A stretch of DNA of 64,000 nucleotides from NCBI RefSeq assembly GCF_030332225.1, contig NZ_JAOWIF010000040.1, forward strand, positions 186,001 to 250,000, read 5' to 3'. This DNA comes from Citrobacter sp. Cu233 (lineage in GTDB: Bacteria > Pseudomonadota > Gammaproteobacteria > Enterobacterales > Enterobacteriaceae). Within the stretch, counting starts at the first letter, position 1. Every line of letters begins with the position of its first letter. A program made the translations under genes and the position numbers. Shown piece after piece: positions 1 through 64,000 of this stretch. The notes below the pieces were generated by a model. That model did no database searches, had not been told where the DNA came from, and was given only the letters and a program-made list of their open reading frames with translations.

Positions 1-1
1 C

Positions 2-1192
2 CCGGAACTGGACGGCGGTATCTTTACCTACGCGCGTGAAGGTTTCGGAGAGCTGATCGGTTTCTGTTCCGCGTGGGGATATTGGCTGTGTGCCGTTATC
101 GCTAACGTTTCCTATCTGGTTATCGTCTTTTCCGCACTTAGCTTCTTTACCGATACACCTGCATTTCGTCTGTTTGGCGACGGGAATACCTGGCAGTCTA
201 TTGTTGGAGCATCGGTACTGCTGTGGATCGTGCATTTTCTGGTGTTACGTGGCGTACAGACAGCCGCCAGCATTAATCTGGTGGCGACGCTGGCGAAGCT
301 ACTGCCGCTTGGCCTGTTTATCGTTCTGGCATTCATGTTATTTAAGCTTGACACCTTTAGCCTCGACTTTACCGGTGTGAAACTGGGGGTTCCTGTTTGG
401 GAGCAAGTCAAAAACACCATGCTTATCACCCTGTGGGTGTTTATCGGTGTGGAAGGCGCTGTCGTAGTTTCCGCACGGGCGAGGAACAAACGCGATGTCG
501 GACGCGCAACGCTGCTGGCCGTACTTGCCGCGCTTGGCGTATACCTGTTGGTGACCCTGCTTTCTCTTGGCGTGGTCGCACGCCCGGAACTGGCTGAAAT
601 CCGCAACCCATCAATGGCTGGTCTGATGGTAAAAATGATGGGGCCGTGGGGCGAAATCATTATCGCCGCGGGTTTAATTGTCTCTGTCTGCGGCGCCTAT
701 TTGAGCTGGACGATTATGGCAGCGGAAGTCCCGTTTCTGGCATCCACGCACAAAGCATTCCCGCGTATTTTTGCCCGTCAGAATGCGCAAGGTGCACCAT
801 CTGCATCACTGTGGCTGACTAACATCTGCGTACAGGTCTGTCTGGTGCTGATCTGGCTCACAGGTTCTGACTACAATACGCTGCTGACTATTGCCTCAGA
901 GATGATTCTGGTGCCCTATTTCCTCGTCGGCGCATTTTTACTGAAAATAGCGACCCGTCCAATTCATCAGGCTGTGGGTGTCGGTGCATGCATTTATGGC
1001 TTATGGTTACTGTACGCGTCAGGTCCGATGCACCTGCTGTTGTCCGTGGTGCTGTATGCTCCGGGGTTGCTGGTTTTCCTTTATGCCCGCAAAACTCACG
1101 CGCATGACAACGTATTAAAACGCCAGGAAATGGCTTTGATCGGCCTGCTTCTTGTAGCAGCTGTTCCAGCGACCTGGATGCTGATGGGTTAA
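2..1192 (+). CDS. ydgI: YdgI/ArcD-type basic amino acid antiporter, 5'-truncated by the window edge
   Basis: The reading frame is open from base 2, so the gene starts left of the window; about 396 C-terminal residues are present. It is an inner-membrane APC-superfamily protein made almost entirely of hydrophobic helices. The sequence closely follows E. coli YdgI, a predicted arginine:ornithine antiporter of the ArcD group, including the stretch PELDGGIFTYAREGFGE at the visible start and VGVEGAVVV-like helix 6 text (FIGVEGAVVVSARAR). An ATG at 230 is internal, because homology extends upstream of it. The gene is followed 37 bp later by folM on the same strand, as in E. coli. The substrate is inferred from the family. 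Confidence 0.93.
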   Translation, partial: PELDGGIFTYAREGFGELIGFCSAWGYWLCAVIANVSYLVIVFSALSFFTDTPAFRLFGDGNTWQSIVGASVLLWIVHFLVLRGVQTAASINLVATLAKLLPLGLFIVLAFMLFKLDTFSLDFTGVKLGVPVWEQVKNTMLITLWVFIGVEGAVVVSARARNKRDVGRATLLAVLAALGVYLLVTLLSLGVVARPELAEIRNPSMAGLMVKMMGPWGEIIIAAGLIVSVCGAYLSWTIMAAEVPFLASTHKAFPRIFARQNAQGAPSASLWLTNICVQVCLVLIWLTGSDYNTLLTIASEMILVPYFLVGAFLLKIATRPIHQAVGVGACIYGLWLLYASGPMHLLLSVVLYAPGLLVFLYARKTHAHDNVLKRQEMALIGLLLVAAVPATWMLMG

Positions 1193-1229
1193 ATTTTTGA
1201 CCCATCGTTTGCGACTCATGGAGATCTCG

Positions 1230-1952
1230 ATGGGTAAAAAGCCCGCTTTGCCAATACTTATCACCGGAGGAGGCCGTCGCATCGGTCTCGCCATCGCGTG
1301 GCATTTTCTGAATCAAAAGCAGCCGGTGATCGTCAGCTACCGGACACACTACCCGGCGATTGATGGCCTGCAAGAGGCGGGTGCACTGTGTATTCAGGCT
1401 GACTTCTCGACCGACGAAGGTGTCCTCGCTTTTGCCAATGAAGTGAAAGCCCGTACAGAAGGGTTACGCGCTATTGTGCATAATGCCAGCGCCTGGGTTG
1501 CCGAAAAACCGGGGCTGCCGCTTTCTGACGTGCTGTCCAGTATGATGCAGATCCACGTGAATACCCCTTACCTGCTTAATCACGCGCTGGAAGGACTGCT
1601 GCGAGGACATGGGCATGCGGCCAGCGATATTATCCATTTTACTGATTACGTCGTAGAACGCGGCAGCGACAAGCATATTGCGTATGCTGCCAGTAAAGCG
1701 GCTCTGGATAATATGACCCGCTCATTCGCCCGCAAACTGGCCCCGGAAGTGAAAGTTAATGCAATCGCCCCCTCGCTAATCCTGTTTAACGAAGGTGACG
1801 ATGCAGAATATCGCCAGCAGGCGCTGAATAAATCGTTGATGAAAACAGCGCCCGGTGAAAAAGAAGTCATTGATTTAATAGACTACCTGTTTACCAGTTG
1901 TTTTGTCACTGGCCGCAGCTTTGCCGTTGACGGTGGTCGCCACCTGCGCTAG
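1230..1952 (+). CDS. folM: Dihydromonapterin reductase FolM (SDR family)
   Basis: A short-chain dehydrogenase/reductase of 240 residues. The family member in E. coli reduces dihydromonapterin (and weakly dihydrofolate) with NADPH in the cytoplasm. The N-terminal nucleotide-binding glycine motif TGGGRRIG lies at residues 12-19 and the catalytic YAASK (Tyr152, Lys156) is intact. I chose the ATG at 1230 (MGKKPALPILITGG) because it matches the family N-terminus; an in-frame ATG at 1218 would add four residues. The gene lies just downstream of ydgI and its stop overlaps the convergent ydgC stop by 4 bp. Confidence 0.94.
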   Translation: MGKKPALPILITGGGRRIGLAIAWHFLNQKQPVIVSYRTHYPAIDGLQEAGALCIQADFSTDEGVLAFANEVKARTEGLRAIVHNASAWVAEKPGLPLSDVLSSMMQIHVNTPYLLNHALEGLLRGHGHAASDIIHFTDYVVERGSDKHIAYAASKAALDNMTRSFARKLAPEVKVNAIAPSLILFNEGDDAEYRQQALNKSLMKTAPGEKEVIDLIDYLFTSCFVTGRSFAVDGGRHLR

Positions 1953-2284
1953 TGCAGTTTTATCCAACAAAAGATTAGCAACCACGCGCTCAGGCTCCAG
2001 CAAACTACCGAGCCAATGAGCGCGACGGGTAAACGCATAAAACCGGTGAAGTACCACAGTGAAATGAGGTAGACAAAATAGGGAATAATCGACCACATGC
2101 TGAATACAATGGTTGTACGTAATGCCTCTATTCCACGCTCACTGGCCACAATATAGTGAGCTATCAGCGCAAAGGTCGGGAACAGTGGAATTAATCCCGC
2201 AATATAGTAATTCTTTGTTTTAGCCAGTAAACCAATCAGCACCACTACCAGCGCACCCAGCGCCGCTTTTACTACGAGTCCCAT
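1949..2284 (-). CDS. ydgC: GlpM-family inner membrane protein YdgC
   Basis: A 111-residue protein with about four hydrophobic helices, matching the small GlpM/YdgC membrane family. It begins MGLVVKAALGALVVVLIG and ends SAWLLIFCWIKLH. GlpM has been linked to alginate production in Pseudomonas, but the role in enterobacteria is not established, so no function is assigned. It is divergent from rstA and converges on folM with a 4-bp overlap of stop codons, leaving no room for a dedicated terminator between the two. Confidence 0.9.
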   Translation of the reverse strand: MGLVVKAALGALVVVLIGLLAKTKNYYIAGLIPLFPTFALIAHYIVASERGIEALRTTIVFSMWSIIPYFVYLISLWYFTGFMRLPVALIGSVVCWSLSAWLLIFCWIKLH

Positions 2285-2338
2285 CGTTTTGCCTTAACAC
2301 ATCAATAACATCAGTCCCTAGCATAACGGAAGCGTTCT

Positions 2339-2355
2339 CGTTTAGAAAAGATTAA
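2339..2355 (+). promoter_or_regulatory. Candidate PhoP box upstream of rstA
   Basis: CGTTTA, five bases, then GATTAA resembles the direct-repeat PhoP box ((T/G)GTTTA-N5-(T/G)GTTTA), with 5/6 and 4/6 matches. rstA is a known PhoP-activated gene in E. coli and Salmonella, and the element lies about 50 bp before the start. The second half-site is weak, so this is a candidate. Confidence 0.5.
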
Positions 2356-2410
2356 TGGAAGGAAAAACGATGGCGGTGTATGTTGGCGTTTTATATTCAA
2401 AATGAATGAT

Positions 2411-3145
2411 ATGAACACCATCGTATTTGTTGAAGATGATCCCGAAGTAGGTTCGCTGATTGCGGCCTATCTGGCCCGGCATGATATTGAGGTTATCGTT
2501 GAACCTCGTGGTGATTTGGCCGAAGAGAAAATCCTGCAAGTGCAACCCGACCTGGTGTTGTTAGATATTATGCTTCCAGGTAAAGACGGTATGACTATTT
2601 GCCGTGATTTGCGTGGGCGCTGGCAAGGTCCAATTGTCCTGCTGACTTCGCTGGACAGCGACATGAACCATATTCTGGCCCTCGAAATGGGTGCCTGCGA
2701 CTATATCCTGAAAACCACACCACCGGCAGTACTGCTGGCTCGCCTGCGCCTGCATTTACGCCAAAACGAACATTCAGCCCAGGCTAAAGGGATTCAGACT
2801 GCCACCATCACCCCGCACACCACACTGCGTTTTGGCGCACTGACCATTGACCCAACGAATCGGTCTGTGCTGCTCGGCGGTGAACAAGTCGCCCTCTCTA
2901 CGGCGGATTTTGAGTTACTTTGGGAACTGGCAACCCATGCCGGGCAGATTATGGATCGCGATGCCTTGCTGAAAAACCTGCGCGGCGTAAGTTACGACGG
3001 TATGGACCGCAGTGTCGATGTTGCGATCTCCCGGTTGCGCAAAAAACTGCTTGATAACGCGACTGAACCCTATCGAATCAAAACGGTACGCAACAAAGGT
3101 TATCTGTTCGCTCCGCATGCCTGGGACGACGAGTCTCGTCAGTAA
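2411..3145 (+). CDS. rstA: Response regulator RstA (OmpR/PhoB class)
   Basis: A cytoplasmic transcription factor with an N-terminal receiver domain (residues about 1-120) and a C-terminal winged-helix trans_reg_C domain (about 145-240). With the ATG at 2411 the phosphoacceptor falls at Asp52 in LVLLDIMLPGKDG, and acidic residues VEDD are at 7-10. An in-frame ATG at 2402 would add three residues; neither has a strong Shine-Dalgarno. The partner kinase gene rstB is normally adjacent, but here it lies 5.5 kb downstream beyond four unrelated genes, so rstA needs its own transcript end. A 6-bp GGCTGG/CCAGCC stem at about 3152-3174 lacks a U-tract. Confidence 0.95.
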   Translation: MNTIVFVEDDPEVGSLIAAYLARHDIEVIVEPRGDLAEEKILQVQPDLVLLDIMLPGKDGMTICRDLRGRWQGPIVLLTSLDSDMNHILALEMGACDYILKTTPPAVLLARLRLHLRQNEHSAQAKGIQTATITPHTTLRFGALTIDPTNRSVLLGGEQVALSTADFELLWELATHAGQIMDRDALLKNLRGVSYDGMDRSVDVAISRLRKKLLDNATEPYRIKTVRNKGYLFAPHAWDDESRQ

Positions 3146-3379
3146 TTTAACCGGGCTGGCTCCCCAACCAGCCATGTTAATCCGTTACATTGTCACAAAA
3201 ACTGTTTGCAGAATAAGCATAAGGATGCCGCTTGAATCAGTTCCACACTTTTTGTGTGGCTGTGAACGGCCTCCCTCCCTATAATCCCCCCGGTCCTGAA
3301 ACCATGGGGGTTTTGGGGATAGTTCAGAAAACAACTCTTTCCGGCATTTCAGGTGCTGAATGAGGCAAGAGGCTACAAT
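3146..3379 (+). promoter_or_regulatory. rstA-symporter intergenic region with a consensus -10 and a C/G hairpin
   Basis: This spacer has no gene. It holds a perfect TATAAT at 3280-3285, preceded by CTCCC and followed by six C residues. This resembles the -10/GC-rich discriminator arrangement of stable-RNA promoters. A clear -35 at 17 bp is not visible. Immediately after, CCCCC..GGT (3287-3294) can pair with ACC..GGGGG (3301-3310), followed by TTTT. It is the likely promoter region of the downstream symporter; the promoter call is inference. Confidence 0.4.
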
Positions 3380-4735
3380 ATGTTCGTTACTCTCGCGTAT
3401 ATCGCGATTTTTTTGGTTTGTTCATGGGCAATTTTCAGAATTCATCAAAAAAGCCATTCCCTTTCTAAAAGCGTCTTTATAGCCATTTTCTTGGGCGCTG
3501 TCATTGGCATGTCTCTACATCTGGTTGCCGCCGACAATAGTAAAATAGTCATCGACTGGTATAACATTATTGGCAATGGCTATGTGAACTTGCTGAAATT
3601 GGTTGCCGTTCCGCTGATTTTTATCTCGATTCTCTCCGCCATCAATAAACTCGAAAACAACGCAGGTATTGGTAAAATGTCGCTAACCATCGTTGGCTGC
3701 ATGCTGTGTCTGGTGATGATTGCTGGGTTTATTGGGCTACTCACAGCGCATGTGTTAGGTCTCGATGCCAGTGCATTTAGTCATATGCAATCAACGCTGA
3801 CAGCGGATGATGTGAGCAAAACCACGGCAATTTCCCTGCCTAAACTGATTACATCGTTAATCCCCACCAATGTTTTTCTCGATTTAACAGGAGCAAGAAG
3901 CGTCTCTGTTATTGGTATCGTGATCTTCACTCTTCTGGCCGGTATTGCATTATTAAAAGTTAAACAAGACGCGCCAGAAGACGGGAAGAAATTAAGCGTG
4001 GGAATTAATGCCATCCAGATTTGGGTGATGAAAATGGTGCGTATCGTTATTGCTCTCACACCCTACGGCGTGATGGCATTAATGGCCGGTGTATTCTCCG
4101 CATATCGGTTGGAACAGTTCGCTAGCCTGTTAGGTTTTATTGCTGCCTGTTATATCGCGATCTTAATGATGTTTATCGTGCATGCGCTGATACTGGTATT
4201 CAGCGGCAATAATCCCATTAACTATTTTAAAACCGTCTGGCCAGTATTAACCTTTGCATTTGTGTCACGCAGCAGCGCTGCATCGATCCCGCTGGCTATT
4301 TCAGCACAGGAAAAAATGGGGGTACAAAGTACCATAGCCAACATCGCGGCTTCATTTGGCTCCAGCATGGGACAAAATGGTTGCGCCGGGATCTATCCTG
4401 CCATCATGGTGGCAATGATTGCGCCGACAATGGGCATTGACCCGCTTTCAATCCACTTTCTCCTCGCCATGTTACCTGCAATTGCGCTGGGGTCTATCGG
4501 TGTTGCCGGCGTTGGTGGAGGCGGCACATTTGCCGCGTTGATTGTTCTTTCAACCCTTAATTTCCCGGTGGCGCTGGTGGGGATTTTTATCGCCATTGAA
4601 CCGATTGTCGATATGGCGCGAACGGCATTAAATGTGAACGGCTCTATGATGTCTGGCGTGGTGGCCAACCGGATGTTGAACAAGCGCATAGTGGGTTCAC
4701 AATGTGCAAATTCAAATGAGTTAGTAGACCACTAA
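3380..4735 (+). CDS. TcyP/YdjN-like dicarboxylate/amino acid:cation symporter (DAACS, SDF family)
   Basis: A 451-residue inner-membrane protein of the sodium:dicarboxylate symporter family, closest in my reading to the L-cystine importer TcyP (YdjN). It shares the serine-rich hairpin motif SRSSAASIPL (296-305), the GQNGCAGIYP block (331-340), the GVAGVGGGGTFAALI loop, and EPIVDMARTALNVNGS in the last helix. The ATG at 3380 is chosen because AAGAGG sits 7 bp upstream; a GTG at 3353 would add nine unconserved residues. It differs enough from TcyP that cystine specificity is an inference. It is the first gene of the block inserted between rstA and rstB and ends at a strong bidirectional terminator. 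Confidence 0.85.
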   Translation: MFVTLAYIAIFLVCSWAIFRIHQKSHSLSKSVFIAIFLGAVIGMSLHLVAADNSKIVIDWYNIIGNGYVNLLKLVAVPLIFISILSAINKLENNAGIGKMSLTIVGCMLCLVMIAGFIGLLTAHVLGLDASAFSHMQSTLTADDVSKTTAISLPKLITSLIPTNVFLDLTGARSVSVIGIVIFTLLAGIALLKVKQDAPEDGKKLSVGINAIQIWVMKMVRIVIALTPYGVMALMAGVFSAYRLEQFASLLGFIAACYIAILMMFIVHALILVFSGNNPINYFKTVWPVLTFAFVSRSSAASIPLAISAQEKMGVQSTIANIAASFGSSMGQNGCAGIYPAIMVAMIAPTMGIDPLSIHFLLAMLPAIALGSIGVAGVGGGGTFAALIVLSTLNFPVALVGIFIAIEPIVDMARTALNVNGSMMSGVVANRMLNKRIVGSQCANSNELVDH

Positions 4736-4742
4736 TAAGATC

Positions 4743-4772
4743 AAAGCCTTCCTTATCACGGAAGGCTTTTTT
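4743..4772. terminator. Bidirectional intrinsic terminator between symporter and NiCoT genes
   Basis: AAAGCCTTCC (4743-4752) pairs with GGAAGGCTTT (4760-4769) around a 7-nt loop, with T residues on the right and A residues on the left. It serves both convergent genes. Confidence 0.88.
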
Positions 4773-4775
4773 ATG

Positions 4776-5804
4776 TTAACCGAACGTCAGACCGTCATAT
4801 TTTTTCCAGCGGTAGTTCAACGCGGAAATAATCCAACAGGCAATAAAGACACCAATAATGGCAAACCCGACGTTGCCCATGTGGTCACTTAAGTTACTGA
4901 CCGTGTCCCACAACCCGCCCTGTAACGAAAACGCATCAGACAGCAGGCTCAATCCCTCCAGTCCGCCAATAAACAGCGCCACAATCACTGAGGTTCCGGT
5001 AATGGTCATATTGTAATACAGCTTACGTTGTGGCTTATTGAATGCCCAACCGTAGGCCTCAACCATCAGAATACTGTCGAGACAATCAATCAGCGCCATA
5101 CCGCAGGTAAACAGCGCAGGGAATACTAAAATGGACCAGACAGACATCCCGTTGGAGGCGCTTGAAGCCGATATGCCCAATAACGAGATTTCAGTCGCGG
5201 TGTCAAAGCCCAGGCCAAATAAGAAACCAACAAAATACATGTGCCAGTCTTTCCCAACCAACCTGAAGGCTGAGCGGAATAGCCAACTCAGCGGACCTGA
5301 AACCGTGACATCTTCCGTGGAGAGATCATAAATACCGGTACGTTTCAGATGGCGGAACGCCTTCCAGACCTGACAGAAAATAATGAGGTTGATGGTAGCC
5401 AGAATCAGCAGAAATGCGGCAGAAACGGAGGTTCCGATAATTCCACCAATATTCTGAAACCATATCATATGCTGCTTAAACGCGCTGGTGGTCAGAGCAA
5501 TACCAATGCTTGCCAGCACGACGATGGTAGAGTGCCCCAGAGAAAACCATGCCCCCGTCGTCAGTGCACGTTTGTTTTGCTGCATGAGCTTTCGCGTCGC
5601 ACTATCTATGGCAGCAATATGATCGGCATCGACTGCATGACGCAAACCATAGCACCACGCGATCAGGCTCAGCGCCAGAAGTGACGTATTATGACTAAAC
5701 GCGGCGAATGCCCAAAACCAGGCGACGATGTTTGCTCCGATGAGAAAAACCACCAGCAATATGAGGTTTGGCCGTTTTTTTATTAATGAAAACCACGAAG
5801 TCAT
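4776..5804 (-). CDS. NiCoT-family nickel/cobalt permease
   Basis: A 342-residue inner-membrane transporter with about eight helices. It carries the NiCoT signature RHAVDADHI in helix II (His56, Asp59, Asp61, His62), the second motif LGHSTIVV (89-96) and GLGFDTATE (197-205), all intact. Family members import Ni2+ and/or Co2+ at high affinity for enzymes such as urease, hydrogenase or cobalamin synthesis; which ion is used cannot be read from the sequence. The ATG at 5804 has CCGGAAAT just upstream. The E. coli K-12 rst locus lacks this gene. No nik, hyp or cob gene lies nearby, so it is a stand-alone acquisition in this window. Upstream are two AACGTTTA motifs that may be operator-like. Confidence 0.9.
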   Translation of the reverse strand: MTSWFSLIKKRPNLILLVVFLIGANIVAWFWAFAAFSHNTSLLALSLIAWCYGLRHAVDADHIAAIDSATRKLMQQNKRALTTGAWFSLGHSTIVVLASIGIALTTSAFKQHMIWFQNIGGIIGTSVSAAFLLILATINLIIFCQVWKAFRHLKRTGIYDLSTEDVTVSGPLSWLFRSAFRLVGKDWHMYFVGFLFGLGFDTATEISLLGISASSASNGMSVWSILVFPALFTCGMALIDCLDSILMVEAYGWAFNKPQRKLYYNMTITGTSVIVALFIGGLEGLSLLSDAFSLQGGLWDTVSNLSDHMGNVGFAIIGVFIACWIISALNYRWKKYDGLTFG

Positions 5805-5925
5805 TATTTCCGGCCCACTCGTTTTGTAATAAACAACACAACATCACCGCCGTTCACTGATAGATTAATAAAACGTTTACCAGCCTAATGATAACGTTTA
5901 AGAATTACCAGCCCCGTGTCTTAGA

Positions 5926-6767
5926 TCAACATTGCCTGCTCTCTTCGTCCAGTTCAGCAATCGCTAACTCCGCGACACGCAAGGTTATCGCCGCATTTTC
6001 CCCATCCTCCAGAAACCATGCAGAAGATAAACCGCACCATGCAGCTATCCACATCAGCAGCCGCTGTCGTTCAATCCCGGCTATCTCAGAGACAAGTTGC
6101 ACGCGTTGCTTAAAAATATTTGGGTCTGTCGCGATAGCAACACGGGGATCGGCAAGGTCAGGATTCGTGAATATATTGGCATAATCAAACCCTCGCTCAC
6201 CCAGTAGCCCCTTGGGATCAATTGCCAGCCATCCTGCCGGACCAAAATCGAGGACATTGCCGTGGTGTAAGTCACCATGCAATACGACGTCATCCTGAGG
6301 AGAAGAGAACAATTGGTTTGCGATCTCTGCGCAGCGCCTCATGACTCCACCATAAATTTTCGCCGCAGGGGCAAGATTGCGAAACCAGTGCCGCAGCGGC
6401 GTTAATACCGGTGTAGACGCATTTGCAGGCCGATGGAGCTGTCGGCGGTATTGCAAAGAATGCGGCATGCCAGCCCATCCTCCCCCGTTCTGGACATCGC
6501 GGATAACGAATCCGCTCCTGTGGCGCGTACCAGCAAGGTCGCGCCATTATCATGAGCCATCACTTGCGCCGCACCGCTGCCATTCCACCACACCATAAGC
6601 TCACCACCAGTACGCTCATTTTCATCATCAGTAAGCTTAAGCATGGCTTTCCGGCCCTCTTTAATTGTGGCAACAGGTAATAGCGTTGATGTTCGCGTCA
6701 TAACCGGATTGCCGTCAGGAATAAGCGCCCATTGGCGAAGCCAGGTTTGAAACATGCATTTTTCCAA
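5926..6767 (-). pseudogene. Frameshifted APH(6)-type (streptomycin phosphotransferase-like) gene
   Basis: Two overlapping frames together read like one APH(6) protein of about 280 residues. The upstream frame (6767 to about 6445) gives the N-lobe (..AMLKLTDDENERTGGELMVWW..ACRILCNTA). The downstream frame (about 6450 to 5926) gives the C-lobe with the kinase Brenner-type motif LHGDLHHGNVLDFG, AIDPKGLLGERGFDYANIF and the tail WCGLSSAWFLEDGE. The reading switches near 6440-6450 and is consistent with loss of one base, after which the upstream frame soon stops. Intact homologues phosphorylate streptomycin at O-6. As written the gene would give no full-length enzyme. A sequencing error is the main alternative. 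The start may be 6767 or the internal ATG at 6755. Confidence 0.82.
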
Positions 6768-6802
6768 TGTATTCCCTCATGCTAGCCAGGAGGCTGCGCT
6801 CT

Positions 6803-6830
6803 TTTGCTGAATCGATTCTTGTAGTAATAT
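6803..6830 (+). promoter_or_regulatory. Probable promoter of the fluoride riboswitch-clcF transcript
   Basis: TAATAT at 6825-6830 is a good -10, with a TTTTGC/TTGCTG -35 region near 6802-6809 at 15-17 bp. Transcription would begin at about 6836-6838, directly at the first base of the aptamer. Confidence 0.5.
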
Positions 6831-6836
6831 AGCACA

Positions 6837-6914
6837 CAGGGGATGGCATTCCCCCTTGAACCGCCATGTGGCTAATGATGCCTGCTTTATATTCCCGGAC
6901 CGGGAAGAAGCAGG
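6837..6914 (+). promoter_or_regulatory. Fluoride riboswitch (crcB motif) with downstream switching hairpin
   Basis: The core reads as the known fluoride aptamer. P1 is GGGG (6839-6842) with CCCC (6851-6855), enclosing ATGGCATT. The conserved AACCGCC (6859-6865) forms a stem GCC/GGC around ATGT. The conserved GGCTAATGATGCC follows (6870-6882), where ATGCC (6878-6882) pairs with GGCAT (6845-6849) as the characteristic pseudoknot. Its 3' edge CCTGCTT (6881-6887) is complementary to AAGCAGG (6908-6914), enclosing TTCCC/GGGAA, so the aptamer and this long hairpin exclude one another. A T5 tract follows at 6922-6926, fitting a terminator-type platform. It lies directly before a CLC-F gene, the classical target. 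Confidence 0.9.
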
Positions 6915-6978
6915 TGTACGTATTTTTAGCCATGCTGCGCTGTGTGTCCGGGATGATAATTCATCAGAGGATGCGTCA

Positions 6979-8271
6979 ATGCGCTCAAATCACTTTCTGC
7001 TCAATAATTCAATAACTGCACTCGGGCAATGGCTTGCCCTTGCTTTTCTCATCGCCGTACTAACCGGTACAGCTTCTGCATTATTCCTGTTTTCTCTTGA
7101 CTGGGCCACCACGACCCGAGTCAACCACCATTGGCTTATCTGGTTACTTCCTGTCGCCGGTTTCATTGTAGGATGGATTTATCTGTTGTACGGAAGCGCC
7201 GTTGAAGGTGGCAATAACCTCGTTCTTGATGAAATCCACCATCCTCACAGCATCATCCGCCTACGCATGGCGCCGCTGGTATTTATCAGCACCGTGATTT
7301 CTCATCTGTTTGGTGCCTCTGTCGGGCGTGAAGGAACGGCAGTACAAATGGGTGCATCCATCGCCGATCAGTTTACGCGTCTTTTTAGACTGACACCTGA
7401 CTCCCGGCGTCTTGTTCTGATGGCGGGCATCAGCGCGGGGTTTTCATCCGTATTTGGCACCCCGCTGGCAGGTGCAGTCTTTGGCCTTGAGGTGCTGGCG
7501 ATCGGCCGCATGAATTACAATGCGCTTATTCCCTGTATTTTTGCGGCTATCATCGCCGATCAGACAGGTTTGTTGTGGGGTGTGAAGCATACACATTACG
7601 TCATCTCTCAGGTCCCTGATTTCTCCGCATGGACACTGATTGCCGTTATTATCGCCGGTTGCTGCTTTGGTTTTACCGCGCGGGTCTTCGCTAACCTCAC
7701 GCATACTATCGGTAGCATTATGCAACGAACCTTTCGTTACGCACCGCTCAGGCCGTTCATTGGGGGACTTGTCGTGGCCGTCGCGGTGTATTTTTTAGCT
7801 GCAGATCGCTATATCGGCCTCGGCATTCCGGTGATCGTGGATGCTTTCCAGCAACAGCTGGCCCCCTGGGATTTTCTGGGCAAACTGGTATTTACCGCGG
7901 TCTCACTGGGCACAGGTTTTAAAGGAGGGGAAGTCACCCCGCTTTTTTATATTGGGGCCACCCTGGGCAATGCACTTGCACCATTACTGCATTTACCCGT
8001 CAGTTTCCTTGCGGGTATGGGGTTTGTCGCTGTCTTTGCCGGGGCCGCAAATACACCTGTCGCTTCAACACTGATGGCCATTGAGTTATTTGGATCAGAA
8101 ACGGGAATTTATGCCGCACTGGCCTGCGCGGTTGCCTGGCTGATATCTGGCTATACCAGTATTTATCGTTCTCAGCGTGTTGCCTGCCCGAAACACGGTT
8201 TTGTCCCGGAGAACATTAAACTGGCGGATATACCGGCTTTCCTCGCGGCAAATACCCGCAAACAGGATTAA
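6979..8271 (+). CDS. CLC-F type fluoride/proton antiporter (EriC-F)
   Basis: A 431-residue inner-membrane CLC protein that should expel F- in exchange for H+. It differs from chloride CLCs where the fluoride clade does: the first filter loop reads GGNNL (77-81) instead of GSGIP. The gating-glutamate motif is GREGT (116-120, Glu118) rather than GREGP, and the later filter loop is GGEVTPLF (316-323). There is no CBS domain. The ATG at 6979 is preferred because AGAGG (6966-6970) lies 8 bp upstream; a longer frame from 6856 would begin inside the riboswitch and is not credible. Control by the fluoride riboswitch supports the substrate. It is unrelated to rstAB although it sits between those genes. 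Confidence 0.9.
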   Translation: MRSNHFLLNNSITALGQWLALAFLIAVLTGTASALFLFSLDWATTTRVNHHWLIWLLPVAGFIVGWIYLLYGSAVEGGNNLVLDEIHHPHSIIRLRMAPLVFISTVISHLFGASVGREGTAVQMGASIADQFTRLFRLTPDSRRLVLMAGISAGFSSVFGTPLAGAVFGLEVLAIGRMNYNALIPCIFAAIIADQTGLLWGVKHTHYVISQVPDFSAWTLIAVIIAGCCFGFTARVFANLTHTIGSIMQRTFRYAPLRPFIGGLVVAVAVYFLAADRYIGLGIPVIVDAFQQQLAPWDFLGKLVFTAVSLGTGFKGGEVTPLFYIGATLGNALAPLLHLPVSFLAGMGFVAVFAGAANTPVASTLMAIELFGSETGIYAALACAVAWLISGYTSIYRSQRVACPKHGFVPENIKLADIPAFLAANTRKQD

Positions 8272-8648
8272 ATCATTTGGATAGATAAAGAATTCTAAAT
8301 ACACCCGTTTATATAAATGGTTTATCTTTTGAACCGGCGCAGGATATCGCTATTTTTTCGGCGGGTAGTGTTGTTGTATAAATCGAAATTTTCCCCTGGT
8401 GTAGGCTCAGGTAAGCTATTGAGTGACTGGTCTGCGTAGAGTTATACCCATTAAATGACGCTCCTGTATAGTCGCCTGGTAGCTCATAAGAATGCAGAAA
8501 TGGTTTATACCGTGTAATCTGCCAGGATAAGTGCGTTGATGGTGGTCGGATTGATATTCACCCTGTGCGCCAGTGGATACGGGATACCGTCCACCTGCTC
8601 CGGGGGCAACTGCACATTAGCTAACCTATTAAGTGTTCGGTGGTTTGT
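8272..8648 (+). other. 377-bp spacer between clcF and rstB
   Basis: No recognised gene is present apart from the small overlapping frame at 8539-8652. Two GGTTTA half-site-like motifs occur (8319-8324, 8502-8507), the latter followed by TGTAAT (8513-8518), but neither forms an 11-bp-spaced PhoP direct repeat. Since rstA is far upstream and separated by a convergent gene, rstB should have its own promoter here. Confidence 0.5.
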
Positions 8649-8652
8649 ATGA
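8539..8652 (+). CDS. Possible 37-codon small ORF overlapping the rstB start
   Basis: An ATG at 8539 opens a 37-codon frame (begins MVVGLIFTLCASGYG) that stops at TGA 8650-8652, overlapping the rstB ATG (8649) by 4 bp in an ATGA arrangement typical of translational coupling. The first half is hydrophobic and could be a membrane or signal segment, followed by a Cys/Gly-rich part. I do not recognise a family. It may equally be a remnant of a gene lost during the rearrangement of the rst locus, or chance. Confidence 0.25.
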   Translation: MVVGLIFTLCASGYGIPSTCSGGNCTLANLLSVRWFV

Positions 8653-9950
8653 AAAAGCTGTTTGTGCAGTTTTATCTCTTGTTGTTTGTCTGTTTTCTGG
8701 TGATGACCCTGCTGGTTGGCCTGGTGTACAAATTCACCGCAGAACGTGCGGGCAGACAGTCGCTCGACGATTTGATGAAAAGCTCGTTGTATCTGATGCG
8801 CAGCGAATTACGCGAAATCCCACCGCGTGACTGGGGGAAAACCCTGAAAGAGATGGATTTAAACCTGTCTTTTGATCTTCGCGTAGAACCGTTGAATAAA
8901 TACCATCTGGATGCTCCCACCATGCAGCGCTTACGGGAAGGTGATATCGTTGCGCTCGACGATCAGTACACCTTTATTCAACGAATTCCGCGAAGCCACT
9001 ATGTACTGGCTGTCGGCCCGGTACCTTATCTCTATTTCCTGCACCAGATGCGCTTGCTGGACGTCGCACTGATGGCCTTCATTGCTATTTCATTGGCCTT
9101 CCCTGTGCTGATCTGGATGCGCCCACACTGGCAAGAGATGCTCAGACTGGAGGCCGCTGCGCAGCGTTTTGGTGAAGGACATCTTAATGAGCGGTTGCAC
9201 TTCGACAGTGGCTCAAGCTTTGAACGTCTGGGCGTGGCGTTTAACCAAATGGCAGACAATATCAATGCCCTGATTGCCAGTAAAAAACAGCTGATTGACG
9301 GTATTGCCCATGAGCTTCGCACACCGCTGGTGCGGTTGCGTTACCGCCTGGAGATGAGCGATAACCTCACCGCTCAGGAATCGCAGGCGCTAAACCGCGA
9401 TATTGGTCAACTGGAAGCGTTAATTGAAGAATTGCTCACCTATGCTCGTCTGGATCGGCCGCAAAATGAGCTAAAACTCAGTGTTCCGGACCTGCCCGTG
9501 TGGCTAACAACCCATCTGGAAGATGTACAAAGCGTCAACCCTGATCGTGCGGTACGCCTGCGCCATCTTCAGAGCGGAGACTACGGCGCACTGGATATGC
9601 GTTTGATGGAGCGTGTGCTGGATAATTTGTTAAACAACGCTCTGCGTTACTGCCAGTCTACTGTTCAAGCCAGCCTGCAACTCAATGGGAGTCAGGCAAC
9701 GCTGACCGTCGAAGATGATGGACCCGGCATCGCGCCCGCTGCGCGCGAGCAAATTTTTGAACCGTTTGTACGTCTGGACCCCAGCCGTGACCGGGCGACA
9801 GGTGGCTGCGGACTTGGCCTCGCCATCGTCCACTCTATCGCTCTGGCTATGGGCGGTACGGTGGTCTGTGATGAAAGTGAACTGGGTGGTGCCCGCTTCT
9901 CCTTCAGTTGGCCTGTCTGGCATAACATACCTGAATTTTCAGCTGCCTGA
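8649..9950 (+). CDS. rstB: Sensor histidine kinase RstB
   Basis: A 433-residue inner-membrane kinase, partner of RstA. TM1 is at about 5-28, followed by a periplasmic sensor region (about 30-133), TM2 (about 136-157), a HAMP linker (about 158-210), the HisKA motif IDGIAHELRTPL with phosphorylated His221, and a HATPase_c domain with N-box NLLNNALRY, G1 VEDDGPGIA and G2 GGCGLGLAI. All catalytic motifs are intact, so the kinase should work despite separation from rstA. The ATG at 8649 matches the family start. Being in a different transcript from rstA implies independent control of the two partners. Confidence 0.95.
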   Translation: MKKLFVQFYLLLFVCFLVMTLLVGLVYKFTAERAGRQSLDDLMKSSLYLMRSELREIPPRDWGKTLKEMDLNLSFDLRVEPLNKYHLDAPTMQRLREGDIVALDDQYTFIQRIPRSHYVLAVGPVPYLYFLHQMRLLDVALMAFIAISLAFPVLIWMRPHWQEMLRLEAAAQRFGEGHLNERLHFDSGSSFERLGVAFNQMADNINALIASKKQLIDGIAHELRTPLVRLRYRLEMSDNLTAQESQALNRDIGQLEALIEELLTYARLDRPQNELKLSVPDLPVWLTTHLEDVQSVNPDRAVRLRHLQSGDYGALDMRLMERVLDNLLNNALRYCQSTVQASLQLNGSQATLTVEDDGPGIAPAAREQIFEPFVRLDPSRDRATGGCGLGLAIVHSIALAMGGTVVCDESELGGARFSFSWPVWHNIPEFSAA

Positions 9951-9995
9951 CCTGCACTGCTCGGTGGTCAGGCTGAGTGTCTTGTGTTATAAAAA

Positions 9996-10012
9996 AGTAT
10001 GTTGTAACTAAA
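9996..10012 (+). promoter_or_regulatory. Tus-binding replication terminator (TerB-type)
   Basis: AGTATGTTGTAACTAAA matches the core of E. coli TerB. It lies 12 bp upstream of the tus ATG, in the position where TerB also lets Tus repress its own transcription. By analogy with TerB, forks moving left to right in this window meet the blocking face. Confidence 0.93.
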
Positions 10013-10023
10013 ATGGTAAACCT

Positions 10024-10953
10024 ATGGCTCGTTACGATCTCGTCGAACGCTTAAACGGAACCTTTCGCCAGATGGAACAAGAACTGGCACACCTCACCGG
10101 GCAATTGCAACAGCAGACACTACTGATTGCTCGTGTGTTCTCTTTGCCGGAAGTGGTGAAAGAGGCAGAACACGCGCCACTGGAAACCATCGACGTTAAA
10201 CAGCACCTGGGTAAAGAGGCGGAAACCCTGGCACTGCGCCACTATCGCCACTTGTTTATTCAACAGCAGTCCGAGAATCGCAGTAGCAAAGCGGCTGTCC
10301 GCCTGCCGGGGGTACTCTGCTATCAGGTGGATACCGGCACACAAGTCGTGCTGGAAGAGCAAATACAACGTATTAATCAGCTTAAAACTACCTTTGAGCG
10401 TATTGTCACCGTAGATTCTGGTCTGCCATCGGCCGCGCGTTTTGAATGGGTGCACCGCCACTTACCGGGGCTGATTACGTTGAACGCCTATCGTACGCTA
10501 ACGGTCGTCAGAGAACCGGCTACCCTGCGATTTGGCTGGGCTAACAAGCACATTATTAAGAACCTGACGCGTGATGAGGTACTGCAACAACTGGAAAAGA
10601 GCCTGACATCACCCCGCAGCGTGCATCCGTGGACCCGCGAAGAGTGGCAGGCCAGGCTTGAGCGCGAATACCAGGACATCGCTGCCCTGCCACAACAGGC
10701 AAAATTGAAGATCAAACGCCCGGTCAAAGTACAACCCATCGCCCGTGTCTGGTACAAAGGGCAACAAAAACAGGTGCAATATGCCTGCCCGACGCCATTA
10801 ATTGCACTAATAAATAACGAAAACAGCATGACGGTACCGGATATCGGAGGATTACTGAACTACGATGCTGACAATGTTCAGCACCGTTTTAAACCTCAGG
10901 CGCAACCGTTAAGACTGATTATCCCACGGCTGCACCTGTATGTAGCAGATTAA
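10024..10953 (+). CDS. tus: DNA replication terminus site-binding protein Tus
   Basis: A 309-residue monomeric DNA-binding protein, the usual length of Tus, that clamps Ter sites and arrests the DnaB helicase when it arrives from the blocking side. The N-terminus [18 protein letters not shown] and the C-terminal [13 protein letters not shown] match the family, and basic residues of the interdomain strands are present ([19 protein letters not shown]). It is preceded by a TerB-type site and probably autoregulated through it. Its stop overlaps the convergent fumC stop by 4 bp. Confidence 0.96.
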
Positions 10954-12353
10954 CGATCCGGACGCAGGCTACCGACCATCAGTTCTGGGCGGACCCAGCT
11001 GTCGAATTCGGCCTCGGTTAAATATCCCAACGCCAGGGCTGACGCTTTTAAGGTCAGTCCTTCTTTATGCGCTTTTTTAGCAATCTCAGCCGCTTTATCG
11101 TAGCCAATATGGGTGTTTAGCGCGGTTACCAGCATCAGTGACTCGTTGAGCAACTGATCAATGCGTTCACGATTGGGCTCGATCCCTGTCGCACAGTGCT
11201 CATTGAAGCTTTCCATACCATCAGCCAACAGGCGAACCGATTGCAGGAAGTTGTGGATAACCATCGGGCGATAGACGTTCAGTTCAAAATTCCCTGACGC
11301 CCCGCCGATATTAACGGCAACATCGTTACCCATGACCTGACAGCACAGCATAGTCAGGGCTTCACATTGTGTCGGGTTGACCTTACCCGGCATGATGGAA
11401 CTGCCCGGTTCATTTTCAGGAATAGAAATTTCGCCAATGCCGCAGCGCGGACCGGATGCCAGCCAGCGTACATCATTGGCGATTTTCATCAGCGATGCTG
11501 CCAGGCCTTTGAGCGCACCGTGGGCATGTACCAGTGCATCACAGCTGGCTAGGGCTTCGAATTTATTCGGGGCGGTGACAAAAGGTGCAGAGGTCAACAT
11601 AGCCAGTTCATCCGCAACCCGCTCGGCATATTCCGGGTGGGTGTTCAGCCCGGTCCCTACCGCCGTACCGCCCAACGCCAGTTCAGCAACGTGCGGCAGA
11701 CTATACTCGATATGCTTCAGGTTATGTTCCAGCATTGCCACCCAGCCTGAGATCTCCTGGCCCAGCGTCAGTGGCGTCGCATCCTGTAAGTGGGTTCTGC
11801 CGATTTTGACAATGTCGGCGAAGGCATGCGATTTTTCACGTAACGTGGTGGTCAACACATTCAACTGAGGGATCAGATGCTCACGCAAAGACAACAGCGC
11901 GGCAACATGCATTGCCGTGGGAAAAACATCATTTGAACTTTGGCTTTTGTTGACGTCATCGTTCGGATGTATTTTTCGTTCCATCCCCCGCGCGCCGCCC
12001 AACAATTCGCTGGCCCGGTTTGCCAGTACCTCATTCATATTCATATTGCTTTGCGTACCGGAGCCGGTCTGCCAGATAGCCAGCGGAAACTCATCACGAT
12101 GTTTGTCTGCCAGCACCTCGTCTGCAGCCTGCATGATGGCAGCGGCTTTCTCCGCAGCCAGCAATCCCAGATCCTGGTTAACCTTCGCAGTGGCCCGCTT
12201 AGTCAGCGCCAGCGCGTGGATTAGCGAGACCGGCATTTTCTCTGTTGATATGCGAAAATGCTCCAGCGATCGTTGAGTTTGCGCGCCCCAGAGTTTATCG
12301 GCCGGAACATCGATCGCACCCATTGAATCATTCTCGCGGCGTACCGTTACCAT
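10950..12353 (-). CDS. fumC: Fumarase C (class II, iron-independent)
   Basis: A 467-residue cytoplasmic TCA-cycle enzyme, active as a tetramer, interconverting fumarate and L-malate. The superfamily signature [11 protein letters not shown] with the catalytic serine is intact, as are [16 protein letters not shown] and the substrate-site [14 protein letters not shown]. The ATG at 12353 gives MVTVRREND, as in the family. It lies downstream of fumA on the same strand with a terminator between, matching the E. coli arrangement, in which fumC has its own SoxRS-responsive promoter as backup when the Fe-S enzyme FumA is damaged. Confidence 0.97.
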
Positions 12354-12464
12354 TACCTGCTCCTTATATTAACGATTGATTAGGTTATGTTTCGACATTG
12401 CCCACTTGCATTGGTCTTATGAGTATTAACGAGGAAAAAACTGTCGTTTGGTGGTTCGTGCGGT

Positions 12465-12490
12465 AAAAAAAACCGCCCCGTAGGGCGGTT
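12465..12490 (-). terminator. fumA intrinsic terminator
   Basis: Read on the minus strand, AACCGCCC (12490-12483) and GGGCGGTT (12478-12471) form an 8-bp stem around a 4-nt loop, followed by a U-tract (12470-12465). It ends the fumA message before fumC. Confidence 0.88.
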
Positions 12491-12494
12491 GACG

Positions 12495-14141
12495 TTACTT
12501 AACGCAGCGTGCGCACTGCGACGTCTGAATTTGCTGGAAGAAATCGTTGCCTTTGTCATCCACCAGGATAAACGCCGGGAAATCTTCCACTTCAATTTTC
12601 CAGATGGCTTCCATCCCCAGTTCGGGATATTCCACGCACTCCAGACTCTTGATACTGCCCTGGGCCAGCACAGCTGCTGGACCACCAATGCTGCCTAAGT
12701 AGAAACCACCATGCTTATGGCAAGCATCAGTAACCTGCTGGCTGCGGTTTCCTTTTGCCAGCATGATCATACTCCCGCCCGCGGCCTGAAGCTGATCAAC
12801 ATAGGAATCCATGCGACCGGCGGTGGTAGGGCCAAGCGAGCCAGAGGCATAACCTTCCGGCGTTTTTGCCGGTCCGGCGTAATAGATTGGGTGATCTTTA
12901 ACATACTGCGGCAAACTTTCGCCGTTATCCAGACGTTCTTTTAGTTTCGCATGCGCTATGTCACGTCCAACGATGATCGTACCATTCAGCGACAAGCGGG
13001 TAGAAACCGGATACTGCGACAACTGTGCCAGGATATCTTTCATCGGACGGTTCAGGTCGACACGCACGGCTTCGCCTTCTCCAGCCTGACGCAGTTCTTC
13101 CGGGATATATTTGCCAGGATTGTGCTCGAGCTTCTCAATCCAGATCCCTTCACGGTTGATCCTGGCTTTAATATTACGATCCGCTGAACAGGAAACGCCC
13201 ATGCCAACCGGGCACGACGCGCCGTGACGTGGCAAGCGGATCACACGGATATCGTGTGCGAAGTATTTCCCACCAAACTGAGCGCCTAAACCAAGGTTCT
13301 GCGCTTCAATCAGCAGTTCTTTTTCCAGTTCAACATCGCGGAATGCCTGACCATGCTCGTTACCTTCGGTCGGCAGTTCATCGTAGTATTTCGCCGACGC
13401 CAGTTTCACCGTTTTCAGCGTGGCTTCTGCGGACGTTCCGCCAATCACAAACGCAATGTGGTACGGCGGGCAAGCTGCTGTTCCCAGCGTACGCATCTTC
13501 TCCACCAGGTAATTTTTTAATTTGCCTGGTGTAAGCAGTGCTTTGGTTTCCTGGTACAGATAGGTTTTGTTCGCCGAACCACCGCCCTTGGCAATACACA
13601 GGAATTTGTATTCATCGCCATCGACGGTATACAAGTCAATCTGTGCTGGCAGATTGGTACCGGTGTTCACCTCTTTGTACATATCCAGCGCGGCGTTTTG
13701 TGAATAGCGCAGGTTATCTTCGATGTAGGTGTTATAAACCCCACGCGCCAGCGCCGCTTCGTCACCGCCGCCGGTCCAGACACGCTGTCCTTTTTTACCC
13801 ACGATAATCGCTGTGCCGGTGTCCTGACATGTCGGCAGAATGCCCTTTGCCGCGATATCAGAGTTACGCAGGAATTGCAGGGCGACATATTTATCGTTTT
13901 CGCTGGCATCCGGATCACGCAGAATGTCCGCAACCTGCTGCTGATGCGCAGGACGCAACATAAACGATGCGTCATGAAACGCCTGGCGAGCCAACAAAGT
14001 TAAGGCCTCAGGCGCAACTTTGACAATCTCCTGACCTTCAAATTCGGCAATAGAGACATGGTCGCTGGTCAGCAGATAGTATTCGGTATCATCCTTTTTG
14101 AGGGGAAAAGGATGCTGATAATGAAAGGGTTTGTTTGACAT
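12495..14141 (-). CDS. fumA: Fumarase A (class I, [4Fe-4S])
   Basis: A 548-residue oxygen-labile cytoplasmic fumarase of the homodimeric Fe-S class. Cys105 in ILPTCQDTG is a cluster ligand, with the other family cysteines in the AACPPYH and [14 protein letters not shown] regions. FumA and FumB are near-identical in sequence; the position between fumC and manA identifies this copy as fumA. The ATG at 14141 gives [14 protein letters not shown]. It is divergent from manA over 263 bp that hold the promoters. Confidence 0.96.
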
Positions 14142-14404
14142 TGTGCTCTCACTTACTGCTCGGTCTGGTTATTCTCTGGGCAGATGTTCCATTGCCCTGC
14201 TTCCCTGCCGCAGATCGGGTTGTAGAAGGTATGGCTTTCTGCAACCGGAATTACTCAGGGTATTAAAAGCGAGTCACCATATCCTACACAATTTTTTAAC
14301 AAAAACTGAGACTAGTACGACTTTTTGCACGTGCAGGTTACTTCGTCCGGGGTTTCTTGGTTTAATAGCCAGAGATTTTTCAACATTGAAACAGGGCATT
14401 GATA

Positions 14405-15580
14405 ATGCAAAAACTCATCAACTCAGTGCAACACTACGCCTGGGGAAGTAAAACTGCGTTAACGGAACTTTATGGCATTGCCAACCCCACCCAGCAGCCA
14501 ATGGCCGAGCTGTGGATGGGGGCTCATCCGAAAAGCAGCTCTCAGGTTCAAGGGCCCGATGGCCACCCCGTTGCTCTGCGCGATGTTATCGAGCACGATA
14601 AATCCGCACTGTTAGGCGATGCCGTAGCAAAACGCTTTGGCGAACTGCCCTTCCTGTTTAAAGTGCTCTGCGCCGCTCAACCACTTTCTATTCAGGTCCA
14701 TCCGAACAAACACAACTCTGAGATAGGATTCGCCAAAGAAAACGCAGCCGGGATCCCGATGGATGCCGCTGAGCGTAACTACAAAGATCCGAACCACAAG
14801 CCAGAGCTGGTTTTTGCCCTGACGCCATTCCTGGCGATGAATGCGTTTCGCGAGTTCTCTGACATCGTTGCGTTGTTACAACCGGTTGCAGGCGCGCATC
14901 CTGCCATTGCTCACTTTTTGCAGGAACCCGGTGCCGAGCGCCTGAGCTACCTTTTCGCCAGCCTGTTAAATATGCAGGACCAGGAAAAAACGCATGCACT
15001 GGCAATACTGAAATCAGCCCTTAACAGCCAGCAAGGCGAACCGTGGCAGACTATTCGCCTTATCGCTGATGTCTACCCGAACGACAGCGGTCTTTTCTCC
15101 CCACTGCTGCTGAATGTAGTGAAGCTAAATCCTGGCGAAGCGATGTTCCTGTTCGCCGAAACGCCGCACGCCTATCTGCAAGGTGTGGCACTTGAGGTCA
15201 TGGCAAACTCTGATAACGTGCTGCGTGCAGGGCTGACACCGAAATATATTGATATTCCGGAGTTGGTGGCCAACGTTAAATTTGTCGCAAAACCGGCGAA
15301 CCAACTGTTGACCACTCCGGTCAAAACCGGTGGTGAACTCGACTTCCCGATCCCGGTTGATGATTTCGCCTTCTCTCTGCACGAACTTTCTGCCGGGGAA
15401 GCCGTAATTAGCCAGCACAGCGCGGCGATTTTGTTCTGCATAGAAGGTGAAGCGCTACTGAGCAAAGGCGATCAACGGCTGGTACTAAAACCGGGTGAAT
15501 CCGCATTTATTAGTGCGAATGAATCGCCAATAAGCGTCAGCGGTGTCGGCCGTTTAGCCCGTGTTTACAACAAGCTCTAG
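14405..15580 (+). CDS. manA: Mannose-6-phosphate isomerase ManA (type I)
   Basis: A 391-residue zinc enzyme converting mannose-6-phosphate and fructose-6-phosphate, feeding mannose use and GDP-mannose synthesis. Zinc ligands Gln97 and His99 (LSIQVHPNKHN) and Glu134 (HKPELVFAL) are in place, and the signature LNPGEAMFLFAETPHAYLQG is intact. The ATG at 14405 (MQKLINSV) matches the family; a TTG at 14399 adds two residues. A terminator follows directly. Confidence 0.97.
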   Translation: MQKLINSVQHYAWGSKTALTELYGIANPTQQPMAELWMGAHPKSSSQVQGPDGHPVALRDVIEHDKSALLGDAVAKRFGELPFLFKVLCAAQPLSIQVHPNKHNSEIGFAKENAAGIPMDAAERNYKDPNHKPELVFALTPFLAMNAFREFSDIVALLQPVAGAHPAIAHFLQEPGAERLSYLFASLLNMQDQEKTHALAILKSALNSQQGEPWQTIRLIADVYPNDSGLFSPLLLNVVKLNPGEAMFLFAETPHAYLQGVALEVMANSDNVLRAGLTPKYIDIPELVANVKFVAKPANQLLTTPVKTGGELDFPIPVDDFAFSLHELSAGEAVISQHSAAILFCIEGEALLSKGDQRLVLKPGESAFISANESPISVSGVGRLARVYNKL

Positions 15581-15644
15581 CAAGATACTGATATTTTTAA
15601 CAACTCTTGCTAAGCTAGTAGAGAGTTAAAAACATGTCACTCCT

Positions 15645-15676
15645 CCAGGCGTCTTCAAACGCCTGGTTTTATTTTA
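15645..15676 (+). terminator. manA terminator overlapping the ydgA leader
   Basis: CCAGGCG (15645-15651) pairs with CGCCTGG (15660-15666), followed by TTTTATTTT. It reaches to about 12 bp before the ydgA ATG, so it may also act as an attenuator for ydgA. Confidence 0.8.
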
Positions 15677-15687
15677 TGGATATCGAA

Positions 15688-17196
15688 ATGAAAAAATCGC
15701 TGGTAGCTGCGGGTGTGGTGGTTGCGCTGGGTATCGTCTGGACGGGCGGCGCATGGTACACCGGAAAGAAACTGGAAACGCATCTCGCTGAGATGGTGAC
15801 GCAGGCAAATGATCAGATCAAACGCTACTCACCTGAGGCGGGAATTGAACTGAGTTATCAAAACTACCAGCGCGGCGTGTTCAGTAGCCAACTGCAACTG
15901 GTAGTGAAACCTATCGCCGGGCAGGAAAACGCATGGCTGAAAGCAGGCCAAACGATCGTTCTGGATGAAACGGTGGATCACGGACCTTTCCCGTTAACCC
16001 AGCTTAAGTCATTGAACCTTATTCCTGCTATGGCTTCGGTGAGAACAATACTGGTGAATAATGATGTCACTAAGCCCTTGTTTGATATAGCCAAAGGCGA
16101 GTCTCCTTTCGTCATCAACTCCCGTATTAGCTATAGTGGTGACACCCGTTCAGATCTCTCCCTCAAACCGTTGAACTACGAAAAAGGCGACGAAAAAGTG
16201 ACCTTTAGCGGTGGGGAATTCCAGTTCACCGCAGATAAAGACGGTAACGCGGTTTCCCTGACGGGCGCTGCGCAAAACGGTCAGGTTAATGCAGTCAACG
16301 AATACGACCAGAAGGTGCAAATTACCTTTAATAACCTGACAACCGAAGGGTCGAGCAGCGTCGCCAGTTTTGGTGAACGCATCGGCGACCAGAAGCTGTC
16401 TCTCGATAAACTGTCAATATCGGTCGAAGGCAATGAACTGGCCGTGCTGGAAGGCATGGGAATTGATGGTAAATCCGATCTGATTAACGATGGAAAAACC
16501 GTGAACAGTCAGCTGGATTACACCCTGAACAGCCTTAAATTACAGGGTCAGGATTTGGGTAGCGGTAAGCTGACGCTGAAAGTGGGTCAGATTGACGGTG
16601 AAGCCCTGCATCAGTTCAGCCAGCAGTACAGTGCCCAAACCAAGGCGTTGATGTCGCAGATTGATGTCGTCCAAAACCCAGAGCTGTATCAGCAGAAAGT
16701 CACGGAAGCGTTCTTTAATGCGCTGCCCATTCTGATGAAGGGTGAACCCGTCATCACCCTTGCGCCGTTAAGCTGGAAAAATGCGAAAGGCGAAACAACG
16801 TTTAACCTGTCACTGCTGCTCAAAGATCCAACCGCGACCAAAGAAGAGCCACAAACGCTGGCTCAGGAAGTGGATCGCTCTGTCAAATCACTGGACGCGA
16901 AGCTGGCTATTCCTGTGGATATGGCGACTGAGTTCATGACACAGATAGCCAAAATTGAAGGCTATCAGCAGGAGCAAGCCGCGGGTCTGGCTAAACAGCA
17001 GGTCAATGGTCTGGCTGCGATGGGGCAAATGTTCCGCATTACCACGATGCAGGACAACACCATCGGCTCCAGCCTGCAGTACACCAATGGCCAGGTAACG
17101 CTCAACGGGCAGAAGATGCCGCTGGATGAGTTTGTTGGTATGTTCGGCATGCCGACCCTTGGCGAACCGGATGCGCCGGCAGTTCCACAACAGTAA
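15688..17196 (+). CDS. ydgA: YdgA family DUF945 protein
   Basis: A 502-residue DUF945 protein, the same length as E. coli YdgA. An N-terminal hydrophobic segment (residues about 4-22) without a clear signal-peptidase site suggests an inner-membrane anchor with a large periplasmic region of beta-rich repeats. The ATG at 15688 (MKKSLVAAGV) is preferred over the upstream ATG at 15634, which lies in the manA terminator. Its role is not established beyond an envelope location. The C-terminus is Pro-rich (PDAPAVPQQ). Confidence 0.92.
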   Translation: MKKSLVAAGVVVALGIVWTGGAWYTGKKLETHLAEMVTQANDQIKRYSPEAGIELSYQNYQRGVFSSQLQLVVKPIAGQENAWLKAGQTIVLDETVDHGPFPLTQLKSLNLIPAMASVRTILVNNDVTKPLFDIAKGESPFVINSRISYSGDTRSDLSLKPLNYEKGDEKVTFSGGEFQFTADKDGNAVSLTGAAQNGQVNAVNEYDQKVQITFNNLTTEGSSSVASFGERIGDQKLSLDKLSISVEGNELAVLEGMGIDGKSDLINDGKTVNSQLDYTLNSLKLQGQDLGSGKLTLKVGQIDGEALHQFSQQYSAQTKALMSQIDVVQNPELYQQKVTEAFFNALPILMKGEPVITLAPLSWKNAKGETTFNLSLLLKDPTATKEEPQTLAQEVDRSVKSLDAKLAIPVDMATEFMTQIAKIEGYQQEQAAGLAKQQVNGLAAMGQMFRITTMQDNTIGSSLQYTNGQVTLNGQKMPLDEFVGMFGMPTLGEPDAPAVPQQ

Positions 17197-17210
17197 TTCT
17201 TCTCTGAACC

Positions 17211-17240
17211 AAGCCCGATAATACCGCTTATCGGGCTTTT
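17211..17240. terminator. Bidirectional terminator between ydgA and malI
   Basis: AAGCCCGAT pairs with ATCGGGCTT around a short loop and is flanked by T residues; it lies between convergent ydgA and malI. Confidence 0.85.
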
Positions 17241-17253
17241 GATCGTCGGCAAG

Positions 17254-18282
17254 CTACTTCTGCGTGACCAGGCGGGCGGAAAGCGTCAGATTGCGGGATT
17301 GGTTGTCATCATTACCAATGCGCTGCAGTATACGTTCAGCCAGGGTATAACCCATTTCGCGTGCCGGGGTACTGGCCCAGATAATGGGAATGTCATCCAG
17401 CGAGTTTTCCGCCACATCCGCAAATCCAGCCAGTGAAACTTGTTGTTCAAAATAGCGATCGACGCCAATTTCGCCGCTCTGACGCCCCGCTCTCATCAGA
17501 CCAAACCAGGCACCAACAGCGATAGTTTCGTTGTAACACACAACGGCGCTGATCGTCGGGTTGTGGCGTAACAGTGCAGTAACGGCTTCGGCAGCCTGCT
17601 TCTGACTGGAAGAACATTCCATAACCCAATCACTATGAAACGGTAAACCATATTTTAACAGCGTCGCACAATAGCCGCCGACCCGCTCGGCGCGGGTTAA
17701 AGAAGAACTCTGTCCACCCAGCCACGCGATTCGCTGGTGACCGTGCCGAATGAGATGCTCAACCAACAATTGCGCTGCCTGCATGTTGTCAGGTCGGACC
17801 GTATCCACATCATCCAGGTAACTGGCTCGTGAGGCAAATACGACCGGAATCCCTTTTTCTTCAGCCAGCTGTCGCAGTGCATCACTGCTGTCAGCAGCAC
17901 CAGCAATGACTACGCCATCCACTCCCTGATTGAGTAGCATCGTGAAACGCTGAGCCAATTGCTCACCGTCTTTACCGCCGTGCAAAAGAAATACCATCCG
18001 ACCCTGTGCTTCTAATGCTTCCGTCAGGCCTGCCGTCAGTTCAGCATAAAATGGCGCAGACAGATCGCGTACAATCAGCCCGACCACACCACTCTGACCG
18101 CCACGCAGCACCGATGCCTGACGATTACGTACAAACCCCAGTTGCTCAATGGCAGCGTTTACCCGCTCCCCGGTTGCGGTGGAGATACGTCCTTTTCCAC
18201 TCAGCACCAATGAGACTGTACTGACCGAAACTCCCGCAGCGAGCGCAACATCATGGATGGTTATTTTTTTGGCTATAGCCAT
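17254..18282 (-). CDS. malI: LacI/GalR-family repressor MalI
   Basis: A 342-residue regulator with an N-terminal LacI helix-turn-helix (ITIHDVALAAGVSVSTVS, residues about 7-24), hinge helix and periplasmic-binding-like effector domain. In E. coli it represses malXY and itself. The start at 18282 (MAIAKKITIHDV) fits the family; a longer frame to 18330 runs through the operator and is rejected. Divergent from malX over 169 bp containing two matching palindromic operators. The inducing ligand is not known with certainty. Confidence 0.95.
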   Translation of the reverse strand: MAIAKKITIHDVALAAGVSVSTVSLVLSGKGRISTATGERVNAAIEQLGFVRNRQASVLRGGQSGVVGLIVRDLSAPFYAELTAGLTEALEAQGRMVFLLHGGKDGEQLAQRFTMLLNQGVDGVVIAGAADSSDALRQLAEEKGIPVVFASRASYLDDVDTVRPDNMQAAQLLVEHLIRHGHQRIAWLGGQSSSLTRAERVGGYCATLLKYGLPFHSDWVMECSSSQKQAAEAVTALLRHNPTISAVVCYNETIAVGAWFGLMRAGRQSGEIGVDRYFEQQVSLAGFADVAENSLDDIPIIWASTPAREMGYTLAERILQRIGNDDNQSRNLTLSARLVTQK

Positions 18283-18312
18283 AAAAACAGAAAACTCCCT
18301 GATAACGTGACG

Positions 18313-18328
18313 GATAAAACGTTTTATC
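18313..18328. promoter_or_regulatory. MalI operator, malI-proximal
   Basis: GATAAAACGTTTTATC is a perfect 16-bp palindrome matching the E. coli MalI operator, 30 bp upstream of the malI start. Confidence 0.9.
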
Positions 18329-18366
18329 AATCGGTTATAGTTATACGCCCTATTATCATTCGATAA

Positions 18367-18382
18367 TGTGATGTATACCGCA
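18367..18382. promoter_or_regulatory. Candidate CRP site between the MalI operators
   Basis: TGTGA-N6-CCGCA (TGCGG-N6-TCACA on the other strand) has one perfect half-site and lies centrally in the malI-malX gap, where CRP activates both promoters in E. coli. Confidence 0.5.
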
Positions 18383-18391
18383 CTAAAATTA

Positions 18392-18407
18392 GGTAAAACG
18401 TTTTATC
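18392..18407. promoter_or_regulatory. MalI operator, malX-proximal
   Basis: GGTAAAACGTTTTATC differs at one base from the first MalI operator and lies 45 bp before the malX start. Confidence 0.88.
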
Positions 18408-18451
18408 TTCTCGCCATCATTAGTCACCGTGCTTTCACGAGGAGTCGTTAG

Positions 18452-20044
18452 ATGACGACGAGAACCACACCAAAAATAACGTTATGGGAATTTTTCCAGC
18501 AGTTGGGCAAAACCTTTATGTTGCCCGTGGCTCTGCTCTCCTTCTGCGGGATCATGTTGGGGATCGGCAGTTCGTTAAGCAGTCATGATGTCTTAACGCT
18601 GATCCCCGCATTGGGTAACCCGGTGCTTCAGGTTCTTTTTACCTGGATGAGTAAAGTCGGCTCTTTCGCATTTAGTTTCTTACCCGTGATGTTCTGTATT
18701 GCTATTCCTCTCGGTCTGGCGCGCGAGAACAAAGGTGTGGCGGCATTTGCCGGGTTTGTTGGCTACGCGGTTATGAACCTTGCCGTTAACTTCTGGTTGA
18801 CGGCGAAAGGGATTTTACCTACCACAGATGCGGCAATACTGAAGGCCAACAACATACAAAACATCCTGGGGATCCAGTCGATCGACACCGGGATCCTCGG
18901 TGCAGTCATCGCCGGGATCATTGTCTGGATGCTGCATGAACGCTTCCACAATATCCGTCTGCCGGACGCATTGGCTTTCTTCGGCGGCACCCGTTTTGTC
19001 CCCATCATCTCTTCACTGGTCATGGGGCTGGTTGGGTTAGTTATCCCTCTGATCTGGCCTGTATTTGCGATGGGTATTACCGGGCTCGGCAATATCATCA
19101 ACAGCGCAGGTGAATTTGGTCCGATGCTGTTTGGTACCGGTGAACGCCTTCTGCTGCCTTTTGGCCTGCACCATATTCTGGTGGCCCTCATTCGCTTTAC
19201 TGAAGCGGGCGGAACCCAGGAAGTGTGTGGTCATAGCGTCAGTGGCGCACTCACTATTTTCCAGGCCCAGCTGAGTTGCCCAACCACGCAAGGCTTCTCT
19301 GAAAGCGCAACCCGCTTCCTGTCTCAGGGTAAAATGCCGGCATTCCTCGGCGGTTTGCCGGGTGCAGCATTAGCGATGTATCACTGTGCTCGTCCTGAGA
19401 ATCGACATAAAATTAAAGGGTTATTAATTTCTGGTCTGATTGCCTGCGTCATTGGCGGTACCACCGAACCACTGGAATTCTTGTTCTTGTTTGTTGCCCC
19501 AGTTCTGTACGTGATTCACGCCTTGTTGACCGGCCTCGGCTTTACCGTGATGGCGGTGCTCGGTGTGACTATCGGCAACACAGACGGTAACCTGATTGAC
19601 TTCGTGGTGTTCGGGATCCTGCACGGGTTGTCCACCAAGTGGTATCTGGTCCCTGTTGTCGCGGCCATCTGGTTTGCCGTGTACTACGTTATCTTCCGTT
19701 TCGCGATCACCCGCTTTAATCTGAAGACACCCGGCCGTGATGTCGAAGTTGCCAGCAATATCGAGAAAGTGATGGCAGGCACACCCGGTAAATCTGGCTA
19801 CAATGTCCCGGCAATTCTGGCGGCACTGGGTGGCGCGGAGAATATCGTTAGTCTTGATAACTGCATTACGCGTTTGCGTTTGTCGGTCAAAGATATGTCA
19901 CGTGTAAATGTCCAGGCACTGAAAGACAACCGGGCTATTGGCGTGGTACAGCTTAATCAGCATAACCTTCAGGTCGTTATTGGTCCGCAGGTCCAGTCAG
20001 TGAAAGACGAAATCGCGGTTCTGATGAATACAGTACAAGCGTGA
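18452..20044 (+). CDS. malX: PTS maltose/glucose-type EIICB component MalX
   Basis: A 530-residue inner-membrane PTS permease. The EIIC domain (residues about 10-420) has about ten helices and the conserved TTEPLEFLFLF motif. The C-terminal EIIB domain (about 445-525) carries the phosphorylated cysteine in LDNCITRLRLSV. It would use the soluble EIIA-Glc. The gene follows two MalI operators and is 10 bp ahead of malY, so malXY form one operon. E. coli MalX can take up glucose and maltose, but its natural substrate is uncertain. Confidence 0.96.
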   Translation: MTTRTTPKITLWEFFQQLGKTFMLPVALLSFCGIMLGIGSSLSSHDVLTLIPALGNPVLQVLFTWMSKVGSFAFSFLPVMFCIAIPLGLARENKGVAAFAGFVGYAVMNLAVNFWLTAKGILPTTDAAILKANNIQNILGIQSIDTGILGAVIAGIIVWMLHERFHNIRLPDALAFFGGTRFVPIISSLVMGLVGLVIPLIWPVFAMGITGLGNIINSAGEFGPMLFGTGERLLLPFGLHHILVALIRFTEAGGTQEVCGHSVSGALTIFQAQLSCPTTQGFSESATRFLSQGKMPAFLGGLPGAALAMYHCARPENRHKIKGLLISGLIACVIGGTTEPLEFLFLFVAPVLYVIHALLTGLGFTVMAVLGVTIGNTDGNLIDFVVFGILHGLSTKWYLVPVVAAIWFAVYYVIFRFAITRFNLKTPGRDVEVASNIEKVMAGTPGKSGYNVPAILAALGGAENIVSLDNCITRLRLSVKDMSRVNVQALKDNRAIGVVQLNQHNLQVVIGPQVQSVKDEIAVLMNTVQA

Positions 20045-20054
20045 GGACAACGAC

Positions 20055-21227
20055 ATGTTTGATTTTTCAAAGGTTGTGAACAGGCAGGGAACATGGTGCA
20101 CCCAGTGGGATTATGTCGCTGACCGTTTTGGCACTGCCGATCTGCTGCCGTTCACCATCTCTGATATGGATTTCGCAACGGCTCCTTGCATTCTGGAGGC
20201 GCTGACCCAGCGCCTGTCACACGGTGTATTAGGATACAGCCGCTGGAAAAATGACGAATTTCTGGCGGCCATTAGCCACTGGTTTCTAACTCGTCACAAT
20301 ACCCGGATCGATCCTCAATCGCTGGTATATGGCCCCTCAGTTATCTATATGGTCTCTGAACTCATCCGCCAGTGGTCGTCTGCTGGCGACGCGGTCGTTG
20401 TCCATACGCCCGCTTACGATGCATTTTACAAGGCTATCGAAGGCAACCAGCGCACAGTGCTCCCCGTCGGTCTGGAAAAGCGGAGCGACGGTTGGTATTG
20501 CGACATGGCAAAGCTGGAGGCAGCTCTCTCAAGGCCTGAGAGTAAAATTCTTCTGCTATGTAGCCCACAAAATCCAACAGGCAAAGTGTGGACACGCGAT
20601 GAACTGGAAACCATGGCCGACTTATGCCAGCGACATGGTGTAAACGTCATTTCCGATGAAATCCATATGGATATGGTTTGGGGAGACCAACCGCATATTC
20701 CGTGGATCAATGTCGCACGCGGCGACTGGGCGCTACTCACCTCCGGCTCCAAGAGTTTCAATATCCCGGCATTAACCGGAGCGTATGGGATCATCGAAAA
20801 CGCCAATAGCCGCAACGATTATCTCAGTGCACTAAAGGGACGCGACGGATTGTCTTCTCCTGCGGTGCTGGCACTCACCGCACATATTGCCGCCTATCAG
20901 CAAGGTGATCGCTGGTTGGATGCCTTACGGGATTATCTTGCCGGCAACCTGCATTACGTTGCAGATGAACTTAATACCGCGTTCCCAGAACTTAACTGGC
21001 AGATCCCACAATCCACCTATCTGGCCTGGATAGATTTACGTCCGCTCAAGGTTGATGACAAGGCGTTACAAAATGCGCTTATCCACCAGCAAAAAGTGGC
21101 GATCATGCCAGGTTCGACCTACGGAGAGGAAGGGCACGGTTTTGTGCGCCTGAATACCGGATGCCCCCGCTCAAAACTTGAAAAAGGCGTTCAGGGATTA
21201 ATTAACGCTCTGTGCTCTCTGCGCTAA
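20055..21227 (+). CDS. malY: PLP-dependent beta-cystathionase MalY
   Basis: A 390-residue fold-type I aminotransferase-like enzyme with beta C-S lyase activity (cystathionine/cysteine to pyruvate, ammonia and thiol). Lys233 in SGSKSFNIP is the PLP-binding residue; PQNPTGKVW and the SDEIHMDM aspartate are intact. MalY also represses the maltose system by binding the activator MalT, independently of catalysis. Second gene of the malXY operon and followed by a perfect inverted repeat. Confidence 0.96.
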   Translation: MFDFSKVVNRQGTWCTQWDYVADRFGTADLLPFTISDMDFATAPCILEALTQRLSHGVLGYSRWKNDEFLAAISHWFLTRHNTRIDPQSLVYGPSVIYMVSELIRQWSSAGDAVVVHTPAYDAFYKAIEGNQRTVLPVGLEKRSDGWYCDMAKLEAALSRPESKILLLCSPQNPTGKVWTRDELETMADLCQRHGVNVISDEIHMDMVWGDQPHIPWINVARGDWALLTSGSKSFNIPALTGAYGIIENANSRNDYLSALKGRDGLSSPAVLALTAHIAAYQQGDRWLDALRDYLAGNLHYVADELNTAFPELNWQIPQSTYLAWIDLRPLKVDDKALQNALIHQQKVAIMPGSTYGEEGHGFVRLNTGCPRSKLEKGVQGLINALCSLR

Positions 21228-21232
21228 CTAAA

Positions 21233-21262
21233 GTTGCGCAATGAAATTAATCATTGCGCAAC
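21233..21262. terminator. 11-bp perfect inverted repeat between malY and add
   Basis: GTTGCGCAATG (21233-21243) and CATTGCGCAAC (21252-21262) form a perfect 11-bp stem with an 8-nt loop, 5 bp after the malY stop. There is no immediate U-run (ATAGATTTTTA follows), so it is a weak terminator, a 3'-end stabiliser or an operator. Confidence 0.55.
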
Positions 21263-21327
21263 ATAGATTTTTATCCCAATTTATTCTTATAATACTGCGC
21301 ACTTTACCTAAAAACATGAGTGCGACC

Positions 21328-22329
21328 ATGATTGATACTTCCCTTCCTTTAACCGACGTCCATCGCCATCTTGATGGGAACATCCGTGCCCAAACGATCC
21401 TGGATCTTGGTCGTCAGTTTAATTTAACGCTTCCTGCGCAAACACTTGAAACGCTGATCCCTCACGTGCAGGTGACGTCAACTGAGCCTGATTTGGTCAG
21501 TTTTTTGTCAAAGCTTGACTGGGGTGTGAAAATGCTGGCATCGCTGGATGCCTGTCGTCGCGTCGCATTTGAGAATATTGAGGATGCCGCACGTAATGGT
21601 CTGCACTACGTTGAACTACGCTTTTCTCCAGGCTACATGGCTATGGCGCATCAACTCCCCGTCGCAGGTGTGGTTGAAGCCGTTATTGCAGGCGTACGCG
21701 AAGGTTGTAAGGCTTTCGGCGTTGAAGCCCGTTTAATTGGTATCATGAGCCGTACTTTCGGCGAAGCTGCCTGTCTGCAGGAACTGGATGCACTGTTAGC
21801 CCACCGTGATCACATCACCGCCCTGGATTTGGCCGGCGATGAACTCGGTTTCCCAGGCAGTTTGTTCCTGTCCCATTTCAACCGTGCGCGCGACGCAGGT
21901 TGGCATATCACGGTTCATGCAGGTGAAGCGGCGGGCCCGGAAAGCATCTGGCAAGCTATCAGAGAACTGGGAGCAGAGCGCATTGGCCACGGCGTAAAAG
22001 CAGTCGAAGATCGCGCCCTGATGGATTTTCTCGCCGAGCAGCGTATCGGCATTGAATCCTGCCTGACATCGAATATTCAAACCAGTACCGTCGCCTCACT
22101 GACGACACATCCGCTAAAAACATTCCTTGAGCACGGTGTGCTGGCGAGTCTGAATACGGACGATCCGGCGGTTCAGGGCGTGGATATTATTCACGAGTAC
22201 ACCGTAGCAGCCCCGGCTGCAGGATTGACGCGTGAACAGATTCGCCAGGCGCAAATCAATGGTCTGGAAATGGCGTTCCTGAGCAATGAAGAGAAACAAG
22301 CACTGCGTGAGAAAGTTGCCGCAGCGTAG
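21328..22329 (+). CDS. add: Adenosine deaminase
   Basis: A 333-residue cytoplasmic zinc amidohydrolase converting adenosine and deoxyadenosine to inosine forms in purine salvage. Metal ligands His12 and His14 (DVHRHLDGN), the [10 protein letters not shown] histidine/glutamate block, the HGVKA histidine, and NTDDPAVQG with catalytic Asp near the C-terminus are all present. The ATG at 21328 ([10 protein letters not shown]) matches the family; an upstream ATG at 21241 is inside the inverted repeat and is rejected. A REP element follows. Confidence 0.97.
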
Positions 22330-22338
22330 TGGTTTGAT

Positions 22339-22412
22339 TGCCGGATGGCGCTAACGTTTATCCGGCCTACGTTACACTGTAGGTCGGATAAGATGCCCCG
22401 ACATCCGGCATT
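22339..22412. repeat. REP/BIME element after add
   Basis: Two inverted REP units: TGCCGGATGGCGCTAACG..CCGGCCTAC and GTAGGTCGGATAAG..GACATCCGGCA. It lies between the convergent ends of add and ydgJ, the usual place for enterobacterial REPs. Confidence 0.9.
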
Positions 22413-22419
22413 GACATTA

Positions 22420-23460
22420 TCAGGCAAGGCACAGTGTCGATCGGTGTTTCGCCGATTCAATGCCCAGCTCAATCAGTTCCATGATTTGAATGGCTTGTCT
22501 GGCTGGAACCGGGTTTTCGCCATTACCATTCAGCGCATCACGGATACTCGCATAGTAAGCCGGATAATTGCCTGGAACGGTTAACCAGGTTTCTTCCACC
22601 TGCTCATCACCTTCCATGCGTGTCAGTACACCATCACGCATGTCATAACCCCAGTCTTCCTGCGGCAGGCGTTCGCCATTTTTAAGACGTTCCTCTTGTG
22701 GGTCCAGACCATACTTCACATAGCTGCCACGCGATCCGTGAACGATATAACGAGCAGACTCAGCGGCTGCCAGCATCGTTCCGTGCAGAATCACCCGACG
22801 CTGCGGATACGTCAGGATGGCATGGAAGTAATCTGTCGACTGCGCCCCCGGGCGGAGCTGTGCCAGATCGACCGTCAAACTAACGGGTAAGCCAAACAGG
22901 TTAATTGCCTGATCTAAAAGATGCGGCGCTAAGTCATACCAGATACCACTCCCCGGACCACCCTGTTCACGCCAGCGGTCACGGACCTGCGGGCGGAAGC
23001 GATCGAAATGAGATTCAAAATAAGCCACTTCACCCAACGCACCATCAGCCAGCAACGCTTTCAGCGTCAGAAAATCGCTGTCCCAGCGACGGTTATGGAA
23101 GACAGAAAGCAGGCGACCTACGCTTCTGGCCAGCGCATCCAGCTCGCGCGCTTGTGACAGTGTCACAGTAAAAGGCTTATCAACAACCACATGCTTACCT
23201 GCTTCCAACGCCGCTTTCGCCAGCGGGAAGTGTGTATCATTGGGTGTCGGGATCACAATCAGGTCGATACTCGGATCGTTAAACAGATGTTTAGGCTCAG
23301 TAACAACTGCCACTGAAGGCCAGTCCGCCTTCACTTTTGTTTCATCACTACTGGACACCGCAACCAGTTCCAGACCCGGAGTGCCCACGATCAGGGGGGC
23401 ATGGAAAGTTTTACTGGCATAACCGTAGCCGATTAGCCCAACGCGGATGTTGTCACTCAT
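22420..23460 (-). CDS. ydgJ: Gfo/Idh/MocA-family oxidoreductase YdgJ
   Basis: A 346-residue NAD(P)-dependent dehydrogenase. The Rossmann domain comes first, with VGLIGYGYASKTFHAPL (residues about 7-23) and the family's VDKPFTVTLSQA (EKP-like motif) near residue 93, followed by the GFO_IDH_MocA C-terminal domain. The start at 23460 (MSDNIRVGLIG) is chosen over an ATG five codons upstream. The physiological substrate of YdgJ is not firmly known; sugars or polyols are typical for the family. Its stop lies beside the REP element. Confidence 0.92.
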   Translation of the reverse strand: MSDNIRVGLIGYGYASKTFHAPLIVGTPGLELVAVSSSDETKVKADWPSVAVVTEPKHLFNDPSIDLIVIPTPNDTHFPLAKAALEAGKHVVVDKPFTVTLSQARELDALARSVGRLLSVFHNRRWDSDFLTLKALLADGALGEVAYFESHFDRFRPQVRDRWREQGGPGSGIWYDLAPHLLDQAINLFGLPVSLTVDLAQLRPGAQSTDYFHAILTYPQRRVILHGTMLAAAESARYIVHGSRGSYVKYGLDPQEERLKNGERLPQEDWGYDMRDGVLTRMEGDEQVEETWLTVPGNYPAYYASIRDALNGNGENPVPARQAIQIMELIELGIESAKHRSTLCLA

Positions 23461-23701
23461 GTTTTTGCCTCTCAATTCAGATCTGGCCTATTTCACACCA
23501 TAGATAGTAGCGCCACAATAGTTTAATAACCTTTGTGCTACAAAGGGTGTTGCTTAACTTAAGTCAAACATATGCCACTTAGCGTTAACTTGCCGTGAAA
23601 AAGTCATCGAAATCGTTCCCAATACTCTTGCTGTATTATTTATTGATAAGTAACATTTGCTACCTGTGTTTATGGATAAATCAAAGCAAATGTCGTCAGT
23701 A

Positions 23702-23827
23702 ATGAATCGTCTTATTGAATTAACAGGTTGGATTGTTCTCGTGGTCTCCGTGATCCTGTTGGGTGTTGCCAATCATATTGACAACTACCAACCACCGGAA
23801 CCCGTCGCTGCAGTACAGAAAAAATAA
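23702..23827 (+). CDS. blr: Small inner-membrane cell-division protein Blr
   Basis: A 41-codon gene starting MNRLIELTGWIVLVVSV, with one transmembrane helix (residues about 5-22) and a short polar tail ending VQKK. It matches E. coli Blr nearly residue for residue; Blr is a divisome-associated protein that affects beta-lactam resistance. It sits between ydgJ and cnu as in E. coli. Confidence 0.93.
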   Translation: MNRLIELTGWIVLVVSVILLGVANHIDNYQPPEPVAAVQKK

Positions 23828-23887
23828 ATAGACGCATCCCGCTCCAGCACGTATTGCCTGCGATCGTGAAGGGCGTTACCCTTTCCG

Positions 23888-23910
23888 CAGGCGCTAATAG
23901 CGCCTGGTTT
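23888..23910 (+). terminator. Probable blr terminator
   Basis: CAGGCGCT (23888-23895) pairs with AGCGCCTG (23899-23906) around a 3-nt loop, followed by GTTTCCC. The U-tract is short. Confidence 0.55.
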
Positions 23911-24033
23911 CCCACAGGGTTGAAAACTCTTCTTACATTTGCGCGCAAATTCGCGTTTAACCTGTACAACGTTGGTTGTTTTTTAATATTTACTACTCCG
24001 TTAGTATTATTTTATTAATATGGATTGCCTTTT

Positions 24034-24249
24034 ATGACTGTTCAGGATTACTTATTAAAATTCCGCAAAATCAGTTCGCTAGAAAGTCTGGAAAAATTGT
24101 TCGATCATCTTAACTACACACTTACTGACGATAGCGACATTATCAATATGTATCGCGCTGCAGACCACCGCCGTGCCGAGCTCATTTCGGGAGGTCGCCT
24201 GTTCGATGTCGGTCAGGTGCCCAAATCCGTTTGGCATTACGTGCAATAA
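24034..24249 (+). CDS. cnu: OriC-binding nucleoid co-regulator Cnu (YdgT)
   Basis: A 71-residue Hha/YmoA-family protein ([29 protein letters not shown]). Such proteins pair with H-NS/StpA to silence genes, especially horizontally acquired ones, and Cnu also binds a site in oriC. The ATG at 24034 is chosen because the family begins MTVQDYLLK; the frame at 24025 adds three residues. Confidence 0.95.
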
Positions 24250-24340
24250 ACAAGAAAGTAGCGCCTGGCGTTAAAAGCTATATAATCATTGCCCCAAAAT
24301 GAACGGCATGTCTGTTCACGCGCGTAAACCTGGAGATGAA

Positions 24341-24781
24341 ATGACTACAACACCGGCACAACGTATCGGAGGCTGGCTACTTGGACCATTGGCCTGGCTG
24401 TTAGTCGCGTTGTTAAGTGCTTCGCTGGCGTTACTGCTGTATGTCACTGCGTTGGCCACACCGCAGACATTTCACACGCTGAGCGAGCAAAGTACGACGA
24501 ATTTGCTGCTCTGGGGCGTCTCCTTTATTACCGCTATCGCCATGTGGTACTACACGCTGTGGCTGACTATCGCGTTTTTCAAACGCAGAGCCTGTGTGCC
24601 AAAACACTATATTATATGGCTGCTGATCTCGGTGTTGCTGGCGATTAAAGCGTTTGCATTCTCTCCTGTTCCGGATGCGTTTGCCGTGCGTCAGCTGCTG
24701 TTCCCCTTGTTGGCTGCTGCGCTGCTGGTGCCCTATTTCAAACGCTCGCAGCGCGTTAAGACAACGTTTGTGAACCCGTAA
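24341..24781 (+). CDS. ydgK: DUF2569 inner membrane protein YdgK
   Basis: A 146-residue membrane protein with four predicted helices. It has the family start [19 protein letters not shown] and ends [20 protein letters not shown] lies 6 bp before the ATG at 24341; an upstream ATG at 24299 adds fourteen unconserved residues. It lies just upstream of the rsx operon, as in E. coli. No function is established. Confidence 0.9.
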
Positions 24782-24802
24782 TAACCCTACAGTTAACCTG
24801 TT

Positions 24803-24843
24803 GTCGCCTGTTGTAGATTGTCAGATAATAGGCGGCTTTTTTA
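24803..24843 (+). terminator. ydgK terminator in the rsxA leader
   Basis: GTCGCCT (24803-24809) pairs with AGGCGGC (24830-24836) with one G-T pair, followed by T6. The loop of about 20 nt is long, so it may act as a partial terminator or attenuator before rsxA. Confidence 0.5.
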
Positions 24844-24857
24844 TTTCAGGCCGAAAA

Positions 24858-25439
24858 ATGACTGATTACCTGCTGCTGTTTGTCGGAACTGTACTGGTCA
24901 ATAACTTTGTACTGGTCAAGTTTCTGGGCTTATGCCCCTTTATGGGCGTTTCCAAAAAACTGGAAACCGCAATGGGTATGGGCCTCGCCACGACCTTTGT
25001 AATGACGCTGGCATCCATTTGCGCATGGCTGATTGACACCTGGATCCTCATCCCTCTCGATCTCATCTACCTGCGCACGCTGGCCTTTATTCTGGTCATC
25101 GCCGTGGTGGTGCAATTTACCGAGATGGTTGTACGCAAAACCAGCCCTGCGCTGTATCGCCTGCTGGGGATCTTCTTACCGCTGATCACCACTAACTGCG
25201 CGGTTTTGGGGGTAGCGTTGTTGAACATCAACCTCGGGCATAATTTTTTACAGTCGGCGCTGTACGGTTTTTCCGCCGCCGTCGGCTTCTCACTGGTGAT
25301 GGTTCTGTTCGCCGCCATTCGCGAACGCCTCGCCGTGGCAGACGTTCCTGCCCCGTTCCGCGGTAATGCGATTGCGCTGATTACCGCTGGTTTAATGTCT
25401 TTGGCCTTTATGGGCTTTAGTGGTTTGGTGAAGTTGTAA
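24858..25439 (+). CDS. rsxA: Electron transport complex subunit RsxA
   Basis: A 193-residue six-helix inner-membrane subunit of the Rsx (Rnf-type) complex. In E. coli this complex uses NADH to keep SoxR reduced, switching off the SoxRS response. RsxA/RsxE are the NqrDE-like core; the paired motif [11 protein letters not shown] lies at residues about 24-34. The ATG at 24858 matches the family start ([11 protein letters not shown]). First gene of rsxABCDGE-nth; its TAA overlaps the rsxB ATG by one base. Confidence 0.96.
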
Positions 25440-26017
25440 TGAATGCTATCTGGATTGCCGTTGCCGCAGTGAGTCTACTGGGTCTGGCGTTCGGCGCTAT
25501 TTTGGGTTATGCCTCTCGTCGATTTGCCGTCGAGGATGATCCGGTCGTGGAGAAAATTGATGAAATTCTCCCGCAAAGCCAGTGTGGACAGTGCGGTTAC
25601 CCGGGCTGCCGTCCTTATGCGGAAGCGATTGGTTGTCAGGGCGAAAAAATCAACCGCTGCGCCCCCGGTGGCGAAGCGGTGATGCTAAAAATTGCGGCCC
25701 TGTTGAACGTCGATCCGCAACCTATTGATGGTGATGAGCAGGATGCTACCCCCGTTCGTATGCTGGCGGTCATTGATGAAAATAACTGTATCGGCTGCAC
25801 GAAATGTATTCAGGCCTGCCCGGTCGATGCCATCGTGGGCGCTACGCGCGCCATGCACACGGTGATGAGCGATCTGTGCACCGGATGCAACTTGTGCGTC
25901 GACCCGTGTCCGACGCAATGTATCGAATTACGTCCGGTCGCCGAGACACCTGACAGCTGGAAGTGGGATTTAAACACGATTCCTGTACGCATCATTCCTG
26001 TGGAACAACATGCTTAA
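25439..26017 (+). CDS. rsxB: Electron transport complex Fe-S subunit RsxB
   Basis: A 192-residue subunit with an N-terminal membrane helix, then a Fe-S binding region [21 protein letters not shown] (about residues 47-70), then two ferredoxin motifs [14 protein letters not shown] and [12 protein letters not shown], each expected to hold a [4Fe-4S] cluster. It passes electrons within the Rsx complex. It overlaps rsxA by one base and rsxC by 8 bp, indicating coupled translation. Confidence 0.96.
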
Positions 26018-28127
26018 GTTATTCTCTGCATTCAGAAAAAATAAAATCTGGGACTTTGATGGCGGCATTCATCCACCAGAAATGAAGACCCAGTCTAACG
26101 GGACACCGCTGCGACAGGTTCCGCTGGCTCCGCGCTTTATTATTCCGTTGAAGCAGCATATTGGCGCTGAAGGTGAACTGTGTGTCAATGTGGGCGACAC
26201 CGTGCTGCGTGGTCAGGCGCTAACCCGTGGGCGCGGCAGAATGTTGCCCGTGCACGCCCCCACCTCCGGCACCGTTGTAGCCATTGCCCCACACTCTACC
26301 GCGCATCCTTCGGCTTTAGCTGAACTTAGCGTCATCATTGATGCGGACGGTGAAGATCGCTGGATTGAGCGTGACGGCTGGGCAAATTATCGTGCCCACA
26401 GCCGAGAGGAGCTCATCGCCCGTATTCACCAATTCGGTGTTGCCGGACTCGGCGGCGCAGGTTTTCCAACTGGCGTCAAATTGCAAGGTGGCGGTGATAA
26501 AATTGAAACGCTGATCATCAACGCCGCTGAATGCGAACCTTACATTACCGCTGACGACCGCCTGATGCAGGATTGTGCCGCCCAGGTGGTGGAAGGTATC
26601 CGCATCCTGGCCCACATTTTACAACCGCGCGAGATTCTGCTGGGCATTGAAGATAACAAACCACAGGCCATTTCCATGCTGCGTGCGGTGCTGGCGGACT
26701 CACACGACATCAGCCTGCGCGTTATCCCGACCAAATACCCTTCCGGCGGGGCGAAGCAACTGACCCAAATTCTGACCGGGAAACAGGTCCCGCACGGCGG
26801 GCGTTCCTCGGATATTGGCGTTCTGATGCAAAACGTGGGGACTGCCTATGCTGTCAAGCGGGCCGTTATTGACGGCGAGCCAATCACTGAGCGAGTGGTC
26901 ACGCTAACGGGCGAAGCAGTCAGTCGCCCGGGCAATGTTTGGGCACGATTAGGTACACCTGTTCGTCACCTGCTCAACGATGCAGGTTTCTGTCCTTCTG
27001 CTGACCAGATGGTGATCATGGGCGGTCCGCTGATGGGCTTTACCCTGCCCTGGCTGGATGTTCCTATCGTGAAGATCAGCAACTGCCTGCTTGCGCCCTC
27101 TGCCAGTGAAATGGGTGAACCGCAGGAAGAGAAAGGGTGTATTCGCTGTAGCGCTTGTGCCGATGCCTGCCCTGCCGATCTTCTGCCGCAGCAACTTTAC
27201 TGGTTCAGTAAAGGCCAGCAGCATGATAAAGCGACAACCCACAATATTGCTGACTGCATTGAATGCGGCGCATGTGCATGGGTATGCCCAAGCAATATTC
27301 CGCTGGTACAGTACTTCCGCCAGGAAAAGGCTGAGATTTACGCCATCAGTCAGGAAGAAAAACGCGCAGCAGAAGCAAAAGCACGCTTTGAGGCCCGACA
27401 GGCGCGACTTGAACGTGAAAAAGCGGCACGTCTTGAGCGGCATAAAAGCGCAGCTGTACAACCTGCAGCGAAAGATCATGATGCCATCGCTGCCGCACTG
27501 GCTCGCGTAAAAGAGAAACAGGCTCAGGCTATGCAGCCGGTTGTAATCCAGGCGGGTGAAAAACCTGATAACAGCGCAGTGATTGCCGCACGTGAAGCGC
27601 GAAAAGCGCAGGCTCGCGCCGCACGCACTGAAAATCCGTCAAAGGATGAGGACAGCAGCGCGGGTACGGATCCACGCAAAGCTGCCGTCGAAGCCGCGAT
27701 TGCCCGCGCTAAAGCCCGGAAGCTCGAGCAACAGGCCGCTACGGAATCTGTCGAACCGGTTGACTCGCGCAAAGCTGCCGTTGAAGCCGCGATTGCCCGC
27801 GCAAAAGCCCGGAAGCTCGAGCAACAGGCCGCCACGGAATCTGTCGAACCGGTTGACTCGCGCAAAGCTGCCGTTGAAGCCGCGATTGCCCGCGCTAAAG
27901 CCCGGAAGCTTGAGCAACAAGCCACCACAGAACCCACCGAACCGGTTGACTCGCGCAAAGCTGCCGTTGAAGCCGCGATTGCCCGTGCTAAAGCCCGGAA
28001 GCTCGAGCAACAGGCCGCCACGGAATCTGTCGAACCGGTTGACTCGCGCAAAGCTGCCGTTGCGGCCGCTATTGCACGCGCTCAGGCCAAGAAAGCCGCA
28101 CAGCAGCAGGTTGTAAACGAGGAATAA
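26010..28127 (+). CDS. rsxC: Electron transport complex subunit RsxC with tandem-repeat tail
   Basis: A 705-residue peripheral subunit that binds NADH/FMN and two [4Fe-4S] clusters. The Rnf/Nqo1-like core occupies residues about 1-440, with [15 protein letters not shown] and the cluster motifs [12 protein letters not shown] and [12 protein letters not shown]. After residue about 445 comes a charged Ala/Lys/Arg/Glu-rich coiled tail. Its last part consists of four complete and one partial 31-residue repeats with core [16 protein letters not shown], encoded by near-identical 93-bp units from 27672. E. coli RsxC is about 740 residues, so the shorter length reflects a different repeat count. The repeats are liable to gain or loss. 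Confidence 0.95.
27672..28120 (+). repeat. 93-bp in-frame tandem repeats in rsxC
   Basis: Units begin at about 27672, 27765, 27858, 27951 and 28044 (the last incomplete and diverged). Each encodes 31 residues with [18 protein letters not shown] followed by a variable TES/TEP-VEPVD linker. Identity between units is very high at DNA level, including synonymous sites, which suggests recent duplication or gene conversion. Confidence 0.92.
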
Positions 28128-29180
28128 ATGGTATTCAGAATAGCTAGCTCCCCTTATACCCATAACCAGCGTCAGACATCACGTATCATGATGTGGGTTC
28201 TTATTGCTGCATTGCCAGGGATTGCCGCTCAATTGTGGTTCTTCGGCTGGGGTACATTGTTCCAGATAGCGCTGGCGTCAGTGAGTGCCATCGCTGCCGA
28301 AGCGGGCGTGCTTAAACTACGTAAACAGCCAGTGGCCGCGACCCTGAAAGACAATTCCGCCCTGCTCACAGGGTTGCTGCTTGCCGTCAGTATTCCCCCC
28401 CTGGCTCCGTGGTGGATGGTGATTCTGGGTACCGTCTTTGCCGTTATCATTGCCAAGCAACTGTATGGCGGTCTTGGGCAGAACCCATTTAATCCAGCAA
28501 TGATTGGTTATGTTGTTCTGTTGATCTCCTTCCCGGTGCAGATGACAAGCTGGCTGCCACCGCATGAAATTGCCGCTACAGTGCCCGGATTTTTTGATGC
28601 TTTAAACGTTATCTTTACCGGACATACCGCTGGCGGCGGCGATATGAACACGCTCCGTATAGGGATCGACGGCATCAGTCAGGCAACACCTCTGGACACC
28701 TTTAAGACCTCCCTGCACGCGGGACACTCTGTTGAACAGGTGATGCAGTATCCGATCTACAGCGGCATGCTCGCGGGTGCAGGTTGGCAGTGGGTTAACC
28801 TTGCCTGGCTTGCGGGCGGCATCGTGTTGTTATGGCAAAAAGCAATTCGTTGGCATATCCCGGTTAGTTTTCTGCTGTCGCTTGCCGTTTGTTCAACATT
28901 AGGCTGGTTTTTCTCTCCTGCGTCGCTGGCATCACCGCAGTTGCATCTGCTTTCAGGTGCCACCATGCTGGGCGCATTCTTTATTCTTACCGATCCCGTT
29001 ACGGCATCAACAACCAACCGTGGTCGCCTGATTTTTGGCGCGCTCGCGGGTCTGTTAGTCTGGCTGATTCGTAGTTTTGGGGGATATCCTGATGGCGTGG
29101 CCTTTGCCGTGTTACTGGCAAATATCACCGTTCCGCTGATTGATTATTACACCCGTCCTCGTGTGTACGGACATCGCTAA
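28128..29180 (+). CDS. rsxD: Electron transport complex subunit RsxD
   Basis: A 350-residue inner-membrane subunit of the NqrB/RnfD family with about nine helices. Thr187 in [10 protein letters not shown] is the position where RnfD/RsxD carry covalently bound FMN. Its ATG immediately follows the rsxC stop with no gap, and rsxG follows 9 bp later. Confidence 0.96.
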
Positions 29181-29189
29181 GGACAACGC

Positions 29190-29810
29190 ATGCTGAAAAC
29201 GATTCGTAAACACGGTATCACTCTGGCACTGTTTGCCGCGGGCTCTACAGGGTTAACGGCGGCGATTAATCAGTTAACCAAGTCTACCATTGATGAACAA
29301 GCGGCCCTTCAGCAAAAGGCGCTGTTTGATCAGGTACTGCCTGGCGATCGCTACAATAACAATCTGCCTGAAAGTTGCTATCTGGTGAATGCTCAGGCAT
29401 TAGGTAAAGGTACGCATCGTGTCTATATTGCCCGCCAGGACGACCGTCCGGTTGCGGCAATTCTGGAGGCCACGGCACCCGATGGTTATTCCGGTGCAAT
29501 TCAGCTGCTGGTTGGTGTCGATTTCAACGGTACTGTGCTGGGTACGCGGGTGACGGAACATCATGAAACACCAGGCCTCGGTGATAAAATTGAATTACGT
29601 CTGTCTGACTGGATCACTCATTTTAGCGGCAAAACGATTAGTGCGGAGAACGACCCGCACTGGGCCGTGAAAAAAGATGGCGGCGATTTTGATCAGTTCA
29701 CCGGCGCGACCATTACGCCCAGGGCCGTGGTTAATGCTGTGAAACGTGCAGGCCTGTTTGCACAGACGCTGCCTGCACAACTTCCTCAACTTAGCGCCTG
29801 TGGAGAATAA
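29190..29810 (+). CDS. rsxG: Electron transport complex subunit RsxG
   Basis: A 206-residue subunit with one N-terminal membrane helix (about 9-26) and an extracytoplasmic FMN-binding domain. [12 protein letters not shown] contains the threonine (Thr174) expected to carry covalent FMN. The ATG at 29190 has GGACAA upstream. It lies between rsxD and rsxE in the operon. Confidence 0.96.
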
Positions 29811-29812
29811 CC

Positions 29813-30505
29813 ATGAGCGAAATTAAAGACGTCATTGTTCAGGGACTTTGGAAAAATAACTCCGCCCTTGTACAGTTACTCGGCATGTGCCCGTTGCTGG
29901 CCGTGACCTCTACCGCAACCAATGCCTTAGGTCTGGGGCTTGCAACTACGCTGGTGTTGACCCTAACAAACCTGACTATTTCAGCGTTGCGCCGCTGGAC
30001 GCCCCCCGAAATTCGTATTCCGATCTATGTCATGATCATCGCCTCCGTGGTGAGTGCGGTACAAATGCTTATCAATGCCTACGCCTTTGGCCTGTATCAA
30101 TCACTGGGTATCTTTATCCCCTTGATTGTGACCAACTGCATTGTCGTTGGCCGTGCTGAAGCCTTTGCCGCGAAAAAGGGCCCCGCTTTATCCGCGCTCG
30201 ATGGTTTTTCTATTGGCATGGGGGCGACCGGTGCCATGTTTGTTCTCGGATCGCTGCGTGAAATAATCGGTAACGGTACATTGTTCGACGGTGCAGACGG
30301 ACTGCTGGGCAATTGGGCCAAAGTCCTGCGCGTGGAGATCTTCCATACTGACACACCATTTTTGCTGGCCATGCTACCGCCGGGAGCATTCATTGGCCTT
30401 GGGCTGATGCTGGCTGTTAAATATCTGATTGATGAGAAGGTGAAGAAACGTCGCGCCGAGGCCGCCATGGCAGAAGACCCGATGGGTGAAACAGGGAATG
30501 TGTAA
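29813..30505 (+). CDS. rsxE: Electron transport complex subunit RsxE
   Basis: A 230-residue six-helix inner-membrane subunit, paralogous to RsxA, with which it forms the pseudo-symmetric core. The paired motif [19 protein letters not shown] is at residues about 22-40. The stop TAA overlaps the nth ATG in a TAATG, so Nth is translated from the same message. Confidence 0.96.
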
Positions 30506-31140
30506 TGAACAAAACGAAACGGCTGGAAATACTGACGCGCCTGCGTGACAACAATCCGCATCCCACTACCGAACTCAACTTTACGTCACCGTTTGAGCTG
30601 CTGATATCGGTGCTGCTTTCTGCGCAGGCCACTGATGTCAGCGTTAATAAAGCCACAGCAAAGCTGTATCCTGTCGCTAATACGCCTGCTGCCATGCTCG
30701 AGCTCGGTGTTGAGGGGGTTAAGTCGTACATCAAGACGATTGGTCTGTTCAACAGTAAAGCAGAGAACGTGATTAAGACCTGTCGTATCCTGCTGGAACA
30801 GCATAATGGCGAAGTTCCGGAAAACAGAGCGGCACTGGAAGCGCTGCCAGGCGTTGGTCGTAAAACGGCCAATGTGGTATTGAATACCGCCTTCGGCTGG
30901 CCAACGATTGCTGTAGATACCCATATTTTTCGGGTCTGTAATCGTACACAATTTGCCCCGGGTAAAAACGTAGAACAGGTCGAAGAGAAACTGCTGAAAG
31001 TCGTCCCCAGTGAATTTAAAGTCGATTGTCATCACTGGTTAATTCTTCATGGTCGCTACACCTGCATAGCCAGAAAACCACGCTGCGGGTCGTGTATTAT
31101 CGAAGATCTTTGCGAATTCAAAGAGAAAGTCGATATCTGA
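30505..31140 (+). CDS. nth: Endonuclease III (Nth)
   Basis: A 211-residue bifunctional DNA glycosylase/AP lyase that removes oxidised pyrimidines. The helix-hairpin-helix LPGVGRKTANVVL contains catalytic Lys120; Asp138 follows in AVDTHIFRV. Four cysteines (187, 194, 197, 203) form the [4Fe-4S] site. It is the last gene of the rsx operon and overlaps rsxE by one base, linking oxidative DNA repair with SoxR control. Confidence 0.97.
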   Translation: MNKTKRLEILTRLRDNNPHPTTELNFTSPFELLISVLLSAQATDVSVNKATAKLYPVANTPAAMLELGVEGVKSYIKTIGLFNSKAENVIKTCRILLEQHNGEVPENRAALEALPGVGRKTANVVLNTAFGWPTIAVDTHIFRVCNRTQFAPGKNVEQVEEKLLKVVPSEFKVDCHHWLILHGRYTCIARKPRCGSCIIEDLCEFKEKVDI

Positions 31141-31146
31141 CAAAAT

Positions 31147-31170
31147 GGGGCCATAACGTTGGCCCCCATT
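31147..31170 (+). terminator. Possible rsx-nth terminator
   Basis: GGGGCCA (31147-31153) pairs with TGGCCCC (31160-31166), 7 bp after the nth stop; the following CATTCC is a poor U-tract. Confidence 0.5.
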
Positions 31171-31751
31171 CCATAACGATTAGTTATGCACTTCTCAATC
31201 ATTCATTTCCCGACAATGATGCCGTACCTTCCAGCATATCTAATGTAATATTCTTGTGAACTAACACCTGAGCAGGTTAATCGTTTTTTTTATAGTAGAA
31301 ATTTCTATCCATCCGTGATCAAGATCACCATGATAACACCATGTAAAATATTTATTATTCTGTAGTTAAAATGACAATCAGATGACCTGACAGGCTCGTT
31401 TCGATACAAAACATTACACTGACTATTTTTAAGATAATGGCCTATATCACTACCTTCATACCAAAATAGCAGAACATATCGCCACATTCCCATTTTCACC
31501 CTATCCTGACAGTGTAAAAATCTGCCATTCTTCAAATGAAGAAATTTAACGCTGGATAACATTTCTCAGCCCCGACGATTTCACCACCTGAGTTATATGT
31601 AACAGATTATTACAAACCCCTTGTCTGAATGGTCAAGATAGTGAACATTACTTGCCGTTTCCCCTCCCACTATAACAATCGGACGGATGAACTTGACTCA
31701 TCACGTACCAGAACACCCCCGTTGATATGGGATGTAAAAAAAGAGGTAAAA
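31171..31751 (+). promoter_or_regulatory. Long AT-rich dtpA upstream region
   Basis: This stretch has no gene I can support. It holds a CRP-like palindrome CGTGATCAAGATCACC at 31314-31329 (TGTGA-N6-TCACA with one mismatch per half), T8 at 31283-31291, and otherwise AT-rich sequence. tppB/dtpA is known to depend on OmpR, which prefers such AT-rich sites, but I could not place an OmpR box with confidence. Confidence 0.45.
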
Positions 31752-33257
31752 GTGTCTACTGCAAACAATAAACCAACAGAAAGCGTCAGTTTAAACGCCT
31801 TCAAACAACCAAAAGCGTTCTATCTCATTTTCTCAATTGAGCTGTGGGAACGTTTTGGTTATTACGGCCTGCAAGGGATTATGGCCGTCTACCTGGTGAA
31901 GCAACTGGGTATGTCAGAAGCGGATTCCATCACTCTTTTCTCCTCCTTTAGCGCCCTGGTTTATGGCCTTGTGGCTATTGGTGGCTGGTTAGGTGATAAA
32001 GTTCTGGGCACAAAGCGTGTAATTATGTTGGGTGCTGTTGTCCTGGCCATCGGTTATGCACTGGTTGCATGGTCTGGTCACGATGCAGGTATTGTTTATA
32101 TGGGTATGGCGGCCATCGCGGTCGGTAACGGCCTGTTTAAAGCAAACCCATCTTCTCTGCTTTCTACCTGCTATGCCAAAGATGACCCGCGTCTTGATGG
32201 TGCATTCACCATGTACTACATGTCCGTCAACATCGGTTCATTCTTCTCTATGCTGGCAACACCGTGGCTGGCAGCACGTTACGGTTGGAGCACCGCGTTC
32301 GCCCTGAGCGTCGTGGGTATGCTGATCACCGTTGTTAACTTCGCATTCTGCCAGCGTTGGGTTAAACAGTACGGTTCCAAGCCTGACTTTGAACCCATTA
32401 ACTTCCGCAACCTGTTGCTGACCATTGTTGGTGTTGTGGTTCTTATCGCTATCGCGACATGGCTGCTGCACAACCAGGGCATCGCACGTATGGTTCTGGG
32501 TGTTATCGCCATGGGTATCGTGGTTATTTTTGCGAAAGAAGCGTTCTCTATGCAGGGTGCTGCGCGTCGTAAGATGATCGTCGCCTTTATTCTGATGCTG
32601 GAAGCCATTATCTTCTTCGTGCTGTACAGCCAGATGCCGACGTCCCTGAACTTCTTTGCGATTCGTAACGTTGAACACTCTATTCTGGGTATTGCTTTCG
32701 AACCAGAACAGTATCAGGCACTGAACCCGTTCTGGATCATCATCGGTAGCCCAATTCTTGCCGCTATCTATAACAAGATGGGCGACACTCTGCCAATGCC
32801 TACCAAGTTCGCTATCGGTATGGTGCTGTGCTCAGGTGCATTCCTGATCCTGCCGCTGGGTGCGAAATTCGCGACCGATGCGGGCATCGTTTCTGTGAAC
32901 TGGCTGATCATCTGCTACGGTCTGCAAAGTATTGGTGAGTTGATGATTTCTGGTCTGGGTCTGGCGATGGTGGCACAGTTGGTTCCACAGCGTCTGATGG
33001 GCTTCATTATGGGTAGCTGGTTCCTGACAACTGCAGGTGCAAACATCATCGGTGGCTACGTGGCTAACATGATGGCTGTTCCGGAGAATGTGACCGACCC
33101 ATTGATGTCCCTCGAAGTCTACGGTCGTGTGTTCCTGCAGATTGGTGTTGCTACCGCAGTTATCGCCGTTCTGATGCTGCTGACTGCGCCGAAACTGAAC
33201 CGCATGACGCAAGATGACGACGTCAGTGAGAAAGCCTCTAAGGCCGCAACAGCGTAA
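31752..33257 (+). CDS. dtpA: Dipeptide/tripeptide:proton symporter DtpA (TppB)
   Basis: A 501-residue inner-membrane POT/PTR-family transporter with about 14 helices that imports di- and tripeptides with protons. The family motif [15 protein letters not shown] (residues about 30-45, the ExxER element) and the PTR2 block [14 protein letters not shown] are intact. The GTG at 31752 is chosen: AAGAGG lies 5 bp before it and the protein then begins as E. coli DtpA does. The longer frame from 31629 adds 41 unconserved residues. A strong terminator follows. Confidence 0.95.
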
Positions 33258-33280
33258 TTCTCAGGGAAACTTTATTTCAG

Positions 33281-33311
33281 GCCGCTAACTGTTGTTAGCG
33301 GCTTTTTTTTT
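33281..33311 (+). terminator. dtpA intrinsic terminator
   Basis: GCCGCTAAC (33281-33289) pairs with GTTAGCGGC (33294-33302) around a 4-nt loop, followed by T9. Confidence 0.92.
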
Positions 33312-33361
33312 GTTCCAGGTAGCACTACCATACGGTATACCTCAGCCAAAAGGAGTTACCG

Positions 33362-33967
33362 ATGAAACTGTTCTACAAACCGGGCGCTTGTTCTCTTGCT
33401 TCCCACATCACACTTCGTGAGAGCGGTAAAGATTTCACGCTGGATGGTGTTGATCTGATGAAGAAACGTCTGGAAAACGGCGACGATTTTTTCGCGGTAA
33501 CCCCGAAAGGACAAGTTCCCGCACTGTTGCTGGATGACGGTACACTACTGACCGAAGGCGTCGCCATCATGCAATATCTGGCAGATACCGTTCCAGACCG
33601 TCATCTCCTGGCCCCTACCAGCAGTCTCTCCCGCTACAAAACTATCGAATGGCTTAACTATATCGCGACAGAGCTACATAAAGGTTTTACCCCTCTGTTC
33701 CGCCCGGATACACCAGAGGAGTACAAACCAACCGTTCGCGCATTGCTTGAGAAAAAAATGCAGTATGTGAACGAATCGCTGAAAGACAATCCGTGGATTT
33801 GCGGCGCACGCTTCAGCATTGCTGATGCCTATCTGTTTACCGTGCTGCGTTGGGCGTATGCGGTTAAGTTGAATATGGCAGGATTAAGCCATATCGAGGC
33901 GTATATGACGCGCATGGCTGAGCGTCCGGCAGTTGCCGCAGCGCTTAAAGCGGAAGGATTAAATTAA
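33362..33967 (+). CDS. gstA: Glutathione S-transferase (beta class)
   Basis: A 201-residue cytoplasmic GST with thioredoxin-like N-domain (1-80) and helical C-domain. Cys10 in [10 protein letters not shown] is the beta-class active-site residue that can form a mixed disulfide with glutathione; [11 protein letters not shown] supplies the cis-proline. AAGGAG precedes the ATG by 6 bp. A REP element separates it from pdxY. Confidence 0.95.
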
Positions 33968-33974
33968 TTGGTGT

Positions 33975-34042
33975 TGCCGGGTAGCGCTTGCGCTTACCCG
34001 GCCTACAGACAAACGTAGGCCCGATAAGCGTGAGCGCCATTG
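33975..34042. repeat. REP/BIME element between gstA and pdxY
   Basis: Inverted REP units GCCGGGTAGCGCTTGCGC..CCGGCCTAC and GTAGGCCCGATAAGCG..GCGCC lie between convergent gene ends. Confidence 0.88.
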
Positions 34043-34050
34043 CATCTTGA

Positions 34051-34911
34051 TTACAGCTGAGTGGCGCTAAAGTAGTGTTCTGGTTTCGCGATACGATCCT
34101 GCGCGGCAACCACCTGCAGTTCATACTCCTGCATCTCTTTGGTGGCGATCATAATTTCGTACACCGCCGCAGTCACATGCTCCAGCGCCTGCTGCAATGA
34201 AGCCCCCTGCAACAGTTTAACCAACAACAAGCCACTGGTGACGTCACCAACACCAACCGGTTGGCGTGCGCCAAAATCGACAAGTGGACGGCTGATATGC
34301 CACGCCTGTTCAGCGGTGACCAACAGCATCTCAAAGCGATCTGTGCTGATACCAGCACGGGCAAGATGCTTAACCAGAACAATTTCCGGTCCCTGAGCAA
34401 TCAGTTCACGGGCAGCCATCACCGCCTCATCAACATTGTTAACCGCATGCTCGCACAGAATTTCGAGTTCAATCAGATTTGGCGCGATAATGTCGCTGGC
34501 CGGAAGTGCATGACGAACATGAAATTCCGCAACACCAGGCGCCACGATGCACCCTTTTTCAGGATGCCCCATCACTGGATCGCAAAAGAATTTCGCCTGA
34601 GGATTTGCCGCTTTCACTTTGCGCACAATACCCAGAATATGCTCGCCCTGCTCTGCGGATCCCAGATAACCACTCAGCACCGCATCGCAGGTCTGAAGTT
34701 TATCGATATCAGCAATGCCCTGAACAATTTCAGTCAGATGACTGGGCGGCATAACACAGCCGGTCCATTTACCGTACTGCGTGTGGTTAGAAAACTGAAC
34801 GGTGTTGAGCGGCCAGACATTCGCGCCAAGACGACGCATCGGAAATTCGGCAGCACTGTTGCCGGCATGGCCAAAAACAACGTGGGACTGGATGGCGAGG
34901 ATATTCTTCAT
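34051..34911 (-). CDS. pdxY: Pyridoxal kinase 2 PdxY
   Basis: A 286-residue ribokinase-like enzyme that phosphorylates pyridoxal to PLP in vitamin B6 salvage. The N-terminal [24 protein letters not shown] and the catalytic [11 protein letters not shown] (anion-hole GxGD) are intact. The start at 34911 is chosen to match the family; the frame to 34956 runs into the tyrS terminator. It follows tyrS and, with pdxH upstream, keeps the pdxH-tyrS-pdxY order of E. coli, but a terminator hairpin lies between tyrS and pdxY. Confidence 0.95.
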
Positions 34912-34928
34912 TTTACTTACCACAACCC

Positions 34929-34962
34929 TAAAAAATAAAGGGGCGTAGTTTCCCACGCCCCT
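34929..34962 (-). terminator. tyrS terminator/attenuator ahead of pdxY
   Basis: On the minus strand AGGGGCGT (34962-34955) and ACGCCCCT (34946-34939) form an 8-bp stem, followed by a U-rich run (34938-34929). It lies between tyrS and pdxY, so pdxY depends on read-through or its own promoter. Confidence 0.8.
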
Positions 34963-34974
34963 GCTGACTTTGAC

Positions 34975-36249
34975 TTATTTCCAGCAAATCAGACAGTAAT
35001 TCTTTTTGCCACGGCGCAGTAAGGTGTAGCGGCCGAACAAAATATCACTTTCCTGGAAGAAATATTCCGGGTCAGATTGTTTCTCACCATTAATGGTGAC
35101 CGCATTAGACGCAATGGTCTTACGCGCCTGACCGCGCGAAGGCTGCAGTTCAGAATCCACCAGCGCCTGCATCAGGTCGGCACCCTTGTCCATTTCGATC
35201 ATGGGTACACCATCCTGCGCCAGCTGTTCGAAGTCCGCTTCGCTCAGGGAGGCCAGGTTACCATTGAACAGGCTTTCGGTAATGCGTTTCGCCGCCACTA
35301 AACCTTCTTCGCCGTGAACCAGACGCGTTACCTGCTCAGCCAGAACATACTGGGCACGCGGTGCTTTACCGCTGTTCTTATCTTCTTCTTCCAGCGCATT
35401 GATCTCTTCAATGTCCATAAAGGTGAAGAATTTCAGGAAGCGATAGACGTCCGCATCAGCCGTGTTGATCCAGAACTGGTAGAACTTGTATGGACTGGTT
35501 TTCTTCGGATCCAGCCAAACTGCACCACCTTCCGTTTTACCGAATTTGGTACCGTCAGCTTTAGTGATCAGCGGAACCGTCAGGCCAAAGACCTGATTCT
35601 GATGCAGACGTCGGGTCAGATCGATACCAGAGGTAATGTTACCCCACTGGTCAGAACCACCAATTTGCAATGCCACGCCATGCAGTTTATTCAGGCAGGC
35701 AAAATCATAACCTTGCAGCAGGTTGTAAGAAAACTCGGTAAAGGAGATCCCCTGATCGTCACGGTTCAAACGCTGCTTAACCGCTTCTTTGTTGATCATC
35801 TGGTTTACGGAGAAGTGTTTGCCGATATCACGCAGGAAAGTCAGTACGTTCATACCGCCAAACCAGTCGTAGTTGTTCGCAGCAATCGCCGAGTTGTCGC
35901 CACAGTCGAAATCGAGGAACGGTGCAACCTGTTTGCGGATTTTATCCACCCACTCTTGCACGGTATCTTCGGTATTCAGTTTACGCTCGGCGGCTTTAAA
36001 GCTCGGATCGCCAATCAGACCCGTTGCACCACCTACCAACGCAACAGGCTTATGGCCTGCCTGCTGGAAGCGTTTCAGGCATAACAATGGAACCAGATGC
36101 CCCAAATGCAAGCTGTCAGCGGTAGGATCGAAGCCGCAATAGAGCGCGATCGGGCCTTGCGCCAGTCGCTCTGCTAACGCTTCCTCGTCCGTCACCTGGG
36201 CCACCAGCCCCCGCTCTTGCAATTGTTTAATCAAGTTACTGCTTGCCAT
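34975..36249 (-). CDS. tyrS: Tyrosyl-tRNA synthetase
   Basis: A 424-residue class I synthetase that charges tRNA-Tyr. Catalytic domain with the HIGH-type motif as HLGH ([12 protein letters not shown], about residues 44-55) and the KMSKS-type KFGKT (about 235-239); C-terminal S4 RNA-binding domain (about 355-420). The start at 36249 ([11 protein letters not shown]) matches the family; a frame to 36261 adds four residues. It is downstream of pdxH on the same strand. Confidence 0.97.
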
Positions 36250-36375
36250 CAAAATCTCCATGTATAAAACGACTGCACCTTTGCCGGTACACGACTTTTC
36301 GCCTGATGCGAAAGAGACATAGAATAAAGCGCCGGATTCATCAGCACCAGCGCTTAAAACAAGAATTTTGCATCT

Positions 36376-37032
36376 TTAGGGGGCCAGACGGTCAATTTTC
36401 CACGCGTCATCTTCACGTTGGTATAAAAAACGGTCGTGCAGACGGTTTTCGCCACCCTGCCAGAACTCCATTTGTTCAATGCTCACGCGAAAGCCGCCCC
36501 AGAAACTCGGCAACGGAACTTCCCCTTGCTGAAACTTCTGCTTCAACTCAAGAAATTTACTTTCCAGAATTCCGCGTGCGGAGATCCGACTGGACTGCTT
36601 AGAAACCCAGGCACCAATCTGGCTATCGCGCGGGCGACTGTGGAAATATTTTACCACCTCAAGCGTGGACAAGCGTTCGGCCTTGCCGATGACCATCACC
36701 TGCCGTTCCAGCGTATGCCAGGGGAATAACAGGCTGATACGCGGGTTGTTTTCGATCTGGTGCGCCTTACGGCTACCCATGTTGGTATAAAACACCAGCC
36801 CTTTGTCATCATAATGTTTGAGCAACACGATTCGCTGGTACGGTTGACCGTTTTCATCGACTGTTGCGACGACCATAGCGGTAGGGTCTGCCAGTTTGGC
36901 ATCACAGGCTTGCCCCAGCCAGCGCTCAAACAGCGCGAGGGGTTCGGCGGGAAGATCGCGGCGGCGAAGACCGCCTTTCGTGTATTCACGGCGCAGATGC
37001 GCGATTTGCTGCAATTCGTCGTTATCAGACAT
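36376..37032 (-). CDS. pdxH: Pyridoxine/pyridoxamine 5'-phosphate oxidase PdxH
   Basis: A 218-residue FMN enzyme making PLP from PNP or PMP. Phosphate/FMN-contacting motifs [12 protein letters not shown] and [16 protein letters not shown] are present, and the C-terminal [22 protein letters not shown] is the conserved end of the family. The gene precedes tyrS on the same strand with a 126-bp gap. Confidence 0.97.
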
Positions 37033-37091
37033 GATGTTGGGCTACGGATTGTCAGTGGGTGACGCTATTGTGCGCCGCCCTGCTGGAAATC

Positions 37092-37421
37092 TCAACGCTT
37101 CGGGTTCTGTAACTGACAGTTATTCAGCACAATTCTGTCTCGTTTATATACCGTCGCGCTGTCGCCTTTAGACCAGAAGACGTAGATACCATCTGTGTAG
37201 CGTGCACCCGATGCCGACACGCCCTGTTTGAGATTCAATAGCTGATTATCATAAACAAAGCTCGCCACCTGTCGGGTATTATTCAATTTTACGGTAAGCG
37301 GTTTTTCATCACAGCGATATTCGAGCGTATCCGTTTGCATACGCTCGACAAATTGGTTGTACACACTACAACCGGTAAGCAATACGGGCAGACACACTAA
37401 TAACAGTTTTTTCATAGCCAT
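37092..37421 (-). CDS. mliC: Membrane-bound lysozyme inhibitor of C-type MliC
   Basis: A 109-residue outer-membrane lipoprotein. The signal peptide ends at the lipobox LLTGC, so mature protein starts at Cys18. The domain is the eight-stranded MliC barrel (Pfam COG3895-like), with [12 protein letters not shown] near the C-terminus. It protects peptidoglycan from c-type lysozyme. It lies between anmK and pdxH as in E. coli. Confidence 0.94.
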
Positions 37422-37508
37422 ATCCTGAAGACTTTCCTGGTCCCGGAGGGCAAAAACACCCTCCCTAACATCCCTAGTTTATCGGTATACCGCCTGGAAT
37501 AATTTCAG

Positions 37509-38630
37509 TTAACTCTGAGTTCGTGGATTGGCGGGGAAAATAGCCCCTAAAACACTGGGCTCAGATGCACCGGTCACAGAAGGCAGGTTCCCCGGCAGTC
37601 CTGCAAGTGTACGCCACGCCAGCCAGGCAAAGGCTAACGCTTCCATATCATCACCACTGATCCCAGCGTCATCGGTGGAGGTCACTTCCGTACCCGGCAG
37701 CAGCGCCGCCAGACGCATCATAAGAAGTGGATTGCGACTACCGCCGCCACATACCATTAACCGTTCACACCCACCGCTCAACAGGACCTGCTCTGAAATC
37801 GTCACTGCCGTCAGTTCAGCCAAAGTCGCCTGTACGTCTCGTGGGCTAATTCCCGGAAACTGCGCCAGATGGCGTTCAATCCAGCCATAATTGAAATACT
37901 CACGCCCCGTACTCTTTGGCGCGGGTGCGGCGAAGTAAGGATCGCTAAGCATATTTTGCAGCAGAGGGAGAATCACCGTTCCTTCACTGGCCCACTGCGC
38001 GTCTTTATCATAAGACTTACCACATTGCCGCCAAATCCAGGCATCCATCAGCATATTGCCCGGACCAGTGTCATATCCCCGAACCGGTTGTTTTGGTATG
38101 AGCAGTGACAGATTGGCAATACCACCAATATTTAACACCATCCGGCGCTCCGTTGGATGCGCCAGCAACGCCTGGTGAAAAGCAGGAACCAGCGGTGCCC
38201 CCTGTCCGCCTAACGCGATATCGCGCCGACGAAAATCACCGACCACCGTTACCCCGGTACGCGCAACAATTTGGTTGTTATCACCAATTTGTAGCGTGTG
38301 TGGCGCGATTCCTGTCGGTTCATGCCACACGGTTTGCCCATGACAGCCGATCGCGACAATATCCTGCGGTTTTAATTTTTCCTGCTGCAGCAACGCATTC
38401 ACCGCATCGGCGAACAAACGCCCCAACTGCGTGTCCAGTTGACCGTATTGAGAAAGCGTCAGTTGCTGCCCCTGGCAGATATCCAGAATGGCCTGTTTTA
38501 CATGTACGGGTATGGGCCATGTCAGACTTGCCTGTTGCGCAACCATCGTTTCATCTATCGCCGCCAGCACAACATCCACACCATCAAGGCTGGTTCCAGA
38601 CATCACTCCGATAAAACGGCCTGATTTCAT
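37509..38630 (-). CDS. anmK: Anhydro-N-acetylmuramic acid kinase AnmK
   Basis: A 373-residue cytoplasmic kinase that cleaves and phosphorylates 1,6-anhydroMurNAc to MurNAc-6-P during cell-wall recycling. ASKHA-type ATP-binding motif [17 protein letters not shown] at residues 6-22, the [11 protein letters not shown] catalytic region, and the C-terminal [10 protein letters not shown] nucleotide loop are intact. The ATG at 38630 matches the family start. It is divergent from slyB. Confidence 0.96.
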
Positions 38631-38761
38631 ACGTCATCCTTTTAAGCAAATTAGCCTTGACACTCCACCATAAAGTGTCGACTAATTCCATGCTTCCTTG
38701 ATGATTTTTGCGGGTTAATCTTTTCAGTAACCTCTAAATTCCATCAACGAGATGAATGATT

Positions 38762-38796
38762 CGTTTATACTCGGTTAACCCGATTTCAGTTAAGAT
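38762..38796 (+). promoter_or_regulatory. PhoP box and -10 of the slyB promoter
   Basis: CGTTTA-TACTC-GGTTAA (38762-38778) matches the PhoP direct repeat at 5/6 in both halves. A -10-like TAAGAT (38791-38796) follows exactly 12 bp later, the spacing of PhoP-activated class II promoters. slyB is a known member of the PhoP regulon. Confidence 0.8.
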
Positions 38797-38904
38797 TTTC
38801 ATATTGTTCCAGTAGAACATGTGACCTTAGACTCACAAATGCCATATAATTTAGCCATGAGGAGTGCTTTATTAGCGTTTCGTGGTGGCAAAGGAGATTT
38901 GTAA

Positions 38905-39372
38905 ATGATTAAACGTGTGCTGATTGTTTCATTAATGGGCGTATCTTTAGCGGGCTGCGTTAACAATGATAGCCTTTCAGGTGATGTGTATACCGCATCC
39001 GAAGCGAAACAAGTTCAGAACGTTACCTACGGTACGATTGTTCATGTTCGTCCGGTGCAAATCCAGGGTGGTGACGACGCAAACGTGATTGGCGCTATTG
39101 GTGGTGCTGTGCTGGGTGGGTTCCTCGGTAACACAGTAGGCGGCGGTACCGGTCGTTCATTAGCGACAGCGGCAGGTGCGGTTGCCGGTGGCGTAGCAGG
39201 CCAGGGCGTACAAGGCGCGATGAATAAAACCCAGGGCGTAGAACTGGAAATTCGTAAGGATGACGGCAATACCATCATGGTGGTTCAGAAGCAGGGTGCG
39301 ACCAAATTCTCTGCGGGTCAGCGCGTTGTTATGGCTAACAATGGTAGCCAGGTTACCGTGTCTCCACGTTAA
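38905..39372 (+). CDS. slyB: Outer-membrane lipoprotein SlyB
   Basis: A 155-residue lipoprotein with lipobox SLAGC (Cys18). The centre is a glycine-zipper helical hairpin (GAIGGAVLGGFLGNTVGG .. AAGAVAGGVAGQG, about 67-110), followed by a small C-terminal beta domain. SlyB belongs to the PhoPQ regulon and in recent work stabilises outer-membrane proteins under envelope stress. The ATG at 38905 is preceded by AAAGGAG. Confidence 0.95.
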   Translation: MIKRVLIVSLMGVSLAGCVNNDSLSGDVYTASEAKQVQNVTYGTIVHVRPVQIQGGDDANVIGAIGGAVLGGFLGNTVGGGTGRSLATAAGAVAGGVAGQGVQGAMNKTQGVELEIRKDDGNTIMVVQKQGATKFSAGQRVVMANNGSQVTVSPR

Positions 39373-39380
39373 TCGAATTC

Positions 39381-39413
39381 ACGTGTGGTCAGCCTCTGGC
39401 CACACGTCGTTTT
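39381..39413. terminator. Terminator between slyB and slyA
   Basis: ACGTGTGG (39381-39388) pairs with CCACACGT (39400-39407), with inner bases extending the stem, then CGTTTT. It lies between convergent slyB and slyA. Confidence 0.8.
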
Positions 39414-39420
39414 GATCGCT

Positions 39421-39861
39421 TTAGCCCTGCGACTGCAGTTCAATGATATTGTGTTCCAGTCTGGCGACCAGTTTTATCAGCAGATCAATTTCCTCAGCAG
39501 AAATCCCTTCCAAAATTTCGCCGCGCGTTTTGTTGATAACCGCTTCCATATCAGCAATCAGCGGTTCGGCCTTCTCCGTTAATTTAATTCTCTTTGCCCG
39601 ACGATCGCTGGCGCAAGTCTGTCGTGAAATGAGTCCCTTTTCTTCTAACTGGTCGAGCGTACGCACCAATGAAGGCTGCTCAATACCAATCGCTTTAGCC
39701 AGTTGAATCTGTGATTGATCCGGTGGCAACTGATGAATGTTGTGCAGCGTAACCCAATGCGTCTGCGTCAACTCCAGAGGTTTCAGGCGATGGTCAATCA
39801 GAGCACGCCAAATGCGCACCAACCGTGCCAGATCAGAACCTAATGGCGATTCCAATTTCAT
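39421..39861 (-). CDS. slyA: MarR-family transcriptional regulator SlyA
   Basis: A 146-residue dimeric winged-helix regulator ([26 protein letters not shown]..). The DNA-recognition region [29 protein letters not shown] lies at about 50-78, followed by the wing with DRRAKRIKL. In enterobacteria SlyA counters H-NS silencing of haemolysin, capsule and virulence genes, often together with PhoP. Divergent from ydhI; slyA is known to autoregulate. Confidence 0.96.
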
Positions 39862-40053
39862 CTCCTTATAATTAGCTTGCTAAGTTATTGTGCTGATTTT
39901 AGAATAGTGTGCAGCATTTGTATTCCCAAAACAAATGTATTGCCAAATTTGCTTACCGGATGACATTTTTTCAGACATTCTGCGTTACAGAGACACATTG
40001 TCCCTTTTTTTGCTAAACCTATAGCAACGCTCTTTTCGCCAAGGATTTTGCCC

Positions 40054-40290
40054 GTGAAGTTTATGTTTAATGCAACAGGATTGCCCCTACAAGATTTAAT
40101 GATCGGAGCATCTGTCTACTTCCCCCCTATTTTCAAGGCGTTTGTTACAGGATTTATCCTCTGGCTAGTTGTTCATCGCCTGCTACGCGACGGGATCTAT
40201 TCTGGCGAAATCTGGCATCCCCTGCTAATGGATCTGTCCCTCTTTACGCTTTGCGTGTGTCTGGCCTTTGTCATGTTGATTGCGTGGTGA
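40054..40290 (+). CDS. ydhI: DUF1656 inner membrane protein YdhI
   Basis: A 78-residue protein with two membrane helices, the AaeX-like small partner of an aromatic-acid-type efflux system. The GTG at 40054 is chosen because the family begins MKFM and AAGGA lies 8 bp upstream; a TTG two codons earlier is possible. It is the first gene of ydhIJK, with ydhJ 2 bp downstream. Confidence 0.9.
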
Positions 40291-40292
40291 TT

Positions 40293-41156
40293 ATGTCGCT
40301 TAAAACCCTTAAATACTTCTCCACTATTATAGTCGCTGCCATTGCCGTCCTCGCCGGATGGTGGATGTGGAATTACTATATGCAATCGCCCTGGACGCGT
40401 GACGGAAAAGTCCGCGCTGAACAGGTCAGCATCACACCGCAAATCTCTGGCAGCATTAGCGAACTCAACATTAAAGATAATCAACTGGTTAACAAAGGTG
40501 ATATTCTTTTTGTTATCGACAAGACCCCTTTCCAAATTGCTGAGCTGAACGCACAGGCTCAGTTGGCCAAAGCGCAGTCCGATCTGACCAAAGCCAATAA
40601 TGAAGCCAAACGCCGCCGCAATTTGTCGCAAAACTTCATCTCTGCAGAAGATTTGGACAGTGCACTGCTCAATGTAAAAGCCATGCAGGCGACCGTTGCC
40701 GCCGCCCAGGCCAGTTTGCGCCATGCTCAGTGGCAACTGGCGCAAACGGTAGTCAAAGCTCCGGTCACAGGCTGGATCACCAATCTATCAACCCGTACCG
40801 GAGACTACGCCTCAACGGGTAAACCTCTGTTTGCTCTGGTCGACAGTCACTCTTTTTATGTCATGGGGTATTTCGAAGAAACCAAGCTACGCCACATTCA
40901 AGACGGGGCACCTGCACTAATCACACTCTACAGTGGCAATATTAAGTTACAGGGTCACGTTTCCAGCATTGGTCGCGCCATTTATGATCAGAGTGTGGAA
41001 AGCAATTCTGGTCTGGTTCCTGACATCAAACCAAACGTTCCGTGGGTTCGTCTGGCGCAGCGGGTTCCCGTTCGTATCGAATTTGATACCCTTCCGCACG
41101 ATGTGACGCTGGTTTCAGGGACAACCTGTAGCGTGTCCATCGGTCAGCAAAAATGA
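40293..41156 (+). CDS. ydhJ: HlyD/EmrA-family membrane fusion protein YdhJ
   Basis: A 287-residue periplasmic adaptor. N-terminal membrane anchor (about 8-28), then biotinyl-lipoyl-like halves ([26 protein letters not shown] and VKAPVTGWI) flanking a coiled hairpin (about 85-150), and a beta-barrel. It would link the inner-membrane pump YdhK to an outer-membrane channel. Substrate unknown; AaeA, the nearest described relative, exports aromatic acids. Start and ydhK are tightly packed (4-bp overlap with ydhK). Confidence 0.93.
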
Positions 41157-43168
41157 AACTACCCCGCCTGACACCAGCCAGTCTGCCGTGGTTTAAAGCC
41201 ACGGGTGGACAGTGGCGTTACGCGCTGCGTAATACTATTGCGATGTGTCTGGCGTTAACCTTCGCCTATTACCTGGATCTGGACGAACCCTACTGGGCGA
41301 TGACATCAGCAGCGGTGGTCAGTTTTCCAACCGTTGGTGGCGTGATCAGCAAAAGCCTGGGGCGTATAGCGGGCAGTTTACTTGGTGCAACGGCCGCGTT
41401 GATTATAGCTGGCCATACCCTCAATGAACCCTGGCTGTTTCTGTTGAGCATGTCAGTCTGGATCGGTTTTTGTACCTGGGCGTGCGCGCATTTCACCAAC
41501 AACGTGGCCTACGCTTTCCAACTGGCAGGCTATACAGCGGCGATTATTGCGTTTCCAATGGTGCATATTACAGAGGTTACGCAGCTGTGGGATATCGCCC
41601 AGGCACGAGTGTGCGAAGTCATCGTCGGGATCCTCTGTGGCGGCTTGATGATGATGATCCTGCCCAGTACATCCGATGGCACCACGCTGCTGACCGCATT
41701 GAAAAACATGCATGCACGTTTGCTGGAGCATGCCAGTTTACTCTGGCAGCCAGAAACCACAGATGCTATCCGCACCGCCCATGAAGGGGTGATCGGTCAA
41801 ATCCTGACAATGAATCTGCTACGTATTCAGGCGTTCTGGAGCCACTACCGTTTTCGTCGTCAAAATACCTTACTCAATGCGTTGTTACACCAACAATTGC
41901 GATTGACCAGCGTCATTTCCAGTCTGCGGCGGATGCTACTGAACTGGCCAAATCCTCCGGCTAATACCCGTGATGTCATCGAGCAGTTGCTGACCGCGTT
42001 AGTCAAACCTGATACCGACAGCTACGCCGTCTCACGGATTATCGCCCCGCTGTGCCCTGTCGATCAGCATGACTATCGGCACGTCGCCTTCTGGCAGCGT
42101 CTGCGCTATTTTTGCCGTATCTATCTGAAAAGCAGTCATTATCTACGCTTACTGGAAAAAGGTGTCACGGCCGATCGTATCAATGTTGAGCGCACGCCGG
42201 GTCTTGCCCGTCATACCGATAACGCGGAGGCTCTCTGGAGCGGATTGCGTACCTTCATTACGCTGATGGCAATCGGCGCGTGGAGCATTGGCGCACAATG
42301 GGAGTCAGGCTCCGGGGCTCTGACGCTTGCCGCCATCAGTTGTGTGCTGTATTCCGCCGTAGCGGCCCCATTCAAATCACTCTCTTTGCTGATGCGCACG
42401 CTGGTCCTGCTGTCACTGTTCAGTTTTGTGGTGAAATTCGGCCTGATGGTACAAATTACCGATCTCTGGCAGTTCATTCTGTTTCTCTTCCCGCTGCTTG
42501 CCACCATGCAGTTATTAAAATTACAGATGCCCAAACTGGCGGGGCTTTGGGGACAGCTGATTGTCTTTATGGGATCGTTCATCGCGGTGACCAATCCTCC
42601 CGTCTATGATTTTGCAGGTTTTTTGAATGACAATACGGCGAAGATCACTGGCGTCGCGCTGTCGTGGTTGGCTTTTGCTATTCTAAGGCCCGGTTCTGAT
42701 GCGAGAAAAAGCCGCCGTCATATTCGCGCGTTACGACGTAACTTTGTCGATCAGCTTAGCCGTCATCCTTCACTCAGTGAAAATGAGTTTGAGTCACTGA
42801 CCTACCATCATGTCAGCCAACTCAGCAACAGCCAGGATGCACTGGCGCGACGTTGGTTACTCCGCTGGGGAGTGGTGTTACTAAACTGCTCACACGTAGT
42901 ATGGCAACTTCGCGTCTGGGAGGTGCGATCAGATCCGCTGGCGCGCGTCAGGGATGTATGTATCTCACTGTTACGCGATGTGATGAGTGAACGTGGCGTG
43001 CAGCAACGTCCGCTGAATGCCACGCTTAATGAACTCCAGCGCATCTGTGATGCACTGGCCCATCATCATCAGCCCGCAGCGCAGGAGTTATCGGCCCTTA
43101 TCTGGCGACTACACTGCTCACTTTCACAACTTGAGCAAGCGCCGCCACCGGGTACGCTGAGTCGCTGA
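41153..43168 (+). CDS. ydhK: FUSC/AaeB-family efflux transporter YdhK
   Basis: A 671-residue inner-membrane protein with two blocks of about five or six helices (about 20-165 and 360-500), each followed by a long cytoplasmic region, typical of the FUSC/ArAE family. It overlaps ydhJ by 4 bp and is predicted to form an export system with YdhI and YdhJ. The stop codon abuts the sodC stop on the other strand without spacing. Confidence 0.93.
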
Positions 43169-43690
43169 TTACTTGATAACACCACAGGCGTAGCGCGCCC
43201 CTCCGCCACCAAGTGGTTTCGGTTGATCGGACATATTATCGCCACCAACGTGGATCATCAGCGCTTTACCTTTAATTTCATCAAGTGATTTCAACCGGGG
43301 GGCTGTCACTGCCGTCGTGGCATTCCCTTCGTTATTTACCACCAGCAATGGCAGGTCGCCCATGTGGCCTGCGCCTTCCGGACCTTCATGCTTGCCAGTT
43401 TTATGCGGGTCATAATGACCACCAGCAGATTCTGCTGCCGAGGCTTTCCCCTCTTTAATAGCGGGTTGGCAACTGCCATTAGCATGCACATGAAAACCAT
43501 GTTCACCCGGCGGCAGTGCTTTAAGAGCGGGCGTAAACTCCAGCCCTTTTGCGGATTCAGCAATGGTGACAGTACCAATTTCCTGGCCAACGCCCTGCGA
43601 CGTCACCAGATTCATCACCACTTTCTCACTGGCAGCCTGTGCACCTGCACAGGCCAGTAACGTGATGATGGCTAAACTCAAACGTTTCAT
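43169..43690 (-). CDS. sodC: Periplasmic Cu,Zn superoxide dismutase SodC
   Basis: A 173-residue enzyme with a Sec signal peptide (cleavage likely after AGAQA, about residue 19). Copper/zinc ligands are visible in GEHGFHVHANGSC, GGHYDPHKTGKHEGPEGAGHMGD and the late HVGGDN, and two cysteines form the conserved disulfide. It removes superoxide in the periplasm. This is the sodCII-type chromosomal position next to ydhF. Confidence 0.96.
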   Translation of the reverse strand: MKRLSLAIITLLACAGAQAASEKVVMNLVTSQGVGQEIGTVTIAESAKGLEFTPALKALPPGEHGFHVHANGSCQPAIKEGKASAAESAGGHYDPHKTGKHEGPEGAGHMGDLPLLVVNNEGNATTAVTAPRLKSLDEIKGKALMIHVGGDNMSDQPKPLGGGGARYACGVIK

Positions 43691-43771
43691 ACAACCTCCG
43701 TTATCCAGGTGTCTGACTGATAAGTGTAATCCAGTGACACAAATTTGAACGACGGAACGCTGAATACGTGA

Positions 43772-44668
43772 TTAAGGCACGTCGTAACCAAGAGCCGCTT
43801 TACGAATACGGAACCACTGCTGACGAGACATGTTCAATGACTCTGATTCAATTGCAGCACGCACACGTTCGATTTTACCCGAGCCAATAATCGGCAGTGG
43901 CTGCGAGGGCAGACGCAGGATCCACGCATACACCACTTGTTCTATGGACTGCGCGTTCAGTTCTTCTGCTATCACTGCCAGTTCATTGCGCAGCGGCTGG
44001 AAGGCGTCATCATTGAAAAGACGCCCACCTCCCAGACAAGACCAGGCCATTGGGCGGATACGCAGCTGTTGCAGCTGATCTAACGTTCCATCCAACAGGA
44101 GCGGTTGATGCACCGGTGAAATTTCGACCTGATTGGTTGCCAGGGTAAAGGGTAATCGCGATTGCAGCAGTGAAAACTGTGCTGGCGTGAAGTTAGAGAC
44201 ACCAAAATGGCGCACCTTACCGCTATGATGTAATGCCTTGAAAGCTTCCGCCACATCGTCTGCATCCATTAACGGATCGGGGCGGTGGATCAACAGCAGA
44301 TCAAGACGATCGGTTGCCAGCAGCTTCAGCGACTGCTCGGCACTGGCTATAATATGGGCGCTGTCAGTGATGTAATGACCCAGCGCGTTTTCCTCTTTCG
44401 CCGTCGTGGCAATACCGCATTTGGTCACAATCTGCATTTTTTCACGCAGGTGCGGCGCCAGTTTCATCGCCTCGCCAAACGCTGCCTCACACTGGTATCC
44501 GCCATAAATATCCGCGTGATCGACTGTCGTGACACCCAGATCGAGATGTTCCTCAATAAAGCTGACTAGCTGACGCGCGGACATATTCCAGTCCATCAGG
44601 CGCCAGTACCCCATCACAAAGCGCGAAAATTCCGGGCCTTGCGGCGCAATAGTAATACGCTGAACCAT
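43772..44668 (-). CDS. ydhF: Aldo/keto reductase family oxidoreductase YdhF
   Basis: A 298-residue TIM-barrel AKR. The catalytic tetrad is recognisable: Asp in TTVDHADIYGGYQCE, the Tyr of DIYGGY, Lys in MQIVTKCG and His in LLLIHRPD. NADPH is the usual cofactor. Physiological substrate unknown. The start at 44668 gives MVQRITIAPQGPEFS, as in E. coli YdhF. It lies between sodC and ydhL. Confidence 0.93.
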   Translation of the reverse strand: MVQRITIAPQGPEFSRFVMGYWRLMDWNMSARQLVSFIEEHLDLGVTTVDHADIYGGYQCEAAFGEAMKLAPHLREKMQIVTKCGIATTAKEENALGHYITDSAHIIASAEQSLKLLATDRLDLLLIHRPDPLMDADDVAEAFKALHHSGKVRHFGVSNFTPAQFSLLQSRLPFTLATNQVEISPVHQPLLLDGTLDQLQQLRIRPMAWSCLGGGRLFNDDAFQPLRNELAVIAEELNAQSIEQVVYAWILRLPSQPLPIIGSGKIERVRAAIESESLNMSRQQWFRIRKAALGYDVP

Positions 44669-44717
44669 AGCAGCTTCCTTATAAATGAGTGTGCATCGAG
44701 TATACGCAATTACGCGT

Positions 44718-44957
44718 TTAAAAGAGTGAAGGTTGTTGCGGTTCTTCCGGCGGGTTGGGTTTGCTTGCGCGCAATTTACGCATCAGTCGCTGGCGACAAA
44801 GCCGCAGTACCTCTTGCTTTTGGGCATCGCTCATTTTCTGCCAGTTAAAACGCTCATCCCGACTGCGAAAACATCCACGACAAAAACCGCGATCGTCAGA
44901 CTGACATATACCGCGGCATGGGCTCTGGACGGGGAAAAACTCCAGCTGTTCGGCCAC
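44718..44957 (-). CDS. ydhL: DUF1289 cysteine-rich small protein YdhL
   Basis: A 79-residue protein with the DUF1289 pattern SPCRGIC..GFCRGCFRSRDE: four closely placed cysteines, likely a metal or Fe-S site, then a basic helical tail. Function unknown. It is divergent from nemR with the NemR operator in the shared gap, so it may be co-regulated. Confidence 0.9.
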   Translation of the reverse strand: MAEQLEFFPVQSPCRGICQSDDRGFCRGCFRSRDERFNWQKMSDAQKQEVLRLCRQRLMRKLRASKPNPPEEPQQPSLF

Positions 44958-45028
44958 ATCCCCTCCTTTTGTAAGATTGATATACCTATTGAAGACGGTA
45001 ACTGAAAATCTGGCAAGCGCTATTGCAT

Positions 45029-45044
45029 TAGACCGACTGGTCTA
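45029..45044. promoter_or_regulatory. NemR operator upstream of nemR
   Basis: TAGACCGACTGGTCTA is a perfect TAGACC-N4-GGTCTA inverted repeat 15 bp before the nemR ATG, matching the known NemR box that controls nemRA-gloA. Confidence 0.85.
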
Positions 45045-45058
45045 TTACACTCCTCGAC

Positions 45059-45658
45059 ATGAACAAAGTAACTGAACACGATACACGCGAACATCTTTTG
45101 GCGACCGGCGAGCAACTGTGTATGCAGCGCGGTTTCACCGGTATGGGTTTAAGCGAGCTACTGAAAACCGCAGAGGTTCCCAAGGGTTCGTTTTATCACT
45201 ATTTTCGCTCAAAAGAAGCGTTCGGTGTGGCGATGCTGGAGCGTCATTACGCGGCCTATCATCAGCGACTGGCTGCGCATTTTGAGACGGGCGCAGGGAA
45301 CTACCGTGACCGTATTCTGGCCTACTATCAGGAAACCCTGAACCAGTTTAGCCAGCACGGCATCATCAGTGGCTGTTTAACCGTAAAATTGTCCGCCGAA
45401 GTGTGCGATCTTTCCGAAGATATGCGTACAGCAATGGACAAAGGCGCCCGACACATTATTACGCTGCTGGCGCAGGCGCTGGAAAAAGGTCAGGCGAACC
45501 ATTGTCTGTCGTTTATGGGCGAACCTTTGCAGCAGGCGCAGGTGTTATATGCGCTGTGGCTGGGAGCCAACCTGCAGGCCAAAATGTCGCGTAGTGCCAC
45601 GCCGCTGGAAAACGCGCTGGCTCACGTTAAAACCATCATTGCAGCGCCTGCCGTTTAA
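45059..45658 (+). CDS. nemR: TetR-family electrophile/hypochlorite sensor repressor NemR
   Basis: A 199-residue repressor with N-terminal TetR helix-turn-helix (GMGLSELLKTAEVPKGSFYHYF, residues about 28-49). The redox residues described for E. coli NemR are conserved: Cys21, Cys106, Cys116, and Lys175. Oxidation by HOCl, quinones or methylglyoxal releases it from DNA and induces nemRA and gloA. Start ATG 45059 directly follows the operator region. Confidence 0.95.
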   Translation: MNKVTEHDTREHLLATGEQLCMQRGFTGMGLSELLKTAEVPKGSFYHYFRSKEAFGVAMLERHYAAYHQRLAAHFETGAGNYRDRILAYYQETLNQFSQHGIISGCLTVKLSAEVCDLSEDMRTAMDKGARHIITLLAQALEKGQANHCLSFMGEPLQQAQVLYALWLGANLQAKMSRSATPLENALAHVKTIIAAPAV

Positions 45659-45672
45659 CAGGCGTTTTTATT
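45645..45672 (+). terminator. Hairpin at the nemR stop
   Basis: CGCCTG (45645-45650) pairs with CAGGCG (45659-45664), followed by TTTTTATTT. It spans the nemR stop and would attenuate read-through into nemA. Confidence 0.65.
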
Positions 45673-45683
45673 TACCCAATTAC

Positions 45684-45698
45684 TAGACGACCGGTCTA
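45684..45698. promoter_or_regulatory. Second NemR-like operator before nemA
   Basis: TAGACGACCGGTCTA repeats the NemR palindrome halves (TAGAC-N5-GTCTA) in the nemR-nemA gap, 20 bp before the nemA ATG. Confidence 0.65.
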
Positions 45699-45716
45699 TT
45701 CATACCTGGAGTTAAT

Positions 45717-46814
45717 ATGTCATCTGATAAATTGTTTTCCCCGCTCAAAGTGGGTGCGATCACCGCGGCAAACCGCGTCTTTATGGCCCCGCTGACGCGT
45801 CTGCGTAGTATCGAACCTGGCGACATCCCTACTCCGCTGATGGCCGAGTACTATCGTCAACGCGCCAGTGCAGGTCTGATCATTAGCGAAGCTACACAGA
45901 TTTCAGCGCAAGCGAAAGGTTATGCCGGAGCACCAGGTTTGCACAGTGATGCACAAATTGCTGCGTGGAAAAAGATTACGGCGGCTGTACACGCTGAGCA
46001 GGGCCATATTGCCGTTCAGCTGTGGCATACCGGGCGTATCTCCCACTCCAGTCTGCAGCCAAACGGTCAGGCTCCGGTTGCCCCGTCCGCCATCAGTGCC
46101 GGAACCCGAACGTCTCTACGCGATGAAAATGGACTGGCCACACGTGCCGATACCTCAATGCCGCGTGCGCTGGAAACCGAAGAAATCCCTGGCATCGTGA
46201 ATGATTTCCGCCAGGCGATTGCCAATGCGCGTGAAGCCGGCTTTGACCTGGTTGAGCTGCACTCGGCTCACGGTTACTTACTGCACCAGTTCTTGTCGCC
46301 AACCTCAAACCAGCGTACCGATCAATACGGCGGTAGCGTTGAAAATCGCGCGCGTCTGGTGCTGGACGTCGTCGATGCAGGTATTAAAGAATGGGGTGCC
46401 GATCGTATTGGTATCCGTGTTTCCCCTATCGGCTCGTTCCAGAACGTCGACAACGGTCCGAATGAAGAAGCTGATGCTCTGTACCTGATCGAACAATTGG
46501 GCAAGCGCGGCATCGCTTATCTGCATATGTCCGAGCCAGACTGGGCGGGTGGCGAACCGTATTCAGACGCGTTTCGCGAGAAAGTTCGCGCACGTTTCCA
46601 CGGTCCGATTATTGGTGCGGGTGCCTATACGCCAGAGAAAGCCGAATCACTGATCGAGAAAGGTCTGATCGATGCAGTTGCCTTTGGTCGTGCTTACATT
46701 GCTAACCCGGATCTGGTTGCACGTCTGCAGCGTAAGGCAGAGCTCAATCCACAGCGTGCGGAAAGTTTCTACGGCGGCGGAGCTGAAGGCTATACCGATT
46801 ATCCTACCCTGTAA
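45717..46814 (+). CDS. nemA: N-ethylmaleimide reductase NemA (old yellow enzyme)
   Basis: A 365-residue FMN-dependent OYE-family reductase of electrophilic alkenes, nitro-compounds and quinones using NADPH. Conserved pieces include [10 protein letters not shown] (FMN), [10 protein letters not shown] (active-site His), [16 protein letters not shown] and [17 protein letters not shown]. The ATG at 45718 region follows CTGGAGTT. Part of the NemR regulon; gloA lies downstream. Confidence 0.96.
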
Positions 46815-46853
46815 CGTCCTGAGAATTGCCAATCGATTTCTAATCGTTCATTG

Positions 46854-46877
46854 ATAGCGGCGTTATAACGCCGCTAT
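46854..46877. terminator. Palindrome between nemA and gloA
   Basis: ATAGCGGCGT (46854-46863) and ACGCCGCTAT (46868-46877) form a perfect 10-bp stem with a TATA loop. The following sequence is A-rich rather than T-rich, so it would be a weak terminator or mRNA stabiliser; gloA read-through from nemA is known in E. coli. Confidence 0.6.
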
Positions 46878-46926
46878 ACTAAAACAACATTTTGAATGTA
46901 TTAGCCATTTTTGAAGGGGAAGAAAG

Positions 46927-47334
46927 ATGCGTTTACTTCATACCATGCTGCGTGTGGGTGACCTGCAGCGTTCTATCGAGTTTTATACCAACGTGTTGGG
47001 CATGAAGCTGCTGCGTACCAGCGAAAACCCTGAATATAAGTACTCTCTGGCGTTTGTCGGTTACGGCCCTGAAACCAGCGAAGCCGTGATCGAACTGACC
47101 TATAACTGGGGTGTAGACAAGTATGAACTGGGTACCGCATATGGTCACATTGCCCTGAGCGTAGATAACGCGGCAGAGGCCTGTGAACGTATCCGTCAAA
47201 ACGGCGGTAACGTGACGCGTGAAGCGGGTCCGGTAAAAGGCGGTACGACGGTCATCGCGTTTGTTGAAGATCCAGATGGCTATAAAATTGAGCTGATCGA
47301 AGAAAAAGACGCCGGTCGCGGTCTGGGCGACTAA
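46927..47334 (+). CDS. gloA: Lactoylglutathione lyase (glyoxalase I) GloA
   Basis: A 135-residue Ni-dependent enzyme that converts the methylglyoxal-glutathione adduct to S-lactoylglutathione. All four metal ligands known for the E. coli enzyme are in place: His5, Glu56, His74, Glu122. The enzyme's nickel need gives a possible, unproven link to the NiCoT importer elsewhere in the window. GGGGAAGAA precedes the ATG. Confidence 0.97.
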
Positions 47335-47342
47335 CCTCTCCT

Positions 47343-47372
47343 CGGGCGCAGATCGTCTGTGCCCGTAGTTTT
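47343..47372 (+). terminator. gloA terminator
   Basis: CGGGCGCAGA (47343-47352) pairs with TCTGTGCCCG (47356-47365) with one G-T pair, then TAGTTTTAT. Confidence 0.8.
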
Positions 47373-47428
47373 ATACTCATCATTTTGCCATAATACGCGC
47401 TGCAATTTTCCCGTATTAAGAGACCCAG

Positions 47429-48076
47429 ATGTCCGATAACGCTCAACTTTCCGGTCTGTGTGACCGTTTTCGTGGTTTTTATCCTGTCGTCATTGATGTC
47501 GAAACAGCAGGATTTAACGCCAAAACCGATGCGCTGCTTGAAATTGCCGCCATCACACTGAAAATGGATGAACAAGGCTGGCTGATGCCGGACATGACGT
47601 TACATTTCCACGTTGAACCGTTTGAAGGGGCGAATTTACAACCCGAAGCGCTGGCATTTAACGGCATTGACCCGAGCAACCCGCTGCGTGGCGCCGTCAG
47701 CGAGCACGACGCGCTGCATGCCATCTTTAAAATGGTGCGTAAAGGTATCAAAGATAGCGGCTGTAATCGGGCGATCATGGTGGCGCACAATGCGACATTC
47801 GATCACAGTTTTATGATGGCTGCGGCAGAACGCGCCTCACTGAAACGCAATCCGTTTCACCCCTTCGTCACCTTTGATACGGCAGCATTAAGCGGCCTGT
47901 CGTTGGGGCAAACAGTACTGTCAAAAGCCTGTCTGGCTGCAGGAATGGAGTTTGATGGGACTCAGGCGCACTCGGCGCTGTATGACACAGAACGGACAGC
48001 CGTTCTGTTCTGCGAAATTGTTAACCGCTGGAAACGTCTCGGCGGCTGGCCTCTGCCAGTGCCCGAAGAGGCGTAA
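47429..48076 (+). CDS. rnt: Ribonuclease T
   Basis: A 215-residue homodimeric DEDDh 3'-5' exonuclease that trims tRNA CCA ends and other stable RNAs. The catalytic acid pair Asp23/Glu25 in [10 protein letters not shown] is present, with [10 protein letters not shown] (second Asp) and [12 protein letters not shown] (His and Asp) supplying the rest. Lies between gloA and grxD as in E. coli. Confidence 0.97.
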
Positions 48077-48084
48077 CGGCGGCA

Positions 48085-48117
48085 TAAAAAAAGCGACCTG
48101 CTGAGGTCGCTTTTTTA
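48085..48117. terminator. Bidirectional terminator between rnt and grxD
   Basis: AGCGACCT (48092-48099) pairs with AGGTCGCT (48104-48111), flanked by A7 on the left and T6 on the right, serving both convergent genes. Confidence 0.92.
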
Positions 48118-48127
48118 TTTTTGCTGG

Positions 48128-48475
48128 TTACTCAGCGTCCGGCTCTTCGGTTTTGTATTTCGCCGCAGTTTCTTTAATCAACTGCTGCAACTCACCGCGC
48201 TGGTACATTTCAATTAAAATGTCACAGCCGCCTACCAGTTCACCATCAACCCACAGCTGTGGGAAAGTCGGCCAGTTGGCATATTTCGGCAGCTCGGCGC
48301 GAATATCCGGGTTCTGCAGAATATCAACGTAAGCAAAACGTTCACCACAGGCGGACAACGCCTGCACAGCCTGAGCAGAGAAACCGCAGCTTGGCAGTTT
48401 TGGGGAACCTTTCATGTACAGGAGAATCGGGTTTTCAGCGATCTGGCGCTGGATTTTTTCGATAGTGGTGCTCAT
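48128..48475 (-). CDS. grxD: Monothiol glutaredoxin GrxD
   Basis: A 115-residue CGFS-type glutaredoxin (Cys30 in LPSCGFSAQ) that binds a [2Fe-2S] cluster with glutathione and delivers Fe-S clusters. TFPQLWVDGELVGGCDI supplies the cis-proline and glutathione-site residues. The C-terminus is acidic. Convergent with rnt. Confidence 0.96.
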   Translation of the reverse strand: MSTTIEKIQRQIAENPILLYMKGSPKLPSCGFSAQAVQALSACGERFAYVDILQNPDIRAELPKYANWPTFPQLWVDGELVGGCDILIEMYQRGELQQLIKETAAKYKTEEPDAE

Positions 48476-48809
48476 TATCTTGCTTCCTTAAACTTCTTTT
48501 ACGGCAGTAGTCTGACATTGTAGCGGGTCAGGCAGGTAACGGAAAATAACATTTTCATTACGCGGTATTATTTTATCGCCTGTCGTTAAAAGTTGCATTC
48601 ACAATCTCATTTATCCGCATAATGCCTGTGGATTTGATTATCTGTTCACCAATTACGCCTTGAATTGCTGTTTTTTTTTGCGGTCGGTTACGAAACGTAG
48701 TTTTAAACGAAAAAAGCTATTAACTTTCCCTCTTTCTATAGATTAGAATCGTCAAGTTTTGAAAATCACACGCAGGCACGATAGACCTGCCTTACCAGAG
48801 GACTGCTCA
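48476..48809 (+). promoter_or_regulatory. grxD-mepH divergent intergenic region
   Basis: 334 bp with no gene seen. A possible mepH promoter is TTAACT (48720-48725), 18 bp, TAGAAT (48744-48749). A T9 run at 48671-48679 is unexplained. Confidence 0.35.
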
Positions 48810-49640
48810 GTGGCGCGGATAAACCGAATCTCGATCACGCTCTGTGCTTTGCTTTTTACCACACTGCCTTTTACGTCAGTGGCCCATGCTTCCAGGCAGG
48901 CCAGGACGACACCTACCGTTTCCCACACCGTCAAGACGGTAGATAAAAAGAAAAGCGCAACAACCAGCCAAAAAGCAACAAAAACCAACAAGAAAACAGC
49001 GGCAAAAAACACCAGTAAAACCAGTACGAAAACGGCCTCCTCTTCCAAAAAACGCACAGCGACTCCGGCAAAATCGACGAAAACAGCAAATCGTCGCAGT
49101 AAAGCAGCGGCAATACAAACCCCCGCCGTCACCTGGACTGAAAAATGTACCCCGCGCAAAGGTCATAAGCCACGTTGTGTAAAAGTGAAGACGACTGCAC
49201 CAACAGCCGTTGCGGATGTACATAAAGTGAAAGTACAGAAAGCGACCAAAACCGCCATGTCTACCCTGATGAACCAAATCGGTAAACCTTACCGTTGGGG
49301 TGGTACATCACCCAGAACCGGTTTTGATTGCAGCGGGCTGGTTTATTATGCATACAAAGATCTGGTGAAGTTCCGCATTCCGCGTACCGCTAATGAAATG
49401 TATCACCTGCGCGACGCTGCGCCGATTGAACGTGGTGAACTGAAAAACGGTGATCTGGTCTTCTTCCGCACGCAGGGTCGCGGTACCGCCGACCACGTTG
49501 GCGTCTATGTCGGCAATGGTAAATTTATCCAGTCTCCACGTAGCGGTCAGGAAATTCAAATAACCTCTCTGAGCGAAGACTACTGGCAACGCCACTACGT
49601 GGGCGCTCGCCGTGTGATGACGCCGAAAACAATTCGCTAA
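48810..49640 (+). CDS. mepH: Murein DD-endopeptidase MepH (NlpC/P60)
   Basis: A 276-residue periplasmic cysteine peptidase that cuts meso-DAP-D-Ala cross-links to let peptidoglycan expand. It has a signal peptide (about 1-27) and a long Lys/Thr/Ala-rich low-complexity linker (about 30-100). The NlpC/P60 domain begins near residue 155, with the catalytic Cys in FDCSGLVYYAY and His in DHVGVYVGNG. The GTG at 48810 (VARINRISITLC) is chosen because it matches the family and AGAGGA lies upstream; the ATG at 48759 adds 17 residues. Confidence 0.93.
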   Translation: MARINRISITLCALLFTTLPFTSVAHASRQARTTPTVSHTVKTVDKKKSATTSQKATKTNKKTAAKNTSKTSTKTASSSKKRTATPAKSTKTANRRSKAAAIQTPAVTWTEKCTPRKGHKPRCVKVKTTAPTAVADVHKVKVQKATKTAMSTLMNQIGKPYRWGGTSPRTGFDCSGLVYYAYKDLVKFRIPRTANEMYHLRDAAPIERGELKNGDLVFFRTQGRGTADHVGVYVGNGKFIQSPRSGQEIQITSLSEDYWQRHYVGARRVMTPKTIR

Positions 49641-49641
49641 A

Positions 49642-49683
49642 AACTTACCCTGCAGAATATGCTGTAGGGTAAGTTCTTCTTTT
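49642..49683 (+). terminator. mepH terminator
   Basis: AACTTACCCT (49642-49651) pairs with AGGGTAAGTT (49666-49675), with inner GCAG/CTGT extending the hairpin, then CTTCTTTT. Confidence 0.82.
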
Positions 49684-49767
49684 GCATAACCTTTCAATTT
49701 GCTACCCTATCCTTACTCACAATGAGGCTATTGTGTGTACTCAATATAAATAATAAGGAGAGAAGCA

Positions 49768-50349
49768 ATGTCGTTCGAATTACCTGCATTACCGTATGCC
49801 AAAGATGCTCTGGCACCGCACATTTCTGCCGAAACGCTGGAATACCACTATGGCAAACACCATCAAACTTACGTGACCAATCTGAATAACCTGATTAAAG
49901 GCACCGCGTTTGAAGGTAAATCACTGGAAGAGATCGTACGTAGCTCTGAAGGTGGTGTATTCAATAACGCAGCACAGGTATGGAACCACACGTTCTACTG
50001 GAACTGCCTGGCACCAAACGCAGGTGGCGAGCCGACCGGTAAACTGGCCGAAGCGATTGCTGCCTCCTTTGGCAGCTTTGCAGACTTCAAAGCACAATTC
50101 ACCGACGCCGCTATCAAGAATTTCGGTTCTGGCTGGACCTGGCTGGTAAAAGGAACGGATGGCAAACTGGCTATCGTGTCCACCTCCAACGCAGGTACAC
50201 CGCTGACGACTGACGCGACGCCTCTGATGACCGTTGACGTGTGGGAACATGCCTACTACATCGATTATCGTAATGCCCGTCCTGGCTACCTGGAACACTT
50301 CTGGGCACTGGTGAACTGGGAATTTGTTGCGAAAAACTTCGCAGCATAA
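49768..50349 (+). CDS. sodB: Iron superoxide dismutase SodB
   Basis: A 193-residue cytoplasmic Fe-SOD. The ligands His27 ([13 protein letters not shown]), His74 (QVWNHTFYW), Asp157 and His161 ([10 protein letters not shown]) are intact. Iron rather than manganese is expected from family type. AAGGAG precedes the ATG; the A/U-rich leader is where the sRNA RyhB acts in E. coli. Confidence 0.97.
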
Positions 50350-50355
50350 AATGAC

Positions 50356-50386
50356 AACGCAGAAGGGGTTCCCTTCTGCGTTTTTG
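50356..50386. terminator. Bidirectional terminator between sodB and ydhP
   Basis: AACGCAGAAGGG pairs with CCCTTCTGCGTT around a 3-nt loop, followed by T-rich sequence. Confidence 0.92.
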
Positions 50387-50389
50387 TTT

Positions 50390-51559
50390 TTAATTCGTTG
50401 CGTTGCAGACTTCTTCCGCTTGTTTCCTTGCCGAGACAAAGACCAGCAGTAGCGCAAGACCCGCCACAATCGCCCCCATTACCGGTACGAAACTGTAGCC
50501 CAACCCTCCGGAAATTACCGCCCCACCAGCAGCCGCTCCCAGGGCATTCCCCAGATTAAACGCGCCAATATTAACTGACGATGACAATCCAGGTGCCTCG
50601 CTGGCAACGCGCATCACTCGCATCTGCAGCGGCGGAACCACCGCAAACGTTGCTGCGCCCCACACCACCATACTCACGGCCGCACCCAGCTCATTACGAG
50701 CAAGGAAAGGTATTGCCAGCATAATAATCATTAGCAGCAGCAAAAAGCCTTTCAGCGTACCGTTAACCGAACGGTCAGCCAGTTTCCCCCCCAGATAGTT
50801 ACCGATAGAGAACCCAACGCCAATCAGCACCAGCATACCGGTGACAAACGCCGGCGTAGCATGAGTAATGCTATGCAGCACGGGTGAGATGTAGGTATAA
50901 AGCGTAAACATCGCCCCGGCCCCCAGAACGGTCGTCAGTAACGCTGACACCACTTGTGGACGCATTAGCACCGCCAGTTCTTTGCGCACATCAGGGCGCT
51001 CACCAGCCCCACCTTTCGGTAACGAAAAGAACAGACTGACCATTGCGATAACACCCAGTCCCGCCGTCGCCATAAAGGACATACGCCAGCCGATGGTTTC
51101 CCCAAGCCAGGTTGCCGCAGGAACACCGCCAATATTGGCGATAGTTAACCCCATAAACATAGTCGCAACGGCGCTGGCCTGTTTATGTTTGGGGACAACG
51201 CTTGCTGCCACAACCGAACCGAGGCCAAAAAATGCCCCGTGGTTAAGACTGGTCAAAATGCGCGACAGCATCAGCGTCGTGTAATCCGGAGATATCGCCG
51301 AAAGCACATTACCCAACGTAAAAATGGCCATCAGGAAGATAAGCGCATTGCGACGCGCACGATGGGACAGCAGTAATGTCATCAGCGGTGCGCCAACCAT
51401 CACGCCTACCGCATACGCGCTGATTAACATCCCAGCTGCCGGAATTGAAACATCCACACCTTTGGCAATGACGGGTAGCAATCCCATGGGAGAAAATTCT
51501 GTCGTTCCAATGCCAAACGCACCTATCGCCAGTGCCAGTAAAGGATAATTTATTTTCAT
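50390..51559 (-). CDS. ydhP: MFS transporter YdhP (DHA1/AraJ group)
   Basis: A 389-residue inner-membrane major facilitator with 12 helices. It has the DHA1-type start MKINYPLLALAIGAFGIGTTEFSPMGLLP and the loop 2-3 motif GAPLMTLLLSHRARR. Homology is to sugar/drug efflux proteins; the substrate of YdhP is unknown. Convergent with sodB; ynhF lies upstream on the same strand. Confidence 0.93.
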   Translation of the reverse strand: MKINYPLLALAIGAFGIGTTEFSPMGLLPVIAKGVDVSIPAAGMLISAYAVGVMVGAPLMTLLLSHRARRNALIFLMAIFTLGNVLSAISPDYTTLMLSRILTSLNHGAFFGLGSVVAASVVPKHKQASAVATMFMGLTIANIGGVPAATWLGETIGWRMSFMATAGLGVIAMVSLFFSLPKGGAGERPDVRKELAVLMRPQVVSALLTTVLGAGAMFTLYTYISPVLHSITHATPAFVTGMLVLIGVGFSIGNYLGGKLADRSVNGTLKGFLLLLMIIMLAIPFLARNELGAAVSMVVWGAATFAVVPPLQMRVMRVASEAPGLSSSVNIGAFNLGNALGAAAGGAVISGGLGYSFVPVMGAIVAGLALLLVFVSARKQAEEVCNATN

Positions 51560-51708
51560 CTATCGACTCCGTAACGTCGAGCCTTGGCACGACACATCAT
51601 AAGAGTCAAAAGCATGACATTGATCGCAAAATTAATAAAGTTAACAAAATTGCAAAAGACTTTTGCTTATTGGCAAAAAATAGGACGGAAAAGACAAGCA
51701 GAAAGGAT

Positions 51709-51728
51709 GAGGGAGAGCAAACTCCCTC
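51709..51728 (-). terminator. Possible ynhF terminator
   Basis: GAGGGAG (51709-51715) and CTCCCTC (51722-51728) form a 7-bp stem just after the ynhF stop; the downstream minus-strand sequence is only moderately U-rich. Confidence 0.4.
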
Positions 51729-51737
51729 GGGGGGAAA

Positions 51738-51827
51738 TCAGTGCAGTGCTGCAGTCAGGCCACCCGCGACAATCAGGCCCAGAACAATTATGGTTGTCAC
51801 TAACGAAAATTTCAGATCGGTGCTCAT
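51738..51827 (-). CDS. ynhF: Small membrane protein YnhF
   Basis: A 29-codon gene encoding MSTDLKFSLVTTIIVLGL and a Gly/Ala-rich end. It is a single transmembrane helix, essentially identical to E. coli YnhF, and lies between ydhP and purR as there. AGGAGAAAAC precedes the start. Expression in E. coli is stress-related; molecular role unknown. Confidence 0.92.
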   Translation of the reverse strand: MSTDLKFSLVTTIIVLGLIVAGGLTAALH

Positions 51828-52064
51828 CAAGTTTTCTCCTTTTTATTCCCACACAAAAAGTGATATTGCGCATTTTTACACACTTGAAAGCAAAAATCTC
51901 TCACGATTTATATTGATAACTGCTTTTAACTCTTCCCCTTTTCGTTAAGATCAGACAAAATTCCACGCTTACTTGATTAGCGTACCGGCCATTGACCCCT
52001 TCCTGACGTTCCGTGTCGTTTTCCCGGCGTGCCGCAACCCCGACGTTGCGTTGAGGGTGTGTGA

Positions 52065-52080
52065 AGGCAAACGTTTACCT
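52065..52080. promoter_or_regulatory. PurR operator O1 upstream of purR
   Basis: AGGCAAACGTTTACCT matches the PurR box (ACGCAAACGTTTGCGT) around the central CAAACGTTT and lies 45 bp before the purR ATG, as in E. coli autoregulation. Confidence 0.88.
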
Positions 52081-52124
52081 GGAGTATTCTCAGGAGCTTA
52101 GGATATGGTCTGGAGTGAGATGTA

Positions 52125-53150
52125 ATGGCAACTATTAAAGATGTAGCGAAGCGAGCAAACGTTTCCACTACAACCGTATCACACGTAATTAACAAAACGC
52201 GCTTTGTCGCAGAAGAAACGCGCAACGCTGTCTGGGCAGCGATTAAAGAACTGCACTACTCCCCCAGCGCAGTGGCACGTAGCCTGAAGGTGAATCACAC
52301 CAAATCGATCGGTTTGTTGGCAACCAGCAGTGAAGCTGCCTATTTTGCCGAAATTATCGAGGCTGTTGAGAAGAATTGTTTCCAGAAAGGCTACACGCTG
52401 ATTCTGGGCAACGCCTGGAACAGTCTTGAAAAACAGCAGGCATACCTGTCTATGATGGCGCAAAAGCGCGTAGATGGCCTGTTGGTAATGTGTTCAGAGT
52501 ATCCAGAATCACTGCTTTCCATGCTCGAAGAGTATCGCCATATTCCAATGGTGGTCATGGACTGGGGCGAAGCAAAAGCCGACTTTACCGATACCGTCAT
52601 TGATAACGCTTTCGAAGGTGGTTACATGGCGGGCCGGTATCTGATTGAACGCGGTCATCGTGAGATCGGTGTGATCCCGGGTCCCATGGAGCGTAATACC
52701 GGCGCAGGCCGTCTGGCTGGCTTCATGAAAGCGATGGAAGAAGCGCTGATTAAAGTTCCCGAAAACTGGATTGTACAGGGTGATTTCGAACCTGAATCCG
52801 GCTACCGCGCTATGCAGCAAATCATCTCCCAGTCGCATCGCCCAACCGCCGTATTCTGTGGTGGCGATATTATGGCGATGGGTGCGCTGTGTGCCGCAGA
52901 CGAGATGGGACTGCGCGTGCCGCAGGATATCTCAGTTATCGGTTACGACAACGTGCGCAACGCTCGTTACTTCACCCCTGCGCTGACCACCATCCACCAG
53001 CCAAAAGATTCACTTGGTGAAACAGCTTTCAACATGCTGTTAGACCGTATCGTGAATAAACGTGAAGAATCGCAGTCAATCGAGGTGCATCCACGTCTGG
53101 TAGAACGTCGTTCCGTTGCCGACGGTCCATTCCGCGATTATCGTCGTTAA
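52125..53150 (+). CDS. purR: Purine repressor PurR
   Basis: A 341-residue LacI-family repressor with helix-turn-helix [22 protein letters not shown] at the N-terminus, hinge helix and a corepressor domain binding hypoxanthine or guanine. It controls purine biosynthesis genes and itself. The stop overlaps that of convergent punR by 4 bp. Confidence 0.97.
52153..52168. promoter_or_regulatory. PurR operator O2 inside purR
   Basis: GAGCAAACGTTTCCAC lies at codons 10-15 of purR, the position of the second, intragenic E. coli purR operator. Confidence 0.75.
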
Positions 53151-54079
53151 GTCAGTTGTGCGGGAGCCTCATCCGGCTCCCGCAGCCACTCTTTATTCAG
53201 CGTCTCACTATCCCCCAGGTAGTCCAGTAACCAGCTCAGTGCAGGCGACGTATCATTCTGCTGCCAGGTCAGGCAACAAGCGGCATCCGGGAACGGATTT
53301 TCCAGCTGTAACGCCACCCATTTTCCACTATCGATCCACGGTTTTGCAAAATGCGTCGGTACCATCCCGACACAGAGTCCGGCTGACAAGCAGGTGGCCG
53401 AGGATTCCCAGTCAGGAACCACGACGCGTTTTTGGTTGTCCAGCAACCATGTAATACGTTTCGGCAGCGTGCGGGACGTGTCTTCGCGCACCAGCGATGG
53501 CCAGTTGCGCAACGTATCGTCACTGAGCGGTCCCGGCATTGTCGCCAGCGGATGATGACTGGCTACCACACAACTCCAGCTCAGCATTCCCATATCCCGG
53601 AACGTATAGCGTCCCCCTACAGGAATGGCCTGCGTTGCTCCGATAGCTAACTCCACGCGACCATCCGAAAGCGCATCCCAGACGCCATTAAACACCTCCT
53701 GAAAGACCAGAAGTTCCACATCATCGAAATGGCGGTAGAAATCCACAATCATCTGTCGGGTTCGTTCCGGGCGAACAATATTATCTACCGCAATCGCCAG
53801 CTGTCCTCGCCAGCCATTGGCGATTTGTTGACATTGCTGCCGGGTGATCTGCATTTTTTTGATAACAGACCGACCTTCTTTTAAAAACCACGCGCCAGCA
53901 GGCGTTAATTCCACGTCCCGATGACGACGTTCAAAAAGAGGTACAGCCAGCCACTCTTCCAGTTGGCGCACAGTGTAGCTTACCGCCGAAGGTACGCGGT
54001 GCAACTCCTGAGCGGCCGAACTAAAGCTACCGTTACGCGCCACCGCATCAACAACCTCAAGTGAATATTCCGACCACAT
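53147..54079 (-). CDS. punR: LysR-family regulator PunR (YdhB)
   Basis: A 310-residue LysR-type regulator. N-terminal winged helix-turn-helix [33 protein letters not shown] (residues about 6-38) and a periplasmic-binding-like effector domain. In E. coli PunR activates the neighbouring purine nucleoside transporter punC in response to adenosine. It is divergent from punC over 111 bp. Confidence 0.95.
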
Positions 54080-54190
54080 GCTCTGCCTGCAAAAAATTTG
54101 AAATCAGTAAGCAAATATTAGCGTTTCACAGCGAGAATTACACTCACTACACTCAGCGGCAATGTTCTATTGCTAAAAAGAGAAACGATA

Positions 54191-55396
54191 ATGCAACCAG
54201 GAAAAGGTTTTTTAGTCTGGCTGGCAGGTCTAAGCGTGCTAGGATTTCTGGCAACCGATATGTATTTGCCCGCCTTTGCTGCTATTCAGTCCGATTTACA
54301 GACACCCGCTTCTGCCGTGAGTGCCAGCCTTAGTTTGTTCTTAGCCGGTTTTGCCGTTGCACAACTTTTGTGGGGTCCACTCTCCGACCACTATGGTCGT
54401 AAACCGATTTTGATGCTGGGCTTATCCATCTTCGCGCTGGGCAGCCTGGGCATGTTGTGGGTAGAAAACGCCACCGGCTTACTGGTGCTTCGCTTTATTC
54501 AGGCCGTTGGTGTCTGTGCGGCTTCGGTTATCTGGCAGGCGCTGGTTACCGATTATTATCCTTCACAAAAAGTAAACCGCATCTTTGCCACCATTATGCC
54601 GCTGGTCGGATTGTCACCTGCACTTGCACCGTTATTAGGCAGTTGGATCCTGATACATTTTTCCTGGCAGGCCATTTTTGCCACCCTTTTTGCGATTACC
54701 CTGATCCTGATGTTGCCGGCTCTGCGCTTAAAACCAACAGCAAAAGCGCGCGATGATAGCCAGGATAAACTGACGTTCGCTACGCTGCTGCGCTCCAAAG
54801 CATACCGTGGAAATGTACTGATTTACGCAGCATGTTCTGCGAGCTTCTTCGCATGGCTGACGGGTTCACCGTTTATCCTTAGCGAAATGGGCTATAGTCC
54901 GGCTGTGATAGGTTTGAGCTATGTTCCGCAAACTATTGCATTTTTGATCGGTGGTTACGGCTGCCGCGCGGCACTGCAAAAATGGCAGGGTCGCCAGCTT
55001 CTGCCGTGGTTACTTATCCTGTATGCCATTAGCGTTATCGCCACCTGGGCTACTGGCTTTATTCACCACGTTGCGTTGGCTGAAATCCTGATCCCATTCT
55101 GCGTGATGGCCATTGCAAACGGGGCAATCTACCCTATCGTTGTCGCCCAGGCGCTGCGTCCATTCCCTCAGGCAACAGGGCGTGCCGCTGCGCTGCAGAA
55201 CACGCTGCAACTGGGGTTATGCTTCCTGGCAAGCCTGGTCGTTTCGTGGTTAATCAGCACGCCGCTGCTCACCACCACCAGCGTTATGCTGACGACAGTG
55301 CTGCTGGCCGCGCTAGGCTACAAAATGCAGTCACAGACTGACAACACATCCTTGCCGGATGAGAGCGCGCAAATTGCGCACGGTGAGTCGCATTAA
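54191..55396 (+). CDS. punC: Purine nucleoside MFS transporter PunC (YdhC)
   Basis: A 401-residue inner-membrane MFS protein of the Bcr/CflA group with 12 helices. Motif A reads [13 protein letters not shown] (about residues 62-74). E. coli PunC takes up purine nucleosides for use as nitrogen source, matching its neighbours purR and add. The start [13 protein letters not shown] at 54191 is chosen over an ATG at 54170 because it matches the family. Confidence 0.94.
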
Positions 55397-55686
55397 TCAT
55401 TGTTGCGGGCACTTAATTAGCCCGCTAACAATTATCGGTTGAATAGCCAAAAATTCAGGCCTATACTGATTTTCGGCTGTTAATAAAACGATAAGATTTA
55501 TAGAGTAACGGGAGCAAGCAGGTTCCCGTTTTCCCATGGATGGCCTTTTCGGCAAGGGTTTCTCCCTTCCTCTGTTCTACGTCGGATTATAGATTCGCGG
55601 ATTAATTCCGTGAGATTTCTCACAAAGCCCAAAAAAGCGTCTACGCTGTTTTAAGGTTCTGATCACCGACCAGTGATGGAGAAGCT
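55397..55686 (+). promoter_or_regulatory. cfa upstream region with probable sigma-S promoter
   Basis: The gap holds a hairpin AACGGGA/TCCCGTT (55507-55530) followed by TTTCCC, probably the punC terminator or part of the long cfa leader. CTACGCT at 55641-55647 resembles the extended sigma-S -10, fitting the growth-phase-controlled proximal cfa promoter. The long cfa leader of E. coli is a target of the sRNA RydC; the distal promoter could be CTATACTG at 55460-55467. Confidence 0.45.
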
Positions 55687-56835
55687 ATGAGTTCATCATG
55701 TATAGAAGACGTCAGCGTACCGGATGATAACTGGTACCGAATCACCAATGAGTTATTGAGCCGTGCAGGCATTACCATTAATGGCCCGGCACCGGCAGAT
55801 ATTCGCGTTAAAAACCCCGACTTTTTCAAACGTGTGTTGCAGGAAGGATCGTTGGGTTTAGGTGAAAGTTATATGGACGGCTGGTGGGAATGCGATCGGC
55901 TGGATATGTTTTTTAGCAAAGTCCTGCGTGCAGGTCTTGAAAGCCAACTCCCCCGCAACTTCAGAGATACGCTACGTATCGCAACGGCTCGTCTGTTTAA
56001 TTTACAAACCAAAAAACGTGCGTGGGTCGTTGGCAAAGAACACTACGATCTTGGCAACGATCTCTTTACCCGCATGCTTGATCCCTACATGCAATATTCC
56101 TGCGCCTACTGGAAAGATGCCGATACCCTGGAATCTGCCCAGCAGGCGAAGCTAAAAATGATTGCCGAGAAATTGCAATTGAAGCCAGGTATGCGCGTAC
56201 TCGATATTGGCTGCGGCTGGGGAGGCTTGTCCCAGTTCATGGCGTCACAATACGGGGTGAGCGTGACTGGCGTAACGATTTCAGCAGAACAGCAAAAAAT
56301 GGCGCAGACGCGCTGTGAAGGGCTGGATGTCACGATTTTACTGCAGGACTACCGTGACCTGAACGACCGGTTCGACCGTATCGTTTCCGTCGGTATGTTT
56401 GAGCATGTGGGACCCAAAAACTACAACACCTATTTTGACGTTGTTGACCGCAATTTAAAGCAAGATGGTCTTTTCTTGCTGCATACCATCGGTTCCAGAA
56501 AAACCGACAATAATGTTGATCCATGGATCAATAAATATATCTTCCCGAACGGCTGTTTACCGTCAGTTCGCCAGATTGCCAATGCCAGCGAGCCACATTT
56601 TGTGATGGAGGACTGGCACAACTTTGGTGCGGATTACGATACCACCCTGATGGCCTGGCACGAGCGTTTCATGACAGCCTGGCCAGAAATTGCCGACAAC
56701 TATACTGAGCGCTTTAAACGGATGTTCAGTTATTACCTGAATGCGTGTGCTGGCGCATTTCGCGCGCGCGACATTCAGCTGTGGCAGGTTGTGTTCTCTC
56801 GTGGCGTTGAACACGGGCTCCGTGTTCCGCGTTAG
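55687..56835 (+). CDS. cfa: Cyclopropane fatty acyl phospholipid synthase
   Basis: A 382-residue membrane-associated SAM methyltransferase that adds a methylene bridge to unsaturated acyl chains of phospholipids on entry to stationary phase, giving acid tolerance. It has an N-terminal lipid-binding domain (about 1-90), the SAM motif VLDIGCGWGGLSQF (about 169-182), EHVGPKNYNTYF and the tail QVVFSRGVEHGLRVPR. A strong terminator follows. Confidence 0.97.
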   Translation: MSSSCIEDVSVPDDNWYRITNELLSRAGITINGPAPADIRVKNPDFFKRVLQEGSLGLGESYMDGWWECDRLDMFFSKVLRAGLESQLPRNFRDTLRIATARLFNLQTKKRAWVVGKEHYDLGNDLFTRMLDPYMQYSCAYWKDADTLESAQQAKLKMIAEKLQLKPGMRVLDIGCGWGGLSQFMASQYGVSVTGVTISAEQQKMAQTRCEGLDVTILLQDYRDLNDRFDRIVSVGMFEHVGPKNYNTYFDVVDRNLKQDGLFLLHTIGSRKTDNNVDPWINKYIFPNGCLPSVRQIANASEPHFVMEDWHNFGADYDTTLMAWHERFMTAWPEIADNYTERFKRMFSYYLNACAGAFRARDIQLWQVVFSRGVEHGLRVPR

Positions 56836-56850
56836 AGGGTATCGCCTGTC

Positions 56851-56876
56851 GCCCCCGAGCTATCGGGGGCTTTTTA
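56851..56876. terminator. Bidirectional terminator between cfa and ribE
   Basis: GCCCCCGA (56851-56858) pairs with TCGGGGGC (56863-56870) around a 4-nt loop, followed by T5. Confidence 0.92.
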
Positions 56877-56883
56877 TTCTGAC

Positions 56884-57531
56884 TTAAATTCCCGCTTCGC
56901 CAGTAACGGTACCCATCGCACTTTCACGCGCAGCCAATACACGTTCAACCGTATCAACAACGGCCTGTGTTTGCGGGTCAATTTCGATATTGACTCGCGC
57001 ACCCAGTTTTTTCTTGCCCAGCGTCGTACGTTCCAGGGTTTCCGGAATCAAATGCACGCAAAAGCGTGTCGGTGTGACTTCACCTACCGTCAGGCTAATA
57101 CCGTCAATACCGATAAATCCTTTGTACAGGATGTATTTCATCAGCGACGGATCCTGAACTTTAAACCACACCTGGCGATTATTTTCAGAGGTCAGGATTT
57201 TAGATATTTCAGCGGTAGTCATAATATGGCCTGACATCAAATGTCCGCCGATCTCATCGCTGAATTTTGCCGCACGTTCAACGTTGACCAGATCCCCGAC
57301 TTTCAGGTCACCCAGATTAGTGATACGCAGCGTTTCTTTCATCAGATCGAAGCTTATCTGGTTACCGTTAATGTCGGTCACTGTCAGACAACAACCGTTG
57401 TGCGCCACTGATGCGCCGGTCTCCAGCCCATCCAACATGTATTCAGGTAACTCCACTACATGTGTGCGAAAATTCGGTTTTTCATCAATCGACACCAGTT
57501 TCGCGGTGCCCTGCACAATACCCGTAAACAT
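56884..57531 (-). CDS. ribE: Riboflavin synthase alpha chain
   Basis: A 215-residue enzyme that dismutates two lumazine molecules into riboflavin. It has two lumazine-binding repeats, beginning [12 protein letters not shown] and [11 protein letters not shown], each with a [10 protein letters not shown] / [10 protein letters not shown] element. The start at 57531 (MFTG) is the universal start of the family; the upstream ATG at 57552 is rejected. E. coli calls this gene ribC or ribE. Divergent from mdtK. Confidence 0.95.
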
Positions 57532-57727
57532 ACCTGTAACTCCTGAACTCAATTAAGACATCTCTGCTGTGCACAATAGCAGGTGGAAAATCAGGTTGCC
57601 AGCAATGCGCCACTGCCGCCTATTTTTTCACTGGAGAAATACGGATTCCTCGCTACAATAGACTGAAATTTCCCCTGCATTTTCTTCTTGCTGCCATATA
57701 AGGCGGCTTTTTTAGTCTCTCAAATAA

Positions 57728-59122
<1,395 letters not shown>

Positions 59123-59141
59123 CACTCTAATAGCCGTCGAG

Positions 59142-59840
59142 TTAAAATGGGCTGGCATGGCAGGCGTTGATTTGTTCTTTGCTGATGGGATGTACCAGGC
59201 GCAGTTCGCTGGCGTGTAGCATCAGCCGCGACGTCTGCTCCGTGCCAGGCCACTCACGCCCACCATAAAGATCGCAGCCCCAAATCGGATGACCCAAATG
59301 CTGACAATGAAGACGTAGCTGATGGGTTCGTCCGGTCTCCGGCATCAGTTGCACCCGCGTCAGGGGCAGTGACCTTCCATCCTTCAGTCGCTTATTGAAG
59401 CGCTCAATCACCCGAAAACGAGAACGCGCAGGCTTACCGCTAACTGCGCTAATCGACATCAACGGAAACAGTGCTGGATCTTTGACAATGGCAGCATCAA
59501 TCACACCTTCATCCTGTTTAAGGTGTCCACATAACAATGCGCTGTACACCTTTGTCACCGAACGCTGGCTGAACTGCTGACAGAGCGCAGCATTGATTGT
59601 TTTATTGCGTGCAACGACCATCAGACCAGAAGTACCAAAATCAAGCCGGTGCACCAGCGTGCAGCCCGGGAATATCTGTACCAGTCGATAGTGCACTGAG
59701 TCGAGATTTTGCGGATTTTTCCCCGACAGACTCAGCAACCCACTGGGTTTATTGATAAGCAGCAGATGTTCATCCTGGTAAAGGATCTCTATTTCGTCAT
59801 GGCACGGCGGAGCAACAAAGGAATCAAGAATCGTAGACAT
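59142..59840 (-). CDS. RluA-family pseudouridine synthase (accessory paralogue)
   Basis: A 232-residue protein of the RluA/RsuA superfamily. Motif II with catalytic Asp67 reads VHRLDFGTSGLMV; motif I is LLLINKPSGLLS and motif III PETGRTHQLRLHCQHLGHPI. No S4 domain is seen. It is related to E. coli RluA but clearly distinct in sequence, so the RNA target (tRNA or 23S rRNA) cannot be assigned. It converges on mdtK with a 19-bp gap and is divergent from the permease gene. Confidence 0.88.
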   Translation of the reverse strand: MSTILDSFVAPPCHDEIEILYQDEHLLLINKPSGLLSLSGKNPQNLDSVHYRLVQIFPGCTLVHRLDFGTSGLMVVARNKTINAALCQQFSQRSVTKVYSALLCGHLKQDEGVIDAAIVKDPALFPLMSISAVSGKPARSRFRVIERFNKRLKDGRSLPLTRVQLMPETGRTHQLRLHCQHLGHPIWGCDLYGGREWPGTEQTSRLMLHASELRLVHPISKEQINACHASPF

Positions 59841-60021
59841 CAGACAACCAGACTAAAAAGTGGGGGGGGATCATAACGAATTTTCAACCGGCTGGCGAAT
59901 CAAGCCCGTCCTGCGTCACATTACAGATGAACAACCTGGTTACATCGTTCAACATCCACAGTTGGTAATTCTGCTGAACAGTTCTATAGTCGAGACTGCT
60001 TCTCAGTTACAGGATTCACTA

Positions 60022-61131
60022 ATGCGATTTAACGGACTGACCAAAGGTTTCTTCATTTTCATTCTTGCCCTCGTAACCTGGGCGTTTTTCGACGTGTTGT
60101 CCCCCTACTTCTCCGCAATCTTGTGGGCCGCAATTCTGACGACTATCTTTAACCCGGTGAAAAACAAACTGCGCAGTGCGCTTGGCGAACGTAACGGTCT
60201 GGCATCGTTAATCACTATCGGGATTATCTGTTTGATTGTCTTTATTCCGCTGATGGTGACCCTGTCGTCGTTGGCAATCGAACTGAATGTGGTTTACACC
60301 AAGTTGCAGCAAAACAATACGCAGTTTCCGGAAGTGGTCAGTTCTATTCTTTCTTATCTTCCTGACTGGGCCAGAGGATTCCTCGCGGAACACAATCTGG
60401 ATGATGTCGCGCAGATCCAGAAAAAATTATCCGACATTGCGCTACAGGGCGGACAGTACCTCGCAGGCAGTGCTTTCCTGATTGGTAAAGGAACCTTTGG
60501 CTTCGCCATCAGCTTTGGCATCATGCTGTACTTGCTGTTTTTCCTGCTGAAGGATGGACCGTATCTGGTGCGTCAGATTCTGGATTCCTTACCGCTGTCT
60601 GATTTTGCCAAACAGCACTTGTTTGCCAAATTCGTGGGTGTCACACGGGCGACAGTCAAAGGCACGGCGGTTGTCGCTGTCGTACAGGGCACGCTTGGCG
60701 GCATTGCTTTCGCCATTGTCGACATCGACGGCAGCATTTTGTGGGGCGCACTAATGGCATTTCTCTCGCTAGTGCCTGCGGTTGGCTCGGCGATAGTTTG
60801 GGTTCCCGCTGCCATTTTCCTCTTCGCTACCCACCAGCTGTGGCAAGGGCTGTTTATTGTCGGATTTTTCGTCATTATTGTCGGACTGGTGGACAATATC
60901 CTGCGCCCGCTACTGGTTGGAAAAGACACAAAAATGCCGGATTACCTGATATTGATTACCACTCTTGGCGGGATGGAGATATACGGTATCAACGGTTTTG
61001 TGATTGGCCCGCTGATCGCCGCACTCTTTTTGGCCAGCTGGAATCTGTTCTCCGGACGTGACCATGAGGGCAACGTAGAAGGTATCGATGAAGCGTTCAT
61101 GGAAGAAGGAAAAAACCCTCCAGATTTATGA
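60022..61131 (+). CDS. AI-2E family (UPF0118) transporter
   Basis: A 369-residue inner-membrane protein with about eight helices. It has the family's central soluble region (LSSLAIELNVVYTKLQQN..) and C-terminal block PAVGSAIVWVPAAIFL..GLVDNILRPLLVGKDTKMPDYLI..GGMEIYGINGFVIGP. Members include TqsA (AI-2 export) and Na+/H+ antiporters, so substrate is open; it is not YdiK by my comparison. The ATG at 60022 has AGGA upstream; a frame from 59860 would add 54 residues overlapping the promoter region. Confidence 0.88.
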   Translation: MRFNGLTKGFFIFILALVTWAFFDVLSPYFSAILWAAILTTIFNPVKNKLRSALGERNGLASLITIGIICLIVFIPLMVTLSSLAIELNVVYTKLQQNNTQFPEVVSSILSYLPDWARGFLAEHNLDDVAQIQKKLSDIALQGGQYLAGSAFLIGKGTFGFAISFGIMLYLLFFLLKDGPYLVRQILDSLPLSDFAKQHLFAKFVGVTRATVKGTAVVAVVQGTLGGIAFAIVDIDGSILWGALMAFLSLVPAVGSAIVWVPAAIFLFATHQLWQGLFIVGFFVIIVGLVDNILRPLLVGKDTKMPDYLILITTLGGMEIYGINGFVIGPLIAALFLASWNLFSGRDHEGNVEGIDEAFMEEGKNPPDL

Positions 61132-61149
61132 TGGCATGACGATAACAAG

Positions 61150-61176
61150 GGGCGGCCTCGGGCCGCCTTTTGTTTT
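61150..61176 (+). terminator. Terminator after the AI-2E family gene
   Basis: GGCGGCC (61150-61156) pairs with GGCCGCC (61160-61166) around TCG, followed by TTTTGTTTT. Confidence 0.9.
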
Positions 61177-61247
61177 CACGCAAAATCATACGTTTCCTAT
61201 AATTTCAATCATGCTTATTCATTAATCGTCGCAGAAGGAACGAAAAA

Positions 61248-63032
61248 GTGCGAATAGCCACAATCACCAACTGGGCTTACAGTGCGACGGTATGTCTGAC
61301 CATTGCCTCCGGCGTTGTTATGCTGATGGCATCCGGAGCAGACAATACTGAACGTCAGGTGGTAGAGCAGCGGTATAAATTTGATCAGCTAACTGAAGAG
61401 GTAGAGCTCGATGCCTGGTCATTGTCCGATTTAGCTCGCGAGTACGTGATCGCTAAAGATCCAGAGGCGCTGAACGCCTATCGCCAGAAGGCGTCGTCGC
61501 TAAAAGCGGTTGAGCTGCGGTTAACAAAATTAAAAGACTTCGGCGCGACAGATGAAGAACTGGCGCTACTGCATGAAGGATTACAAATTGTCGATGCGCT
61601 GCAGGAAGAGCAAGCAACGGCGCTCGCCAGTATGGCCCGCGGAGAAACGTCACAGGCTATCGTTCTGCTCTACGGTAAAGCCTATGAACAGGAGCTGGAA
61701 CGGGCGCAGGTGCGGATAGATCATTTCCGGCAGTTGCTCGATAACCGTGTACGTAACAGCATTGAAGATGCTACCAGGACATCCCGCATACTGCGAACGC
61801 TCTCTGAAGTTATGGTCGGATTAACCGCGCTGTTGTTTTTGTTTGTCCTCGGCTTTATTTTGAAACGCCGCGTACTGCGTCCGGTTGTGCGTCTGAGCGA
61901 CGTGGTTCATCGCCTCGCCTCGCAGGATTACGCCGTAGAAACGCCAAACTTTAATCAGATTGATGAGATTGGCGATATGGCACAAGCCATTCGCATTTTT
62001 CGCGAGAACGGCCTTGCGCGGCAGCGGCTGGAGAAAGAGCGGGATGCCGACTGGGCGATCCGCGAACTGTTGGCTCGTATGACCCAGCGCTTACAGGGCT
62101 GCGAAAACTTTGCCGATGTTATCAATGTCGCACAGCTTTTTGCTCCGAACATTGCCCCAGGCGTTGCCGGGCGGCTCTACATTCTTGACCGGGAAGCCTG
62201 GCACATGCGCTGTGCCGCCGAGTGGCTCTCGCCGCAAGGCAAAGCAGACCCTTTCCATCCGGATGAATGCTGGGCAGTGCGCCGTGGGCAAAGTCATCCT
62301 CCCGTGCAGGGCGAGCCCGATATCGCCTGCTACCACCTGCCTGAGTCGTGTCAGGCTCATACCCTGTGCATACCGTTGATCGCCCAGGGGGAAGCCATCG
62401 GCCTGCTCTCATTCCAGAATCTCAGCGACAATTCTGCCCCTTCTCGTGCTTATCTGGAGCTGATGGCCGAGGCACTTGGACTGGCATTAGCCAACCAACG
62501 TCTGCGCGATGCACTACTGGAAAAAGCGCTTTATGACCCACTGACCGGCCTGCGCAACCGCCATCACCTTGAAGACACGCTGCGCACCCAGATGAGTCAG
62601 GCTGTCCACAACCAGGAACCGATCAGTTGCCTGATGATCGATATCGATCACTTCAAAAGCATCAACGACCGTTTTGGTCATGAGGCAGGTGATGGTGTGA
62701 TAAAAAGTATTGCGGCAATTATTCAGCGCGTTGTTCACGACCACGGAATGGCCTTCCGCTACGGTGGTGAAGAGTTTCTGGTTCTACTTGCCGGTATGGA
62801 TGAAGAAGCGGCCAATCGCTTTGCGACGGACATTTACAACGGCGTACGCGAGTTGACGCTCAGCTTTGGCGTTTCTGATATCGGTCACGTTGATGTCTCT
62901 ATTGGTGTCGCCAGCTACCCGCAGCACGCCCAGAGCGATAACCTGTTACGTGCCGCGGATGTCGCGCTGTATCGTGCAAAAGAGCTGGGGCGTTCGCGCA
63001 TAGTGAGCTTTGGTATGCTGGAAGCGAGCTAA
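61248..63032 (+). CDS. Membrane-bound diguanylate cyclase with HAMP, GAF and GGDEF domains
   Basis: A 594-residue protein. TM1 (about 10-28), a periplasmic helical sensor region (about 33-185), TM2 (about 187-206), HAMP (about 207-260), GAF-like domain (about 285-420) and C-terminal GGDEF domain (about 428-590). The active site is RYGGEEF (GGEEF 506-510) and DIDHFKSINDRFGH is intact, so c-di-GMP synthesis from GTP is expected. The residues where the inhibitory RxxD site would be (497-500) read HDHG, so product inhibition through that site is unlikely. The GTG at 61248 follows AAGGAACG. The signal sensed is unknown. Confidence 0.9.
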   Translation: MRIATITNWAYSATVCLTIASGVVMLMASGADNTERQVVEQRYKFDQLTEEVELDAWSLSDLAREYVIAKDPEALNAYRQKASSLKAVELRLTKLKDFGATDEELALLHEGLQIVDALQEEQATALASMARGETSQAIVLLYGKAYEQELERAQVRIDHFRQLLDNRVRNSIEDATRTSRILRTLSEVMVGLTALLFLFVLGFILKRRVLRPVVRLSDVVHRLASQDYAVETPNFNQIDEIGDMAQAIRIFRENGLARQRLEKERDADWAIRELLARMTQRLQGCENFADVINVAQLFAPNIAPGVAGRLYILDREAWHMRCAAEWLSPQGKADPFHPDECWAVRRGQSHPPVQGEPDIACYHLPESCQAHTLCIPLIAQGEAIGLLSFQNLSDNSAPSRAYLELMAEALGLALANQRLRDALLEKALYDPLTGLRNRHHLEDTLRTQMSQAVHNQEPISCLMIDIDHFKSINDRFGHEAGDGVIKSIAAIIQRVVHDHGMAFRYGGEEFLVLLAGMDEEAANRFATDIYNGVRELTLSFGVSDIGHVDVSIGVASYPQHAQSDNLLRAADVALYRAKELGRSRIVSFGMLEAS

Positions 63033-63094
63033 AAAGCGGTGCGCAAGCCCAAACGGGTACTTCCTAAAATAACCCACCCGAGGAAGTCCCCTCA

Positions 63095-64000
63095 TTAAGT
63101 GGTATATTCATCGATAAGTGACTGGTGAGTTTTCTGGATTACATCCTGAATATATGCAGTTGCCTGCTCACCAGGCGCCCCTGCAGGTAATAATCTTATA
63201 CAGGAATCAAGGCCGGTGTAACTGTCTGTTTTATACTGGCACCAAAGTTTCAAATTATTAGCTCGTAAGCGTCTAAATTTGGCTAACTGTATTCGGCCTG
63301 GCGGTGAATTTTTGTGCATACTTCTTATTCTGCGCAAACCTGAAAGTGCCGTGTTTCTAATTAGTGCACGCTGGGCACAATATAGCATCTGGCTGGCGCT
63401 AATCTGAAGCGTTGCACTGGCCTGATTCCAGGCAGCAATGTCAATAAGGGGACTATCTCCGAACCAATAGTGATGATTAAGTTCATATAAATTTTGTAGT
63501 AAGCGGTAGCCATATTTAAACATTATCGCGTAACGCTGTAATTTCTCGACTTGTTCATACTCATGCCACTGTTCTGCCAGCGCAATCTGCTCAGCAAACT
63601 GGCGTTCCATAGCACTGGCATTCTTAATGTGCTGTGCAATAATCCAGGCGCTTGCTTCCTGCAGAGCGCTCTCTGCACCTTCCATACTTACGGCGATTTT
63701 ATCGTATACGTCGCGATTGCTTATCATCGTACGCAAAAAAGGATCTTTACTCCGTTTTTGATAAGGCGTTCCGTAGCCGTAGGTTCCCGGTAGCAAACTG
63801 TCTGCATCGACAAACGCATCGGTAACCACGGTTAATCGGCATTCTGGCAATAAAAAATCATTTGGCGAAACGGTGTGCGGATCACGTCCATCGGTAAACA
63901 GTTCCAGACCGAGCCTGGAAAAAAATGTAGCAACAAGCTCAGAACAAAATGTGCCTCGCGTTCCTTTATCAAAACGACAGGACTCGATTGCTTGCGCAAC
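63095..64000 (-). CDS. Partial protein with a permuted NlpC/P60 (papain-like) motif and helical C-terminal region
   Basis: The minus-strand frame is open from the right window edge to a stop at 63095, giving at least 301 residues; the start lies outside. Near the edge it reads RGTFCSELVATFFSRLGL followed by SPNDFLL, the pattern of circularly permuted NlpC/P60 proteins (YiiX/YaeF/DUF830-like), where this Cys is catalytic. After about residue 70 comes a long, mainly helical region rich in Gln, Ala and charged residues that I do not recognise. Its base composition is more AT-rich than the neighbouring backbone. A TTG at 63850 is only an internal codon. Function not assigned; an amidase or peptidase is possible. 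Confidence 0.7.
   Translation of the reverse strand, partial: VAQAIESCRFDKGTRGTFCSELVATFFSRLGLELFTDGRDPHTVSPNDFLLPECRLTVVTDAFVDADSLLPGTYGYGTPYQKRSKDPFLRTMISNRDVYDKIAVSMEGAESALQEASAWIIAQHIKNASAMERQFAEQIALAEQWHEYEQVEKLQRYAIMFKYGYRLLQNLYELNHHYWFGDSPLIDIAAWNQASATLQISASQMLYCAQRALIRNTALSGLRRIRSMHKNSPPGRIQLAKFRRLRANNLKLWCQYKTDSYTGLDSCIRLLPAGAPGEQATAYIQDVIQKTHQSLIDEYTT

What the first reader, a model, noticed from the sequence alone, without database searches (positions are those of the whole stretch)
6837..8271. Fluoride riboswitch controlling a CLC-F antiporter inserted in the rst locus
The aptamer core is readable by eye (P1 GGGG/CCCC, AACCGCC with GCC/GGC stem, GGCTAATGATGCC, GGCAT/ATGCC pseudoknot) and starts where a TAATAT -10 predicts transcription to begin. 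The gene has GREGT and GGNNL in place of the chloride CLC motifs GREGP and GSGIP. Together they form a self-contained fluoride-resistance cassette. Many enterobacteria use CrcB instead, so this is likely a strain- or clade-specific acquisition.
Basis: partly seen in the sequence, partly recalled or inferred. Interest (0 to 1): 0.72.

Follow-up and report, generated by a model that had tools for sequence, protein, structure and literature searches.

The report
Fluoride switch before a fluoride exporter
This stretch of a Citrobacter chromosome carries a well-known kind of RNA sensor for fluoride in front of a fluoride pump; the kind is ordinary, but the RNA probably works by opening the gene's ribosome site through a chain of swapping helices, and some relatives carry decayed traces of the same gene.

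Summary
Rfam RF01734 scores 55.7 bits (gathering 34) at 6830-6891, the only match in the genome. The gene (ATG 6979-8271, 430 aa) carries the published CLC-F signatures, matches the solved CLC-F antiporter far better than ClcA, and branches away from the genome's chloride CLCs. Corrections: the genome also has CrcB, and a plain strain-specific arrival is too simple. Of 16 genus relatives, one keeps codons 1-127 and three carry short decayed CLC-F pieces at the same spot; 12 show no trace. An older acquisition with losses fits best. The nickel permease and APH(6)-like neighbours are older in this locus. I add a likely mechanism: in the window no U-run directly follows the leader hairpin; instead three mutually exclusive helices link the fluoride pseudoknot to the Shine-Dalgarno site. 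Support is good in the window's clade and several diverged leaders, absent in others, and the L108 type also has a U-rich tract. New member of a known kind; the relay is computed and needs a bench test.

The parts
6801..6837 (+). left end of the shared cassette, presumed promoter region
   Evidence: blastn homology to G271, L022 and L024 starts at 6801 in all three, to G377 at 6802, with unlike DNA upstream; 0 sigma-70 matches by the scan
6830..6891 (+). fluoride riboswitch aptamer, RF01734 (P1 6839-6842/6852-6855; pseudoknot 6845-6849/6878-6882; P3 6863-6865/6870-6872)
   Evidence: cmscan 55.7 bits, gathering 34; coordinates of motifs
6880..6915 (+). hairpin A; its 5' foot GCC belongs to the 3' strand of the fluoride pseudoknot
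   Evidence: 140 of 140 cells paired in 10 aligned leaders, 4 of 14 pairs with changes on both sides
6893..6900 (+). helix B, 5' arm UCCCGGAC (lies inside hairpin A)
   Evidence: 98.8% of 80 cells paired, one pair C-G to U-A in 4 of 10 rows
6946..6953 (+). helix B, 3' arm GUCCGGGA (overlaps helix C 5' arm)
   Evidence: joint score of B and C against shuffles p 0.011 for the window leader
6942..6949 (+). helix C, 5' arm (anti-Shine-Dalgarno)
6966..6976 (+). Shine-Dalgarno region AGAGGA (6966-6971) and helix C 3' arm GGATGCGT (6969-6976)
6979..8271 (+). CLC-F type fluoride/proton antiporter gene, 430 aa
   Evidence: PF00654 255.6 bits; PDB 6d0j E 2.2e-62 against ClcA 4.2e-9; three CLC-F signatures; tree

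Best explanation
A fluoride-activated gene for a fluoride exporter. Shown by computation: an aptamer of the fluoride riboswitch family lies directly upstream of a CLC-F antiporter. Inferred: without fluoride, the 3' strand of the pseudoknot (AUGCC) is drawn into hairpin A, and the Shine-Dalgarno region is closed by helix C. With fluoride, the pseudoknot holds AUGCC, hairpin A loses its foot, its arm UCCCGGAC pairs with GUCCGGGA (helix B) before the Shine-Dalgarno is transcribed, helix C cannot form, and the antiporter is translated and exports fluoride in exchange for protons. Control is thus mainly on translation, decided during transcription.
For: Aptamer. Exporter. No U-run directly after hairpin A in the window: 3 T in the next 8 nt. 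Hairpin A covaries. B and C together beat dinucleotide shuffles at p <= 0.02 in 16 of 21 CLC-F leaders tested; after clustering, in 3 of 8 clusters, pooled Fisher p 1e-4. The Shine-Dalgarno of the window costs 8.2 kcal/mol to open in the free leader, against a shuffle mean of 4.5, and 5.1 with the pseudoknot strands held. With the RNA cut before the 3' arm of helix C, helix B makes up 0.985 of the window's bound ensemble and is 6.0 kcal/mol disfavoured in the free one.
Against: At full length helix B is not the computed optimum even in the bound state (penalty 3.8 kcal/mol in the window), so the model needs cotranscriptional order. The drop in opening cost is matched by 5 of 40 shuffles for the window; it is 0.35 or less in G377, G157, L112 and L121 and reversed in G318. 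Five CLC-F leaders (G124, G230, G027, L112, L121) give p 0.12 to 0.69, L119 has no hairpin A, and the cluster of crcB and pyrophosphatase leaders has median p 0.15. Helix C shows little covariation. Helix B has one two-sided pair, a number that 466 of 500 column shuffles reach (its score and cell counts are reached by 3 of 500), and none in the second alignment. A U-rich tract does follow hairpin A in L022 (5 T of 8) and in the L108 type (6, 5, 5 T of 8), so termination may contribute there. Nothing was measured.
Confidence: 0.75

Rival explanations
1. The same fluoride riboswitch works by intrinsic termination: hairpin A is a terminator stem (as P4 in the Bacillus cereus and Thermotoga petrophila switches) and fluoride prevents it.
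For: Hairpin A reuses the pseudoknot strand as P4 does in the published transcriptional switches (PMC13273304, sections 33 and 35). In the window a run of five T starts 7 bases after the stem. L022 and the L108-type leaders have 5 or 6 T in the 8 nt after the stem.
Against: In the window only 3 of those 8 nt are T, in the four leaders of the G377 type 1 or 2, with ACACCTCTATCG after the stem in G377; the scan does not list the hairpin as a terminator; the Shine-Dalgarno pairing would be unexplained.
Confidence: 0.15
2. The closed ribosome site acts mainly through Rho-dependent termination or decay of the untranslated message rather than on translation as such.
For: Known for other riboswitches that close the ribosome site (recalled; a title to that effect stands in the reference list shown). 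It would use the same helices.
Against: No sequence evidence for or against was sought here.
Confidence: 0.1
3. The protein is an ordinary chloride CLC and the riboswitch link is fortuitous.
For: It belongs to PF00654, and NCBIfam gives only sub-threshold ClcA/ClcB-type matches.
Against: CLC-F signatures; 6d0j ahead of ClcA by 175 bits; the 23 CLC-F rows split from the 4 chloride CLC rows at 100/100; a fluoride riboswitch in 14 of 17 loci with a homologue that were scanned.
Confidence: 0.02
4. The cassette is a recent arrival in this lineage only, and the sister remnants come from a separate insertion.
For: Only 1 of 17 genus genomes has a whole copy; 12 of 16 relatives show no trace, G016 in the window's own clade among them; relatives at 85% lie on plasmids and on contigs of other genomes.
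Against: G010 has codons 1-127 at 97% in the same place; the remnants in G002, G003 and G008 lie beside the same neighbour, with a gap of 38 to 40 bases in place of the window's 293 to 300, and match the window (75-77%) better than G271, L022 or G377.
Confidence: 0.2

Closest known systems
Fluoride riboswitch of Pseudomonas syringae, a translational control in PMC13273304
   Same: fluoride aptamer; no fluoride-dependent termination was measured for it (passage seen)
   Different: I did not analyse that very sequence; the relay described here comes from other leaders, among them one from a Pseudomonas plasmid (L109)
Fluoride riboswitch of Bacillus cereus (transcriptional, PMC13273304)
   Same: aptamer, and a hairpin that takes over the pseudoknot strand (P4; here hairpin A)
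   Different: there the hairpin is a terminator with a U-run; in the window no U-run follows directly and the ribosome site is paired
Enterobacter cloacae FRM island GI3 (PMC5533749, passages seen)
   Same: riboswitch-controlled fluoride resistance in an enterobacterium, held to be horizontally acquired
   Different: six-gene operon with crcB, eno, gpmA, ppaC, uspA and orf5249; here a single CLC-F gene
CLC-type fluoride/proton antiporter of PDB 6d0j
   Same: same family and signatures, aligned over residues 12-402 of the window protein
   Different: GREGV in the solved protein, GREGT here (alignment)

Membership tests
Fluoride riboswitch RF01734 | covariance-model score at or above the gathering score | tested here: met
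   55.7 against 34 bits
Fluoride riboswitch RF01734 | pseudoknot between the P1 loop and the 3' end of the aptamer | tested here: met
   GGCAU 6845-6849 with AUGCC 6878-6882; all ten columns invariant in the 10 rows of A1
Fluoride riboswitch RF01734 | binds fluoride with Mg2+ | not testable with these tools
   needs in-line probing or similar
CLC-F antiporters | GNNLI/GMGLI, GREGT/V and GEVTP signatures (PMC11139923, passage) | tested here: met
   GNNL followed by V instead of I, GREGT, GEVTP; the genome's clcA-type protein has GSGIP and GREGP
CLC-F antiporters | places with CLC-F, not with chloride CLCs | tested here: met
   tree of 27 rows (6d0j itself and the fourth CLC of the genome are not in the tree) and PDB ranking
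CLC-F antiporters | fluoride-selective proton-coupled transport | not testable with these tools
   needs a transport assay
Translational expression platform | no intrinsic terminator; ribosome site paired in the free state and opened by the ligand | tested here: inconclusive
   the first two parts supported for the window, ligand-driven opening only in the cotranscriptional reading

The most novel reading that the evidence does not exclude
Many gamma- and betaproteobacterial fluoride riboswitches, in front of both CLC-F and crcB, share one translational relay that has not been laid out as such: pseudoknot strand, then an anti-aptamer hairpin, then an arm of that hairpin that captures the anti-Shine-Dalgarno strand before the Shine-Dalgarno emerges. 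The pairings are kept while their sequences turn over (CCCGGAC/GUCCGGG, CCUGGAC/GUCCAGG, CUGACC/GGUCAG, CUCAGAGAGGU/ACCUUUCUGAG), so one hairpin serves as terminator in some lineages and as relay in others, perhaps as both in some. (Odds lowered from 0.45 on re-checking, because the L108-type leaders have a U-rich tract after the hairpin.)
Probability: 0.4. Interest if true: 0.5.

Novelty: new member of a known kind. Interest (0 to 1): 0.33.

Why it matters
The pair itself is textbook. It matters in two modest ways. It gives a compact, testable model for how fluoride riboswitches without a terminator could control translation, where a 2026 study of 1901 fluoride riboswitches builds its full covariation model on the terminating kind (PMC13273304). 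And it shows a fluoride cassette apparently arriving and decaying at one chromosomal spot in a genus, while this genome keeps a CrcB elsewhere (PMC11139923 gives about 3% of surveyed strains with both exporters; passage).

Tried and rejected
Considered and rejected: chloride CLC; intrinsic terminator as the main device in the window; one recent island bringing the whole rstA-rstB gene block, because NicO is nearly whole in 15 of 16 genus relatives and a piece in the 16th, while CLC-F is not; a DUF190 partner in the window, best tblastn E 0.47. The class-level search gave only the window's own genome of 369 at E <= 1e-60 and so no further leaders. The genome-contig scan gave 5 loci. Phage records gave 15 with a match, all under 60% identity, not followed up.

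Literature. Searches that bear on novelty. By titles and abstract starts, none listed a paper on this locus; others (fluoride riboswitch with Citrobacter; anti-anti-Shine-Dalgarno with fluoride and riboswitch) returned 0 papers. The library holds open-licence papers only. Two founding papers (10.1126/science.1215063, 10.1073/pnas.1210896109) were not held. PMC8814607 says, citing them, that some fluoride riboswitches presumably act on translation (passage); I recall that the first already proposes ribosome-site control for P. syringae and could not check it. So the idea of translational control is not new; what I could not find is the relay. Papers seen: PMC13273304 outline, sections 33 and 35 and passages; PMC5533749, PMC11139923, PMC8814607, PMC7266159, PMC9495176 passages only.

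Rows left out before counts: L117 (no annotated start; my guess was not a start codon) and L118 (AT-rich, unlike leader); L119 had no hairpin A and so no p value. L120, L122 and L123 had no riboswitch above threshold and gave no leader. clusters by single linkage at 65% and takes the median p of each cluster; one large cluster mixes crcB, pyrophosphatase and one CLC-F leader (L114, which on its own has p 0.001). The per-kind lines printed at the end label a cluster by its first member and are not used. Crc B and pyrophosphatase starts were picked by a rule, not by annotation.

Full report
What is there. A scan of the whole window against Rfam gives two matches; one is the fluoride riboswitch RF01734 at 6830-6891 on the + strand, 55.7 bits against a gathering score of 34. 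It is the only match in the 4,790,910-base genome. Directly downstream an open frame runs from ATG 6979 to 8271, 430 aa, Pfam Voltage_CLC over residues 61-390. The published signatures of fluoride CLCs are GNNLI/GMGLI, GREGT/V and GEVTP (PMC11139923, passage); the protein has GNNL followed by V, GREGT and GEVTP, while one of the genome's other CLCs has GSGIP, GREGP and GGIFAP (the names clcA and clcB for the paralogues are recalled). The best solved relative is the CLC-type fluoride/proton antiporter 6d0j, E 2.2e-62, 214.8 bits, against 39.2 bits for ClcA. In a tree of 27 rows the 23 CLC-F rows are split from the 4 chloride CLC rows at 100/100; the outer branches are long and the place of some CLC-F rows is unsure. 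The genome holds four CLC genes and one crcB.

Where it lies. The genome belongs to the genus of G010; the contig of G010 that holds its CLC-F piece has 99,236 bases, as has the Citrobacter sp. wls619 contig of locus L027 with the same match. In the one E. coli genome looked at, rstA and rstB are neighbours. In the 17 genus genomes they are not. Among the 16 relatives, a NicO-type nickel/cobalt permease gene lies between them nearly whole in 15 and as a piece in 1, a dicarboxylate symporter gene in 8, and an APH(6)-like kinase gene, both parts, in 12 (matches over 55% identity). These neighbours are therefore older in the locus than the present gene. In the window the APH(6)-like gene is split between two frames; uninterrupted frames exist in relatives. 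I describe it only.

History of the cassette. Of 17 genus genomes only the window's has a whole CLC-F gene; G010 has codons 1-127 at 97% identity followed by other DNA. Three more, G002, G003 and G008, have 62-71 bp that match the window from 7074-7079 to 7140-7144 at 75-77%, just beyond the start of the APH(6)-like gene; the riboswitch and the start of the gene are missing there, with a gap of 38 to 40 bases. These pieces match the window's gene better than they match the 85% relatives G271 and L022 or the 74% relative G377. The other 12 relatives show no trace, G016 among them. In a tree of folM, rstA and rstB the window, G010 and G016 form one clade (100/100) beside a seven-genome clade (100/99) that holds all three remnants; the two together have 94/96, and the root is at the midpoint. 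The simplest account is one acquisition before that split and several losses. It rests on short remnants, so I give it about 0.8. In a wider family sample, 9 of 392 genomes, the window's own included, have such a CLC-F at E <= 1e-60, against 137 of 392 with the riboswitch at E <= 0.001 and 127 over the cut-off. One search returned loci for its 30 best-scoring matches; in the 29 other than the window's own, the first gene found downstream is crcB in 18, a pyrophosphatase in 4, CLC-F in 4, and none of the tested kinds in 3. On plasmids 117 of 72,556 records have a CLC-F match at E <= 1e-60. Homology of the leader with G271, L022 and L024 starts at base 6801 in all three although the DNA upstream is unlike, so a unit with its own promoter seems to move. 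In 9 of 13 plasmid loci where the CLC-F gene is annotated the next gene is DUF190 (L022, L108, L110, L112, L113, L115, L116, L122, L123; not L109, where it is the second next, nor L118, L119, L121); G271 and L024 have it too. The window lacks it, and its protein is 13 residues shorter than that of L022.

How it probably works. The leader, 141 bases from 6838 to the start codon, holds three helices that exclude each other. Hairpin A (6880-6915) starts with the GCC of the pseudoknot strand, so it and the fluoride-bound aptamer exclude each other; in an alignment of 10 leaders all 140 cells are paired and 4 of 14 pairs change on both sides, with 0 or 1 of 500 column shuffles reaching the paired percentage, covariation score and counts of two-sided change. 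Such a hairpin, called P4, is the terminator of the known transcriptional switches, and the authors of a study of 1901 fluoride riboswitches read their wider model as covering both kinds of platform (PMC13273304: outline, sections 33 and 35, and passages). In the window no U-run follows it directly: 3 T in the next 8 bases; the nine leaders of its cluster have 1 to 5, the 5 being L022. In the L108 type the tract is U-rich (6, 5 and 5 of 8 in L108, L115 and L116), so there a part for termination is open. Helix B pairs an arm of hairpin A (6893-6900) with 6946-6953; one pair changes from C-G to U-A in 4 of 10 rows, while in hairpin A the same change gives only U-G. Helix C pairs 6942-6949 with 6969-6976 and closes the Shine-Dalgarno region; in L108, L113, L115 and L116 it takes in the start codon as well. 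A search for B and C under fixed rules beat 1000 dinucleotide shuffles at p <= 0.02 in 16 of 21 CLC-F leaders, 0.011 for the window; the other five had p 0.12 to 0.69. These leaders are related to each other. With 43 of 44 CLC-F, crcB and pyrophosphatase leaders grouped into 8 clusters, 3 clusters have a median p <= 0.02 and the pooled Fisher p is 1e-4. Among crcB and pyrophosphatase leaders some have very long B helices, such as L058, L063 and L074 (p 0.005, 0.005, 0.010), and others show nothing; the cluster that holds most of them has a median p of 0.15. Covariation of helix C is weak in the window's alignment, and in a second alignment of six leaders neither B nor C has a two-sided change, though 100% and 95.8% of cells pair.

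Energies. The Shine-Dalgarno of the window costs 8.2 kcal/mol to open without constraint and 5.1 with the aptamer formed and the pseudoknot strands held; shuffles average 4.5 and 4.2, and 5 of 40 shuffles show as large a drop. The drop is positive in 20 of 21 leaders, but only 0.05 to 0.35 in G157, G377, L112 and L121, and it is reversed in G318. At full length helix B is 10.6 kcal/mol above the free ensemble and 3.8 above the bound one, so binding alone does not flip the finished RNA. If the RNA is cut before the 3' arm of helix C exists, B makes up 0.985 of the window's bound ensemble and is 6.0 kcal/mol disfavoured in the free one; over the 16 leaders so tested the bound fraction is 0.53 to 0.99 and the free penalty 0.1 to 7.9, so the contrast is weak in L110, L114 and the L108 type. 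I therefore propose a decision made during transcription. These are nearest-neighbour computations with the pseudoknot imposed by hand.

Verdict. The finding is real and correctly named. It is a new member of a known kind. The one part that could interest a specialist is the translational relay, which I rate as likely but unproven in the window (about 0.65) and less sure as a general scheme not yet laid out (0.40, lowered from 0.45 on re-checking because of the U-rich tract in the L108 type).

Noticed in passing
window 5926-6767, minus strand: APH(6)-like aminoglycoside kinase gene split between two frames in the window; uninterrupted in relatives G010 and G016. Described only.
   Followed up: partly
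window 3146-8639: rstA and rstB, adjacent in the one E. coli genome looked at, are separated in all 17 genus genomes, by about 1.8 kb in G006 and more in the others; this may part rstB from the rstA promoter.
   Followed up: partly
L084 9674-12260 (G010): In G010 the CLC-F gene stops after codon 127 and is followed by an outer-membrane beta-barrel gene (Ail/Lom match) and a PhzF-like gene, so the spot beside the APH(6)-like gene seems to turn over.
   Followed up: partly
L022: A Klebsiella pneumoniae plasmid carries the 85% relative between a Tn3 transposase/recombinase pair and heat-resistance genes, and a second place with gene and leader elsewhere on the same plasmid.
   Followed up: no
L048, L049, L059: Fluoride riboswitches with none of the tested genes (crcB, CLC-F, pyrophosphatase, DUF190, eno, usp) downstream in the fetched stretch; the genes were not identified.
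   Followed up: no
window 51735-52124, minus strand: STnc550 sRNA match, 439 bits.
   Followed up: no
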